Source: Epsilonproteobacteria bacterium tcs-49 (GTDB lineage: Bacteria > Campylobacterota > Campylobacteria > Campylobacterales > Sulfurovaceae). From it: DNA of 64,000 nt. Below, piece after piece: positions 1 to 64,000 of the stretch (the first letter of the stretch is position 1; the number at the start of each line of letters is the position of its first letter). The position numbers were made by a program, and so were the translations under genes. Under the pieces are notes generated by a model. The model saw only the letters and a program-made list of their open reading frames with translations. It was not told the DNA's origin and ran no database searches. Location of the stretch: assembly GCA_002049495.1 (NCBI GenBank), contig LLYS01000003.1:124001-188000 (forward strand), in the 5' to 3' direction.

Positions 1-16
1 AAAGAAAGGTTTTAAT

Positions 17-1354
17 ATGACACGAAGAGATATTTTAAAGCTCTCCGCCGCCGCTGCCGCGGTAGCACCGACGCTCTCCTTTGCCGCTTCCGAAAGTGGT
101 AAGCGCAAAACAGCAGATATCGACAGAAGCAGCAAACAGCGGGTGATCGTCTGCGGCGGCGGCTTTGGCGGATTGACGACGGCAAAATATATCAAAGAGT
201 TTTACCCCGAGGCGGAGGTGATGCTGATTGAGAAAAACTCCCACTTTACCTCCTGCCCCTACAGCAACCTGTGGCTCGGCGGTATCGAGGGAACGTCGCT
301 GCAAGAACTCTCCTACAGCTATCTGCAAGCGGCCAACAACTTCGGCTACCGCTTTGTCAACGAAACGGTCACCGCCATCGACAAGAAGGCGCAGACGGTC
401 ACCACCGACGGTCAAACCTACGCCTATGACCGGCTGGTCCTTGCGGGAGGGATCGAGTATGATTACGACAAACTCTTTGCCGATAAAGAGATCGCCAAAG
501 AGTGCTATATGCACTATCCCCCGGCGATGAAGCCCGGCAGCGAACACTTGAGTTTGAAAAACAAGGTGGAAAACTTTTCCGGGGGCAACTTCATCGTCAC
601 CGTCCCCGCAGGCGGTTACCGCTGCCCGCCCGCGCCCTACGAGCGCGCCTGCATGATCGCCAACTATTTTAAGAAAAACGGGATCAAGGGCAAAGTGCTG
701 CTCCTTGACCCCAGGGAAAAACCCGGCGCGAAACCCGAGGGCTTTCTCTACGTCTTTAAGCACCTTTACGCAGATTATATCGAGTATATGCCCATGAGCG
801 AGATCAAAGATATCGACGCGGCGAACAAGCGTCTGACGATCGAGCGTTTCAATAAAGAAACTTACCTTTATGAAACCCGCGAACTTCCCATGGACGAGGG
901 CAATATCATCCCACCCATGAAAGCGGCCAAGCTGGTGGAGTTAGCGGGTATCAAGCGCACCCCGCACGGCTGGGCGCAGCTGGAGAAGCTGGGCTTTGCC
1001 AGCGTAAGCGACCCAAGGGTATATGTCGTGGGCGATTCGGGGGGACACCCCTTTCCCAAAAGCGGACATATGGCCAACTCCTGCGGCTATATCGCCGCCA
1101 AGCATATCGCCTACGCCATGCAAGGCAAAGCCGTGGACAAGCGCGCGGATATGCCCTCAAACATCTGCTACTCAATGGTCGGCGAAAATCCGCTGGAGGG
1201 GATCTCGGTGCACCATGAAGTAGAGGTAAAGGGCGGGACGTACAGCGTCAGCGCCCAATCCACCAAGCGCCCCGACGCCAATACCGGCGAGAGTATCAAG
1301 CCGTGGTTTGATGCGATCATGAACGATCTGTTCGGCCCGGCGAAAAACTCTTAA
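17..1354 (+). CDS. Tat-signal FAD-dependent sulfide dehydrogenase, flavocytochrome c (FccB/SoxF-like) flavoprotein
   Basis: N-terminal TRRDILKLSAAAAA twin-arginine-like signal; VIVCGGGFGGLTTAKYI dinucleotide-binding motif; SCPYSNLWLGG and C-terminal NICYSMV typical of FCSD flavoproteins. Confidence 0.8.
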   Translation: MTRRDILKLSAAAAAVAPTLSFAASESGKRKTADIDRSSKQRVIVCGGGFGGLTTAKYIKEFYPEAEVMLIEKNSHFTSCPYSNLWLGGIEGTSLQELSYSYLQAANNFGYRFVNETVTAIDKKAQTVTTDGQTYAYDRLVLAGGIEYDYDKLFADKEIAKECYMHYPPAMKPGSEHLSLKNKVENFSGGNFIVTVPAGGYRCPPAPYERACMIANYFKKNGIKGKVLLLDPREKPGAKPEGFLYVFKHLYADYIEYMPMSEIKDIDAANKRLTIERFNKETYLYETRELPMDEGNIIPPMKAAKLVELAGIKRTPHGWAQLEKLGFASVSDPRVYVVGDSGGHPFPKSGHMANSCGYIAAKHIAYAMQGKAVDKRADMPSNICYSMVGENPLEGISVHHEVEVKGGTYSVSAQSTKRPDANTGESIKPWFDAIMNDLFGPAKNS

Positions 1355-1364
1355 ACGTGCGGCT

Positions 1365-1380
1365 TCCCGCTTTTGCGGGA
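1365..1380. terminator. Hairpin between convergent genes
   Basis: TCCCGC-TTTT-GCGGGA perfect inverted repeat in the 1354-1400 gap; no strong U tract. Confidence 0.4.
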
Positions 1381-1399
1381 GCGCTGCTTTGGGGAAGTT

Positions 1400-2032
1400 T
1401 CAGGATTTCAGATTGGTTAAAAACCCCTGTAACTCCTCTATATTCTCCATGCAGCCTTCACTCCCGCCGTGGTCGGTAAAACCCCAGTTGACCAGAACGT
1501 GCTCGATCCCCGCCGCCTGCGCGGCGCGCTTGTCTTTGTGCGAATCGCCGATAAGCAGCGTGCGGTCTTTGCCGTAGGAGTAGCGCCCCAGCGTCTTTTC
1601 CAGCATTTCGGGGTGGGGTTTGGGGTTTTGTACCATATCCGCCCCGATGATCAGATCAAAGTGGGCGTCCACTTCAAGGTGCGACAGTATGCGCTTGGCA
1701 AAGTCGGTGTGGGCGTTGGTGGCGATGGTGAGGGTATACTCGCGGCTGCACTCTTTTAAAAGTTTTCCCATCCCCTCATACAGCTCCACGCCGACGATGC
1801 AGTTTTCATGGTAATACTCTTCAAAGAGCCGGCTTTGTTCCGCCGTAAAGTGCTTTGTCCCGTAGAAATATTTTGCGGAGTTGATGTCGGGGTCGTTGAG
1901 TGTTTGCAGCATCCGCTTGGGCTCCATAGGCTCTAAACCCAGCTGTGAACGGACGTAGTTGATGGTCTTGGCGATCATCGCCCCCGTATTGACCACCGTC
2001 CCGTCCATATCAAATATTACCAGTCTGCTCAC
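1400..2032 (-). CDS. HAD-family hydrolase, phosphoglycolate-phosphatase-like
   Basis: MSRLVIFDMDGTVVNT motif I, IGDSHKDKRAAQAAG motif IV. Confidence 0.85.
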   Translation of the reverse strand: MSRLVIFDMDGTVVNTGAMIAKTINYVRSQLGLEPMEPKRMLQTLNDPDINSAKYFYGTKHFTAEQSRLFEEYYHENCIVGVELYEGMGKLLKECSREYTLTIATNAHTDFAKRILSHLEVDAHFDLIIGADMVQNPKPHPEMLEKTLGRYSYGKDRTLLIGDSHKDKRAAQAAGIEHVLVNWGFTDHGGSEGCMENIEELQGFLTNLKS

Positions 2033-2153
2033 CGCCGCTCCTTGACTTTTTCGTGATTATAGCATACCATTGAGTAAAGCGATCGCTTTTTGCGTAACCG
2101 CGATGTAACAATCGTTACTTATACTATACGTTATACAACTGTGAAAGGCCTCC

Positions 2154-3527
2154 ATGAGTCAGAAAGTCTACGTGGTCGATACCAATGTTATTTTACAAAA
2201 CCTGCAAAACCTGTTTAAAATCTCCGATAACGGCACCAATATCATCGTCATCCCCGAAACGGTTCTGATGGAGTTGGAAGATAAAAAGAAAAACTTCGAC
2301 GAGTTGGGGTACTACTCCCGTGAATTCGCTCGCTTTTTGGCGAAGATGAAGATCAAGGAGGTGGATTACAAAACCGGCTACAAAGTCGTCAAACTTTTCA
2401 ACGACGATCTGGAGCTGCATATTATCGCCAAAGATGTTTATGAAACCCCCATCGAACAGCACCACCTCTCAGAAAGCAACGACAAACGCATCATCGAAGT
2501 GGCGGGACTTGCCAGGGAGTATTACAAGGGGTTGAAAGTGATCTTTCTCTCCATCGATATCTACGCGCGGATCTTTGGGCTGTTTAAAAACCTCAAAACC
2601 CAGACCCTGCACGACGACCGCTCCGATCGTCCCAAATTTGCGTTTATCAAAGCCCTCGAGATGGATTCCTCACGTTTTAACGCCCTGCAGATGCAACCGA
2701 TCGAGGATATCGACCCCGACTACAAAATGGAAAACTTTTGCTATGAATTCCACTCCCCCGACGGCAACAAAACCTACGCGATCATCGAAAACGGCAAGAT
2801 CAACATAGTCGATGAGAGCGATTTTAAGGGGATGCTGGTCAAACCCGCGAATATGAAGCAAAAGTTTCTGCTCAAAGCGCTGCTAAGCGATATGTACAAC
2901 CTGCTCGTCGTCGACGCCAAGGCCGGCAGCGGCAAAACCCTGCTTTCGCTCACCGCGGCGATGCGGCTGATCGACAAGGGCAGTTATGACAAGGTGGTCT
3001 ATGTGCGAAACTCCATCGAATCGCTGGATAAAGGCGCGGACGTGGGTTACCTTGCGGGCAACGAGGAGAAGTTTCGCGTCTACAATATGGCGCTGTACGA
3101 TACGCTGGAGTTTGTGGCCAAAAAGCGGCTCAAAAAGAGTGAAAGCCGGGAAAACCAGGAGTCGATCCAGTGCAAGATCAACGAATTGATCAACAAATAT
3201 TCCATCGAAATGCTCTGGCCCGGCGAAGCCAGGGGGCGTACGCTTAGCCGCGCGGTCGTGATTATGGACGAGTGGCAAAACAGTTCCGAAAAAACCACCC
3301 AGCTGCTGCTTTCACGGCTGGATGAGAGTTGTAAAGCGATCGTCATCGGCTCCAACCGCCAGATTGACAATATGTACCTCAACCGCTACAACAACGGTTT
3401 GACCACCCTGCTAAAGCAAACCCAGTTTGCCCACGAGGAGATCAAAATGTTCGCCATCGAGCTGGACAAAGCGGTACGGGGGATGTTTGCCGAGTTTACC
3501 GAGCGGATCTTTGAAAAGGAGAGTTAG
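2154..3527 (+). CDS. PhoH family protein with N-terminal PIN domain
   Basis: VYVVDTNVILQ PIN motif; DAKAGSGKTLLSLTAAM Walker A; VIMDEWQN Walker B. Confidence 0.85.
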   Translation: MSQKVYVVDTNVILQNLQNLFKISDNGTNIIVIPETVLMELEDKKKNFDELGYYSREFARFLAKMKIKEVDYKTGYKVVKLFNDDLELHIIAKDVYETPIEQHHLSESNDKRIIEVAGLAREYYKGLKVIFLSIDIYARIFGLFKNLKTQTLHDDRSDRPKFAFIKALEMDSSRFNALQMQPIEDIDPDYKMENFCYEFHSPDGNKTYAIIENGKINIVDESDFKGMLVKPANMKQKFLLKALLSDMYNLLVVDAKAGSGKTLLSLTAAMRLIDKGSYDKVVYVRNSIESLDKGADVGYLAGNEEKFRVYNMALYDTLEFVAKKRLKKSESRENQESIQCKINELINKYSIEMLWPGEARGRTLSRAVVIMDEWQNSSEKTTQLLLSRLDESCKAIVIGSNRQIDNMYLNRYNNGLTTLLKQTQFAHEEIKMFAIELDKAVRGMFAEFTERIFEKES

Positions 3528-4530
3528 CACTCTCCTGCCTGGACCCGGTCAACTCCAGGGCGAGTAGATCCTTTAACCCGTACGCCGTCACCTTCCCGTC
3601 GCTTTCGCTCTTTTTCGCGAGCTTCTCCATCAACTCTTTGCGAAACGCCTCAAGCTCCTGCTCGATCTGCGCGGTTATCTGCGCAAGCTTTTTGGGATCG
3701 GTCTGCTGGTCAAAACCGTATTTGGCTTCCAACTCCTTGCGCTTCTCCTCGATGAGCTTTTCGATCTTTTCCATATTCAGATCGGTATAAAACTGCAACG
3801 CTCCCTTATCCAGCAGCTTTTGCAGCATCGCCTTTTGCGCCGCACTCAACGTATCTTCTTGCGTTTTGCTTTCCTGTTCCAAGGCGACCCCGGAAGTTTC
3901 GTAACTTTTTTTAAAACCTTCAAAGAAACTGTTGAGATCGTTTTTAAGTTCCGGGTCCATATACCCGGGACGCTTGGGGTCGTTGATGCCGTCCATATAG
4001 CTTTTCATCCCCGCGAAGGTAAAATCAAAACCCTGCGCGGTGAGATCCATCCCCGCTTCATCGGCAACTTTTTGCAGCATGGCGCCTTTGTTAAATTGAA
4101 AAGAGAGCGTCATCATCGTTTTAAACAGCGCCCCCTTCCCCTCTTTTTGCTCCAAAGCCTTCAAACCGTCAAAAAGAGCCTGTTTAAACTCCGGTGACGC
4201 ATCCCGGGGGACCATACCCATCGTCGTTGCGGCGCCCACGTTGTAAAGACCGTCTCCGTCGAGATCCTTTTTCTCAAACCCCTTTTGCAGCAGGTTTAGC
4301 GCCCCCTCCGCATCCAGCGATGTCACGTCGATATTCTCGGCCAGCGAGTGGAATTGCTGCAACCGCTCCAACTCCGTCGGGGAGAGGCTTTGTAAAAAGG
4401 ATTTCGCCCCTTCGCTCCCTTGGCTTTGAAAGCGCCGATAGATCGCTTCAAAACCCTCCGTAACCTCTTCGCTTCGCTCGGGTGCGATCAGATCGTAAAG
4501 CTTTTTATCTATATTGACGGATGTTACCAT
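3496..4530 (-). CDS. Conserved hypothetical protein with EF-hand-like loop
   Basis: Long ORF; likely start MVTSVNIDKKLYDLIAPE; contains KKDLDGDGLYNVGA. Confidence 0.6.
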   Translation of the reverse strand: MVTSVNIDKKLYDLIAPERSEEVTEGFEAIYRRFQSQGSEGAKSFLQSLSPTELERLQQFHSLAENIDVTSLDAEGALNLLQKGFEKKDLDGDGLYNVGAATTMGMVPRDASPEFKQALFDGLKALEQKEGKGALFKTMMTLSFQFNKGAMLQKVADEAGMDLTAQGFDFTFAGMKSYMDGINDPKRPGYMDPELKNDLNSFFEGFKKSYETSGVALEQESKTQEDTLSAAQKAMLQKLLDKGALQFYTDLNMEKIEKLIEEKRKELEAKYGFDQQTDPKKLAQITAQIEQELEAFRKELMEKLAKKSESDGKVTAYGLKDLLALELTGSRQESANSPFQRSAR

Positions 4531-4664
4531 GGTCTTTTCCTCCGCTTTTTGGCTTTTATGGGAATAAAGCAATTTCTATTCCCGATAATAGTTATCATTT
4601 CAGTACAGGTAAAGAAAAATTATGAGATGATATAAGATATTTTAATCGCAAAAAAGGAGAATCC

Positions 4665-4856
4665 ATGAGTAAAAAAGAGATTCCGGAAGATTGCCGACAC
4701 GAGGAGTACTGCTCCTTTAACAAAACCCTGTGCGAAACAACGGATTTTTCTGAAAAGTGCAGACTTAAAAATACCGATATAGAGGATTTGAAACTACTTA
4801 AAAAAGTAAAAGAGCGCGTCGAACGCGATAAGGAGCGCGACGCTAGTGGGCGATAG
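4665..4856 (+). CDS. Small four-cysteine hypothetical protein (63 aa)
   Basis: ATG preceded by aaaaaaggagaatcc; DCRHEEYCSFNKTLCETTDFSEKCRL; unrelated to the antisense neighbour. Confidence 0.5.
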   Translation: MSKKEIPEDCRHEEYCSFNKTLCETTDFSEKCRLKNTDIEDLKLLKKVKERVERDKERDASGR

Positions 4857-5583
4857 CCCGGTGCCACTGGGCTACGCTGATACGCAACCCCTCTTTAACC
4901 TTTAAAACGCTGTGGGAAAAGTAGGGGTTGCTTAAAAACGAGATCATAAACCCCTTTTTCGGTGCGACGGTAACGCAGCGCCTGTGCTCGTCGCACAGAA
5001 AATCAAACCGCAACTCTCCCCCGCTGTACTCCTTTTGCGCATCGCACACCTTTTCAACGCAATCGCTTAAAAACAGCACCGTAGTGACCACCCGGTGGCT
5101 GGCGACGGGTTTGAAGCCCGCAAGCTTCCCGTCGCTGAGTAGTTCGGTACAGTTGTCGCTATGGCGGATATAGAAGCATCCGGGCGTATAGATCAGAATC
5201 TGGGGATCGCCCGACTGGACGATGCTGACGTTGAAAAAGCGCTCCATATCCTCCTTGTGGCGCAAAAACAGCTCCGTATACTCTTCCAAAAAGTTTTCAT
5301 CGGGCAGCAGGTTGTAGGTATTTCGAATGCCGCTTTTTGTTTTGGGCTGTACGATCCCCTCCTCGGTAGAGATCACCCCGATCCTGTCCGCTTCATCTTT
5401 GTAGCGCTTGACATATTCGTAAAGCCCGTTGACATCCGCTTGCGTATCGAAATAGCGGTACGGATACTCGTGATAGGGGTTTGGCAGCAGCTTCAACTCC
5501 ACGGGAACCAGTGTATCAAGCCACTTGATAGGGGCGTAGATTTTATCGCTTATGCGGGTCAGCTCCCACTCTTTGCAACTCAT
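4843..5583 (-). CDS. Putative 2OG-Fe(II) oxygenase
   Basis: CFYIRHSDN (HxD), distal FSHSVLKVKEGLRISVAQWH; start MSCKEWELT abuts the next gene. Confidence 0.65.
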   Translation of the reverse strand: MSCKEWELTRISDKIYAPIKWLDTLVPVELKLLPNPYHEYPYRYFDTQADVNGLYEYVKRYKDEADRIGVISTEEGIVQPKTKSGIRNTYNLLPDENFLEEYTELFLRHKEDMERFFNVSIVQSGDPQILIYTPGCFYIRHSDNCTELLSDGKLAGFKPVASHRVVTTVLFLSDCVEKVCDAQKEYSGGELRFDFLCDEHRRCVTVAPKKGFMISFLSNPYFSHSVLKVKEGLRISVAQWHRAIAH

Positions 5584-6029
5584 TGCAGCGGGTCCACTTC
5601 CCAGAAAAAGTCGATCCACTCATGGGCCTCTTTGAGGGTAAAATCGGGTACAACCACCGCCGTTTCTTTATAAAAGATCGTCGCGAGTTTAAACTCGGTG
5701 AGCGGATAGCGCTTTTTGAGCAATTTGATGATTTCACGCATGGTTTCGCCGCTGTCGACGATATCGTCGATGAGCAGTACCCGCTTGGCGTCATGCAGGT
5801 CGGGAATGTTGAAAATATCGAAGGTATCAAGCTTCTTTGTCCCCTCATAGTGGATCGAGTTGATCGCATAAAGCCGCCTGGTATCCAGCGCACTTGCCAT
5901 AAAATGCCCCAGGGTCAAACCGCCCCTGGCCACCGCGAGCAGCGTATCGGCTTCAAAGGGGGCGCTTTTTTTTACGAGTGCCCGGCTATCGTGCACAAAT
6001 TCCTCATATCCGTAATAATATTTTTGCAT
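5580..6029 (-). CDS. Phosphoribosyltransferase (xanthine/purine type)
   Basis: RVLLIDDIVDSGETM PRPP-binding motif. Confidence 0.85.
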   Translation of the reverse strand: MQKYYYGYEEFVHDSRALVKKSAPFEADTLLAVARGGLTLGHFMASALDTRRLYAINSIHYEGTKKLDTFDIFNIPDLHDAKRVLLIDDIVDSGETMREIIKLLKKRYPLTEFKLATIFYKETAVVVPDFTLKEAHEWIDFFWEVDPLQ

Positions 6030-6048
6030 ATATGTTTATTCTCCTTGT

Positions 6049-7341
6049 TTATAATACAAATACCAGCAAACTGATAAAGGCGATGGTCAACAATCCCGCG
6101 TTAAGCGCCTTGAAGTCACGCTGCAGCAGCTTCAAAACCGTATAGACCAAAAACCCCGCGGCGATGCCGTTGGTGATGGAAAAGCTCAAAGGCATCAAGG
6201 CCACGATCAAAAAGATCGCCGCTTTTGTCGCCAGATCGCTTTTGTCAAAGTCGACCTTGCCCAATTCGGTAAACATCAAGATCCCCACAACCACCAGGAT
6301 GGGATAGATCGCGTTGGAGGGGATCGCTTCAAACAGCGGCAGCAAAAACAGCGTCAGGATAAAAAATGCCGCGGTAAACAGGGCGGTCAAGCCCGTTCTG
6401 CCGCCCTCTTCCACACCGCTTGCGGATTCCACAAACGCCGTGGTGGTTGAAACCCCCAGCATGCTGCCCGCTACCGTCGCTACCGCGTCGGCTTCGAGGG
6501 TCTTTTCCAGGGATTTGTCGTTTTTATCGCTGGTTTGGAATAGCTTTGCGCGCGTCCCCACGCCCGTCAGCGTCCCCAGCGTATCAAACATGTCGGTGAC
6601 TAAAAAGGTGATGATCACCGGCAGCAAAGAGAGGCTCAAAGCCGAAAGGATATCCAGCTCAAAGGCGATAGGCGCGATGGAAGCGGGCATGCTTACGATC
6701 CCTTTTGGAGTGTCGGCGATACCCAGTATCCAGCCCACGACGGAGGTTACGGCGATGGAAAGCACGAAAGCGCCGCGGAGTTTGAACATATGCGTCGCCA
6801 GCGCCAGAAAGAGGCCAAGTACCCCCAAAAGCACACCGGGCGAGGAGAAATCCCCCAGCGTTACCAGCGTCGCGTCGCTGGCGACGATCATCCCCATCTG
6901 TTTCAAACCGATAAAAGCGATAAACGCCCCGATCCCCGCACTGATCGCCCGTCGCAGCGCCATGGGGATGGAGGTCATGATCCAGACGCGAAAATCGGTA
7001 AAGGAGAGCCCCACGAACAAAAGACCGGAGAGAAAAACGATCCCCAGCGCCGTTTGCCACGCGATCCCCATCCCCAGAACCAGGCCGTAGGAGAAGTAGG
7101 CGTTGAGTCCCATGCCCACGCTCATAGCGATGGGGGTGTTGGACCACAGGCCGCTAAAGAGCGTGGCGATAATAGTTATCAGCGCTGTGGCCGTGATCAC
7201 CGCGGGCATAGGCAGCCCCGCGTCACTGAGGATAAACCCGTTTACGGGCACGATATAGATCATGGTCAAAAAGGTAGTAAACCCGGCGGTCAACTCCGTT
7301 TTGACGGAGCTGCCGCGCACAGAGAGGTCAAACATCATCAT
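6049..7341 (-). CDS. NCS2-family purine (guanine/hypoxanthine) permease
   Basis: GFTTFLTMIYIVPVN, SVGMGLNAYFSY, ATVAGSMLGVSTTTAFVESASGVEEGGRTGLTA; next to a phosphoribosyltransferase. Confidence 0.9.
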   Translation of the reverse strand: MMMFDLSVRGSSVKTELTAGFTTFLTMIYIVPVNGFILSDAGLPMPAVITATALITIIATLFSGLWSNTPIAMSVGMGLNAYFSYGLVLGMGIAWQTALGIVFLSGLLFVGLSFTDFRVWIMTSIPMALRRAISAGIGAFIAFIGLKQMGMIVASDATLVTLGDFSSPGVLLGVLGLFLALATHMFKLRGAFVLSIAVTSVVGWILGIADTPKGIVSMPASIAPIAFELDILSALSLSLLPVIITFLVTDMFDTLGTLTGVGTRAKLFQTSDKNDKSLEKTLEADAVATVAGSMLGVSTTTAFVESASGVEEGGRTGLTALFTAAFFILTLFLLPLFEAIPSNAIYPILVVVGILMFTELGKVDFDKSDLATKAAIFLIVALMPLSFSITNGIAAGFLVYTVLKLLQRDFKALNAGLLTIAFISLLVFVL

Positions 7342-7399
7342 CCTTTGGGAAACGAATAGATTGTATAATTATACCCGTAAAGATGTGGTTTTCAAAAAT

Positions 7400-8056
7400 T
7401 CAGGGGGAGAGCCTGCGGATACTCCAACTCCCGTCCTGTTCCAAGCCGTACTGCATCCGATCATGCAGGCGGTTTTCCCGCCCCTGCCAAAACTCGAAGC
7501 GGCGGGGTACGATACGGTATCCGCCCCAAAAGTCGGGGATGGGCACCTTCCCCTCTTTGAAACGGCGCTTGACCTCCTCCATCTTCTGTTCCAACAGCTT
7601 TCGCGTGGAGATAACCGAGCTTTGCTTTGAGACCCACGCACCGAGCTGGCTGCCGCGGGGACGGCTGAGAAAATATTTTAAAGAAGCGGTTTTATCCAAC
7701 TTTTCCACGCCGCCCTCGATCTTGACTTGACGCTCCAGCCCCAGCCAGGGAAACAGCGCGCCCGCTTTGGGATTTTGCTCCAGATCGACCGCTTTTTTGC
7801 TTTCGTAATTGGTAAAAAATACCAACCCCTCTTTATCAAAATATTTCAACAAAACCGTACGCACGCTGGGCTGCATATCCTCCCCCGCCGTGGCAAGGGA
7901 AAAGGCGTTGGGTTCCAGCACTCCCGCGTCGCACGCCTGGTTAAACCACAGATCAAACTGCTCAAACGGATCGTCGCGCAGATCGTCGACATCCAAGCCT
8001 TTCTGGGTATATTCCCTACGCATATGGGCCAAATCCATCGGCTGCCCCCTTTGCAA
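7400..8056 (-). CDS. pdxH: Pyridoxamine 5'-phosphate oxidase
   Basis: MRREYTQKGLDVDDL, SVRTVLLKYFDKEGLVFFTNYESKKA, SRPRGSQLGAWVSKQSSVI. Confidence 0.92.
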   Translation of the reverse strand: MQRGQPMDLAHMRREYTQKGLDVDDLRDDPFEQFDLWFNQACDAGVLEPNAFSLATAGEDMQPSVRTVLLKYFDKEGLVFFTNYESKKAVDLEQNPKAGALFPWLGLERQVKIEGGVEKLDKTASLKYFLSRPRGSQLGAWVSKQSSVISTRKLLEQKMEEVKRRFKEGKVPIPDFWGGYRIVPRRFEFWQGRENRLHDRMQYGLEQDGSWSIRRLSP

Positions 8057-8114
8057 AGTTTTTCACATTATAAACTCTTTTGCAAAATTTTCATAGGGCG
8101 ATTATGGCGTTTTG

Positions 8115-10388
8115 TCACGTTTTGAAAAAGGTCACCACCGAATCAAGCTGCCGCACCTGCTCCCGGATACCGCTTGAAACCTCATACAGCTGCGTAGAGT
8201 TCCGGTCCGTGATCGCTACCATTTTATTCTGTTTGCCGCTCATCTCCATAACATACTCTATGACGCTTACGACGCTTTTAATGATCATATGGATCTTCTC
8301 CAGCGCTTCACTGGCCCCTGCGGAGGTTGAGGAGATCTCTTCGGTGCGGCTCCGTTCGCTTGCCGCCTGATCGGTCACGTCCGCCGTTTGGGTTTTGATC
8401 TCTTTGGTGATCCCCGAAATCTCCGTAGCGGCTTTGAGGGTGGAATCGGCCAACTTTCTGATCTCGTCGGCTACGACGGCAAAGCTGCGCCCGTGCTGCC
8501 CCGCCCTTGCCGCTTCTATGGCCGCATTAAGCGCAAGCAGGTTGGTTTGATCCGAAACCTCTTCGATCTTGTCCAAAAACCCGTCGATGGAGTTGGTACT
8601 CTCCTGCAGCGTCAGCATCATCGATTCGAGCTCCTGCAGCGATTTTGCCACTCCCTGGATATTTTCGATACTTGAGCTCACCGCTTCGCTTCCGCCAAGC
8701 ACCTCCTCATACATCTGCTTGGAGTTTTGATCCAGTTTCGCCCCCTGAAGATGGGAGTTAAGCTCCTCCATACTCCGCACCATCTCGGCATTGACGTTTT
8801 TGAAAGATTCACTGGAACTGCCCAACTCTTTGCTTGAACCCTCCAGTGCGCCTACCGCTTCTTTGATCTTGCCGAGGGAGGTTCTGAGGTTGCCGTTCAT
8901 CGCCATGATGGCATTGCCCAAAATATCTTTGTCACTTTTGGGGATCACCTCCGCACTCAAATCACCCCGGGAGATCTCTTCGACCACCCTGGCCCGCTGC
9001 TCTATCTCGTCAAGAAGCATATTAAACGCGTGGGCAACCTCTCCGATCTCTTCGCCGATCTGCACCTCCACACGCTTGGAAAGATCGCCTTTTTCCACGA
9101 TCTCGGAGATGGTATCGATGGTACCGACCCAGCCCATCTTGGCACCGTGTTCGACGATATTGAGCCCCAGATGCTCATCCTCTTTGCTGACCCGCAGCAT
9201 CCCGCTTTTTTTAAGGATAAAAAAGATCACCAACCCCCAAAAAAACGCCCAGGCAAAAGCTGCGGCGACACCGAGAAACTGTACCCACAGCTGCGCGCCC
9301 ATGCTTCCCGCGGCCAGCGCCTGTTCGGGGGCGAAAAGCGCCACGGCCATCGTTCCCCACGCCCCGGCAAATCCGTGCACCGCTACCGCCGAGAGGGGGT
9401 CGTCTATTTTGCATTTATACAGCATGACGTAATCGGCCCCGTACATCACCACCGCTGCGATCGCACCGATAGCGATGGCGGAACCGGGCGTCACCGCGTC
9501 ACATCCGGCGGTGATCCCCACAAGCCCGGCGAGGACGCCGTTGAGCCCCTTCTCCACTTGAAACTCCCCGCTAAAAAGATACGCCAGTATAAAAGCGACC
9601 ACGCCGCCCACGGCTCCCGAGAGCAGCGTATTGAGAATAATCAGCGCCACCGTGTCGCTGGCTTCGAGGGTGCTGCCGCCGTTGAAGCCGAACCAGCCAA
9701 ACCAGAGGATAAACACCCCGATCGAAGAGATCGCTACGTTGTGTCCATGCAGTTCCACGGGCTCGCCTTGCTCGTCAAAGCGACCCTCACGGGCTCCCAG
9801 CAATATCGCCCCGGCCAACCCGACCCAAGCCCCGATGGAGTGTACCACCGTCGAACCGGCAAAATCCATAAAGCCCATCTGCGCCAGCCAGCCGCTCCCC
9901 TGGTCGATAAATGCGCCGCCCCAGGCCCAGTGGCCAAACACCGGATAGATCAGCGCCGTGACGGCTACGGAAACGATAATATAGGTAAAAAACTTCATCC
10001 GCTCCGCCACGGCTCCGGAGATAATGGTCGCCGCCGTGCCGGCAAATACCGATTGAAAGGCGAAAAATGCGTAATCAAACGCCCCGTCAAACCCTTCGAG
10101 CATAAACGCGCTGGTACCGAACCAGCCCGAATAGCTCGCTCCAAACATCAGTCCGAACCCCACAACCCAGTATGTGGTGATCGCCAGCATCAGGTCGGAA
10201 ATATTTTTAATAGCGACGTTGATGGAGTTTTTCGCCCGTACGAACCCGGTTTCCAAAGCGGTAAAGCCCGCCTGCATGAAAAACACCAGCCCCATGGCCA
10301 CAAGGATCCAGATCAGATCCAGCGTTTTACCCTCCTCCGACGCAAAAAGCGGCGAGAGGGCCAAGCCTGCCCATAAAACAGATTTCAT
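8115..10388 (-). CDS. Ammonium transporter (Amt) domain fused to tandem HAMP-like segments and a methyl-accepting chemotaxis signalling domain
   Basis: Amt: [53 protein letters not shown] hairpin: [38 protein letters not shown]; one uninterrupted 757-aa ORF. Confidence 0.92.
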
Positions 10389-10497
10389 ATATTGCTCCTC
10401 AAATTTCTATGGGAGGAATTATAGCCCTTCAAAAAAGCGAAGCAAGCGCTCTATGGTATAGTTAGTATACAGATAGGTAGTTTTTTAAAAGTTGGAA

Positions 10498-10554
10498 GCG
10501 ATAAACATGTAACTATTATGAACACTTTTGGAAAAGTTGTTCATTTTTTATCGC
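10498..10554 (-). terminator. Nested stem-loop downstream of the Cache-GGDEF gene
   Basis: Outer arms GCGATAAA/TTTATCGC, inner arms GAACACTTTT/AAAAGTTGTTC. Confidence 0.35.
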
Positions 10555-10567
10555 ATCGGGGGTATGG

Positions 10568-12203
10568 TCAATAACTCAAACGGTCGCGGCCGCTTTTCTT
10601 GGAGCGGTAGAGCAGCTGATCAAGCCGCTTGAAAAACTGTGTTTTACTCTCTTTGGTCTCCAGCTGCGCCAAGCCCAGACTGATGGTCAACTCTCCCACA
10701 TATTTAAACTCATGGCCGCGCACCAGCTCCAGCAATCTGTCCGCAAGGGTTTTCGCATCCTCTTTGTAGGTGGAGGGCATAATGATCAAAAACTCCTCCC
10801 CGCCGTAGCGCCCCAGGGTATCAACGTCGCGGAGCACCCGCTCGACCAGCCGGGTCAGCTCGGTCAGGACGCTATCGCCCACGTCGTGTCCGTAACGGTC
10901 GTTGATCTTTTTAAAATGATCGATATCGTACATCATCACCGAGAGGGGGAGCTTGTAGCGTTTTGCCCGCCGCACCTCCTGTTCTAAAATCTGCATCACC
11001 GAGTAGCGGTTGTGGATCTTTGTCAGCGCATCGGTCGTCGCCAACTTTTCCAACTCCCCCGTCCGCTGGCGGACCTTGTCTTCGAGCGTTTCGTTGAGCA
11101 CTTCGAGTTTACGGGTTTTATCGGCGATATCGATACGGTATTTTTTGAAGCTGCGCTTGAGCATCCTGGAGATAAAAAAGGAGATCAGCAGCGACAGCAG
11201 TGTGATCAACAGCACCTGTACCAGCAAACTGGTATACTCTTTGGTATAGCTTTCATACATGGCAACCTTTTGTTTATCGATCTCTTTATACAGATCCTCC
11301 ATAAAAAAGCCGCTTCCCACGATCCAGTCGCTGTGGGGCAGGCGGTGGACATAGGTGATCTTCGTCCCGTACTCGCCGGTATCGGGGTGGAGGATCACAT
11401 TCCCGTCCATATCCACCACAAAGACGTAGTTTTTGCCGTGGCGGTCGATCTGGGCGATGGAATCCAGTACGTGGCGGTCGGTTTTCTTCGTCGCCGTATC
11501 CAGATACTCCGCGGAACCGAAATACCAATCGTAATGTCCGAAGGATTTCACAAAGGCCACCTGTTCAAACTGCTTGTCCGGATCGGCCCCGGGTTTGGTA
11601 AAAGTATCCCACAAAACCCCTCTCCCCGGCTTTGACAAATTTCGATCTCTTCTAAAATCACGTAGCGTCCCGTAGCGTCTTGAAAGTTGACGATGGAGCG
11701 TCCCCCCCCTCAAGATGGCGCAGGTACTCCGGTGCCAGGTGAAACACCCCCTCAAAATCCAAAATCCAGATAAAGCTCTCCCCCCCGTTCCACTCCAAGG
11801 AGCGCAGCGTAGTGACGATGATATCTTGGATCTGGGCTTTACTCTTGCTGTCTTTATACTTTTCATAGATCGCCGTTGCGATTTTGTGGGCATCCTTTAC
11901 CCGTGTTTTTACGCGGCTCATCAAATCCTGCTTGATAATCGACTTTTGATACGTAATGAGGTCCACCGCGCTGTGGACCTTGGTGCGAACGGCGATCCTG
12001 CGCTCATTGAGCAGGTTTTTTTTGAGATTCGCCAAATTTCTTTCAAAGTTCTCTTTTTGCAAGGAAACCACTAAAAAAGAGATCAGCAGCACCACCGAGG
12101 GGATAAAGATCAAAGGGCCGAAGGCGATAAGGTGCAACAGGTTGTTTTCATGCAGAAATCTCTTCACCGCTTCTCTCCGTTTGAGTTTTTTTGATGGTAG
12201 CAA
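10568..12203 (-). pseudogene. Cache-domain diguanylate cyclase (GGEEF) interrupted by two apparent single-base deletions
   Basis: N-terminal half in ORF 11658-12203, C-terminal half in ORF 10568-11893; the third frame supplies GRSIVNFQDATGRYVILEEIEICQSRGEGF between them; RDVD I-site and GGEEF present. Confidence 0.85.
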
Positions 12204-12354
12204 AACAAAGTCTCAGCGGTGTCTCACGGACCTTTGCCCCGCCGTCTACTCCCGCCCCTTGTCAAAAGTGTGATATTCAAGTAAAATTAAACCCTTGATG
12301 TGATCGCGCCTATCGCGCATAGTGAACATTACCGTTATTGAACAAGGGGTTATT

Positions 12355-13278
12355 ATGAAAATCGTCTATTACCGTTTGGCACTGTTTGCCGCACTGTTGA
12401 GTGCTCCCTTCCATGCCGGAGCACAGGATATCTATACCGTCGGATTCGCCCAGGATACCATGGGCAACGATTGGCGGGTCGCCCAGGTACGTGAAGTAGA
12501 GGAGGGCTTTAAAGATAAAGAAAACATCCGCTTTTTCTATACCAACGGCAAATCCAACACCGCGATGCAGGTGATGAATATCGAGGATATGATCCGCGCC
12601 AACGTCGATGTGATCATCTCCTCCCCGCGCGATGCGAAGGTGATGACGCCGGTTATCGAAAAAGCTTACGACAAGGGGATTCCGGTGGTTTTACTCTCGC
12701 GGACCATCGAAAGTGACAAATACACCACCTTCATCCACCCCAAAAATACGCTCATCGCCAAACAGGCGGCCGATTTTATCGCCGAAAAGCTCGGCGGCAA
12801 AGGAAAGGTGTTCGTTTTACAGCACACCCCCACATCCACCCCGGGAATACGCCGTACCGAAGGCTTTTTTGAACAGATCAAAAAGTATCCCGGCGTCAAG
12901 GTCGTGGATATGAAGGTGGCTAACTCCCTGCGCAGCGAAGCGATCATCCAAACGGAAAAAGCGATCAAGGAGGGGTTGGAGTTTGACGCCATCTACGCCC
13001 AGAGCGATTCCATGGCGATCGGCGCTATCTTGGCCCTCAAACAAAACGGTATCGACCCTAAAGATATCGTCATTACCGGTATCGACTACATCAGCGAAGC
13101 CAGGGAGTTGATCAAAGCCGGAGAACTTGATGCGTCCTACGTGTACCCTACGGGCGGAAAAGAGGGCGTAGAAGCCACGATGAAGATCCTGGCGGGAAAA
13201 TCGGTGCCCAAAGAGATCATCATCCAATCCACCCAGGTAACGAAAGAGAACGTCGACAGCGTAACACCGATCTTTTAA
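12355..13278 (+). CDS. Periplasmic sugar-binding-protein-like (LuxP/RbsB fold) protein
   Basis: Signal peptide MKIVYYRLALFAALLSAPFHAGA; YTVGFAQDTMGNDWR; IYAQSDSMAIGAILALKQNG. Confidence 0.85.
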   Translation: MKIVYYRLALFAALLSAPFHAGAQDIYTVGFAQDTMGNDWRVAQVREVEEGFKDKENIRFFYTNGKSNTAMQVMNIEDMIRANVDVIISSPRDAKVMTPVIEKAYDKGIPVVLLSRTIESDKYTTFIHPKNTLIAKQAADFIAEKLGGKGKVFVLQHTPTSTPGIRRTEGFFEQIKKYPGVKVVDMKVANSLRSEAIIQTEKAIKEGLEFDAIYAQSDSMAIGAILALKQNGIDPKDIVITGIDYISEARELIKAGELDASYVYPTGGKEGVEATMKILAGKSVPKEIIIQSTQVTKENVDSVTPIF

Positions 13279-13290
13279 GCCGGGAGTCCT

Positions 13291-15603
13291 ATGCGGTTTT
13301 TCCACACCATCGGCAGTAAACTGACCCTGCTTGTGGGCAGTGCGGTTTTACTGCCGCTGCTTTTGATTTTGTCCGCCTTTCATCTTTATATGAAAGATAC
13401 CTTTTTGCGGCACAGCAAAGAGGTGTTCTTGCAAAGCTTCCACAACATCTCCGCCGGATTCAACAGCATAGAAAACCAGATGAAAAACGATACGTCGGTG
13501 CTTTCGGAAAATGAAAGGCTGCTTTCGACTCTGCGACTGATCAACCTCTATGAAGACAAGCACGATTACAATCCCGAGCTTTTCGATCAACCCAAAAAGG
13601 ATCTTGCGGCGGTATTGGAGCGGTTTTTGCGCCTCTCCGATGCGGACAGGGTCATGGTATACGACAAAAGCGAAACCCTGGTGGCGTTTAGTATCTACAA
13701 GGATGGGAAAGATCACTATATCAAGGGGTTTAGCAGCTTTGACGGCAGTGCGGAGCAGCTGTATGCCAAAACGGGGCAATCCCCCTGGGAAAGGGTTTCC
13801 TCAAAGGAGGTAGACTTGATCGGTATTCACGATCCGCACCGGCAAAGCTACGGCTACAGGGTAAGCGGGGGGACGCTTAGTATCATCTCCCACCACGGCG
13901 TTACCTTCCAAGGCGACCCCATCGGTACGATCGATTTTCAAAAACGCTTCTCCCCCGCGAAGCTGCAAAGTTTCTCCGCGGCGAACAACGTGGCGCTGAG
14001 TTTTTTCAATACGACGCTTGAAGCCGGCGACCCCGCACCGCTGCTGGAGGAAACGGGAGATTTACAAATCCAAAGCGACGACCACTCCTTTTTTGCCACC
14101 GCCATGATCCCCGGAATCGATGCGAACAGCAGGGTAATCCTGCAAGCGACCACCTCCAAAGCCGACCTTTACAAAACCCTGGAGCAAAGCCGCGACGCCC
14201 TTGCCCTGATTACGCTGGCCTCGCTGCTGTTTGCGGTTTTGCTGCTGTTTTACCTCATCCGCCGCTTTGTAAAAAAGCCCTTTCTTACCCTGATGTACAA
14301 TATCGAAAAGATACGCCAAAAGCGCTATGACGCCCTTGAGGCCGTAGAAAGCAAAGATGAGCTGCAGGTGATCTTCCAAGGGCTCAAGGAGCTCTCCGAT
14401 ACCATCGAAGCCAGGGAGCGGAAACTGGAACACAACCAAAAAAAGCTTTCCGACGCCGTAGCGACCCTCTCGGAGGACAAAAAGATCATCCAGGAGCTCA
14501 AGGAGCGGTTGGAACTGGCGATCAAAGGAGCGAACGACGGCTTGTGGGATTGGGACATCGAAGCAAACAGCGTCTACTTCTCTCCGAGGTGGAAAGCGAT
14601 GCTAGGCTACGAGGACGCGGAGATTCCCAACCGATACGAAGAGTGGGAAAAGCGCATCCACCCCCAAGACAGGGGCGCGACATTAGCGGCACTGAATGAT
14701 TACCTTGCCCGCAAAAAGGACCACTACAGCGTCGAATTTCGCATGCGGCACAAAAACGGTGACTGGATATGGATACTCACCCGGGCCCAGGCGATGTTTG
14801 ATGCGCAGGGTCGCCCCAAAAGAATTGTCGGTTTCCACACCGATATTACCCAGAAAAAAGCCTATGAAAACAATCTGGAGAAACTGGTGGCGCAAAAAAC
14901 AAAGGAAAACATCAAACAGACCAAGCTGCTGCAGCAGCAATCCAAACTTGCGGCTATGGGGGAGATGATCGGGGCGATCGCCCACCAGTGGCGGCAACCG
15001 CTCAATGCGATCAGCATCAACATCGAAAACCTTGAAGAGGATTACGAGGAGGGGCTTATCGACCGCCCCTTTATTGAACAGTTCATCCAAAAGAATAAAA
15101 AAACGATCAACTTCATGTCAAAAACCATCGATGATTTCCGCAACTTTTTCCGCATCGAAAAGCGTACGGAGATTTTTAGTATTCAAGACGCCGTTGAAAA
15201 CACCTACTCCCTGCAAAAAGCGCAGTTACAAAACCACTTTATCGACTTCCGTATCACCGGCAGGGACTTTGCCGTCAAGGGATACAAAAGCGAATTTCAG
15301 CAGGTTATGCTCAATCTGATCAATAACGCCAAAGACATTTTGATTGAGCGGCAGATACAAAACCCCTATATCACTATTCAAGAACCCTGTATCGAAATCA
15401 GCGATAACGGCGGGGGCATCGACAAAGAGGTGATAGAGCGCATCTTCGAACCCTACTTCACCACCAAGGAGCAGGGAAAAGGCACGGGGCTGGGGCTGTA
15501 TATGTCTTTGATGATCATCAAAGACAATATGAACGGCTCAATCGAGGTATCCAACGGTGCCGAGGGCGCAGTATTTAGCGTTTGCTTTCCCTCCCGGACC
15601 TAG
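13291..15603 (+). CDS. Membrane sensor histidine kinase with periplasmic sensor and PAS domain
   Basis: TM-flanked N-terminal region; WDWDIEANSVYFSPRWKAMLGYED PAS; IGAIAHQWRQPLNAISINIENL H-box; ISDNGGGID and GTGLGLYMS ATPase boxes. Confidence 0.9.
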   Translation: MRFFHTIGSKLTLLVGSAVLLPLLLILSAFHLYMKDTFLRHSKEVFLQSFHNISAGFNSIENQMKNDTSVLSENERLLSTLRLINLYEDKHDYNPELFDQPKKDLAAVLERFLRLSDADRVMVYDKSETLVAFSIYKDGKDHYIKGFSSFDGSAEQLYAKTGQSPWERVSSKEVDLIGIHDPHRQSYGYRVSGGTLSIISHHGVTFQGDPIGTIDFQKRFSPAKLQSFSAANNVALSFFNTTLEAGDPAPLLEETGDLQIQSDDHSFFATAMIPGIDANSRVILQATTSKADLYKTLEQSRDALALITLASLLFAVLLLFYLIRRFVKKPFLTLMYNIEKIRQKRYDALEAVESKDELQVIFQGLKELSDTIEARERKLEHNQKKLSDAVATLSEDKKIIQELKERLELAIKGANDGLWDWDIEANSVYFSPRWKAMLGYEDAEIPNRYEEWEKRIHPQDRGATLAALNDYLARKKDHYSVEFRMRHKNGDWIWILTRAQAMFDAQGRPKRIVGFHTDITQKKAYENNLEKLVAQKTKENIKQTKLLQQQSKLAAMGEMIGAIAHQWRQPLNAISINIENLEEDYEEGLIDRPFIEQFIQKNKKTINFMSKTIDDFRNFFRIEKRTEIFSIQDAVENTYSLQKAQLQNHFIDFRITGRDFAVKGYKSEFQQVMLNLINNAKDILIERQIQNPYITIQEPCIEISDNGGGIDKEVIERIFEPYFTTKEQGKGTGLGLYMSLMIIKDNMNGSIEVSNGAEGAVFSVCFPSRT

Positions 15604-16940
15604 GTAAGCACCACCCGGTTTTTGCCCGAGAACTTCGCTTCATACATCGCTTCATCTGCCCGTTTCAACAGTTCCTGAACCCCCTCCTCCGGACGGTAAC
15701 CGGTTACGCCAAAGCCGCAGGTCACCCCCGAAAGATCTGCCGTAATCTCCAGCGCTTCGATCCGGCTGCGTATATTTTCCGCGGTGATGCGGGCATTTTC
15801 GGCGGAGGTACAGGGCAGCAAAACCACAAACTCCTCTCCGCCCCAGCGCGCGATCAGATCCGAACTCCGCAGGTTTTGTTCCACCGACCGCGCCAAGACG
15901 CGCAACACCTGATCCCCTATCAAATGCCCTTTGGTATCGTTGATATGTTTAAAATCATCCACGTCAAAAAGGATCAAAGAGAAGCTGTCGATTCCGTAGC
16001 GGCGAACCTTGTCCATCTCCGCATGCAGACTCTCCTCAAAACGGCTGCGGTTGGGCAGGTTGGTTAAACTGTCCGTTGCCGCCATCACTTTGTACTTATT
16101 GGCCCGCTCATGCAAAACCCGATTAACTTCGCTTAATTCGTTGGCACTGTCTTTGAGGATATCGGCCCAGCGGGAATATACTTTGGCGATGAGCTCCTCC
16201 TGCGTAATCTGCCCGGCGATAGTACCGCGGCTGTCACGTACGATCAAGCGCTTGAACCGCCGTTCCTGGATAAACTCCAGCGCCTCCGAGATGGGGATAT
16301 CCACCCCCACGCTCTGCACGGGGGTACTCATGTAGGTTTTGACCGGCAGGGTCAAATCCCGCTCCTCTCCGAAAAGCTTTACCACGTCCTTTGTGGTCAA
16401 AATCCCCGTCGCTTCCCCCCGCTCGTCCGTCAGAATCACGCAATCGTCGATCCCCTCATCGATCAGCGAAATAACGGACAGGGTCTTTTCCTCCTGGGAA
16501 GCGTATTTAAGCATCGTTTTGATCATCAAATCGCCGATGGTCCGCTTTTGCAGCAGCATCTTGGGATCGATCGTAGCGATCACGTCGTAGTAGGAGATAT
16601 AGCCTTTGAGGTTGCGCTCTTTATCCACGACACAGAGGCAGTTGCTTCTTTTATCGATCAACTCCATGGAACGCACCACCGAATCCTCTTCACCGATACT
16701 TGCAACCGTATCGTATTTGATTTCGCCGATGGGGGTGGAGAAATCGATATCCTCAAGCTTCATCTTGATCAGGTCGTTTACCTTCAAGATACCGAATCGG
16801 GGGTTGGTTTCAGAACAGATAATCACATCCCTGTGGTTGCTGCTATACATCTTTTTAACGGCCAAGCCTATGCTGTCCGTATCGTTGACGGTGACCACCT
16901 TTTTTGTAGCGATATCCTTGATTTTTGGAAACTCCATCAC
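15600..16940 (-). CDS. Multi-CBS-domain diguanylate cyclase
   Basis: Apparently four CBS repeats; RSSDLIARWGGEEFVVLLP with I-site RxxD. Confidence 0.88.
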   Translation of the reverse strand: MMEFPKIKDIATKKVVTVNDTDSIGLAVKKMYSSNHRDVIICSETNPRFGILKVNDLIKMKLEDIDFSTPIGEIKYDTVASIGEEDSVVRSMELIDKRSNCLCVVDKERNLKGYISYYDVIATIDPKMLLQKRTIGDLMIKTMLKYASQEEKTLSVISLIDEGIDDCVILTDERGEATGILTTKDVVKLFGEERDLTLPVKTYMSTPVQSVGVDIPISEALEFIQERRFKRLIVRDSRGTIAGQITQEELIAKVYSRWADILKDSANELSEVNRVLHERANKYKVMAATDSLTNLPNRSRFEESLHAEMDKVRRYGIDSFSLILFDVDDFKHINDTKGHLIGDQVLRVLARSVEQNLRSSDLIARWGGEEFVVLLPCTSAENARITAENIRSRIEALEITADLSGVTCGFGVTGYRPEEGVQELLKRADEAMYEAKFSGKNRVVLT

Positions 16941-17040
16941 GGCTGTACCTTTATCCCTGCACTAAAATTGGCAAAAGTATAACAAAAAAAGTCTTGCGAT
17001 TGTCTCATTTTGTATATATATGAATGTGGGGAAAATCTGC

Positions 17041-17128
17041 TGGCAGAGAGGAAGGGATTCGAACCCTCGATGGCTTGCGCCATACTCGCGTTCCAGGCGA
17101 GCTCCTTCGACCGCTCGGACACCTCTCT
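17041..17128 (-). tRNA. tRNA-Ser (anticodon GGA)
   Basis: AGAGAGG/CCTCTCT acceptor, anticodon loop CTGGAAC, TTCGAAT T-loop, encoded CCA. Confidence 0.93.
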
Positions 17129-17200
17129 ATAATCGTAGTCGTTTTCTAAGGATGTAATCTTATCACATTTTTATGAATTTCCGCTTAGAGATCGGATTTT

Positions 17201-19588
17201 TTACTCCATCGGTTTGGGAGCGGGTTCCCCCAGATAAAACCCTTGGGAGTAATCAATCCCCAGCGATTTGACCGTTTGGTAGACGCCGTCGTCCTTGACA
17301 AACTCCGCGACGGTCTTCATCCCCATCCGTTTGGCAAACTCGTGGATCACCTCGACCGTGACGTGCGCCTGCTCGTCGCGGTCGATATTTTTGATCAGGG
17401 AACCGTCAAGCTTGACGTAGTCGGCTTTAAGCTTCATCAGATAATCGAAGTTGGAATACCCCGTACCGAAGTCGTCGATAGCGATTTGACACCCCATCGA
17501 TTTAGCTTTTTCGATGAAGCCGATCGCGTCCTCATAGTTGTCGATACTTTCCGATTCCACGATTTCAAAGACGAGGCGCTCCCCCACGTCGTATTCTTGC
17601 AGCTTTTCTTCAATGAAGCGTACGATCTGTTCATCGAGAATATCCTCGACGGTAAGGTTGAGTGAAAACTGTACCCCCCTCTTCTCAAACGCGGCAAACG
17701 CTTTCTCCACCATGATCCGCGTCAACCTGCCGTAGAGTTTGGAGCGCTTGGCGATATCGAGAAAGAAAAAGGGCGACACCACTTTGCCATCGGGTTCGAT
17801 AAGGCGCATCAGGCACTCATATTTGGCGATCCTGCCCGTCGCATTGTCGATAATGGGTTGGTAATACGCTACGATGCGATCCTCGTCTATGGCGCTTTTG
17901 AGTTTTTGCAGCCAGAGGATATTTTTCTCATACTGCTCGTTGATCACAAGCTTTTGCGAATAGACAAGTAGATCCTTGCGGTCCTTTTTCGCCAATTTCA
18001 TAGCCATATCCGCGGTCGTAAACAGCTCTGTTTTGTTGCTTTCAAAGGAAAAACTCGCCGTCGTATGCAGATGCAGCGCATTGCCGTTCAGCGTCAGGGC
18101 TTCGTTTTTCATCGTTTCGATAATCTTTTGTACCGCTTTGATAAAATCATCTTTGGCCATCGATCTGTTCAGCAGCGCAAATTCGTCGCCGTTGAGGTGG
18201 TAGACTTCACAACTGTTTTGCGCGAAAAAATCCTGCAGATAGTTGCCAAACTTCCGGATAATACGATCCCCCGTATCATGACCGTAAAAATCATTGATCT
18301 CTCTGAAGTTATCCAGATTCAGCAGCGCCATGGAGGGGGTTTGCTCCTTTGCGATATCGCCCAGCAGCTTCGTGCGGTTGCCCAGACCGGTCAAACTATC
18401 GGTCACCACCGCTTTTTCCAACTTTTGACGCTGCTCGATCAACTCCGTTACGTCGTGACGGATGGCGATATACTCCTCCACTTCGCCCCGCTCGTCCAGC
18501 AGGGGCATAATCACCGAGTCGATCCAGTAGTAGCCGCCGTCTTTTTTGCGGTTTTTTACGATCCCGCGCCACAACCTCTTATGCCCCAACCGGTCCCACA
18601 ACTCTTCAAAGACCGCCTTTGGCATATCGCCGTGTCTGATAATGCTGTGGGGTTTGCCCAAAACCTCTTCGCGCGTAAACCCGCTCACTTCGCAAAAGCG
18701 GTCGTTGACGTAGGTGATCTTGCCGTTGAGGTCGCTTTTTGAAACGATGTTGCTTTCATCCAAGGCGCGCTTGTACTCCTGTATCTTGGCCAGACTGCGC
18801 TCCAACCTGGCGTTTTGCTCCTCCAGGGATCTGTCCTTTTTTTGCAGGGTATCGAGCAACCCGTCGATATCCCTGGCCAAAGAGGAGACTTCGTCGTTGC
18901 CGGACAGCGCGATCCTTTCATCCCCGTTCCCTTTGATAAAGCGCTGCAGAGTCAGGGAGATATGCTTCATCTTTTTGGCGATCAACTGGTAAATGATCAG
19001 ATAGGTTACCAGCAGCGCGACCAGAAAAAACAGCGCGGGCATAAACGCCTGCAGCTTTTCGTCGCTGCTTAGCTGTGCGATGATCCTTTGCGCATCGTGA
19101 TCTTCGTGATATACCGCGATCTCGCCGTTTTGCAGGTGCAGGGGGTAAAAAGCGCTCAATCTTTTCTTAGAGCGTAAAAAGGTCACCTGTCCGTCGTTTG
19201 CCTGCGTCACTTTCGCATGCTGCGCGAACTCTTCGTCGTAAAGGATGTTTTTGATATTTTCCCCCAGCAGCTGCGGATCGGAGGAGTAGATCACTTCCAC
19301 CTCGCTGTTGCTCAAAAACGCGTGCACCAGGTTCTTTTGCCGATTAAGCCGGCTAAAGACCCGGGCCGTCTCCTGCAGCCCCATCTCGGTGATCAGCGTA
19401 CGCAGGATCTCCACCCGCTCCTCGATCCCTTCGCGCTCCACGGCAAAAACGTTTTTTTTCATATTTTCAAGGGAGCGTTCGGAGTTGAAACGGTACGTGA
19501 CCACGCTGACGATCACGGCGATGAGGAGAAAAAGCAGGGGAATCATATAACGGTATTGCAAAGGGGCTCCTGAGACTTTTTTCATCAA
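17201..19588 (-). CDS. PAS-GGDEF-EAL protein with degenerate GGDEF (LNGDEF), probable phosphodiesterase
   Basis: PAS IIRHGDMPKAVFEELW; YHLNGDEFALL; YECLMRL (ExLxR); DDFGTGYSNFDYL. Confidence 0.88.
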   Translation of the reverse strand: MMKKVSGAPLQYRYMIPLLFLLIAVIVSVVTYRFNSERSLENMKKNVFAVEREGIEERVEILRTLITEMGLQETARVFSRLNRQKNLVHAFLSNSEVEVIYSSDPQLLGENIKNILYDEEFAQHAKVTQANDGQVTFLRSKKRLSAFYPLHLQNGEIAVYHEDHDAQRIIAQLSSDEKLQAFMPALFFLVALLVTYLIIYQLIAKKMKHISLTLQRFIKGNGDERIALSGNDEVSSLARDIDGLLDTLQKKDRSLEEQNARLERSLAKIQEYKRALDESNIVSKSDLNGKITYVNDRFCEVSGFTREEVLGKPHSIIRHGDMPKAVFEELWDRLGHKRLWRGIVKNRKKDGGYYWIDSVIMPLLDERGEVEEYIAIRHDVTELIEQRQKLEKAVVTDSLTGLGNRTKLLGDIAKEQTPSMALLNLDNFREINDFYGHDTGDRIIRKFGNYLQDFFAQNSCEVYHLNGDEFALLNRSMAKDDFIKAVQKIIETMKNEALTLNGNALHLHTTASFSFESNKTELFTTADMAMKLAKKDRKDLLVYSQKLVINEQYEKNILWLQKLKSAIDEDRIVAYYQPIIDNATGRIAKYECLMRLIEPDGKVVSPFFFLDIAKRSKLYGRLTRIMVEKAFAAFEKRGVQFSLNLTVEDILDEQIVRFIEEKLQEYDVGERLVFEIVESESIDNYEDAIGFIEKAKSMGCQIAIDDFGTGYSNFDYLMKLKADYVKLDGSLIKNIDRDEQAHVTVEVIHEFAKRMGMKTVAEFVKDDGVYQTVKSLGIDYSQGFYLGEPAPKPME

Positions 19589-19722
19589 TTATAACGAAAG
19601 CTTATCCCACAGCTGTAAAATTCCATTTAGATTTCGGAGATTTCGGCCCTGCTGTCGGGTTTTGCTACATTTGTTGGGGAGGGAGCCCGGAAAACACGCG
19701 GCGTTTCCCGGGGAAAGGGTTT

Positions 19723-20697
19723 TTAAAGGGGTAAAACCCGGATATTTTCATCCAGTTTTTTCTTCAGAATATCTTCGATGGCAAAAAGGGTGCCGGTATT
19801 GGCGCTGGCGCACCCCACACACGCACCGAGGTATTTGATGTAGATATCGATATGGCCGCCGTTTTCCTTGATATCGAGAATCTCTACGTTCCCGCCGTCC
19901 ATGACGAGCATTTCACGGATATTCTCATCGATCACTTTTTCCACCTCTTTGAGCTTTTGTACGATCGTCATCTGCGCAAAAGCCACTTCATGGCTGCTGT
20001 CGGTGGCGTTTTTGATCTTGTCCGCTTCCATCTCCGCTCGGGTTTCACGCAGGATGTCAACGAGATAGATATCGCGATCCTCGTGGCCGCCCGGTTCGAT
20101 ACAGGATTTACAAAACGCACCCGCTTTGGTATAGTCCGTGATCTCTTCGATGGTTTTAAGGTCATTAAGCTTGATCACCTCTTTGATCGTATCCAGACTG
20201 ACTCTGGCACATTCACACACGATATACTCGTTTTCAAAACTCTCCGCATCCACGCCCTTGTAGATCCCCGCGGCTTTTTTGATCACGTCGTAGGCCATCA
20301 CCGAACAGTGCATCTTTTGCGGCGGTACGGCCGGAGTGTCGGGATTGTCTCGCATCGCTTTTTCCACGTCGATATTGGTAATCTTGACCGCTTCGTCGAC
20401 GGTTTTACCCACGCAAAGCTCCGTCATCACGTCGCTGCTGGCGATCGCCGTCCCGCAGCCGAAGGATTTGAACTTCGCTTCTAAAATCTTGTCGGTTTTT
20501 TTATCCACCGCCCAGTACAGGCGCACCGCGTCCCCGCAGCTTTCCGCGCCGAAATCGGCCACGATGAGTTCCGCGCCCATCTCTTCGGCCTGCTCCTCGG
20601 TGATCTCGCCGAGGTTTCGCGGGTTGTTCATTCTATCCACAACTACGTCACTGTACTCATCCCAGATGGATCCTGATATCAAATCGCCTTTTGCCAT
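19723..20697 (-). CDS. nifU: NifU-type Fe-S cluster assembly scaffold
   Basis: IscU-like N-terminus (FGCGTAIASSDVMTE), BFD-like [2Fe-2S] region (CECARVS...CKSC), C-terminal CVGCASANTGT. Confidence 0.93.
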   Translation of the reverse strand: MAKGDLISGSIWDEYSDVVVDRMNNPRNLGEITEEQAEEMGAELIVADFGAESCGDAVRLYWAVDKKTDKILEAKFKSFGCGTAIASSDVMTELCVGKTVDEAVKITNIDVEKAMRDNPDTPAVPPQKMHCSVMAYDVIKKAAGIYKGVDAESFENEYIVCECARVSLDTIKEVIKLNDLKTIEEITDYTKAGAFCKSCIEPGGHEDRDIYLVDILRETRAEMEADKIKNATDSSHEVAFAQMTIVQKLKEVEKVIDENIREMLVMDGGNVEILDIKENGGHIDIYIKYLGACVGCASANTGTLFAIEDILKKKLDENIRVLPL

Positions 20698-20855
20698 AAT
20701 CTACTCCTGTTTATTCTGTTTTTATCTCTTTATCACCTTTTTGCCGGGCCTAGCCCGCCAAAAATTCCCTTTTCTAAAGCCTCGCCCTTGGCTCGGCTCC
20801 ACTTACGAAAACGGCAAAGCCGCTTCTTCGTTTCGCAGTTTAAAACCTGTTTTAT

Positions 20856-22061
<1,206 letters not shown>

Positions 22062-22177
22062 CTACTTTCTTTCGGTTTTTGTAAGAATACAGAAAAATCG
22101 CATTGTTTTTCTTGATTTAGGACAATTTTTATCCTATTACCTTCTCGAATGGTATTGAGTTTTTACTTAAATATCTC

Positions 22178-23470
22178 TTAAAATGATTGCAACTGCTTAA
22201 TGACGTCATCAAATTGCAGCAGCTGTGCGGTATCCTGTTTTAAAAAGTTTTCGATCCGCGCCTTTTTGGACACCGCTTCGTCGATCTCGGGATCGCTGCC
22301 CTGCTTATACGCCCCGATACGCAGCAGCATCTCGTTTTCTTTGAGCGTGGCGTACATCCGTTTGAACTTCGCCGCGGCCGCCCTGTGTTCGGGGGTGATA
22401 ATATCCCCCATGACCCGCGAAGCACTATGCAATATCTGTACCGGGGGGTAGATGCCGTAATCGGTGAGTTCGCGGTTGAGCACGATGTGTCCGTCAAGGA
22501 TGGAGCGGCTCTGATCGGCGATGGGATCGCTCATATCATCGCCTTCGACCAAGACGGTAAAAAACGCCGTAATGGAACCGCCGCCCTTCTCCTTGCCCGC
22601 GCGCTCCATAAGCTGGGGCAGAAGCGTCAGTACCGAGGGCGGATACCCCTTGGAGGTCGGGGGTTCGCCCAAAGCCAGACCGATTTCGCGCTGGGCCATG
22701 GCAAAGCGGGTGACGCTATCCATCATAAAAAGTACATCTTTGCTCTGGGCTTTGAAATACTCGGCCACGCTCATGGCGCTGAAAGCACCGTATTTACGCA
22801 TAAGCGGACTGTCGTCGCTGGTCGCTACGACGATGACGGTATTGGTCAAATCCCCGCCCAGGTTCTTTTCGATAAATTCGGGCACCTCCCGACCCCGCTC
22901 GCCGATCAGCGCGATCACCTTGATCGGCGCCACGCAGCCGCGCACGATCATGCTCAGCAGGGTGGATTTGCCCACGCCGCTTCCGGCAAATATCCCCAGT
23001 TTCTGCCCCTTGCCGCAGGTCAGCAACCCGTCGATACTTTTGACCCCGACGCTGAACACTTCATCGATCAATCCGCGTTCCAAAACATTCATGGGGGGTT
23101 TCATGATCAACTCCTGGGAGTTGAAGGTGATGGGCCCTTTGCCGTCGATGGGGTTCATAAACGGATCCACCACCCGCCCCAGCAGTCCGTCGCCTACGGG
23201 GATGGTCAACCCGTGGGAGTTTTGATATACCCGGTCCCCGATTTTGAGCCCGTCGGTAAAGCCGAAGGGGGAGATGCTAAATTGTGCCTTCGTCGCTTCG
23301 GTGACCATGCCCAGAATATCCTGGTGGTCGCCTTTGATGATGACGATATCGCCGATGCCGACGTTGATGCCGTCGGCCTGGACGTTGGTGGAGCTTACCC
23401 GCGTGACACACCCAAAGGATTGGGAAAGCTTGGAGCGGCAAACCTTGTCACGGATAGCTTTTAAAGACAT
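22178..23470 (-). CDS. fliI: Flagellum-specific ATP synthase FliI
   Basis: GIFAGSGVGKSTLLSMI Walker A; ALIGERGREVPEF; DSVTRFAMAQREIGLALGEPPTSKGYPPSVL. Confidence 0.93.
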   Translation of the reverse strand: MSLKAIRDKVCRSKLSQSFGCVTRVSSTNVQADGINVGIGDIVIIKGDHQDILGMVTEATKAQFSISPFGFTDGLKIGDRVYQNSHGLTIPVGDGLLGRVVDPFMNPIDGKGPITFNSQELIMKPPMNVLERGLIDEVFSVGVKSIDGLLTCGKGQKLGIFAGSGVGKSTLLSMIVRGCVAPIKVIALIGERGREVPEFIEKNLGGDLTNTVIVVATSDDSPLMRKYGAFSAMSVAEYFKAQSKDVLFMMDSVTRFAMAQREIGLALGEPPTSKGYPPSVLTLLPQLMERAGKEKGGGSITAFFTVLVEGDDMSDPIADQSRSILDGHIVLNRELTDYGIYPPVQILHSASRVMGDIITPEHRAAAAKFKRMYATLKENEMLLRIGAYKQGSDPEIDEAVSKKARIENFLKQDTAQLLQFDDVIKQLQSF

Positions 23471-23472
23471 GG

Positions 23473-24045
23473 CTAATTTTTATGGTAGGGGGTGTTGATA
23501 AGATTGAAAAACTCCGCGCGGGTGGAGGATTTCAAAAACTCGCCGCGAAGGGCCGAAGAGAGGGTGGAGGAGTGGACCTTTTCCACGCCGCGCATCTCCA
23601 TACACATATGTCTGGCCTGGGTCACCACGGCAACGCCTTTGGGGTTGATCGCTTCCATGATCGCATCGGCGATCTGTTCGGTGAGCTGTTCTTGCAGCTG
23701 CAAGCGTCTGGCAAATACGTTGACCACCCGGGGGATCTTGGAAAGCCCCACCACTTTTCCGTCGGGAATGTATGCCACGTGGGCTTTGCCGAAAAAGGGC
23801 AGCATGTGGTGCTCGCACAGGGAGTAAAACTCGATATCGCGCACCAAAACCATCTCGTTGTTGCTGCTTTCAAACATCGCTTTTCCCATAATTTTCTGGG
23901 GATCTTTATGGTAACCTTCACACATGAATTCATACGCTTTGGCCACCCGTTTCGGGGTTTCGACCAACCCCTCTCTTTCGGGGTTTTCACCTAAAAAAGT
24001 CAAAATCTCTTTGATATTTTTCTCTGCTGCTTCGCGTTTTTTCAC
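23473..24045 (-). CDS. folE: GTP cyclohydrolase I
   Basis: [43 protein letters not shown]. Confidence 0.95.
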
Positions 24046-24142
24046 TGCCTGCCTTTACTCTATCTTAATGGTTTAATTATATCAAATTTAAGAAAATTTT
24101 AGATAATATTGGTCTAAAATAATTATGCAAACAAGGAATATA

Positions 24143-25438
24143 ATGGAATTTAGTGCAAAGATGACCAATGATGCCAACGCTTTGGTGGAAGCGAAAATTC
24201 TTTTGGACGATATCGAAAAAAAGATCGACAGCATCGCCAAAGAAGCTGCAAAAACGATGGAAGTCCAGGGCTTCAGAAAGGGTAAAGTACCGACGCATAT
24301 CGTAAAGCAAAGACATGGAGACAAGCTCAAGCAAGACGCGGAAGCGGAGATCGTACGAGGGATGCTCGGCGATGCGTACAAAGAGCTTGATATCGCGGCG
24401 GAGAGATTGATCGGAGAACCGTTTTTCAAAAAGTTTGACAGAAACGACGACAGCATCGAGCTTGAGATGGCGATCGGCCTGCGGCCCGAACTGGAGCTTG
24501 AGGGTTATGAGGAGACGGTACCAAGCTACAGAAACCCCGCGGTAAAAGAGACCGAGATCGATAAACGCATCGAAGAGATGGCGGAGAGACAGGCGTCTTT
24601 TAAAAAGATCGACGAGGACAGAGGCGTAGAAGACGGCGATATGACCGTCATCGACTTTGAGGGCTTCCTCGACGGAGAACCTTTCGAAGGCGGTAAAGCG
24701 GAAAGCTTCAACCTTAAAATTGGCAGCGGCCAATTCATCCCCGGCTTTGAAGAGCAGCTTATCGGTATGAAGATGGGAGAGGAGAAAACGATTAAAGTTA
24801 CCTTCCCCGAAGAGTACCAGGCTCCCAACCTCGCGGGCAAAGAGACGGAGTTTAAAGTAAAGCTGAATGAGATTCAGGAAAAAGAACCCGTAAAGATCGA
24901 CGATGAGATGGCGAAAAAATTGCTTCCGGGCGAAGAGGAGGACGTAACCGTCGAAAAGCTGCGCGAAAACGTGAAAAAACAGCTTCGCAACGAAAAGCTC
25001 GGGAAAAAGTACCAGGATGAGCTTAAGCCCAAAATGGTCGAAGCGCTCGTGGCCAAATATGAGTTTGACCTTCCCGAACAGATCGTGGAGCAGGAGATGG
25101 ATATGCAGCTGAACAACAAAGCGCGCTCCATGAAACCCGAAGAGCTGCAGGAGCTCCAGGGGAACGAGGAAAAGATCAAACAGATGAGAGAGGAGCTTCG
25201 CGACGAAGCGACCGAAAGCGTAAAAGCGACCTTTATCGTCGACGCACTGGCGAAAAAGGAAGAGGTCGACGTCAGCGATCAGGAAGTAACGCAAGCGATC
25301 TACTACGAAGCGATGATGCAGGGGCAAAACCCGCAGGAAGTTTTGGAACAGTATGAGAAAAACGGTTACCTTTCAGCCGTAAAGATGGCGATGATCGAAG
25401 ATAAACTCTTTACCAAGCTGTTAAAACTCAACGATTAA
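24143..25438 (+). CDS. tig: Trigger factor
   Basis: VQGFRKGKVPTHIVKQRHG N-domain; FKBP region GEEKTIKVTFPEEYQAPNLAGKE; upstream of clpP. Confidence 0.93.
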   Translation: MEFSAKMTNDANALVEAKILLDDIEKKIDSIAKEAAKTMEVQGFRKGKVPTHIVKQRHGDKLKQDAEAEIVRGMLGDAYKELDIAAERLIGEPFFKKFDRNDDSIELEMAIGLRPELELEGYEETVPSYRNPAVKETEIDKRIEEMAERQASFKKIDEDRGVEDGDMTVIDFEGFLDGEPFEGGKAESFNLKIGSGQFIPGFEEQLIGMKMGEEKTIKVTFPEEYQAPNLAGKETEFKVKLNEIQEKEPVKIDDEMAKKLLPGEEEDVTVEKLRENVKKQLRNEKLGKKYQDELKPKMVEALVAKYEFDLPEQIVEQEMDMQLNNKARSMKPEELQELQGNEEKIKQMREELRDEATESVKATFIVDALAKKEEVDVSDQEVTQAIYYEAMMQGQNPQEVLEQYEKNGYLSAVKMAMIEDKLFTKLLKLND

Positions 25439-25465
25439 TAATTTTTTTTAAGGAGTTGTGCTATC

Positions 25466-25510
25466 ATGGATGGTACGATTCCTGCTAAGAAGGTAACTAT
25501 AACCCCATGA
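25466..25510 (+). CDS. Possible 14-aa leader/small ORF between tig and clpP
   Basis: AAGGAG Shine-Dalgarno-like sequence then ATG...TGA encoding [14 protein letters not shown]. Confidence 0.3.
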
Positions 25511-25523
25511 AAAGGAAACAATT

Positions 25524-26111
25524 TTGAGTTATATTCCATACGTTATTGAACAAACAGGCAAGGGTGAACGAAGTTACGACATCTATTCCAGACTGCTTAA
25601 AGACCGCATCGTCATGCTCAGCGGCGAAGTCAACGACGCCGTGGCATCCTCGATCGTGGCGCAGCTGCTCTTTCTCGAAGCGCAGGATCCCGAAAAGGAT
25701 ATCTATTTTTATATCAACAGCCCCGGCGGCGTGATTACCAGCGGTTTGAGCATCTTTGATACGATCAACTATATCAAGCCCGACATCGTCACCATCTGTA
25801 TCGGTCAAGCGGCGTCCATGGGTGCGTTTTTGCTCAGCTGCGGCACCAAAGGCAAACGTTACGCACTGCCCAGTTCACGCATCATGATCCACCAGCCTTT
25901 AGGCGGTGCCAGAGGTCAGGCGACCGATATCCAGATCCAGGCAGACGAGATCCAGCGGTTGAAAAAATACCTCAACGAGATCCTGGCAAAAAACTGCGAA
26001 AAGGATATCGAGGCGATCGCACGGGATACCGAGAGAGATTTCTTTATGAGTTCCGCCGATGCGGTAGAGTACGGATTGATCGACAAGGTGATCGATAAAA
26101 GTTTCAAATAG
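25524..26111 (+). CDS. clpP: ATP-dependent Clp protease proteolytic subunit
   Basis: [56 protein letters not shown]; apparent TTG start. Confidence 0.96.
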
Positions 26112-26121
26112 GCGGTAATTT

Positions 26122-27114
26122 ATGAGCAAAGCATACGGGCTGGACGAAGCGACGAGCGATCTTGAAAAGTTTTCCAAGGATGTGTTGAAGGCACTTATCG
26201 CCGACAATATTCCTCCCACTCCGGCAAATTACAATATCTATTTTGAAAAGGTGTTGGAATCCAAGCCGAGCGAGATGAAAGAGGAGATCCAAAACATCCT
26301 CGAGATCGAAGAGCAAAACGACGAGGAGGAGAGCGCTGAGTTTGAAAAAACCTTCAAAGAGGGCTTTTCCCACATCCGAAAAACGATGCAGCGCGTGGGA
26401 CATATCTACAAGAGTATGAAACACCTTGATACGATTATGAACAAGTATACGCCTATGCTGCAAAACAGCACCGACAAGTCCCAGCTCTCTTCGCTTTCGC
26501 ACTCGATGCAAGATGATATCGGCAAGCTCAACAACCTTGTGAAAAAAGATATCACCGAGATCAAGGATCTGTACCAAAAAACGGCGATGGTGATCAAAAA
26601 CAGCGAGGATCAATCAATCCACGATCCCCAGTACGGTGTGTACAAAAAGAGTTATCTGCTGCAAAAGATCAACCAGGAGATCACGCTGGTGGAAAAGTTC
26701 AACCACGATACCACGCTGCTTGCGGTGCGGATCAAGGATGAAGTCTTTGCCAACGTCAAAAGCGAAAAAGCCAAAAACACCATCACCAGAACCGTGGCGC
26801 GCCTGCTTTTGAAAACCTCCCGTAGAAGCGATATCATCGCCCACTACGAAAACGCCACCTTTATGATCATCCTCAAACACACCGATCTGGAAAACGCCAA
26901 ACGCAACGCCAATCGGCTTAAAAGTATGGTCACGGCAACCAACTTCTTTTTCGGCGAAAAGGAGATCAGTATCGATATCGAGATCGGTATCGGCAAAATC
27001 GTCAAAGACAGAATCGCGGAGGAGACGATCGTATGCGTCCTGGAAGCCCTGGAAGCGGCAAAAGAGGACACCAGTCTCGTCGCCGCGATTTGTGAAAAGG
27101 ATTACCAAGAGTGA
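26122..27114 (+). CDS. Degenerate GGDEF-domain protein
   Basis: DPQYGVYKKSYLLQKINQEI start of GGDEF fold; RRSDIIAHYENATFMIIL replaces GGDEF. Confidence 0.75.
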   Translation: MSKAYGLDEATSDLEKFSKDVLKALIADNIPPTPANYNIYFEKVLESKPSEMKEEIQNILEIEEQNDEEESAEFEKTFKEGFSHIRKTMQRVGHIYKSMKHLDTIMNKYTPMLQNSTDKSQLSSLSHSMQDDIGKLNNLVKKDITEIKDLYQKTAMVIKNSEDQSIHDPQYGVYKKSYLLQKINQEITLVEKFNHDTTLLAVRIKDEVFANVKSEKAKNTITRTVARLLLKTSRRSDIIAHYENATFMIILKHTDLENAKRNANRLKSMVTATNFFFGEKEISIDIEIGIGKIVKDRIAEETIVCVLEALEAAKEDTSLVAAICEKDYQE

Positions 27115-27626
27115 TACGCGAAATCCGCATCTATCCCGATCCGGTTTTGAAAGAGGAATCCAAACCCGTGACGGAGTTTGACGAAAAACTGCATACGCTG
27201 CTTGATGATATGTATGAAACGATGATCGCGAAAAACGGCATCGGCCTCGCCGCCGTGCAGATCGGCGTTTTACAGCAGGTGCTGGTGATCAACCTGCCCA
27301 GAGAGGACGAGGTGCAGTACAAAGAGGATCTGCTTGAAATCATCAACCCCGAATTCTCCTACCTTAGCGAAGAGGAGGAGACCTTCACCGAGGGTTGCCT
27401 GAGCGTTCCGGAGTTTTTTGAGGACGTCAAGCGCTCCAGGGAGGTCAAACTCCACTACCGCGACCGCTTCGGCAAAGAGCACACCATGGAAGCTTCGGGG
27501 ATGCTGGCCATCGCCCTGCAGCATGAGATCGACCACCTCAACGGACGGGTTTTCGTGGAAAAACTCTCCTTTATCAAGCGCAAAAAGTTTGAAAAGGATT
27601 GGAAAAAAACCCACAAAAAGCGCTAA
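27111..27626 (+). CDS. def: Peptide deformylase
   Basis: GIGLAAVQIG, EGCLSVPE, LQHEIDHLNG motifs. Confidence 0.96.
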   Translation: MIREIRIYPDPVLKEESKPVTEFDEKLHTLLDDMYETMIAKNGIGLAAVQIGVLQQVLVINLPREDEVQYKEDLLEIINPEFSYLSEEEETFTEGCLSVPEFFEDVKRSREVKLHYRDRFGKEHTMEASGMLAIALQHEIDHLNGRVFVEKLSFIKRKKFEKDWKKTHKKR

Positions 27627-27763
27627 CGCGCACCCTCTTCCCCGCACTGTACAAAAATCTTGACAAGTCGATATAAATTTATGATAAAATATCACTACTC
27701 TACACGAAGGTATCGTGTAGCGACAGATGCAATTTCAACACAGCAATAAAAAGGATAACAAGA

Positions 27764-28477
27764 ATGGCTCTTTATGATAGAGACTATATGAAAAACAGCG
27801 CGCATACGATGCGCGGTGAACGTGCGGACAGCCGCAGCGAAAGCTCCATCGTTTCCTTTGTGAAACAGACCTACAAGCTTTTCGCCGCTTCAATGCTCGC
27901 AGGTGCGGCGGGTGCGTACGTCGGTATCCCCATGGCAAACGCCATCGCGGGAATCTACTGGTTTATCGCCATCCCCTGGATGCTTTTCGGGATGTTCGGT
28001 ATCCGTATGGTACGCCACAAGCCCGGTATCAACCTGATCGCACTTTTTGCGTTTACTTTTGTAGGCGGCTTGATCATCTCCCCGCTACTGAGTATGTTTT
28101 TGGCAACCGAAGGCGGCGGCGCGCTCATCGGCAACGCGTTTTTGATGACGGCGGTGCTTTTCGGCGGCCTTAGCTTCTTTGCCATCAACACCACCAAGGA
28201 TTTCTCCAGCTGGGGAAAACCGCTTTTCTTCGCGTTTATCGTTTTGTTGGTCTTTTCACTGATCAACGCGTTCGTCCTGCAAAGCCCGATGATGCACATC
28301 GTGATCCAGGGGATCTTTTTGCTTGTCATCAGTGCGATGGTACTGTTTGATACGCAAAACATCATCAACGGCATGTTTGACAGCCCCGTAGAAGCGGCGC
28401 TGGTTCTGTATATCGACTTTTTCAACATGTTCGTCACGCTGCTGCAGCTTCTTGGAGTTTTCGGCAACGATGAGTAG
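27764..28477 (+). CDS. Bax inhibitor-1/YccA family membrane protein
   Basis: Seven-TM-type protein with SSIVSFVKQTYKLFAASMLAGAAGAYVG, LFDTQNIING, ALVLYIDFFNMFVTLLQLLG. Confidence 0.9.
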   Translation: MALYDRDYMKNSAHTMRGERADSRSESSIVSFVKQTYKLFAASMLAGAAGAYVGIPMANAIAGIYWFIAIPWMLFGMFGIRMVRHKPGINLIALFAFTFVGGLIISPLLSMFLATEGGGALIGNAFLMTAVLFGGLSFFAINTTKDFSSWGKPLFFAFIVLLVFSLINAFVLQSPMMHIVIQGIFLLVISAMVLFDTQNIINGMFDSPVEAALVLYIDFFNMFVTLLQLLGVFGNDE

Positions 28478-28514
28478 TACCCGACCTTTGGCGGCTTCGC
28501 CAAAGGTTTTTCGT

Positions 28515-28886
28515 ATGATCGATGCCAATATCAACCGGCTCAAAGAGGGGATCCGGGTCGTTGAGGATATCTGCCGCTATCTGCATGACGACAAAGAAAC
28601 CGCTTACCGGCTCAAAGCGTTGCGCCACAAAGCAACCGTAACCGATTATCTTGACTTTTTACAACACCGCAACGCAAACGGCGATGTTTTAAAAGGCTCA
28701 ACGAAAAGCGAACAGTCGCGCAGCGATCTTGAGGGTGTCGTTTTGGCAAATATCAAAAGAGCCCAGGAAAGCGGCAGGGTTTTAGAAGAGACTTTCAAAC
28801 TGATCGATACACAGGAGAGTGAACGGTTCAAATCGATCCGCTACGAACTCTACGATATCGAAAAACAGCTCCTGATAAAGGGATAA
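28515..28886 (+). CDS. ThiE-associated N-terminal-domain-like protein (stand-alone)
   Basis: MIDANINRLKEGIRVVEDICRYLHDD...SRSDLEGVVLANIKRAQESGRVLEETFKL. Confidence 0.65.
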   Translation: MIDANINRLKEGIRVVEDICRYLHDDKETAYRLKALRHKATVTDYLDFLQHRNANGDVLKGSTKSEQSRSDLEGVVLANIKRAQESGRVLEETFKLIDTQESERFKSIRYELYDIEKQLLIKG

Positions 28887-28890
28887 GCCC

Positions 28891-30432
28891 GTGCTTCGCC
28901 GGAACCTGGTTGTCACCGTTATCGCAGTGTTTTTTACCGTTACGTTCGCGGCTTCTTTCTATATCATCTACACCGAACGCAGCCTCGCCACAAAAACCTA
29001 TAAGCAGCACCGCCTTGAGGATCTTGAAGCCAAATACAGACTGATAATCGCCTCTTACATCAAAGTCGCCGATACGGTTTATACCACCTTGATCAACAGA
29101 CCCGAAATCCTTTCGCTCTACGCTTCGCTGCAAGGCGCCTCCGACCAGAAGCAAAACGCCGTACGCAAGCAACTCTACACCATGCTTAAAGATGAGTACA
29201 AAAAGCTGCAAGCGACGATGAACCTGCGCCAGCTGCACTTTCACCTGCCCGACAATCGCAGCTTTTTGCGTTTTCACCGTCCGGAAAAATACGGCGACGA
29301 CCTGACCTCCATCCGCGAATCGGTACGGTTGGCCAACAGTGAAAAACGCTTTGTTCAGGGCTTTGAGGAGGGGCGTATCTTCAACGGCTTCCGCTACGTC
29401 TATCCGCTGTTTTACAAGAAAAAACATATCGGCAGCGTGGAGACGAGCATCTCCTTTACCGCCATCAAGAACCTGCTCAACACCACCTTCTCCACCTACC
29501 ACGATTTCATTATCAAGCAGGGGGTGGTGCAAAATAAAGTGTTTCAAACCAAACGCTCCAACTACACCGGCAGCCTCTACTACGGCGGCTACATGGGAGA
29601 GCGTTACAACCGCGAAGAGCATACGGCGCTGGAGACTAAAAAGATCAAATGCCTCCAAAAAAGTTTGCAGCAGCGTGTAGCGCCCTATTTTGAAAAGATG
29701 GACTCTTTTATCCTTTCGCAGCAGTGCAAACTCGACGGCAACTACTATACGGCGACCTTTCTGTCGATCCACAACCTCAAAGGCCGGCACGTGGCCTACG
29801 TGGTCGCCATCGACCGGGACGATACCCTTTACCGCTTTGAGACCCAGTACCGCATCAAACTCTACGTACTGCTGACCATCTACGCGGTACTTTTGGCGGT
29901 GATCGGCCTTATCTACGTTCTCAAGCGCAACAAAGAGATCCAGAAACAGGTCCACACCGATTACCTGACCGGAGCGTACAACCGGCTGGGTTGCCAGCGG
30001 CAGCTGCAAAGCCATCTGCAAAGTTACCGTGAAACCAAAGAAGCCTTCTCCATCCTGATGCTCGATATCGACCACTTCAAAGACGTCAACGACAAATTCG
30101 GCCACCAGGTGGGGGATGTGGTGCTTAAGGAGTTGGTACAGGTCCTCAGCGACGTTACGCGCCATAGCGACCTGGTATGCAGATGGGGCGGGGAGGAGTT
30201 CATGGTGATCTTGCCAAACACCCTTTATAAAGATTTAGCGACCGTATCGAAAAATATTTTACAAAAGGTGCGCAATTACAGCTTTTCGCACATCGGGCAC
30301 ATGAGCATCAGTATCGGTTTTTCTCAAATCAAACCCTCCGACCACAGTACCGACGACCTGGTCAAACGCGCCGACAACGCCCTGTACCGCTCCAAGGAAA
30401 GCGGCAGGGATCAAGCCGGCGGAGAGCGTTAA
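28891..30432 (+). CDS. Membrane diguanylate cyclase with periplasmic sensor domain
   Basis: N- and mid-TM helices, RHSDLVCRWGGEEFMVILP with I-site. Confidence 0.88.
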   Translation: MLRRNLVVTVIAVFFTVTFAASFYIIYTERSLATKTYKQHRLEDLEAKYRLIIASYIKVADTVYTTLINRPEILSLYASLQGASDQKQNAVRKQLYTMLKDEYKKLQATMNLRQLHFHLPDNRSFLRFHRPEKYGDDLTSIRESVRLANSEKRFVQGFEEGRIFNGFRYVYPLFYKKKHIGSVETSISFTAIKNLLNTTFSTYHDFIIKQGVVQNKVFQTKRSNYTGSLYYGGYMGERYNREEHTALETKKIKCLQKSLQQRVAPYFEKMDSFILSQQCKLDGNYYTATFLSIHNLKGRHVAYVVAIDRDDTLYRFETQYRIKLYVLLTIYAVLLAVIGLIYVLKRNKEIQKQVHTDYLTGAYNRLGCQRQLQSHLQSYRETKEAFSILMLDIDHFKDVNDKFGHQVGDVVLKELVQVLSDVTRHSDLVCRWGGEEFMVILPNTLYKDLATVSKNILQKVRNYSFSHIGHMSISIGFSQIKPSDHSTDDLVKRADNALYRSKESGRDQAGGER

Positions 30433-30436
30433 GCCC

Positions 30437-30961
30437 CTAGCCCAGCTTCGCGTCCTTGACCGCTTCGAGTACCTTGTCGTAATCGGGTTCCTCGGTCACC
30501 TCATCAACGATCTGCTTATAGGTCACGATCCCCTCTTCGTTGATCACGAACACGCTTCGCGCGAGCATTCCGTTCAAGGGCCCTTCAGACATCAAGACGC
30601 CGTAGCTTTTACCAAACTCCTTATCCACGTAATCCGACGCCGCCGTGACGTTTTCTATCCCCTCAAGCGAACAGAAACGCTTTGAAGCAAAGGGCAGGTC
30701 CATGGAGATAACCGTCGTCTCCACGATATCAAGGTCGGTGATGCGCAGGTTAAACTCTCTGGTTTCCTTGGCACATACCTCCGTATCCAGCGAGGGAACG
30801 ACCACGAACAGTTGGACCTTGTTCGCGCTGCCGCCCACTTTGACATCTTCGAGATCGCTGTTGATAACCGTTACCTCCGGGGCTTTATCGCCCACGCTGA
30901 TCAAATCCCCCGTCAATGCGATCTCGTTTCCCTTTAAATGGGTAATCTCGTTTGTTTCCAT
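30437..30961 (-). CDS. tpx: Thiol peroxidase
   Basis: VGDKAPEVTVINSDLEDVKVGG; VVPSLDTEVCAKETREFN. Confidence 0.93.
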   Translation of the reverse strand: METNEITHLKGNEIALTGDLISVGDKAPEVTVINSDLEDVKVGGSANKVQLFVVVPSLDTEVCAKETREFNLRITDLDIVETTVISMDLPFASKRFCSLEGIENVTAASDYVDKEFGKSYGVLMSEGPLNGMLARSVFVINEEGIVTYKQIVDEVTEEPDYDKVLEAVKDAKLG

Positions 30962-31006
30962 AACTCTCCTTTATTAGACTTTCCTGCTATTATACAGCAC
31001 GCGGCG

Positions 31007-33361
31007 CTAAAAGCGGATATTTTTCGAAGGCTTGCCGTGATAAAATCCCTGGGAGTACTCAATACTTAACAACTCGATCTGCTTTTGCACGCTTTCACTG
31101 GAGACAAATTCGGCGATACACTGGATGCCGTTTTTCTTGGCGAAGGCGACGATCGTTTCCACCACCGAGCGTTTATGGGGATCGTTGTCGATATCTTTGA
31201 TCAGCGAACCGTCGATCTTGAGGTAGTTGGTGCGGATTGAGATCAGATAACTGAAATTGGAATACCCGCTGCCGAAATCGTCGATAGCGATCTTGGCCCC
31301 GAACTTTTTGATCTCGTCGATAAACGCGTCGATCTTGGCCCGGTGAAAGGCATCGATCTCTTCGGATTCCACCAGTTCCAAAATAACCCGCTCGGGATTG
31401 GGGTAGTTTTGAAGTTTTTGCAGGATATGCGCCGACGTTTCCCGTGAAACCACATCCTCTACGGTCAGGTTGATGGAGAATTCGATCTCGGGATTTTGGG
31501 AGAACGCGGCAAAACTTTTATCCACGACTATCCGGGTGAGTTTAAGATACTGCTTGGTCTTTTTGGCGATATCGAGAAATTTAAAGGGGGAGATCACTTC
31601 CCCCTCTTTATCGATCATACGGATCAAAGATTCATATTTGTTCACACGCTGCTCGCGGTTGTCGTAGATCGGCTGGAAAAACACCTCTATGCGATCCTCC
31701 TTGATCGCGCTTTCGATCATCGCCGCCCAGTAGATATTGTTTTCATACTCCTTCTCTATCTGCAGATCCTGGGTATAGACCAGATAGTTCAACCGCTCCC
31801 TTTTCGCCCGCTTGAGGGCGATACTGGCTTGACTGACGCGGTTCCCGCCATCCATGGCGATCCCGGCGGTAATATGGATGAAGATATCGGCAAGCGTAGG
31901 AACCTGCAGGGGCTGTTCCTCCACGTAGCGGGTAAACTCCCGGACCCGTTTTTCAAAATATTTCTCCTCCTCGTCATTGTTGACAATCACCGCAAACTCG
32001 TCGGCGTAGGTACGGTAGTAGGTGTATTCGGTCAGAGGGAAATAGTGTTTGATCAGTTTGGCAAAGTGTTTGAGGATTTTATCGCCGATATCGTAGCCGT
32101 AGAGTTCGTTCTTCTCTTTAAAATCGTCGATATTGAGGATACACACCCCGTAGCAATCCTCCTGCTTCGCATCCTGAATCAGCTTGTTTCTATTGTAAAA
32201 GTTTGTCAAGTCGTCGTAAAAAGCAACGGTTTCGAGCTTTTTTTGGCGCCGTACGATCTCCAGGGACATGAGATTGATGGTTTTGTCCAGCCGGGTCATC
32301 TCATCGTCGTTTTGTCCTATCTTGCTTTTTTTCCTGCTGAATTCAAAGCTGCCCGAAGTGACGTTTTTGACCTTTTGCATCAAATACTCCAGCCGGCGCA
32401 TCACTTCATGCTTTAAAAACCAAAAAGCCGCGGGCAGGATGATGACCACGATCAGCAGCGAACTGGCCAGAGAAAAGGTTTTGGCTTCTTGCAGCAGCTG
32501 CATCTGATGCTTCCTGTCGATGATATAGCGGTACGTGACCTTATGCCCGGCCAGCTGCTCGTTTTTCTCCTCCACGACGTATTTGTCGTTTTCATAGATA
32601 CGGCGCTCGCCCGGCTGCTCCTCCCAGGGCAGCATCGTCGCCAAATCCAGCTTGGGGAGCAACCCGACATAGAATTTGCCGTCGATATAGATGTTTGCCG
32701 CGAAATTTCCGTGTTCAGCCATCAAAGTGATCAACTCATTGCCCACCTTCTGGTACAGTTTGAGCGTACCCACGAACTGCTCCTGGTCGGACCGGTTATC
32801 GATGATGTTGGCGTGATACACCACAAACAGTTCGCCCTCTCTCACCTCTTTAAACGCCCTGCTTTTGGAGCGCTCGATCTGTAGCGGGAGAAACCGCTCA
32901 GGCTCGGAAAAAGTGCTTTGCAGCCGGGGTTCCCCCTGCTCGTAAGTCACGTAACCGCTGGTCTCGCTATCGAAAAACGCGACCTTGTAGCCATATTTGT
33001 CATACACCGCTCCGTGATCGATAGCGGTGTGGTTTGTCGCGGCGAGGTAGCGGCCCAGCTTCTCCTTGACTTCGTCAAAAAGTGCGGGTTGGTAGTTTTG
33101 TTTATCTTCGTAGTTGTTGATCAGGTTCAGCCGGCTTAGCACCATCTCGTTACTGCCGACGAAGTAAGCCTGCTGTCGTAAGTTTTTGCCGATTCTTTCC
33201 AACTCCTGGCGCATCATATAATCGATATGCAGTAACTCTTTTTTCGTATTGAGCCGGTGGGTCTTTTCGATAACGAAGTGATCGATCAGAAACCAGTTGG
33301 CAAATACCGCAAAGGTTATGGTGAATAAAAAAATCGACAAAAGCTTTTTGGAAAGATTCAT
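31007..33361 (-). CDS. GGDEF-EAL protein with degenerate GGDEF (YADEF), probable phosphodiesterase
   Basis: YRTYADEFAVIV; YESLIRMI (ExLxR); DDFGSGYSNFSYL; TM-flanked periplasmic domain. Confidence 0.88.
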   Translation of the reverse strand: MNLSKKLLSIFLFTITFAVFANWFLIDHFVIEKTHRLNTKKELLHIDYMMRQELERIGKNLRQQAYFVGSNEMVLSRLNLINNYEDKQNYQPALFDEVKEKLGRYLAATNHTAIDHGAVYDKYGYKVAFFDSETSGYVTYEQGEPRLQSTFSEPERFLPLQIERSKSRAFKEVREGELFVVYHANIIDNRSDQEQFVGTLKLYQKVGNELITLMAEHGNFAANIYIDGKFYVGLLPKLDLATMLPWEEQPGERRIYENDKYVVEEKNEQLAGHKVTYRYIIDRKHQMQLLQEAKTFSLASSLLIVVIILPAAFWFLKHEVMRRLEYLMQKVKNVTSGSFEFSRKKSKIGQNDDEMTRLDKTINLMSLEIVRRQKKLETVAFYDDLTNFYNRNKLIQDAKQEDCYGVCILNIDDFKEKNELYGYDIGDKILKHFAKLIKHYFPLTEYTYYRTYADEFAVIVNNDEEEKYFEKRVREFTRYVEEQPLQVPTLADIFIHITAGIAMDGGNRVSQASIALKRAKRERLNYLVYTQDLQIEKEYENNIYWAAMIESAIKEDRIEVFFQPIYDNREQRVNKYESLIRMIDKEGEVISPFKFLDIAKKTKQYLKLTRIVVDKSFAAFSQNPEIEFSINLTVEDVVSRETSAHILQKLQNYPNPERVILELVESEEIDAFHRAKIDAFIDEIKKFGAKIAIDDFGSGYSNFSYLISIRTNYLKIDGSLIKDIDNDPHKRSVVETIVAFAKKNGIQCIAEFVSSESVQKQIELLSIEYSQGFYHGKPSKNIRF

Positions 33362-33402
33362 GGGTCTCCTTCAGCCGGAGGGGTTCCCCGGCCGGCGCAG
33401 GG

Positions 33403-33624
33403 CTACTTTTTCGCTTTTGCTTCCTGCAGCGCTTCGATCACCGCATCGATATTCTCATAGGGGATATGGGCTTTCCATTCCACATCTTCCCCGTTTAGCG
33501 CGATGCCCACGCTGACGACGTCGTTGCTGCCGGGACCGTAGGGTTCGGTAACGTCGGCGATGGAGATCACCCCCTTGTTCGTTCCCGCTAAATCTATCTT
33601 TTTCAGCTCCGTTGTTGTTGACAT
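33403..33624 (-). CDS. Small conserved-looking hypothetical protein (73 aa)
   Basis: ORF with upstream aaggagcc RBS; no recognised family. Confidence 0.5.
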   Translation of the reverse strand: MSTTTELKKIDLAGTNKGVISIADVTEPYGPGSNDVVSVGIALNGEDVEWKAHIPYENIDAVIEALQEAKAKK

Positions 33625-33762
33625 TATGGCTCCTTGTGAAATTGGTTATTGCCCTGATTATAACCTATTTTTCCCTTAGCTTCACTTGCCGGTCACGCTA
33701 TTGTCACTATTTTTGCGCTATTACATATATTGCTTATAATTCTTATAATCTCTTTAGGATAT

Positions 33763-33791
33763 AAAGTAATTTTATCGATCTATATTACTTT
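33763..33791. promoter_or_regulatory. Perfect inverted repeat upstream of the PAS-MCP pair
   Basis: AAAGTAAT-13 nt-ATTACTTT about 45 nt upstream of the PAS gene. Confidence 0.3.
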
Positions 33792-33831
33792 GCTTTTGCA
33801 TTTGCTATACTTTTGCTATGAATAGGGGTTG

Positions 33832-34380
33832 ATGGGGTCTATTCGTAAAATTGAAGCAAAGGGGTCTTTCGTGTCACAACAAACCGTAGAAAAAGTACTG
33901 CAAGCGGACAAACTCGTAATCTCAAAAACGGACACGAAGGGCAAAATCACCTACGGCAACCGCTACTTCACCCAGCTTTCGGGCTACTCGACTGCGGAAT
34001 ACATGCACAAGCCCCACAACATTATCCGACATCCCGATATGCCAAAAGCGGTCTTTAAACTGCTGTGGCAAACCCTCCAAAGCGGCAAGGAGATCCACGC
34101 TTATGTCAAAAACCGCGCCAAAGACGGCAGCTTTTACTGGGTTTTTGCCAACGTCACCCCCTCCTACGATGCCCACGGCAAGATCGTCGGTTTCTACTCG
34201 GTCCGGCGCAAACCCCATCCTAAAGCGATCGAAACGATCGAAGGGATCTATAAGCAGCTGCTTTCCGCCGAAGCCGCCGGCGGCGTAGATGCCGGTGTCA
34301 AGCGCTTAGGGGAGCTGCTCAAAGAGCTCGGCAGCAGTTACGAAGATTTTATATTAGCACTTCACGATACCCATAAATGA
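33832..34380 (+). CDS. Aer/CetB-like PAS-domain protein
   Basis: [72 protein letters not shown]. Confidence 0.82.
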
Positions 34381-34399
34381 TCAATCTAAAGGAGTTTTT

Positions 34400-35805
34400 T
34401 TGAAAAACATATCGTCACTCAATGCGGTGGTGTTTCTTTCCTACGCTTCCGTTTTCGCCGCCGTTATCGTCTTTATCGGCCTCTCCATGGCTTGCGATTT
34501 TTCCATCTTTACGCTGTTGCCCTCGCTGATTTTCGGCGGGCTTTCCATCGCCCAGGTGGTGCATGTGCGCACCGTACAGAAGGATTTGACAACCGCCGAA
34601 CACGTGATGACCGACGTCGCCGCGGGCAATATGGAGCTGCGCCTGGAAAACGGCAAAAGCGGCGGCCGCGTGGAGAATCTCTTTTTAGAGATCAACAGCT
34701 TTTTAAACCAGGTAGAAACCTTTAACAAGGAGGTCAAGGCGACCTTTGATTACGTCAGCCGCTCCAAATTCAACCGCAAAATCCACCTCGAGGGGCTCAA
34801 TCCCACCTTTAAAATGTATGGGGAGGAGATCAATGAAACCATCGAAATGATGAAAGCCGACCACCGCCAAAAGCAGCACTCGGAGCTTAATTCCGACTTG
34901 AGCAACCTCAGCCAGAGTGCCGGGGGGATGAACGTGGTGCGGGACAGTCTGGCCAAAAACGTCGAAGCGCTGAAGATAATCCATGATAAAACCTACGAAA
35001 CGGCGGATATTTCCCAGGAAAATATCGAAGCGATGGATACGGTGATGGAACAGATCAACGACCTGATCCAGCAGATCGTTGAAAACAACGAATCGGTCCA
35101 CCGCCTTTCCGATCAAACCGAAGAGATCACCAGCGTCATCGCCATGATCAAAGATATCGCCGAACAGACCAATCTGCTCGCCCTCAACGCCGCCATCGAA
35201 GCCGCCCGCGCCGGAGAACACGGCAGAGGCTTCGCCGTCGTGGCCGATGAGGTACGAAAGCTCGCCGAACGCACCCAGAAAGCCACCGGAGAGATCGACG
35301 TGATCATCAACACCTTCCGCCAAGAGACCACCGATATCCACGCTAAATCGCAGGATATGACCAGCCGCGCCGAAGAATCCAACCAGGGCTTGACCCGCTT
35401 CAGCGATGCGATGCACCGCTTAAACGACAACGCTACTGAGATGGTCAACTCCATCGAAAACGTGGAAAACTCCACCTTCATCACCCTGGTCAAGATCGAT
35501 CACGTGGTCTTTAAATCCAACGCCTACTCCTCTATCTTCCTAGGGGAGCAGCAGGCAAAATTCGGCAACCACCACCAGTGCCGCATGGGGCAGTGGTACG
35601 ACGGTGCCGGGAAGGAGCGCTTTGGGCATATGAAGGAGTTCAAAGCCCTTGACGCGCCCCATGAAACGGTGCATAAAAACGTCCTTGAAAGCATGGAGTG
35701 TTTGGAAAAGAGGAGATTTTAAACAATTTCAAAGCGGTGGAAAAAGCCAGCGAAACGCTATTTGAAAGAATGGATAAAATGCTGGAAAATTATAAAAGAG
35801 CGTAA
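34400..35805 (+). pseudogene. Methyl-accepting chemotaxis protein with C-terminal CZB domain; 3' end displaced by an apparent single-base deletion
   Basis: [60 protein letters not shown]; stop at 35722, but an alternate frame continues [31 protein letters not shown] to 35805. Confidence 0.85.
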
Positions 35806-35865
35806 CAAGCGCTACGGGCACACCCGGTGCCCGCAACTTCACAGCTCTTGACAAAAAGTGTCAAG

Positions 35866-38241
35866 CTATTGACAACCCACGCACTCCATACTTCTATCCT
35901 CTACGTCGTTGCTCGATTCGGGCGATTGGCTTCGCAGATAATAGCAGGATTTCACGCCCAGTTCCCACGCGCTTAGATAGATATCGTTGAGGTATTTCCC
36001 GCTGGCTTTATCCAGTGAGACGAAGATATTGAGACTCTGTCCCTGGTCGATCCACTTTTGGCGAATCGCCGCGGCTTTGACCAGATCCCGCTGATCCAGA
36101 TCGTAGCTTGGGGTATAGTACTCCCACGTATCGGGGCCGAGTTTGGGTACGACCACGGGGATCAACCCGCTGAGGTTTTCTTCAAACCATTTGCGCTTAT
36201 ACACCGGCTCGATCGCCTGGGTCGTTCCGGTAAGGATGGAGATGGAACTCGTCGGCGCGATCGCCATGAGATATCCGTTGCGCATCCCGTCGCTTTGCAC
36301 CTTTTGACGCAACTCGTCCCAGTTATACGTGTAACCGAACAATCCGCCCCGGTCAACGAGCTTTTTAGCGTTTTCGTTGGCCACGTCGATGGGGAAGATC
36401 CCCTTGCTCCAGTGCGATCCCTCAAACTCCGGGTACTGCCCCTTCTCCAGGCTCAAGTCGCTGCTGGCTTTGATGGCGTTGAAACTCACCGCTTCCATGA
36501 TCTCGTCCACTTTGTGCAGGTGCTCGTAGCTGCCCCACTTGATACGGTTCTCGGCAAGCATCTGCGCTTCGCCCATCACTCCCAGACCGATCGCGCGGCT
36601 TTTGTGGTTGGTCTGTTTTACCTTTTTAAGCGGATAAAAGTTCAAATCGATCACGTTGTCAAGCATCCGTACCGCCGTGGGTACCACCCGCTCGATATCT
36701 TCCGGGGTGTTGATCTTGGAGAGGTTGATACTGGCAAGGTTGCACACCGCCGTATCCCCGGGTTCGCTGATCTTTTCGACCATATACACCTGCTTACCGT
36801 TCATACTATCAAGGGCGGTAAGTTTTTTAGCCTTTTTCTCGATACCCGCATCGGTTTTGATATCCTCTTCCTCTTCAAACAGCTCAATCTCCCCGTTGTC
36901 ATACTCCACCTGGATCTTGTAGTGGTTGGGGTTGGTGTTTTGAAAAATCTCGGTACAAAGGTTTGAACTTCTGATCGTTCCGGTATGGCTATTGGGATTG
37001 GCTTTGTTTGCGTTATCCTTGTAACACAGAAAGGGGCTTCCCGTTTCAAAGTAGCTGCGCAGGATCTGCTTCCACAGATCTTTGGCTTTGATCTTTTCTT
37101 TGATAACGCTGTCGTCGTTTTCGTAAGCGATATAGCGTTTTTCAAACTCTTCGCCGAAACATTCACACAGATCACCCGTTTCGTAGGGATCAAACAGCGT
37201 CCAGAAGTCATCATCCTTGACCCGCTTCATAAACAGATCATTCAGCCACATGGCCGGAAAAAGATCGTGGGCGCGCCGGCGCTCCTCACCGCTGTTTTTC
37301 TTCAAATCCAAAAACTCTTTGACATCCAGGTGCCACGGCTCCAGATAAACCGCGATCGCACCCTTTCTCGTCCCCAGCTGGTCTACGGCGATGGCGATAT
37401 CGTTGGTAATCTTTAAAAAGGGTACCGTACCGCCCGCGGCGTTTTTGTGGTTGTCGATAAAGGAGCCCATACCGCGCACTTTGCTCCAGTCCCAACCGAT
37501 ACCGCCGCCATATTTGGAAAGCAGCGCCATCTCCTTGTAACTGTCAAAGATCCCCTCGATATTGTCAGGCGTACTGCCGATGTAGCAGGAACTCAGCTGG
37601 TGACGCGGGGTCCGCGCGTTGCTCAGCGTCGGTGTCGCCGCCATCACTTCAAACTTGGATAATAGATCATAAAACTTCTTCGCCCAGCTTTGACAATCAA
37701 ACTCGTTTTGCGCCAAGAACATGGCGATCGCCATAAACATATGTTGGGGCAGTTCGATGGGGTTGTTTTCCCGGTCTTTGATCAGATAGCGATCGTGCAG
37801 CGTACGGATTCCCAGATAGGTAAATTGCAAATCTCTGTCAGGATCGATATAGCCGTCCAGATCCTCCAGGTCGTATTTGTCTTTAAACCCTTTGACGATA
37901 CGGCCCTCCGCTTCGCCCCGCTCAAGATACTCCCGCAGCGAACCGTAGCCGTTGAACCCGTTGACTTGATGGTACAGGTCATACAGAAACAGGCGCGCCG
38001 CCACAAAGGTCCAGTTGGGACGATCCACATCGATCTTATCCACCGCCGTGGCGATCAGCGTCTTTTGGATCTCTTTTGTGGTGATATTGTCTCTAAATTG
38101 AATATGAGCATCAACTTCAAGTTCACTTTGGCTGACATTGTCCAGCCCTTCGGTTGAAGCTGAAGTGTATTTTTGGATCTTTGAAATGTCCAGGTTTTCC
38201 ACCCGACCGTTTCGCTTGATGACTTTCAATCCGGAATTCAT
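35866..38241 (-). CDS. nrdA: Ribonucleoside-diphosphate reductase alpha subunit
   Basis: KYGGGIGWDWSKVRGMGS; GTRKGAIAVYLEPWHLDVKEFLDLKKNSG; SNLCTEI; C-terminal MECVGCQ. Confidence 0.95.
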   Translation of the reverse strand: MNSGLKVIKRNGRVENLDISKIQKYTSASTEGLDNVSQSELEVDAHIQFRDNITTKEIQKTLIATAVDKIDVDRPNWTFVAARLFLYDLYHQVNGFNGYGSLREYLERGEAEGRIVKGFKDKYDLEDLDGYIDPDRDLQFTYLGIRTLHDRYLIKDRENNPIELPQHMFMAIAMFLAQNEFDCQSWAKKFYDLLSKFEVMAATPTLSNARTPRHQLSSCYIGSTPDNIEGIFDSYKEMALLSKYGGGIGWDWSKVRGMGSFIDNHKNAAGGTVPFLKITNDIAIAVDQLGTRKGAIAVYLEPWHLDVKEFLDLKKNSGEERRRAHDLFPAMWLNDLFMKRVKDDDFWTLFDPYETGDLCECFGEEFEKRYIAYENDDSVIKEKIKAKDLWKQILRSYFETGSPFLCYKDNANKANPNSHTGTIRSSNLCTEIFQNTNPNHYKIQVEYDNGEIELFEEEEDIKTDAGIEKKAKKLTALDSMNGKQVYMVEKISEPGDTAVCNLASINLSKINTPEDIERVVPTAVRMLDNVIDLNFYPLKKVKQTNHKSRAIGLGVMGEAQMLAENRIKWGSYEHLHKVDEIMEAVSFNAIKASSDLSLEKGQYPEFEGSHWSKGIFPIDVANENAKKLVDRGGLFGYTYNWDELRQKVQSDGMRNGYLMAIAPTSSISILTGTTQAIEPVYKRKWFEENLSGLIPVVVPKLGPDTWEYYTPSYDLDQRDLVKAAAIRQKWIDQGQSLNIFVSLDKASGKYLNDIYLSAWELGVKSCYYLRSQSPESSNDVEDRSMECVGCQ

Positions 38242-38256
38242 TGGACTGCTCCCCTT

Positions 38257-39585
38257 TTATTTAAAAACTCTGCTAAATATGGTCTCCACGTTTTTCGTGT
38301 AGTAGTCGTAATCGAAGCAATCCCTGATCGCTTCTTCACTGAGGCTTTGGCGAAGCTCTTCGTCGCTAAGCAGATGCTGCAGATACAAAGACTCGCCCTT
38401 TTCATTCAGTGCGGATTTCCCCTGCTGCAGATCCTCCCAAACCTTCATAGCGTTTCGCTGTACGATCTTGTAGGAGGTTTCTCTGCTCAAGCCCTTAAGC
38501 GGCAGCTCCAAAAGCACGCGCTGGGAAAATACAAGTCCCCCCGTGAGGTTGAGATTTTTCATCATATTCTCGGGGTAGACGGTCAAGTTTGCGATCACGT
38601 TGTTGAGCCTGTGCAGCATAAAATCCGTAGTGATAAATCCATCCGGCAGGATAAAACGCTCCACCGAGGAGTGGGAGATATCACGCTCGTGCCACAGCGC
38701 TACGTTTTCCATGGCGGGCATGGAGTAGCTTCGGATCATACGGCAAAGACCGGTGATATTTTCGGTCAGGACAGGGTTTCTTTTGTGCGGCATCGCCGAA
38801 CTTCCCTTTTGGCCCTTGGCGAAAAACTCTTCGGCTTCATACACCTCCGTCCGCTGCCAGTGCCGCACCTGTACCGCAAACTTTTCGCACGAGGAAGCCA
38901 GAAGCGCCAAAGCGTTCATCACGTTGGCGTAGCGGTCCCTTTGGATCACCTGGTTGGAAACGGGGGCGGGCTTGAGGCCGAGCTCTTGACACGTCAACTC
39001 CTCCACCTCCATAGGCGCATGGGCGAAGTTGCCCATAGCGCCGCTGATCTGGCCGACGCTGATCACGTCCAACGCCTGCTCCAGGTTGTCGAGGTTTCTT
39101 TGCAACTCCTCATACCAGATCGCCAGCGCCAGACCGAACGTGATCGGTTCGCCGTGGATACCGTGGCTTCTTCCCACCATCAATGTATACTTATGTTCAC
39201 GGGCTCTTTTTTCGACGGAGTCCATCACCATCTTGACATCGTCGATGATCAGTTCCAAAGAGTCTTTGATCTGTAGTGCAACCGCCGTATCGATACAATC
39301 GCTGCTGGTCATCCCGTAGTGTACCCAGCGCTTCTCATCGCCGAGGCTTTCTCCCACGGAGGTCAAAAACGCGATCACGTCGTGTCTGGTTTCTTTTTCT
39401 ATCTCGTCGATTCTATCTATATCAAAGGTCGCGTTCTCGGCGATCTTTTTGCAATCTTCATCGGGAACCAGTCCCAGTTTGTTCCACGCTTTCGTAGCTG
39501 CGATCTCTACTTTCAGCCACGCGTCATATTTGGCCTGCATGGTCCATTTTTCACTCATCTGCTTTCGTGCATATCGTTCTACCAT
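38257..39585 (-). CDS. purB: Adenylosuccinate lyase
   Basis: KRWVHYGMTSSDCIDTA; MVGRSHGIHGEPITFG; KGSSAMPHKRNPVLTENITGL signature. Confidence 0.95.
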   Translation of the reverse strand: MVERYARKQMSEKWTMQAKYDAWLKVEIAATKAWNKLGLVPDEDCKKIAENATFDIDRIDEIEKETRHDVIAFLTSVGESLGDEKRWVHYGMTSSDCIDTAVALQIKDSLELIIDDVKMVMDSVEKRAREHKYTLMVGRSHGIHGEPITFGLALAIWYEELQRNLDNLEQALDVISVGQISGAMGNFAHAPMEVEELTCQELGLKPAPVSNQVIQRDRYANVMNALALLASSCEKFAVQVRHWQRTEVYEAEEFFAKGQKGSSAMPHKRNPVLTENITGLCRMIRSYSMPAMENVALWHERDISHSSVERFILPDGFITTDFMLHRLNNVIANLTVYPENMMKNLNLTGGLVFSQRVLLELPLKGLSRETSYKIVQRNAMKVWEDLQQGKSALNEKGESLYLQHLLSDEELRQSLSEEAIRDCFDYDYYTKNVETIFSRVFK

Positions 39586-39743
39586 CGACTTTACCTTGTA
39601 CTATATTTTCTAAATAAAATAATAGTGAAAATGATGTTAAAATTAGCTAAGAGTTATGGCTATTTGCGGTGAAATTTTAAAATATTTCCAGCCCCCGTTT
39701 TTAGCTTAAATCGCTATAAAAAAACGTATGAAAGTTTACGAAT

Positions 39744-40655
39744 ATGCCCTTTGTAAAACAGATGTTTCACGTGAAACAACCGCAAAACCTTACCCTCTTT
39801 CTCCGCGATTTGTTCCAAATCCGATACAGGGAGGCACAGAAGCTCGTCGATACCGGCCGGGTGAGTCAAGGAGAAAGAATACTGCGTGATAAAAAAGAGA
39901 TTATCGAAGAGGCCGTCGAGGTCAAATACTTCCTTGCCAAAAGCCGGGGACTTTCCCCCTGCTTTCAGACCGACAGGTTTTTACTTTTCGACAAACCCGC
40001 CGGGCTGCATGTCCACCCGCAGCGACACGGCTACGGCTACACGCTCCTGGATGAGATACGCCACCACGGCGGCCGGCATGCCGACCCGGCCCACCGGCTC
40101 GACAGGGAGACCAGCGGATTGCTCCTTGCCGGAAGGGACAGAAAAAGCACCGGCGAACTGTCCCAACTGTTTGAAACACAAAAAGTAAAAAAAACATACC
40201 TTGCTCTGGTGCGGGGGAGGTTTAAAGAAAAGCGGCGTATCGAGCTGCCCTTAAGAAGCAGCGACAGCTATGCCAAATCCAAACACAAAACGGTAGTCGA
40301 TGACGGGGGGAAAAGCTCGGTGACGATCGTAAAGCCGCTACATTACGATCCCGTTCTGGACCAAACCCTTGTGCTGCTGCACCCCCAAACGGGAAGGACC
40401 CATCAACTGCGGGTCCATCTGTTTCACGTGAAACATCCCATCGTGGGCGATCCGCTTTACGGTACCGATTTTACAACGGCCGATCGCTATCTCGACGGTA
40501 AACTCAGTGGGCGGGAGCGTTTGGAAAGATGCGGGGCCAAGCGCCTCATGCTGCATGCGTACGCTTTGGAGTTTCGACTGGACAACCCCTTTACTCTTTT
40601 TTCTCCGACGCTTCCGTTTCCCTTTCCAACTCCTCAAGATCTTTCGATTCGATAG
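39744..40655 (+). CDS. RluA-family pseudouridine synthase
   Basis: HRLDRETSGLLLAGRD signature; HPQTGRTHQLRVHL. Confidence 0.9.
   Translation: MPFVKQMFHVKQPQNLTLFLRDLFQIRYREAQKLVDTGRVSQGERILRDKKEIIEEAVEVKYFLAKSRGLSPCFQTDRFLLFDKPAGLHVHPQRHGYGYTLLDEIRHHGGRHADPAHRLDRETSGLLLAGRDRKSTGELSQLFETQKVKKTYLALVRGRFKEKRRIELPLRSSDSYAKSKHKTVVDDGGKSSVTIVKPLHYDPVLDQTLVLLHPQTGRTHQLRVHLFHVKHPIVGDPLYGTDFTTADRYLDGKLSGRERLERCGAKRLMLHAYALEFRLDNPFTLFSPTLPFPFPTPQDLSIR
39763..39778. other. parS site 1 (perfect 16-bp palindrome)
   Basis: TGTTTCACGTGAAACA exact match to the canonical ParB/Spo0J parS sequence. Confidence 0.88.
40420..40435. other. parS site 2 (perfect 16-bp palindrome) within the RluA-like gene
   Basis: TGTTTCACGTGAAACA exact match, encodes LFHVKH. 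Confidence 0.88.
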
Positions 40656-42477
40656 TGTACTCCCCATCCCCCGTATCTTTGATCATGATCACGTTCTTTT
40701 TCCCCTCGGTGGTCGTCTCCTTGACCACTTCGGGAGTGATGAGGGAAAAGGCGACGGTGTTGTAGCCTTTCCAATCCTTTTTGTTGATCACCTTTGCATT
40801 GAACACGATGGATTGTTTGATATCCAGTTCCGTTTGGCAGCGTTCGATCTCCTCGTTAAGCAGCATCACCTCCTCGTCAAGCAAACGGACGCTTTTGATC
40901 AGCGCTTTGAGTTTACGGATCTTTTCAAGGTAGCTTGCGGGGGTTTTTACATCCTTCTCCTTATCCTCCTGGATGCGCTGTCGAATCTGCTTTGCCACCG
41001 CTTCACTGCCCTTGAGGATCTTACGCTTCTTTTGCAACTCTTCGCGGATATCGTCCCGGGCGATTTCATATCTGTTTTTCTCTTTTGTCAACTCTTCGAT
41101 CTGTTCGCGCAACCCTTTGACCAAAAAGGGATCGATGGTAAAGATATTATCTTCGCCTTTAAGCTCCGTGACCTCTATCACGTTTGACGCATAGATCAGG
41201 GAGTTTGAGGTCAAAGCTTCGATCTTGATCTTTTGGCCTTTGATCTCGCCGCCGACCGCCTGTTCCACCACTACCGTTTCCCCCTCGATCACGCCGCCTT
41301 CCAAACGCTTGACATAGACAGTCTTTCCTGCGGCGAAACCGTTGTGGACGTTGATTGTCACGTCATCGCCGTAGACTTTACTGTTTTGATGGGTGATGCC
41401 CGCGATATTGAGCTTGTCAGCATGTAAAACGGCTCCGGAACCCACCGTCCCCTGCTTGATATTGATCTCCTTGGCTACCACTTCGATCCCCTGCCCTACG
41501 GAATCTTTCATATCATCAAGGCCGTTGACAATAAGATGGACATCTTTGTCAATGCCTACGTTGATATCCCCGGTGGCTTTAAAGTCGATGCTCTCCACCT
41601 CCATGTAGCGTTTTATGTCAAAGGTGTTGTTCTCCTCCAGGGCGACAAAGCCGCTTTTTTTCGCGATAAAACTTATCGCCTCCTCACTCTCCTCCCGCTT
41701 AATATCATCGGAGATATTGAAATCGGGCAACTCCCCCTCTTTGGGTTCGGGCACCTGGATAAAAGTCCCCTTGCAATCCCTGCCGTTTTTTCCCGCTTTG
41801 GGTTTGATATAGCGGATAATGGGTTCCCCCTCCTTCACCCCGAAAGCAAAGCCACGCTTTTTATAATCTTTGCGCCCGAAGATATCCTCGTCGCTAAAAT
41901 CCTCCCTGTACAGATACTCCAATTTGCCGTCGACGGTTTCTACGGGAGGGATCGCGCTGGAGACGGGGAGGTACTGTCTCTGGGCAAAAGCCATCGTCCC
42001 CGCTTCTTCCAGCACGTCGAAAAATTCACGCAGATGGGATTTGAGTTCCCAGATACCGATAAGATACCCGTTGATCAGCATCTGCTTTTGGATACTCTCC
42101 TCGATCGCCGTTTGGAGCTTTTTGGAATAGTGCAGCTTCACCTTCTTCTCTACGACGGCGACCACTTTTGTTTTTGTTTTGTTTGCCCCGATCTTGACCG
42201 GTAGCGGTTTGCGGGGTTTACTGCGCTTGTAGATGGCGATTTGATACATTTGGCGCAGCTGCAGCTGGGGATCGAGCAAAAACTCCCTATCGCGCAGGCG
42301 GTTTTCCGTCTCCCCCGTCACACTCTCCCACTCCTGAACGTCGGCGTTTTTATACTGGGTCTCATACTCCACAAGATCGAAATCGATCCTGTTCAAAGAG
42401 GTTTTATGGTTGGCAGCATACTCCTTCAACGTCTTTGCCACATCGTCCGTCTCCGTAAAATATCTGCTATCTGACAT
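40591..42477 (-). CDS. FapA/DUF342-family protein
   Basis: IATGDINVGIDKDVHLIVNGL, GEVVAKEINIKQGTVGSG, NGFAAGKTVYVKRLEGGVIEGETVVVEQAVGGEIKG beta-helix repeats; coiled-coil C-terminus. Confidence 0.75.
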   Translation of the reverse strand: MSDSRYFTETDDVAKTLKEYAANHKTSLNRIDFDLVEYETQYKNADVQEWESVTGETENRLRDREFLLDPQLQLRQMYQIAIYKRSKPRKPLPVKIGANKTKTKVVAVVEKKVKLHYSKKLQTAIEESIQKQMLINGYLIGIWELKSHLREFFDVLEEAGTMAFAQRQYLPVSSAIPPVETVDGKLEYLYREDFSDEDIFGRKDYKKRGFAFGVKEGEPIIRYIKPKAGKNGRDCKGTFIQVPEPKEGELPDFNISDDIKREESEEAISFIAKKSGFVALEENNTFDIKRYMEVESIDFKATGDINVGIDKDVHLIVNGLDDMKDSVGQGIEVVAKEINIKQGTVGSGAVLHADKLNIAGITHQNSKVYGDDVTINVHNGFAAGKTVYVKRLEGGVIEGETVVVEQAVGGEIKGQKIKIEALTSNSLIYASNVIEVTELKGEDNIFTIDPFLVKGLREQIEELTKEKNRYEIARDDIREELQKKRKILKGSEAVAKQIRQRIQEDKEKDVKTPASYLEKIRKLKALIKSVRLLDEEVMLLNEEIERCQTELDIKQSIVFNAKVINKKDWKGYNTVAFSLITPEVVKETTTEGKKNVIMIKDTGDGEYTIESKDLEELERETEASEKKE

Positions 42478-42596
42478 CGTACGCTCCCCTTTCAAATATA
42501 TGGCCACCTCTAAAAACCCTGTGTGGTCATATTTTATTGTCCCCTATTTTTACTTATAATTGCATTTGTACTACAATAAAGAAAAAAAGATAGAAA

Positions 42597-43388
42597 ATGA
42601 TGAATATTAATAATATCGACTTCAACGATCTTTACAAAAGTCAGAAGCAAGCCACTACCTTCAAACCCAAAAACAGCGACGACTGGGATAAGAAAGCTTC
42701 CGGGATGGCGCAGCGGGTTTTTAAAAGTATCTACAACGAGCAGTTTTTGCAAAAGATGCGGGTTAAAAGCGGTAGCTCGATCCTGGACGTGGGCTGCGGC
42801 GCGGGCAACCTGTGTAAAGCATTCGCACCCCGTTTTGACAAGGTGTACGGGATAGATTACTCCGAGGGGATGCTTGAGCAGCTGCGACACAAGTGTCAAG
42901 GCGTCGATAATATAGAGGTGCAGAAAGTGGCGTGGGAGGATGACTGGAGCGATCTGCCCAAGTGTGACGTCGTCGTCGCTTCTCGCTCCATGGAGGTAGC
43001 CGATATGAAAGCCGCTTTACAAAAGCTTGACAAGCAGGCGAAAAAGGCAGTTTATTTGACCTACAAGGTGGGCGGCAGCTTCCTGCCCAAAGTGATCATG
43101 GACGTCCTGGATCTGCAGATCGTTGAAAAACCCGATTACATCTATATCGTCAATATCCTTTACGGTATGGGGATCGATCCCGAAATCACCTATATCGAAA
43201 GTGAAAACAGCAACTTCCGGTTTAACGGATTTGAAGAGTTTGTCAAGCGTGTGGGCTGGAGCCTGGGCGAGGAGGTAAACGCTTCCCAGCGGCAAAACCT
43301 CTACGGCCTTTACGAACAGTTGCAGCGGGGAGAAAAAGCGATCCCCGAACATACCAGGTGGGCTATGATCAGTTGGCACAAGGGGTAA
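42597..43388 (+). CDS. SAM-dependent methyltransferase
   Basis: SILDVGCGAGNLCKAFAPRFDKVYGIDYSEGMLEQ. Confidence 0.85.
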   Translation: MMNINNIDFNDLYKSQKQATTFKPKNSDDWDKKASGMAQRVFKSIYNEQFLQKMRVKSGSSILDVGCGAGNLCKAFAPRFDKVYGIDYSEGMLEQLRHKCQGVDNIEVQKVAWEDDWSDLPKCDVVVASRSMEVADMKAALQKLDKQAKKAVYLTYKVGGSFLPKVIMDVLDLQIVEKPDYIYIVNILYGMGIDPEITYIESENSNFRFNGFEEFVKRVGWSLGEEVNASQRQNLYGLYEQLQRGEKAIPEHTRWAMISWHKG

Positions 43389-43400
43389 TGTAAACAGGGA

Positions 43401-44908
43401 TTACAGGTGCTTCATCTGCCGCTTGTTTTTCGCTTCTATTTTAAAAGCTTGCTTTTTGACACCGGTGTCAAAGGGGCGTAAAAAGGCGGGAAGTTTTCTC
43501 CCCTTCACCCGCTGCAGATCCGCTATCATCACCTTTGCCGTTTGTTCTTTGTCCAAGCCTTTGACACTTACCAGATAATCAAACAGATACTCCGCCATAC
43601 GGTTAAGCCCGATCTGCCAGGTGGATCGGGTATGGTCAAAGAACCACTCCGTAAAGGCGTAAAAGTTGTCAAACACTTTCCCCTCACGCCACAGCAGCCC
43701 GGCACTGCCTTTGAAGTTGCCGCTGTTGTAAACGATGTCAAAATAGCGGGCGAAGCGCTTCATCTTCTGCATCGTCGCAAAATCGATCGCGCCGGTTTGC
43801 AACACATCATAAGGCGGCTTGTCGCTATAGCGCATCCCGTGTTTTTTGTCATGTCTGTCAAGGGTGGTACCCGAAAGCTTTTTTAAAATACCGATCTGGA
43901 TTTCGCTGCGGCTTAGGCTCATAAGCAGGTCCAGATTGTCTCCGAAACTCTTCAGACTCTCCCCGGGCAGCCCGACGATGAGATCCAGATGCAGATGGGC
44001 GTGGGTGTGCTCATGTAAAAAGCGCAGGTTTTGCTTGATACGCTCCATCCGCAGAGGTCGGTTGATGCGCTTTGCCACCTCTTCATTAAGCGTTTGGATC
44101 CCCACCTCCAACTGCAATGCGCCGGGGGGAAACTGCGCAAGCTTTTCACGCAGCTTAACGGGGAAGGTATCGGGGATAAATTCAAAGTGCAGAAAATACT
44201 CCTGCTTTTTCTCCAGAAAGAGATCCATCAGCGCCGTCGCTTTTTTGATATTGAGATTGAAGGTGCGATCGACGAATTTGAAATTCCTCGCCCCGCGTTC
44301 CCAAAGCTCTTGCAATGCGTCGAGCAGTTTTTGCTGATCAAAGTAGCGCACCCGCTCATCTATGGAGGAAAGACAGAATTCACACTCAAAGGGACAGCCC
44401 CGGGAGGTTTCCACGTAGATATAGCGGTTTTGAAGATCGTGTTCTGAGTAAAATTCATAGGGAAGCTCGATAGCGTCCAGATTTGGCGCTTGAGCGCAAA
44501 TTAAACCTTTAGTGGGGTTACCCCTTGCTCTATTGTTTTTATGAGCTTATATAGCTCAATTTCACCCTCCCCCTTTATGCGGTAATCGGCCAAATCCAGA
44601 TCAACCCGGTGGGGTGTATGGCCCGCTTCCGGTCCGCCGAGGATAACGATCGTCTCGGGAGCGACGGATTTGATAATAGCTATCAACTCCTCGATATCCC
44701 GGACATTCCAGATATAAACCCCCAAGGCGATGATTTTTGGTTGGTGCGCGAGCATATCTTCGGCGATCTCCTGGTTGTTTTTACCGATAACATACTCTTT
44801 GATCAAAGCGTTGTCTTTGAACTCGTGCAAATTGGCATAGAGATAGCGCAGGGCTAAAGAGGTGTGTGAATAGCGTGCGTTAAGGGTGGATAAAATGATC
44901 GTTTTCAT
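43401..44908 (-). pseudogene. B12-binding-domain radical SAM protein interrupted by an apparent single-base deletion
   Basis: N-terminal B12-binding-like half MKTIILSTLNARYSHTSLALRYL...; radical SAM ETSRGCPFECEFCLSS in another frame; joining peptide KGLICAQAPNLDAIELPYEFYSEHDLQNRYIYV is open. Confidence 0.85.
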
Positions 44909-45066
44909 GGTGCCATTGTAGCACAATTTTTGATAGTTGTTTGGAGTTCGCCGGGTCCGAAAACCCGGCACGTTGCAGTAACGTTTGTTTTATGATTTGT
45001 ATTATGAAAAATGCCGTTAATTACTCCGATACAGAATACACGTTAATTTTTCACAATGTCATCGAC

Positions 45067-45282
45067 TTACGATACTACAGTAACATTTAGGGCCTGAGGA
45101 CCTTTTCTACCTTCACCGATTTCAAACGTTACGGCTTGACCTTCCGTAAGTGACTTGTGTCCTTCTGCATTGATCGCACTGAAGTGGACGAATAGATCAT
45201 CGCCGCCTTCATCTTTTTGAATGAATCCATAACCTTTTTCGTTATTGAACCATTTTACTGTACCAGAGAGTTCTCCTGACAT
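45067..45282 (-). CDS. Cold-shock domain protein
   Basis: [31 protein letters not shown]. Confidence 0.95.
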
Positions 45283-45557
45283 TCTTACTTCCTTCGTATT
45301 ATTATTGCTTGACTGTACTGTATAAGATTTTTTTATAGACAGTCAGTATTAATTGTATCATAAAACTTAAAAAAACATAGCGTTTTTAAGAGAAAGTTAC
45401 ATCCGTATTACGATTTGTATCATTACGGGAACGGATTTTTCGCAAATGTATATTTTATAATCACCCTTATTTCCAATTTCAGAGGGAATTTAATTAAAAG
45501 TTAATTAAAACATAAATATAATTAAATAATTCATGTAAATATTTAAAAAGGTTCCCT

Positions 45558-45857
45558 ATGCTCCGAACTGCCGTCATACTTTTATCAATTTTTTTGGGTT
45601 GCGCTGCAGCCTCGGATTTCGACAAGGCGTTCCACGCTTATAACAAGAAGGAGTTTTCAAAGGCGATCGATCTGTGGCAACGCTCCTGTGATGAGGGCGA
45701 ATACCGCAGCTGCAATATTCTGGCTTTGATGTACGATAACGGAGAAAACGTGGTCCAGAACAGAACAAAAGCGAAGAAGATGTACCGAAAAGCCTGCATG
45801 GGAGGCGATACCGTAGGGTGTAAATTTTATCAGCGACTGGAACAGATGGGGTATTGA
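45558..45857 (+). CDS. Secreted Sel1-like repeat protein (Hcp-like, cysteine-paired)
   Basis: Signal peptide; AIDLWQRSCDEGEYRSCNILALMYDNGENVVQNRTKAKKMYRKACMGGDTVGCKFY. Confidence 0.8.
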   Translation: MLRTAVILLSIFLGCAAASDFDKAFHAYNKKEFSKAIDLWQRSCDEGEYRSCNILALMYDNGENVVQNRTKAKKMYRKACMGGDTVGCKFYQRLEQMGY

Positions 45858-45985
45858 CCCCGCCGCCTACGCTTTCAAAAACTTGCCCAAAGCACGATCT
45901 GCGTGCCGTTGCCCTGCCCCCGATCCAAAAGTTTCTGTTCTATACTCATATTCTGTCTTTAATATTTTACAAATTGCACCAAACC

Positions 45986-46801
45986 CTAATCGTGGGCAAA
46001 TCCCAGCGCTTCGATGATATCGGCCGGACTCCTGTCATGCTCCTCGGCCACGGTTTTAAATTTATCTTCGGCAGCCGCGTCGATCCCCATCGCTTTGAGT
46101 CTATTTTGCAACTGCCGCGTACCCATCCCAAGTGTTTGCGCCACCGCTTCGATGGATTTTCTTCCCAAGCCGCTGATCACGGGGGTACCCTTTGCCGCAT
46201 CGCTACCCAACTTTGCGCGCAGCAGCTCATAGATTCCCTGGGGGCTGGTGCCGTTTTCCCCGGCGATACCGGAGAGCGACTGCCCCGGTTCAAAGCGCAG
46301 CCCCGCTTCTTTTAAAACCGATTGCGCCTTTTGGGCATCGTATCCCATCTTTTTGAGAAAGGTTTTAAGCGAACTTAGCTCCGCGTGGGAGTATGGAGGC
46401 GCGCCGTAATCCTTTTCCCAACTCTCTTTTATGGCATCACCGAAAGCCACAAAAGTGGAAAAAGGCGGTATCTCATAAAGCGTACCCGCGGCAAATAAAA
46501 CGGTAATCACCGAAGCTGCCGTCATCTCCTTGGTAAAAACGATCAACTGCCGCGCTTGGTTTTTCATATAACTTGTCATGGGTTTCCAATTGTAGTACAG
46601 GTGCAAAAGGCTTGCGGTGATAAACAGCACCATAAAGGTGGTATGCACCTGGGCAAACTGCTCCTTCGTCATCCCCAGCATCGTCCACTGCGCCCAGTGC
46701 GCGATCCGACCCGGAGGGGTGATAAAAAGCATCAACCCCGTATATACCATAGCTATCATCGCCAGCAGCATGATCAAAGATACGGTTTTTTTCAAACTCA
46801 T
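45986..46801 (-). CDS. DUF4405-like membrane protein with cytoplasmic C-terminal region
   Basis: N-terminal TM helices with HTTFMVLFITASLLHLYYNWKP. Confidence 0.6.
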   Translation of the reverse strand: MSLKKTVSLIMLLAMIAMVYTGLMLFITPPGRIAHWAQWTMLGMTKEQFAQVHTTFMVLFITASLLHLYYNWKPMTSYMKNQARQLIVFTKEMTAASVITVLFAAGTLYEIPPFSTFVAFGDAIKESWEKDYGAPPYSHAELSSLKTFLKKMGYDAQKAQSVLKEAGLRFEPGQSLSGIAGENGTSPQGIYELLRAKLGSDAAKGTPVISGLGRKSIEAVAQTLGMGTRQLQNRLKAMGIDAAAEDKFKTVAEEHDRSPADIIEALGFAHD

Positions 46802-46904
46802 CGCAAATCCTTTATCGAAAGTAAACTATTGTACGCTATAAATGCTGAAGCGAAAAGAAAAAGTTGCATTTTGCCATTTTCAAAGGGTCTAAAGCTTTTT
46901 CTTA

Positions 46905-46920
46905 TGTTCCATGTGAAACA
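46905..46920. other. Degenerate parS-like palindrome
   Basis: TGTTCCATGTGAAACA, two mismatches to canonical parS. Confidence 0.3.
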
Positions 46921-46967
46921 ATACCCTATACAGACAGCTCTAAAACCCCCGGATGAAAGAGAGATAG

Positions 46968-47464
46968 ATGCGGCTTTTTTTAGGCTCCTTCGCTACGGTT
47001 TATAACCTCACCCCTTTGCAAAAGCTGCTTGCTAACAAGATGCAGGGGCGCTGGGTCAAAGAGCAAAACCGCCACGTTACGCTGCAGTTTCTGGGTGATC
47101 GGTTCCGCCCTGAAGAGGTGATCGAGCGCTTGGGAAAGCTGCCCTACCCCAAAGGCAGAACAATCATTTTCGATCGCTTCGTTTTCCTGGGCAGAGAAAA
47201 AAACATTCTGGCTTTAACGACCCGAGACCAAGGGATTCGAGAACTGCACGGGAAGATAAGCCGGCGGCTTTTTGGCCAAAACGGCGAAGGCTACCTGCCC
47301 CACGTTTCCCTGCTGCGTATAAAAAGCTTTACGACCGCGACCTGCGTTCTGTGCTTGAAACCCCGCAAAACCCCGTGACCGCCGTAACAGAGTTGCAGGT
47401 GGAGCTGATCCAAAGCACTTTGGATGCCAGGGGAGCGCACTATGAAACCCTCTACCGCTTTTAA
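46968..47464 (+). pseudogene. RNA 2',3'-cyclic phosphodiesterase / 2'-5' RNA ligase (ThpR-like), frame broken by an apparent single-base deletion
   Basis: NRHVTLQFLGDR and LPHVSLLRIK motifs; alternate frame continues KKLYDRDLRSVLETPQNPVTAVTELQVELIQSTLDARGAHYETLYRF*. Confidence 0.82.
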
Positions 47465-47497
47465 CCCTGTGTTATAATTGCGGAAAAAAGGATCCCT

Positions 47498-48643
47498 TTG
47501 GCACAAACCTTTGAAACGGCGATCATCGGCGCGGGCACTTCGGGGCTGATGTGCGCATCGCAGCTCAACGATCCCAAAACCCTCCTGCTTGAAAGCAACG
47601 CAAACGCGGGCAAAAAGATCGCCGTCAGCGGCGGGGGCAGATGTAACGTTACCAACGAATATATGGATACCGGGCACTTTTTGGGAGATCCGGACTTCAT
47701 AGCAAAGACGCTGGAAGCGTTTGACCAAAAACGGGTACTGTCGCTTTTAAAAGCGCAAAAGGTTCCCTATTCACTGGATCCAAAGATCGTCAAAGGCACC
47801 TACTTTTGCAAAAGTTCCAAAGATCTTTTACGCGCTTTTGCCGCGATGACGGACAGATGCACCAAAGTTTTCGGACAGAGGGTAACAGGGGTCAAATATG
47901 AAAAGGGCGTTTTTGTCATCTTGACGGAGAGTTCGGTCTTTTACGCCAAACGGCTGGTGGTCGCAAGCGGAGGCCCGAGCTATCCGCAGCTTGGCGCCGG
48001 CGATATAGGCTACCGCATCGCCGAACACTTCGGACACCGCGTCGCTGCTCCCGTTCCCGCACTGGTGGGGTTTACCGTCCAAAAGCCCCAGTTTTGGTTC
48101 AAAACCCTCAGCGGAATGAGTCTGGACGTCACCGTCAGCGTCGGAAAGAAACGCTTGCAAGGGGCACTGCTGTGTACCCACAAAGGTATCAGCGGCCCGG
48201 CGATACTGAGCGCATCGCTGTATTGGCAAAAGGGTTTGCTCGCCGTGGATTTCATGCCGCAAAAAAAGATCCGCTCCTTTTTCAAAAGGGGACAAAACCT
48301 CTCTAATGCCCTGCCCCTGCCAAAACGCTTTATTCAAGCCTTTTTAGATGCGATCGGTTTGCGGGACAAACCCTGCAACGGTTACGATAGCGATGAAAAA
48401 AAACTGCTGGAATCTATCCACCGCTACGAATTCGCTCCCGCGGGGAACTTCGGTTACGCAAAGGCGGAGGTGACCAAAGGGGGCGTAGATACCGCGCAGA
48501 TCGATGCATCGATGCAAAGCAAATTGCAAAAGGATCTGTACTTTACCGGGGAGGTACTTGACGTCACCGGAGAGCTGGGTGGCTACAACATCCAGTGGGC
48601 ACTAAGCAGCGGCTACGTCTGCGCCCGAGCCGTAGTTTTATAA
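47498..48643 (+). CDS. BaiN/HI0933-family NAD(P)/FAD-dependent oxidoreductase
   Basis: ETAIIGAGTSGLMCASQL; KKIAVSGGGRCNVTNEY; GGYNIQWALSSGYVCARAV. Confidence 0.88.
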   Translation: MAQTFETAIIGAGTSGLMCASQLNDPKTLLLESNANAGKKIAVSGGGRCNVTNEYMDTGHFLGDPDFIAKTLEAFDQKRVLSLLKAQKVPYSLDPKIVKGTYFCKSSKDLLRAFAAMTDRCTKVFGQRVTGVKYEKGVFVILTESSVFYAKRLVVASGGPSYPQLGAGDIGYRIAEHFGHRVAAPVPALVGFTVQKPQFWFKTLSGMSLDVTVSVGKKRLQGALLCTHKGISGPAILSASLYWQKGLLAVDFMPQKKIRSFFKRGQNLSNALPLPKRFIQAFLDAIGLRDKPCNGYDSDEKKLLESIHRYEFAPAGNFGYAKAEVTKGGVDTAQIDASMQSKLQKDLYFTGEVLDVTGELGGYNIQWALSSGYVCARAVVL

Positions 48644-48649
48644 TCTCCG

Positions 48650-49129
48650 CTACAAAAAACAAGAAAGCAGTTGCGATCGATCGGTTTTCGTCAAATCCGA
48701 GGGAAGATTGATATCGAGTTTCTCTCTGCTTTGGCGTGAAAGGCGCTCAAGCAACTGATTGTTAAGATGTTTGGGAAACGCCAAAAACCAGTTTTCGGGC
48801 ATATACTCGCCAAGTAGCTCGTCGATATCGCCCGCCAGCTTTTTCAAGCCCGATTGCTGCTGCTGTAAACGGGAATTATGCGGTTCCCCGCTGGCGCCGG
48901 ATCTGTTGCCCAGTTTATCGCTCATCTGTTCGGACGTGTGTTTGTGCGGCTCGATATAATCCTTATCGACCAGCAGTTCCAGTCTGTATCGGTTCTGCCC
49001 AGCCGGGGAGCTTTTTGCGCTGCTTACCTGCATCCTGTTTTGGGGGTTTATCCCCTCCAGTGTTTTTATCGCATACGCTTTTAACTGTCCCATATCCGCC
49101 ACTATCACCATACAGTTCCCATACTCCAT
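48650..49129 (-). CDS. Host-attachment-protein-like hypothetical protein
   Basis: VIVADMGQLKAYAI...; ENWFLAFPKHLNNQLLERLSRQSREKLDINLPSDLTKTD. Confidence 0.5.
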   Translation of the reverse strand: MEYGNCMVIVADMGQLKAYAIKTLEGINPQNRMQVSSAKSSPAGQNRYRLELLVDKDYIEPHKHTSEQMSDKLGNRSGASGEPHNSRLQQQQSGLKKLAGDIDELLGEYMPENWFLAFPKHLNNQLLERLSRQSREKLDINLPSDLTKTDRSQLLSCFL

Positions 49130-49334
49130 GCTCTCCCCCTTTTTCCGATAAATTCAAAAGAAATCGTTTCCTCTTCTCAATAGTATCATTATTTATGCTA
49201 ATATATTACTATTATAAACAATTATCACGAAACGGTGTAACACTCCTACACAATATATAAATTTCTCCCGTACAATCTGTATACAATGAAATCTTTGCTA
49301 CATTTAGGTAAATTTTTTCAAAAGAGGCTAGAAG

Positions 49335-49964
49335 GTGAAAAAAGAGTATATTTTATTTGATAACGACGGCGTTTTGGTCGAAACGGAGATGTGGTACTAC
49401 GAAGCGAGCAAACGGGCACTCAAAGAGTTTTTCAATTACGATATCGGCTTTGAGGAGTATATGGGGATTATGACCTGTGGCGGCGGCGTATGGTCGGTTC
49501 TTGAAGATGCAGATCAGGAAGCGATTGTTACGGCGCGTAATAAGCGCAACGTTTACTACCGAGAGTATCTGCAAAGTAAAGATATCGTCATCGACGGGGT
49601 GGAAGAGATACTAAACGAACTTTCCAAAAAGTACAAGATGGCGATCATCACCACCTCGCGGCGGGTGGATTTTGAACTGATCCACAAAAACAGAGGGATC
49701 GTTGATTTTATGGAGTTTGTGTTGTGCGAAGGGGAGTATCCCAGGGCAAAACCCCACCCCGACCCCTATCTCAAAGGTTTGCGGCGCTTTAACGCCCGGC
49801 GGCACCAGGCTATCGTCGTGGAAGATTCCCAACGGGGGCTTATCTCCGCACACGATGCGGGGATCGATTGCGTGGTGGTGCATAACGAGTTTACGAAAAC
49901 GCAGGATTTTTCAAAGGCGACGCACAGGATAGATTCGCTGGAGGGACTTTTGAAACTGCTTTAA
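49335..49964 (+). CDS. HAD-IA family hydrolase
   Basis: YILFDNDGVLVETE; VVEDSQRGLISAHDAGI. Confidence 0.85.
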   Translation: MKKEYILFDNDGVLVETEMWYYEASKRALKEFFNYDIGFEEYMGIMTCGGGVWSVLEDADQEAIVTARNKRNVYYREYLQSKDIVIDGVEEILNELSKKYKMAIITTSRRVDFELIHKNRGIVDFMEFVLCEGEYPRAKPHPDPYLKGLRRFNARRHQAIVVEDSQRGLISAHDAGIDCVVVHNEFTKTQDFSKATHRIDSLEGLLKLL

Positions 49965-49986
49965 CCTTTGCAAAGGGGCTACTTAC

Positions 49987-50256
49987 TCAATACCTGATAG
50001 CAAAGCCGTTTTCAAAGCTTTCATCACAGGAAAACCGCTCAATCTTTTCGACGCTGCTTAGCATCGAACCCTTTTGCAAAATCTTCACAAAGCGCTGCAG
50101 ATCCTGCTCTTCGCACGTCACACACGCTTCTACACGGCCATCATTCAGGTTTTTTACATAGCCGTTAAATCCCTCTTTTGAAGCATTTTCCTCGACGCTC
50201 GCGCGATAAAACACCCCCTGGACCCTGCCGCTGACGATAAACTTGTAACTGTTCAT
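49987..50256 (-). CDS. Acylphosphatase
   Basis: YKFIVSGRVQGVFYRASVEENASKEGFNGYVKNLNDGRVE. Confidence 0.93.
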   Translation of the reverse strand: MNSYKFIVSGRVQGVFYRASVEENASKEGFNGYVKNLNDGRVEACVTCEEQDLQRFVKILQKGSMLSSVEKIERFSCDESFENGFAIRY

Positions 50257-50332
50257 GGTAAATCTCCGCATTATCAAAGTCGTATTATCTGTTTTGGTTA
50301 TTGTAGCATTATATAAGATATGTGGAAAACGT

Positions 50333-50409
<77 letters not shown>

Positions 50410-50482
50410 ATCAATAACAGCGTTGCTGCAAAGTTGAATTTCGAAACTGTCTCGTTTCTGCGTTGTTTGAAAATTAAGTAGA

Positions 50483-50567
50483 TGGTGCGGATGAGAGGAC
50501 TCGAACCTCCACGCCGTGAAGCACCAGATCCTAAGTCTGGCGTGTCTACCAATTTCACCACATCCGC
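50483..50567 (-). tRNA. tRNA-Leu (anticodon TAG)
   Basis: GCGGATG acceptor, CCAGA-CTTAGGA-TCTGG anticodon arm, variable arm, CCA encoded. Confidence 0.93.
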
Positions 50568-50585
50568 AACTTGTATAAAAAAAGG

Positions 50586-50662
<77 letters not shown>

Positions 50663-50678
50663 TCCCGGTTTACATAGG

Positions 50679-50755
50679 TGGTACGCTAGATAGGATTCGA
50701 ACCCATGACCCTCTGATCCGAAGTCAGATGCTCTATCCAGCTGAGCTACTAGCGC
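50679..50755 (-). tRNA. tRNA-Arg (anticodon TCG)
   Basis: TCTGA-CTTCGGA-TCAGA anticodon arm, GCGCTAG acceptor, CCA encoded. Confidence 0.92.
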
Positions 50756-50779
50756 CCTTTTGCTTGTCAAAGACACTAA

Positions 50780-50857
50780 TGGGGTGGATGATGGGAATCG
50801 AACCCACGGCCCTCAGAACCACAACCTGATGCTCTAACCAACTGAGCTACACCCACC
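50780..50857 (-). tRNA. tRNA-His (anticodon GTG)
   Basis: TCAGG-TTGTGGT-TCTGA anticodon arm, extra 5' G (G-1) opposite C73, CCA encoded. Confidence 0.93.
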
Positions 50858-50903
50858 GTCTTCTATATAAACCAAATTATACCATAAAGTTTATCAATTT
50901 CGG

Positions 50904-50981
50904 TGGTCGGAGTGAGAGGATTCGAACCTCCGACCCCCTGGTCCCAAACCAGGTGCGCTAACCAGGCTGCGCTACACTCCG
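50904..50981 (-). tRNA. tRNA-Pro (anticodon TGG)
   Basis: CGGAGTG acceptor, CCTGG-TTTGGGA-CCAGG anticodon arm, CCA encoded. Confidence 0.93.
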
Positions 50982-51060
50982 ACGCAAAATCGAATGAAAT
51001 TATATCTTTTTTGCTCTTATGTGTCAATAGTTTTTGCGAAAAGTTTGCATATTTGCAAAT

Positions 51061-51531
51061 TTACTTGCGCAGTTTTACCCGCTGGGCATGGGTCATGGCG
51101 ATGGCGATCGCATCGGTAATATCCAAAGGTTTGATCTCCTTTTTGATCCCCAAAAGCCGTTTGACCATAAACGCCACCTGCTGCTTGTCCGCTTTGGCTT
51201 TGCCCGTAAGCGCCTTTTTGACCTGCAGGGGCGTATACTCGGCGAAATTGCCAAACTCCTGCAGCACCTTCAAACTCAGCGCGCCGCGAAACTGGGCGAG
51301 CTTGAGCACCGTTTTGGGGTTATGGGCAAAAAAGATATCCTCTATGGCCACTTCGTCGATGGTTTGGTTTTTGATGATCAGATCGAACCCTTCGATCAGT
51401 TCGGGCAGTTGGTACTGCAGTTCATTTTGTTTTATCTTTATAAGCCCCGCTTCCACAAGCTGCATCTTGGAATTTTCAAAATTCAAGATCGCATAGCCGC
51501 AATTTCTGCTTCCGGGGTCGATTCCGAGAAT
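51061..51531 (-). CDS. ruvC: Crossover junction endodeoxyribonuclease RuvC
   Basis: [45 protein letters not shown]. Confidence 0.93.
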
Positions 51532-51599
51532 GTTCATAAATCCGTACGCCTTTAAATACATTTTTTTTATTAAAAATAGCTAAAATCCAACGGGATTTT

Positions 51600-51842
51600 C
51601 AGGGAAAATCTTCCCACAATCTTAAATCAAATTAAGGACAAATTCTCCAACTCCCGTAAATAGGGTTTTTCACACCGATTCACATGATGTGAAAAACTTT
51701 TTTCACCTATGATACTTGTATTTTATCCAACTTTTGATAAAATACGAACATCCCTATTTTAGGGCTTTTCTAAAAATTTTCCGAAATTTCAAGAAAAATT
51801 TATTTTTTTTTGATACAAAGTTTTTCACAAGGTTATTCACAT
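51600..51842. other. oriC-like region upstream of dnaA (putative DnaA-box cluster and AT-rich segment)
   Basis: Six TTCAC/GTGAA cores between 51669 and 51840, including TTCACATGATGTGAA and TTATTCACA, flanking an AT-rich stretch; ruvC-dnaA intergenic location. Confidence 0.7.
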
Positions 51843-53153
51843 ATGAATATTGGCGCCCAAATCCTCAAAGAACTCAAAAACGAGATCAGTTCGGTGGAGT
51901 ATTCCCGCTATATAAAACAGTTAAGCTATAGCCTGGAAGATTCCAGAAGCGACGAAGCGGTGTTTTTTGCTCCCAATAAGCTCATCGCCAACTGGATTAA
52001 GACCAAATACGCCGATAAAATTTCCCACCTTTTTGAGATCCACTCGGGAGTCAAAACCAAAGTGGTGATCAAACTGGGCAAAAAGGGCAAAGCCAAAGCC
52101 AGACCGAAACAGACGGAAAAGTCCCAAAAATCGAAAGCCAAATTCCTCAACCCCTCTCTGACTTTCGATAGTTTCATCGTGGGTGATTCCAACCAGTTTG
52201 CCTATACCTCCGCGCTAAGCGTGGCAAACAATCCGGGGACGACCTATAATCCCCTCTATATATACGGGGGCGTGGGACTGGGCAAAACCCACCTGCTCCA
52301 AGCCATCGGCAACCTCAACAAACAGAAAAACATGTCCATTCTCTATACGACGCTGGAGCAGTTTCTCAACGATTACCTGCGCCACATCGGCAACAAAACC
52401 ATGGACCGCTTCAGAGAAAAGTTTAGAAAGTGCGATATCCTGCTCATCGACGATATCCAGTTTCTGAGCAACAAGGAAAAACTGCAAGAGGAGCTGTTTC
52501 ATACCTTTAACGAACTGCACAACAGCGGTAAACAGATCGTCATCACCTCCGATAAATCCCCCAACAAGATCGCAGGTATAGAGGAGCGGCTCAAAAGCCG
52601 GTTTGAGTGGGGACTGATCACCGATATCCAACCTCCGGAGCTGGAAACAAAGATCGCCATTATCAAGAAAAAGTGCGAACTCGACGGGGTGCGCCTGGAT
52701 AACGATATCATCAACTACATCGCCACGAAGATGGGAGACAACATCCGCGAAATCGAGGGAACGATCCTTAAGCTCAACGCCTACAGCTCCATGATGAATA
52801 AAGATATCGACCTGGATTTCGTTAAAGATATCATCAAAGACCAGATCAACGAGCAAAAGGAAAATATCAGCATCGACGACGTGGTCAAGATGGTTTCAAG
52901 CGAACTCAACATCAAACCCAGCGAAATCAGATCCAAAAGTCGCTCTAAAAATATCGCAAACGCCCGCCGTATCGTTATCTACATCGCAAGAAACCTGACG
53001 CCCAACTCCACGCCCAAACTGGCGCAGTATTTCGGCATGAAAGACCACTCGGCGATCAGTAAAAATATCAAAAAGACCATGAGCCTGATCGAACAGGATG
53101 AAACCTTTCGACTCAAAATCAAAGAGTTGGAGCATAAAATCAAGGCCAATTAA
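51843..53153 (+). CDS. dnaA: Chromosomal replication initiator protein DnaA
   Basis: NPLYIYGGVGLGKTHLLQAIGN; LLIDDIQFLSNKE; ARRIVIYIARNLTPNSTPKLAQYFGMKDHSAISKNI. Confidence 0.97.
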   Translation: MNIGAQILKELKNEISSVEYSRYIKQLSYSLEDSRSDEAVFFAPNKLIANWIKTKYADKISHLFEIHSGVKTKVVIKLGKKGKAKARPKQTEKSQKSKAKFLNPSLTFDSFIVGDSNQFAYTSALSVANNPGTTYNPLYIYGGVGLGKTHLLQAIGNLNKQKNMSILYTTLEQFLNDYLRHIGNKTMDRFREKFRKCDILLIDDIQFLSNKEKLQEELFHTFNELHNSGKQIVITSDKSPNKIAGIEERLKSRFEWGLITDIQPPELETKIAIIKKKCELDGVRLDNDIINYIATKMGDNIREIEGTILKLNAYSSMMNKDIDLDFVKDIIKDQINEQKENISIDDVVKMVSSELNIKPSEIRSKSRSKNIANARRIVIYIARNLTPNSTPKLAQYFGMKDHSAISKNIKKTMSLIEQDETFRLKIKELEHKIKAN

Positions 53154-53333
53154 GACAGCTAACGTAGAATGCAGTAAAAAATGTTATAATTTCGCAAGTG
53201 AATAGATGTGATATAAATCGTGATATACAATTCCAAACTTCATCCCCGTTTTATGATGTTTGGAGGGGTTATTCACTTTTTCACGCAGCTTACTATGAGT
53301 ACTAAATATTAAAAAGAATAAAAGGGAATTGAC
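53154..53333. other. dnaA-dnaN intergenic region with additional DnaA-box-like cores
   Basis: GTGAA at 53198, TTATTCACT around 53270, TTTTTCAC ending at 53284. Confidence 0.4.
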
Positions 53334-54401
53334 ATGAACTTCAAAATCCAGAAGCAGATCTTTGAGTCGGTACTTACCAATATTCAGCCTTTTCTAGAAA
53401 AAAAAGATCAAACCCAGATCACTTCACATATCAAGATAACCTCCAAAAACAACCACCTCTTTTTAGAAGCCACCGACAACGAGATCGGTTTAAGCATCCA
53501 AAACGTCGGTTTGGAAGTAGGGGATGATTTTACCTTCACCGTCAACGGTAAAAAAATTCTTGATATCGTCCGCATTTTAAAAGAGGGCTTTGTGGATGTG
53601 GATTTTGAAAACGATCAAGTCATCATCTCCCAAGAAAGTTCCCGGTTCAAACTTCCCACCTTTGAAGCCGATTCCTTTCCCCCCTTTCCCCAGATCGAAG
53701 ACAAAGCCAGCATTAGTCTGGATTCGTCGAAACTGATTGAAGGGTTTAAAAAGATCACCCCCGCAATCGATACCAACAATCCCAAATTTGAACTCAACGG
53801 AGCTTTGGTAGATATCAAAGCCGATAAAACCTCTATCGTAGGAACCGACACCAGACGTTTGGCGATCAAAACCATCGAAGGGGCCAACGATCAGGAACTT
53901 TCCATCATCGTACTGAAAAAAGCGATTATGGAGATCCAGAAACTTTTCCTGGATGAGATCGAAATGTTTTACGATGAAAACAATCTGATCATCAAATCCA
54001 ACAATTACTACTTCTTTACCCGTTTGGTCAACGGAAAATATCCCGATTACGAGCGTATCATTCCCAAAAGCGCGAAACATGAGTTGACGCTGGATAAAAA
54101 GGAGATGGTCGATGCGATCAAGATGATCACGACAATTTCCCAAGAGATCAAACTCACCATCGCTTCGGGGACGATCCTTTTTGAAAGTCTGGCCGAAGAT
54201 AATATCGAAGCGAAAACTTCCATCAATATCGACGGAGGATTGGATCAGGAGTTTACCATGGCGGTAAACAGCAGATATATCCTGGATTTTCTCAACCAGT
54301 CGGGAAGCGAAACTTTTACATTGCAGCTTAACGAACCCAGTCTTCCCTTCGTCTTGAAAAACGAAGACTTCATTACGGTCGTTATGCCGATCGTTTTATA
54401 A
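53334..54401 (+). CDS. dnaN: DNA polymerase III beta subunit (sliding clamp)
   Basis: Position after dna[36 protein letters not shown]-terminus. Confidence 0.96.
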
Positions 54402-54432
54402 AATACTTTTCAAACACAAGGTAAAACATACA

Positions 54433-56061
54433 ATGACAGAAACTAAATATATCTTTGTAACAGGCGGCGTACTGAGCTCTTTGGGAAAAGGGATCACCGC
54501 CGCAAGTATCGGAACGCTTTTGAAACACAAAGGCCTTCGCGTCAGTGTTCTTAAACTCGATCCCTACATCAACGTCGACCCCGGAACCATGAGTCCCCTT
54601 GAACACGGGGAAGTGTTCGTCACCAAAGACGGCGCCGAAACCGATCTGGATCTGGGACACTATGAGCGCTTCTTGGATACGAACTTGACAAAGAACAACA
54701 ACTTCACCACCGGACAAATCTATAAAACGGTGATCGAAAACGAGCGGGAGGGAAAATATCTGGGCAAAACGATCCAGGTCGTTCCCCATATCGTCGATGA
54801 GATAAAAGAGCGCATCATCAAAGCGGGGGAAAACAAAGATATCCTTATCGTGGAACTGGGCGGAACCATCGGCGATATCGAAGGCTTGCCCTTTGTGGAA
54901 TCGATCCGCCAAATGAAGCATGAGTATGGTCTTAATCGCGTGATGAACCTGCACGTTACGTTGCTACCCTATATCAAAACCGCCGGGGAGCTCAAAACAA
55001 AACCGACCCAGCACAGCGTACAGGAGTTGCGCCGTATCGGTATCTCTCCGCAGATGATCATCCTGCGAAGCGAATATCCCATCCCCAGCGATATCAAACG
55101 CAAAATCGCCATCAGCTGCGACGTCAACGAAGACAGCGTTATCGCCGCGCTGGATGCGCCGACTATTTACGAAGTGCCTTTGAATATGCACGCCCAGGAC
55201 GTACTTAAACCCATTTGCCGTCAGTTGGAGCTTGAGGACGACGAACCCAAGATGCAAAAATGGGTGGAACTGGTCGATCGGATCAAAACCCCCACCCACA
55301 ATACCACGATCGCTTTCGTGGGCAAATATCTCGATCTCAAAGAGTCGTATAAATCCCTCACAGAAGCGTTGATCCACGCCGGGGCCAATATCGATTCCAA
55401 GGTGACGATCAAGTGGGTTGATAGTGAAAAGGTCGAGGATGAAGGGGCGCAGAAATATTTAGAAAACGTCGACGGTATTTTGGTCGCGGGCGGCTTCGGC
55501 TCCAGAGGGGTCGAGGGCAAGATCGCTTCGATCAAATACGCCAGGGAAAACAAGGTACCCTTTTTGGGAATTTGCCTGGGGATGCAGCTGGCGATGATCG
55601 AGTTTGCCAGAAACGTTATCGGGATCGAAGACGCCAACTCCGTAGAGTTTGATACCGGGTGTAAAAATCCCATCGTTTATCTGATCGATCAATTTATTTC
55701 CCACGACGGACGCGTAGAGATACGAACGCACAAAAGTCCACTGGGCGGAACACTGCGTTTGGGCGAGTACCCCTGCAATATCAAAGAGGATACGAAACTG
55801 TTTGAAAGCTACGGGGAAAAGGTGATCTATGAGCGCCACCGGCACAGATATGAAGCCAACCCCAAGTATAAAGAGCAGCTTGAAAGCGGCGGTATGATCG
55901 TCAGCGGCGAAAGCGACGGCTTGATCGAAGCGGTGGAGATCGCCGATCACCCCTGGTTTTTGGGCGTGCAGTTTCACCCCGAATTCACTTCAAAACTGCA
56001 AAATCCCAACCCCTCCATACTCTCCTTTGTAAAAGCGGCGTGTGCGGCTGACGAAGAGTAA
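54433..56061 (+). CDS. pyrG: CTP synthase
   Basis: [77 protein letters not shown]. Confidence 0.97.
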
Positions 56062-57598
56062 AATAGAGCAGCTGCTCCAAGCCCGCTTTGACGGCGGGTT
56101 TTTGACGCTGCGCGACCTCCCCGAACCCCAAACCCTCAAAGATCTGGACAAAGCGGCGGCAAAGATAGCTGCCTGCGTGCGGGAAAAAAGAAAAATCGCC
56201 CTGGTGGGGGATTACGACGTGGACGGTGTCGTCTCTACCGCACTGATGCGGGAGTTTTTCGAATATATCGATTATCCCGTCCAGATTATCATCCCCAACC
56301 GTTTCACCGACGGGTACGGTTTGAGCGAAAAGATTATCGACCGTATCGACGCGGATCTCGTCATCACCGTCGATAACGGCATCTCCGCGCAAAAAGCCGC
56401 GCAAAAATGCAAAGAGCGGGGTATGGAGCTGATCATTACCGATCACCACAGCGTCCCCGAAACCCTGCCCGAAGCCTACGCCATCGTCAATCCCAAGCAG
56501 GAGTGCTGCGATTTTAGTTTCAGCGAAATCTGCGGGGCGCAGGTGGCGTGGTATCTCATAGCGCACTTGAAAAAGGTGATGGGTTTGAAGCTGGATATGA
56601 AAAATCTGCTTGATCTGCTTTGTATCGCCGTTATCGCCGACGTTATGCCCCTGACGCATATCAACCGTACCTTCGTCAAAGCGGGATTGCAAATGCTCGC
56701 CCGCTCCAAACGCCCCTGCGTACTGGCGTTGAAAAACGCCATGGGCAAGGAGGAGTTCGGCAGTGAAGACGTGGGGTTTTATATTGCGCCGCGCCTCAAC
56801 AGCGCCGGCCGCATGGAGGATGCGAAAGAGGCGCTGGAGTTTTTGTGTGCAAAACAGCTTGATACGGCAACGCACTATCTGGAGCGCTTGGAGAGTTTGA
56901 ACGCCCTGCGCAAGGATACCGAAGAACATATCACCGCCCAAGCGATAAAGCAGGTGCGATCCGACGCCGGCGTGATCGTCGTCTCCGGAGAGGATTGGCA
57001 CGAGGGGGTCGTGGGGATCGTCGCCAGCCGTCTGAGCGAACGGTTTAAAAAACCCGCCATCGTACTGGGGTATAACGGGGAGTATTATAAAGGCAGCGGC
57101 AGAAGCTACGGCGATACCGATCTGTTTTCTTTGATCAAAAGCAGGGAAGATCTGCTTAAAGGTTTCGGCGGCCACAGGGCAGCGGCGGGATTGAGTTTGG
57201 AAAGCAGTAAGCTCGAAGCGTTCACAAAAGCGATGGCGGCGCAAACCTACCCCGATCCCTCCGTGGAGAGTTTCTGTCTGGGCCGCTTGGATTTTGAACA
57301 TATCGATTGGGAGCTGCTGGAGATTTTGCAGCGCTTTGAACCCTACGGCGAGAAAAACCCCAAACCCACTTTTATCAGTGAGGATATCCACGTGGCGGAG
57401 GCAAGACGGGTAGGGCAGATGAAAGAGCATGTGATACTGACGCTGCAAAGCGGGTATTATACCTTTAAAGGAATCTACTTCAAATGTGAAAGAGAGATAA
57501 AAAAGGGAGACCGGATCACGATGGAGTACAGCCTGGAAAAAAACAGTTTCCAAAACCGGATCAATATACAATTGCAGCTAAAGAATATAGTAAGTTAA
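56042..57598 (+). CDS. recJ: Single-stranded-DNA-specific exonuclease RecJ
   Basis: [43 protein letters not shown]1 motif. Confidence 0.93.
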
Positions 57599-57715
57599 GT
57601 TTCATTTATAATTAAAATAGCCCCGTAAAATAGTTCTTTGAGCAGAGTGTTTCATGTTTAAAAATTCGCAAATTTTTCACTGAAAATGGGAAAAGATTAA
57701 GTTTCATTTATAATT
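57595..57715 (+). repeat. 19-bp exact direct repeat (102-bp period) upstream of the SQR gene
   Basis: TTAAGTTTCATTTATAATT at 57595-57613 and 57697-57715, each containing TATAAT. Confidence 0.8.
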
Positions 57716-57758
57716 TAAATGGATAAAATTTAGAAACTTGTTATCAAAATTAGGAGAG

Positions 57759-59228
57759 AGCATGGAAAAAAAGTTTATCAAAGATAATCAGGAAATGATT
57801 GCCGAATACCTTAAGAGTGAAGGTATTTCCAGAAGAGACGCAATGAAGATGATGGGTATCGGTGCAGGTGCAGCGATGCTTGGCGGAACACAAGCGCAAG
57901 CTGCTACAGCTGCCAACGCTAGCGATGCTAAAGGCAAGATCGTTATCGTAGGTGGTGGTCTAGCCGGTGTGGCGACTGCCGCAAAACTTACCAATGAGTT
58001 GAGTAATCCCGATATCACTATTATCGAGCCAAACCCCAAATCCGTATCTTACCAACCGGGACAAACACTGATCGCAGGCGGTGTTTATGAGCCGGGTGAC
58101 GTTAAATACGAAACGAAAGATTTTATCCCAAGCGGTGTAAAATGGGTAAAAGACAAAGCGATGGATATCGACGGGGACGCGAACAAGGTTATTACCGAGA
58201 AAAACGGTGAAATCAAATACGATTACCTTGTTGTAGCAGCGGGTATCACGCTTGATTTCGAAAGAATCGAAGGTCTTACCGGTCAAGATACCACTTGGGG
58301 AAGCGGAAAAGAGATCGAAAAAACCGTTAGCGGAACAAACGGCGTTAACTCTATCTACTTCGACCAGGGTGCGGTCAATACATGGAAAGCGATGCAAAAG
58401 CTTGTTGACGACGCGAAAAGCGGCAAGCAGGTAAAAGGTGTATTTACACACCCCAACACGCCGATCAAGTGTGGCGGTGCGCCTAAAAAGATCATGTATC
58501 TTACCGAAGCAAGATTGAAAGAAGCGGGAGCAAAAGCAAGAGGCAATGCCGAGCTTACTTTCTACCCCAACGGCGGCGCGATGTTCGGTGTAAAAGAGTA
58601 CCACGACGCGATCGTTGATCAATTTAAAGCAAGAGATATGAAGTGGAACTACAACCACAACCTTATCGCCGTAGATACACAGAAAAAAGTGGCGACGTTT
58701 GACAACTGGTCCATGGAAAAAGTATATGACGATATGCTTGAGATGGAAGTTGAGAAAAAAGTTTCCAAAAAAGTTGAAGTGCCTTTCGATTTCTTGCACG
58801 TAACACCGCCTATGAAAGCTGCGAACGAGATCGCAAACTCTTCAGTCGGTAGTGGTGCAGGTTGGGTTCCCGTAGATAAAGAAACCTTGCAGCACAAAAA
58901 ATATGACAACGTATTCTCTCTAGGGGATATCGCTGCGGTACCTATGGGTAAAACGGGCGGTTCTGCTAGAAAACAGTATGTTGTTCTTGTAGAGAACCTT
59001 ATCGCGCACATGGAAGGCAGAGAGCTTACCGCAAAATACGGAGGTTATACCGTTTGTCCATTGATCACGGGTCTTGGAACGGTAATGCTAGCTGAGTTTG
59101 ACTGGTCTAAAAAGCCGACACCTTCTTTCCCACTCGACCCAACGGAAGAGAGATGGATCTGGTGGCTGCTTAAAGTGTATATGCTTAAGCCTATGACACA
59201 GTACGGAATGTTGTCAGGCAAAGCGTAA
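57759..59228 (+). CDS. Sulfide:quinone oxidoreductase-like flavoprotein with Tat-like signal
   Basis: ISRRDAMKMMGIGAGAAMLGG signal; GKIVIVGGGLAGVATAAKL; HPNTPIKCGGAPKKIMYL; start taken as MEKKFIKDNQ. Confidence 0.85.
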   Translation, partial: SMEKKFIKDNQEMIAEYLKSEGISRRDAMKMMGIGAGAAMLGGTQAQAATAANASDAKGKIVIVGGGLAGVATAAKLTNELSNPDITIIEPNPKSVSYQPGQTLIAGGVYEPGDVKYETKDFIPSGVKWVKDKAMDIDGDANKVITEKNGEIKYDYLVVAAGITLDFERIEGLTGQDTTWGSGKEIEKTVSGTNGVNSIYFDQGAVNTWKAMQKLVDDAKSGKQVKGVFTHPNTPIKCGGAPKKIMYLTEARLKEAGAKARGNAELTFYPNGGAMFGVKEYHDAIVDQFKARDMKWNYNHNLIAVDTQKKVATFDNWSMEKVYDDMLEMEVEKKVSKKVEVPFDFLHVTPPMKAANEIANSSVGSGAGWVPVDKETLQHKKYDNVFSLGDIAAVPMGKTGGSARKQYVVLVENLIAHMEGRELTAKYGGYTVCPLITGLGTVMLAEFDWSKKPTPSFPLDPTEERWIWWLLKVYMLKPMTQYGMLSGKA

Positions 59229-59250
59229 GCCGGACTTTACAACCCTCTAT

Positions 59251-59278
59251 CCGAAAGACTTTTTTAAGTCTTTCGGAC
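59251..59278 (+). terminator. Rho-independent-like terminator of the SQR gene
   Basis: TCCGAAAGACTT-TTTT-AAGTCTTTCGGA perfect 12-bp stem, followed by ccctcgttttta. Confidence 0.7.
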
Positions 59279-59387
59279 CCTCGTTTTTACCCCCTCAAAA
59301 CTCTTTCATAAATTGCTACGGATTTACTATTAACTTATCAAAACAATGGTATAATCTATCCTTACTTAATATTATATGGAGGGATAG

Positions 59388-60407
59388 ATGGTACGAAAAG
59401 AGATATACAATCCCGATTCCAACGAAGATGTAAACCAAAGACAAATTTTTGGCGGTAATCCCACCGGAATCTTTGAACTCAACAACATTAAATACCAATG
59501 GGCGTATAACCTGTGGGAAGTGATGCTAAACAACACATGGTTTCCCAAAGAGGTGGATATGAGCCCCGATGCCAGAGATTACAGAAATCTCACCGACGCG
59601 GAAAAACTGGCGTACGACAAAGCGTTGTCGCAGTTGATCTTTATGGACAGTTTGCAGACAAACAACCTGATCGATAACGTCAACCCCTTTATCACCGCTC
59701 CCGAGATCAATCTCGTACTTGTGCGTCAAGCCTTCGAAGAGGCGCTGCACTCGCAAAGTTACGCGGTGATGGTTGACAGTATCTCCACAAACAGTGAAGA
59801 GATCTACGATCTGTGGCGCCGGGATATGATGCTGAAAAACAAAAACGACTCCATCGCGAGAGTGTACCAGGAGTTGGCCAAGAACCCCACCGATGAGAAT
59901 ATCGTCAAAGCGATGTTTGCCAACCAGATCCTTGAAGGGATCTACTTTTACAGCGGCTTTACCTATATCTACACCCTTGCGCGAAGCGGAAAGATGCTCG
60001 GAAGCGCGCAGATGATCCGCTTTATCCAGCGCGATGAAGTGACGCACCTGATTTTGTTTCAAAATATGATCAAATCCACGAGAAGAGAGCACCCCGAAAT
60101 CTTTACCAAAGAGTTTATCGAGGATGTGTACCAAATGTTCCGCGATGCGGTTGATCTGGAAGTGGAGTGGGGCAAATATATCACCCAGGGGCAGATTTTG
60201 GGACTTACCGACGGGATTATCGAGCAGTATATCAAATACCTTGCCGACGATCGTCTTGTTGCGGTGGGGCTTGAGAAGCTTTATAACGTCGATCACCCCA
60301 TCAGCTGGGTGGACAGTTTCAGTAAGTTCAACGACCAAAAGACAAACTTTTTTGAGGGTAACGTGACAAACTACAGTAAAGGCAGTCTCAATTTTGACGA
60401 CTTTTAA
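59388..60407 (+). CDS. nrdB: Ribonucleoside-diphosphate reductase beta subunit
   Basis: Ferritin-like R2 motifs [41 protein letters not shown]. Confidence 0.95.
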
Positions 60408-61113
60408 GGCATCGGCTTTACAGTTTGTCTCCACGGAGGATTTTCAAACCAACCTGGATACGCTTTGCGGCCTCGTAGAGCAAAGCCAAAGCGATCTGAT
60501 CGTCGCACCCGAAGTGTGTTTGACGAACTTTTCCTATGACCGGTTTGAACAATCGGCGGCATTTTCCCTGCAAAGCTATCCCGTTTTAAAACGGCTTTCA
60601 AAGGGGAAAACCCTTTGCTTGACGCACAACGTCAAAATAGAGGAGAGATTTTACAATAAAGCGGTGGTTTTTCACGACGGCAGCTTGATCCACTCCCAGG
60701 AAAAACATAAACTCTTTACCATCGGGGAAGAGATGCGACACTACACTCCGGGCAAAGCGGAGGATATCGCTGTTTTTGATGCCGGCGGTATCAAGATGGC
60801 GGTACTGGTCTGTTTTGAGCTGCGTTTTAAAGAGTTGTGGAAGCGGTGCGAGGGTGCCGATGTCGTTTTGATTCCGGCGATGTGGGGCAAACTTCGCAAA
60901 AGCCATTTGGAGATTCTCAGTCGCGCCCTTGCGGTGATGAATCAATGTTTTGTGGTAGTTGCCGATAGTGCCAATAGCGATATGGCGAAATCCAGTGCCG
61001 TAATCACACCCTTTGGAGAGGTTTTTGCCGATGATGAAGCCAAGATCGTCTCCAAAGTGTGCGATTTGAATGAAGTAAAAAAGATAAGAAGGTATTTGAA
61101 GGTTTATGAATAG
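60394..61113 (+). CDS. Carbon-nitrogen hydrolase (nitrilase superfamily)
   Basis: [13 protein letters not shown] (Glu), [11 protein letters not shown] (Lys), [10 protein letters not shown] (Cys). Confidence 0.88.
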
Positions 61114-61732
61114 TATCAAAGTGCACAGTATGGTCGAGGAGATCGACGCACGCTTCCCTTTGGACGATTATGTCAAGCAGGCTATTGAAAAGGTTGATAG
61201 AGAAGCGTTTGTCACGACCGGGTTCAAACATTTGGCGTACAGGCTTGATGCCCTGCCCATGGGCGGCAAACAGTGGATCAGTTCGCCGCTTACGGTGGCG
61301 AAGATGACGCAGCATCTGGAGCTGCAGGGGGTGGATAAAGTATTGGAGATCGGTTGCGGCAGCGGCTACCAGGCGGCGGTACTGAGCAAGATCGTACGCC
61401 GCGTTTTTACCATTGAACGGATCGATTCCCTGCTTAAGGAAGCTAAGGAGCGTTTCAATGCCCAGGGGATGACCAATATCTTTACCCGTCACGACGACGG
61501 ACAGCGGGGGTGGCAGAAATACGCTCCCTTTGAGCGCATCCTCTTTTCCGCCTCGGCGGATGCAATCCCCGAAGCGATCTTTGATCAGCTCGAAGAGGGG
61601 GGTATCCTCGTCGCTCCCATCACCGAAGGGGGGATGCAGATCATCACCCGGTTTTACAAAAAAAACGGGGAGATTACCAGCGAAGCGATTGAAAGCTGTG
61701 AATTTGTCGAGGTCAAAGATGGGATCAGTTAA
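61106..61732 (+). CDS. pcm: Protein-L-isoaspartate O-methyltransferase
   Basis: ISSPLTVAKMTQHLELQGVDKVLEIGCGSGYQAAVLS. Confidence 0.92.
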   Translation: MNSIKVHSMVEEIDARFPLDDYVKQAIEKVDREAFVTTGFKHLAYRLDALPMGGKQWISSPLTVAKMTQHLELQGVDKVLEIGCGSGYQAAVLSKIVRRVFTIERIDSLLKEAKERFNAQGMTNIFTRHDDGQRGWQKYAPFERILFSASADAIPEAIFDQLEEGGILVAPITEGGMQIITRFYKKNGEITSEAIESCEFVEVKDGIS

Positions 61733-62180
61733 AAGCATCCTGTTTGTCTGCCTGGGCAATATCTGCCGCTCCCCCCTCGCAGAAGGGATCGCAAAGGGGT
61801 ATGCCAAAAGCGCCGGGCTTGAACTGCGGATCGAATCGCGGGGGACGGGGCACTGGCACGTGGGAAAGCCCCCGTGTGAAAATTCGCAAAAAGTGGCAAG
61901 GATCAACGGCCTTGATATTTCAAGCCAGCGTGCACGACAACTCTGTCAAGGGGACTTTACGGAATTTGATATAATTGTGGGATTGGACCAAAGCAATGTT
62001 GACACCATGGAAGCGATGACGCAAAGGCCTATAGAGAAGCTGGGGGATTACGGTCACGGGGGGAGAGATGTCCCCGATCCCTATTTTTTCGAGGGCTTTG
62101 AAGGCTTTGACAAGGTGTACGCGATGATAGATGAATGCGTAAAGGAACTCTTTCATGCCAAAGTTAGTAAAACCCTCTGA
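61719..62180 (+). CDS. Low-molecular-weight protein tyrosine phosphatase
   Basis: ILFVCLGNICRSPLAEG CX5R loop; VPDPYF catalytic Asp. Confidence 0.92.
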   Translation: MGSVKSILFVCLGNICRSPLAEGIAKGYAKSAGLELRIESRGTGHWHVGKPPCENSQKVARINGLDISSQRARQLCQGDFTEFDIIVGLDQSNVDTMEAMTQRPIEKLGDYGHGGRDVPDPYFFEGFEGFDKVYAMIDECVKELFHAKVSKTL

Positions 62181-62673
62181 TTATGCCATCGACAACGGAT
62201 TTTCCAGACAGGCGATCTATGCCAAGATCAAAAACGGAACCCTGCCCTCAAAGAAGGTGGAGGGAAAGCTTTTCGTGGTGGTAGAACAGGAGACTGATTC
62301 CGTGCCGCAGGAGAGTTCGGAGGTGGAACACCTCAAAGATATTATCGACTCCAAAAATGAAACCATCGCGATTTTACAAAAAAGTATCGAAGATCTTAAA
62401 ACTTCCAACGAGGGGGTAATCGATACGCTGCAAAGCGAGATAGAGCTGCTTAAGCAGGCTTTTGCGGAGATGAAGGGTATCTATAGGGAAGCGATCCCCC
62501 ACCAGGCGGAACAACCCCGGTGGCAAAGTATCAAAAAATACTGTAAAGCAAAGGGGATCAAAGCGGACAAAAGCTTTACAAAAAAGGTTAAAAAGTTGTA
62601 TAAAAACGGTGACAAACGGGTCAAGAAGGAAAAGGGCAAACTCTACATAGCGGGTGAGATCTATGGTGATTGA
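62155..62673 (+). CDS. Hypothetical protein with HTH-like N-terminus and coiled coil
   Basis: KPSDYAIDNGFSRQAIYAKIKNGTLPSKKVEGKLFVV; heptad-rich middle; basic C-terminus. Confidence 0.6.
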   Translation: MPKLVKPSDYAIDNGFSRQAIYAKIKNGTLPSKKVEGKLFVVVEQETDSVPQESSEVEHLKDIIDSKNETIAILQKSIEDLKTSNEGVIDTLQSEIELLKQAFAEMKGIYREAIPHQAEQPRWQSIKKYCKAKGIKADKSFTKKVKKLYKNGDKRVKKEKGKLYIAGEIYGD

Positions 62674-63613
62674 AAGCGCAAAACGGACCCTTCGCATCGA
62701 AGCGCAGGCTCTGCTTGACGCACAGGTGGACGAACAGTTTGAAAAAGCGGTGGAGCTGGTACTGCAAACGCAGGGAAAACTGATCGTCGTGGGCGTGGGC
62801 AAGTCGGGGCTCGTGGGCGCAAAGATCGCAGCGACGCTGGCCAGTACCGGTACGAGCAGCTTTTTCCTCCACCCCACCGAAGCGATGCACGGGGATCTGG
62901 GGATGATCGACAGTCGCGATACGGTTTTGGCGATCAGCTACAGCGGCGAAAGCGAGGAGCTGGTCAATATCCTGCCCCACCTCAAGCGCTTCGATATCCC
63001 TCTGATCGCCATGGCGAAGGATGCGAACTCCACGCTGGCAAACTACAGCGACGTGTTTTTAAATATCGCCGTGGAGAAGGAAGCGTGCCCGCTGGGCGCC
63101 GCCCCGACGAGTTCGACGACGCTGACCATGGCGATGGGCGACGCGCTGGCGGTAGCTTTGATGGAGAAGCGCGGCTTTGAGCACAAGGATTTTGCCTCCT
63201 TTCATCCCGGCGGCAGCCTGGGCAAGCGGCTTTTTGTCAAGATAAAAGATTTGATGCGTACAAAGGATCTGCCTATTATCGATACGCACACGACGCTGAA
63301 AGAAGCGATCGCCGTGATGGGCGAGGGGAAGCTTGGCAACGTACTCATCGCGCAAGAGGGCAAGCTCAAAGCCGTTCTTAGCGACGGGGATCTGCGCCGG
63401 GCGCTGGGCAGGGATGGGTTCTCCCTGCAAAGTCCGGCGATCGAGTATGCCACCCCCGATCCCAAAGTGTGCGATGAGCAGGATATGCTTGCCAGCGAAG
63501 CGCTGGAGCTGATCGAGGATTACAAAATCCAGCTGCTGGTCGTCACCGATAAACAAAACCGCATTATCGGCGCGCTGCACCTGCATGATCTCGTAGAGGC
63601 GGGGATCAAGTAG
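62663..63613 (+). CDS. kdsD: Arabinose-5-phosphate isomerase (KpsF/GutQ family, SIS + CBS domains)
   Basis: VVGVGKSGLVGAKIAATLASTGTSSFFLHPTEAMHGDLGM; SSTTLTMAMGDALAVALM; C-terminal CBS pair. Confidence 0.93.
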   Translation: MVIESAKRTLRIEAQALLDAQVDEQFEKAVELVLQTQGKLIVVGVGKSGLVGAKIAATLASTGTSSFFLHPTEAMHGDLGMIDSRDTVLAISYSGESEELVNILPHLKRFDIPLIAMAKDANSTLANYSDVFLNIAVEKEACPLGAAPTSSTTLTMAMGDALAVALMEKRGFEHKDFASFHPGGSLGKRLFVKIKDLMRTKDLPIIDTHTTLKEAIAVMGEGKLGNVLIAQEGKLKAVLSDGDLRRALGRDGFSLQSPAIEYATPDPKVCDEQDMLASEALELIEDYKIQLLVVTDKQNRIIGALHLHDLVEAGIK

Positions 63614-63685
63614 CACCCCTTCGCTTAGATTAAAAACTTCGCTATACTTATAGAAACCTATTAAAAAAAGTTATACAAGGAGGGT

Positions 63686-64000
63686 GTGGTGCTACGTTTA
63701 CTCCCGCTTCTACTGCTGTGTCTCAATCTCTCTTTTGCTATGAGCGTCAAAGAGGACCCCGATTTCACCGCAGTGTATAAGCAGCCGCAAAACAGCGACA
63801 AACTCGTGCTGATGATCTATACGGTGCGCTCCTGTCCCCAGTGTGCCTATATGAAACAGAAAGTTTTTACCGATCCGGCCGTAGCGCCTTTTATGCAAAA
63901 ACACTTTGTCGTGGTGGAAAAGGATATCCAGCGCGACGATCTGCCCCGGGAGTTTGAATATTTCGGCGTACCTACGATCTTTTTCGTGGATAAAGGGGGA
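63686..64000 (+). CDS. Secreted thioredoxin-fold protein (truncated by the window end)
   Basis: GTG start after aaggagg; signal peptide LRLLPLLLLCLNLSFA; YTVRSCPQCAYMKQKVF CxxC; FGVPTIFFVD. Confidence 0.75.
   Translation, partial: MVLRLLPLLLLCLNLSFAMSVKEDPDFTAVYKQPQNSDKLVLMIYTVRSCPQCAYMKQKVFTDPAVAPFMQKHFVVVEKDIQRDDLPREFEYFGVPTIFFVDKGG

Follow-up and report, generated by a model that had tools for sequence, protein, structure and literature searches.

Predicted parS sites in an RluA-family pseudouridine synthase gene near dnaA, one of them conserved across much of the Campylobacterota

The window (the whole 64,000-nucleotide stretch of DNA analyzed) lies on contig C11 of the 17-contig, 2.22-Mb draft genome of Epsilonproteobacteria bacterium tcs-49. 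A motif scan of the window identified two exact copies of the canonical parS 16-mer, TGTTTCACGTGAAACA, at positions 39763 to 39778 and 40420 to 40435. Both palindromes are read in frame by a 303-amino-acid open reading frame (ORF) on the forward strand (39744 to 40655); the first encodes (M)FHVKQ (residues 7 to 12), and the second encodes LFHVKH (residues 226 to 231). The sites are 657 bp apart from start to start, leaving a gap of 641 bp. The dnaA gene (51810 to 53153, forward strand; TIGR00362, 1.5e-148), which marks the origin, begins 12.0 kb from the first site and 11.4 kb from the second and is followed by dnaN (53334 to 54401), recognized by its Pfam domains, while the GC skew profile changes sign, to positive, at about 56 kb of the window. 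The original prediction, made from the letters of the window, had placed two exact sites at these coordinates, about 640 bp apart and about 11 to 12 kb from dnaA, with MFHVKQ near the N terminus and LFHVKH in the catalytic domain, and the scan reproduced each of these particulars. The DnaA protein of this genome clusters with that of a member of family f16 (G051), not with those of its own family f1 (DnaA-tree support, 97/92).

From base composition, 1.5e-5 exact copies of TGTTTCACGTGAAACA would be expected in the window and 5e-4 in the genome. A search that tolerated as many as 3 mismatches found 4 matches in the window versus 0.28 expected. Across the whole draft genome, exact copies are restricted to the two sites described above, and the single additional match with 2 or fewer mismatches lies in the same window at 46905, with no copies scattered elsewhere. 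A chance origin of the two exact sites is ruled out by the base-composition expectation and the genome-wide counts. All three sites are clustered within about 12 kb of dnaA.

The site at 46905 to 46920, TGTTCCATGTGAAACA, carries 2 mismatches to the consensus and is probably a third, weaker parS. It is intergenic, between an ORF on the reverse strand (45986 to 46801) and a forward-strand gene (46968 to 47378) for an RNA 2',3'-cyclic phosphodiesterase-like protein, and is closer to dnaA (5 kb) than either of the two exact sites. In three other genomes (G289, G300, and G310), this 16-mer stands at the conserved position within rluA. A reversed control pattern also finds 3 matches in the genome at 2 or fewer mismatches, so rarity by itself is not enough to assign this site; its position near dnaA and its reappearance in other genomes are what support it.

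The gene that hosts the two exact sites is predicted to encode an intact RluA-family pseudouridine synthase, in agreement with its initial description as RluA-like. It contains the PseudoU_synth_2 domain (PF00849, 2.4e-32) and the aspartate of the HRLD motif (Asp120), which is invariant across 48 sequences. The match to TIGR00005 (1.7e-47) falls below the cut-off of that model, and no NCBIfam equivalog cut-off was reached in the profile search. The AlphaFold model (mean pLDDT, 93) finds its best PDB matches in RluD, RluA, and RluC of Escherichia coli, with which the protein shares the fold, the HRLD catalytic motif, and the RTHQLRVH and HPIVGDPLYG motifs. It differs from them in carrying FHVKH where xxxGH is usual at the end of a helix. 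This stretch, encoded by the second parS site, follows the THQLRVH motif in the catalytic domain, and in the model it would make up the final turn of helix 219-228 together with the loop after it, at a place where relatives lacking parS carry glycine.

The genome also encodes the proteins expected to act on such sites. The original prediction had placed parA and parB outside the window, and the pair indeed sits on another contig (C16) in the order birA-like gene, parA, parB, and two atpF-like genes (names from inspection of the translations), with the Walker-type ParA ORF directly upstream of parB. ParB gives the single match to a ParB-family model in the genome (TIGR00180, 1.9e-52), and its nearest solved structure is Helicobacter pylori Spo0J (4umk, 1.5e-68). 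It has a GERRLRA CTP-binding motif and, by the ungapped spacing of KSRTQITNTLRLLQ...SSGHAR, the residues R, T, Q, and G at positions 173, 179, 184, and 201 of Caulobacter ParB. Of these, Arg173 and Gly201 read parS and are absolutely conserved in extant ParB orthologues but changed in Noc (PMC7383237). Noc and similar ParB paralogues bind related palindromes (PMC7383237), which would allow the sites to be bound by another factor, either a nucleoid occlusion protein of the Noc type or a repressor acting locally on rluA. We regard this as extremely improbable, given the one ParB-family protein with its parS-type arginine and glycine and a motif that is not scattered in the genome. A missing chromosomal ParB gene and scattered copies of the motif had both been named in advance as arguments against a ParB loading locus; the presence of the parA-parB pair and the confinement of the sites to the neighborhood of the origin instead favor that prediction.

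The usual partners of an SMC-loading parS were not recovered. Profile searches of this genome found no SMC over the cut-off and no MksE-like DUF4194, and ScpA was found neither in this genome nor in 59 others, although the same search recovers it in nine known genomes used as a control. With no ScpA found in any of these genomes and no full SMC in this one, ParA-driven segregation is likelier than SMC loading, and the parS sites probably serve the former without the latter.

Orthologues of rluA were drawn from 60 genomes chosen regardless of parS, and 56 could be read at the homologous codons. At the internal site, 41 of the 56 carry parS (27 exact, 12 with 1 mismatch, and 2 with 2 mismatches). 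A survey of 298 genomes of the phylum placed the internal site in 135 of them and in 28 of 59 genera, with no match to the reversed pattern; no rluA-embedded site was found in families f8, f13, and f15 of that survey. For breadth only, since it selected for the peptide-coding pattern, a scan of named GTDB contigs returned at least 119 stretches with that pattern. Among the matches listed (80 of at least 119), every one falls inside an orthologue of rluA, and in 79 cases the gene offset is 670 to 682; their labels include Sulfurovum, Sulfurimonas, Sulfuricurvum, Nitratifractor, Nitratiruptor, Hydrogenimonas, and other Campylobacterota, with a few named just "bacterium." When mapped on a tree of DnaA from 41 genomes, the parS label takes 4 changes, compared with 11.9 when labels are shuffled, which suggests few gains and losses, with many deep branches of the tree poorly resolved. 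Closed genomes have their parS sites within about 90 kb of dnaA. Some relatives (e.g., G027, G033, G040, and G056) have no parS within 1 mismatch, which indicates that sites can be lost or diverge. By these comparisons, the internal site at 40420 is a widespread fixture of the Campylobacterota without being universal in the phylum.

The form of the site also varies at this position. In some genomes it is taken by a different perfect palindrome, either TGTTCCACGTGGAACA, which changes Lys to Glu, or TGTTTCATATGAAACA, which changes Val to Met, and mixed forms are commoner than either; the imperfect TGTTTCATGTGAAACA accounts for 49 of 136 rluA-site matches in Campylobacterota. One contig (C71 of genome G176) has two rluA-type sites, at 42881 and 43802, that are 921 bp apart and both have the palindrome TGTTCCACGTGGAACA, possibly a tandem duplication of rluA.

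Conservation of a coding sequence could also arise from the protein, with FHVKH demanded by the enzyme and the palindromes a by-product, and it is true that all 41 parS-bearing orthologues encode FH[VM]KH. The residues found in the absence of parS argue against this: the 15 other orthologues have glycine (14) or asparagine (1) at the lysine position, and 12 paralogue loci, including both paralogues of this genome, have glycine (9), aspartate (2), or glutamate (1) there, with 6 to 12 mismatches to parS at the homologous place. Codon choice speaks in the same direction. Given LFHVKH, an exact parS is expected in 1.3% of cases from the codon usage of the genes themselves, compared with 26 of 32 observed in sequences that share ancestry and are not independent trials. 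Excess synonymous identity, taken over 140 five-codon windows, peaks at LFHVK (0.42), compared with a mean of 0.03 (standard deviation, 0.05; maximum, 0.21) elsewhere in rluA. The fixed synonymous codons are confined to the 16-mer, and invariant residues flanking it use many codons in the same sequence set. In addition, the same 16-mer is read in a different frame, as VSRET, inside an unrelated gene. A purely enzymatic demand for FHVKH thus has a close to negligible probability, and codon coincidence as the source of parS is ruled out by the synonymous conservation and the paralogues. Apparently, it is the DNA-level site that shapes the RluA protein, with lysine replacing an otherwise conserved glycine. 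The expectation that the sites would be conserved among rluA relatives beyond codon constraint is therefore borne out strongly for the internal site at 40420; it fails for the sporadic site at 39763.

The history of the N-terminal site appears to be different. It is exact at one other locus (L168) and within one mismatch in three (G003, G023, and L124), and all other orthologues (about 130 compared) have 5 to 14 mismatches at this position. Comparison of these sequences indicates a sporadic distribution, and the site was probably added later in this lineage; an age equal to that of the internal site was rejected, as the N-terminal site is not conserved in most orthologues. The same lack of conservation would fit a reading in which the 40420 site alone works as parS, the copy at 39763 being incidental or redundant. 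We consider this very unlikely, because an exact 16-mer is hardly to be expected by chance, because the copy recurs at the loci just named, and because genomes with exactly two sites within 1 mismatch make up half of the sample (30 of 60). A functional role for both palindromes remains our preferred reading.

Other second sites are found in the surrounding taxa. Many members of the family have a second parS 2.2 to 3.3 kb from the start of rluA, in a nucleoside phosphorylase-like gene. This site of the family and order, read as VSRET (or a close variant) in another frame of a PNP_UDP_1 gene, occurs at L075, L076, L077, L079, L080, L082, L083, L085, L087, L088, L089, and L090. The nucleoside phosphorylase gene of this genome (L214), located beyond the window on the far side of dnaA, lacks the VSRET site. 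Two metagenome-assembled genomes (MAGs), labeled Sulfurimonadaceae (L150) and Helicobacteraceae (L153), have an extra exact parS at rluA offset 476, encoding VSRET, besides the one encoding FHVKH. In another MAG (L115), less than 4 kb of DNA holds four exact copies of parS, at offsets -1495, 676, 2231, and 2285 relative to the start of rluA, the last two just 54 bp apart.

The arrangement resembles the chromosomal ParABS (Soj-Spo0J) systems of Bacillus subtilis, Caulobacter, and Pseudomonas in the 16-bp consensus, the origin-proximal cluster, and the cognate ParA and ParB. It differs from them in that parAB lies outside the window, apart from the sites, and that ScpA and a full SMC were not detected in the genome, which makes the canonical SMC-loading role unlikely. 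The Soj/Spo0J system of H. pylori, for which two putative origin-proximal parS sites are mentioned in a passage citing Lee et al. 2006 (PMC9178275), belongs to the same phylum and provides the closest solved ParB (4umk); the likeness here is one of description, site sequences aside. Intragenic parS sites are already known, and nine of the ten sites of Pseudomonas aeruginosa most likely lie in coding sequence (PMC4368675). The literature searched, which did not include the parS survey of Livny et al. 2007, held no earlier report of parS in rluA or of a conserved dual-coding site. What is added here is an rluA address conserved in the phylum and evidence of a DNA site shaping a protein.

Collectively, it is very probable that both palindromes function as parS in a chromosomal ParABS system, the internal one old and locked in rluA and the N-terminal one acquired later, with ParA-driven segregation as the output. 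In ParABS systems, ParB loads, closes a CTP-dependent clamp, and slides, and ParA drives movement. From this established knowledge, we infer that ParB (Spo0J) dimers would load at the rluA sites about 12 kb left of dnaA, and probably at 46905 as well; the loaded ParB would bind CTP, close, and slide onto flanking DNA, and ParA would move the ParB complex such that newly copied origins separate. Selection at the DNA level would keep TTT-CAC-GTG-AAA-CA(Y) and thereby impose FHVKH on the end of the helix, a place occupied by glycine in relatives that lack parS. The likely order of events in this lineage would be an old 40420 site and a later gain of 39763, with the family-wide VSRET site missing in this genome. 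A further proposal holds that a centromere site, long fixed within an RNA-modifying enzyme's catalytic domain across much of the phylum, has dictated the change from glycine to lysine and that ParB loading may couple rluA expression to origin segregation; taken as a whole, we hold this to be possible but rather unlikely.

The locus is likely where ParB loads in a large group of bacteria, from vents, sediments, and hosts, whose segregation has received little study, and its predictable address (rluA, L-FHVKH) can be found in any assembly. With ScpA missing from all 60 genomes, the system also lends itself to the study of ParABS apart from SMC loading. The internal site further offers a clear natural case in which selection acts on one DNA stretch for its protein code as well as for its role as a centromere, and it is apparently the protein that yields.
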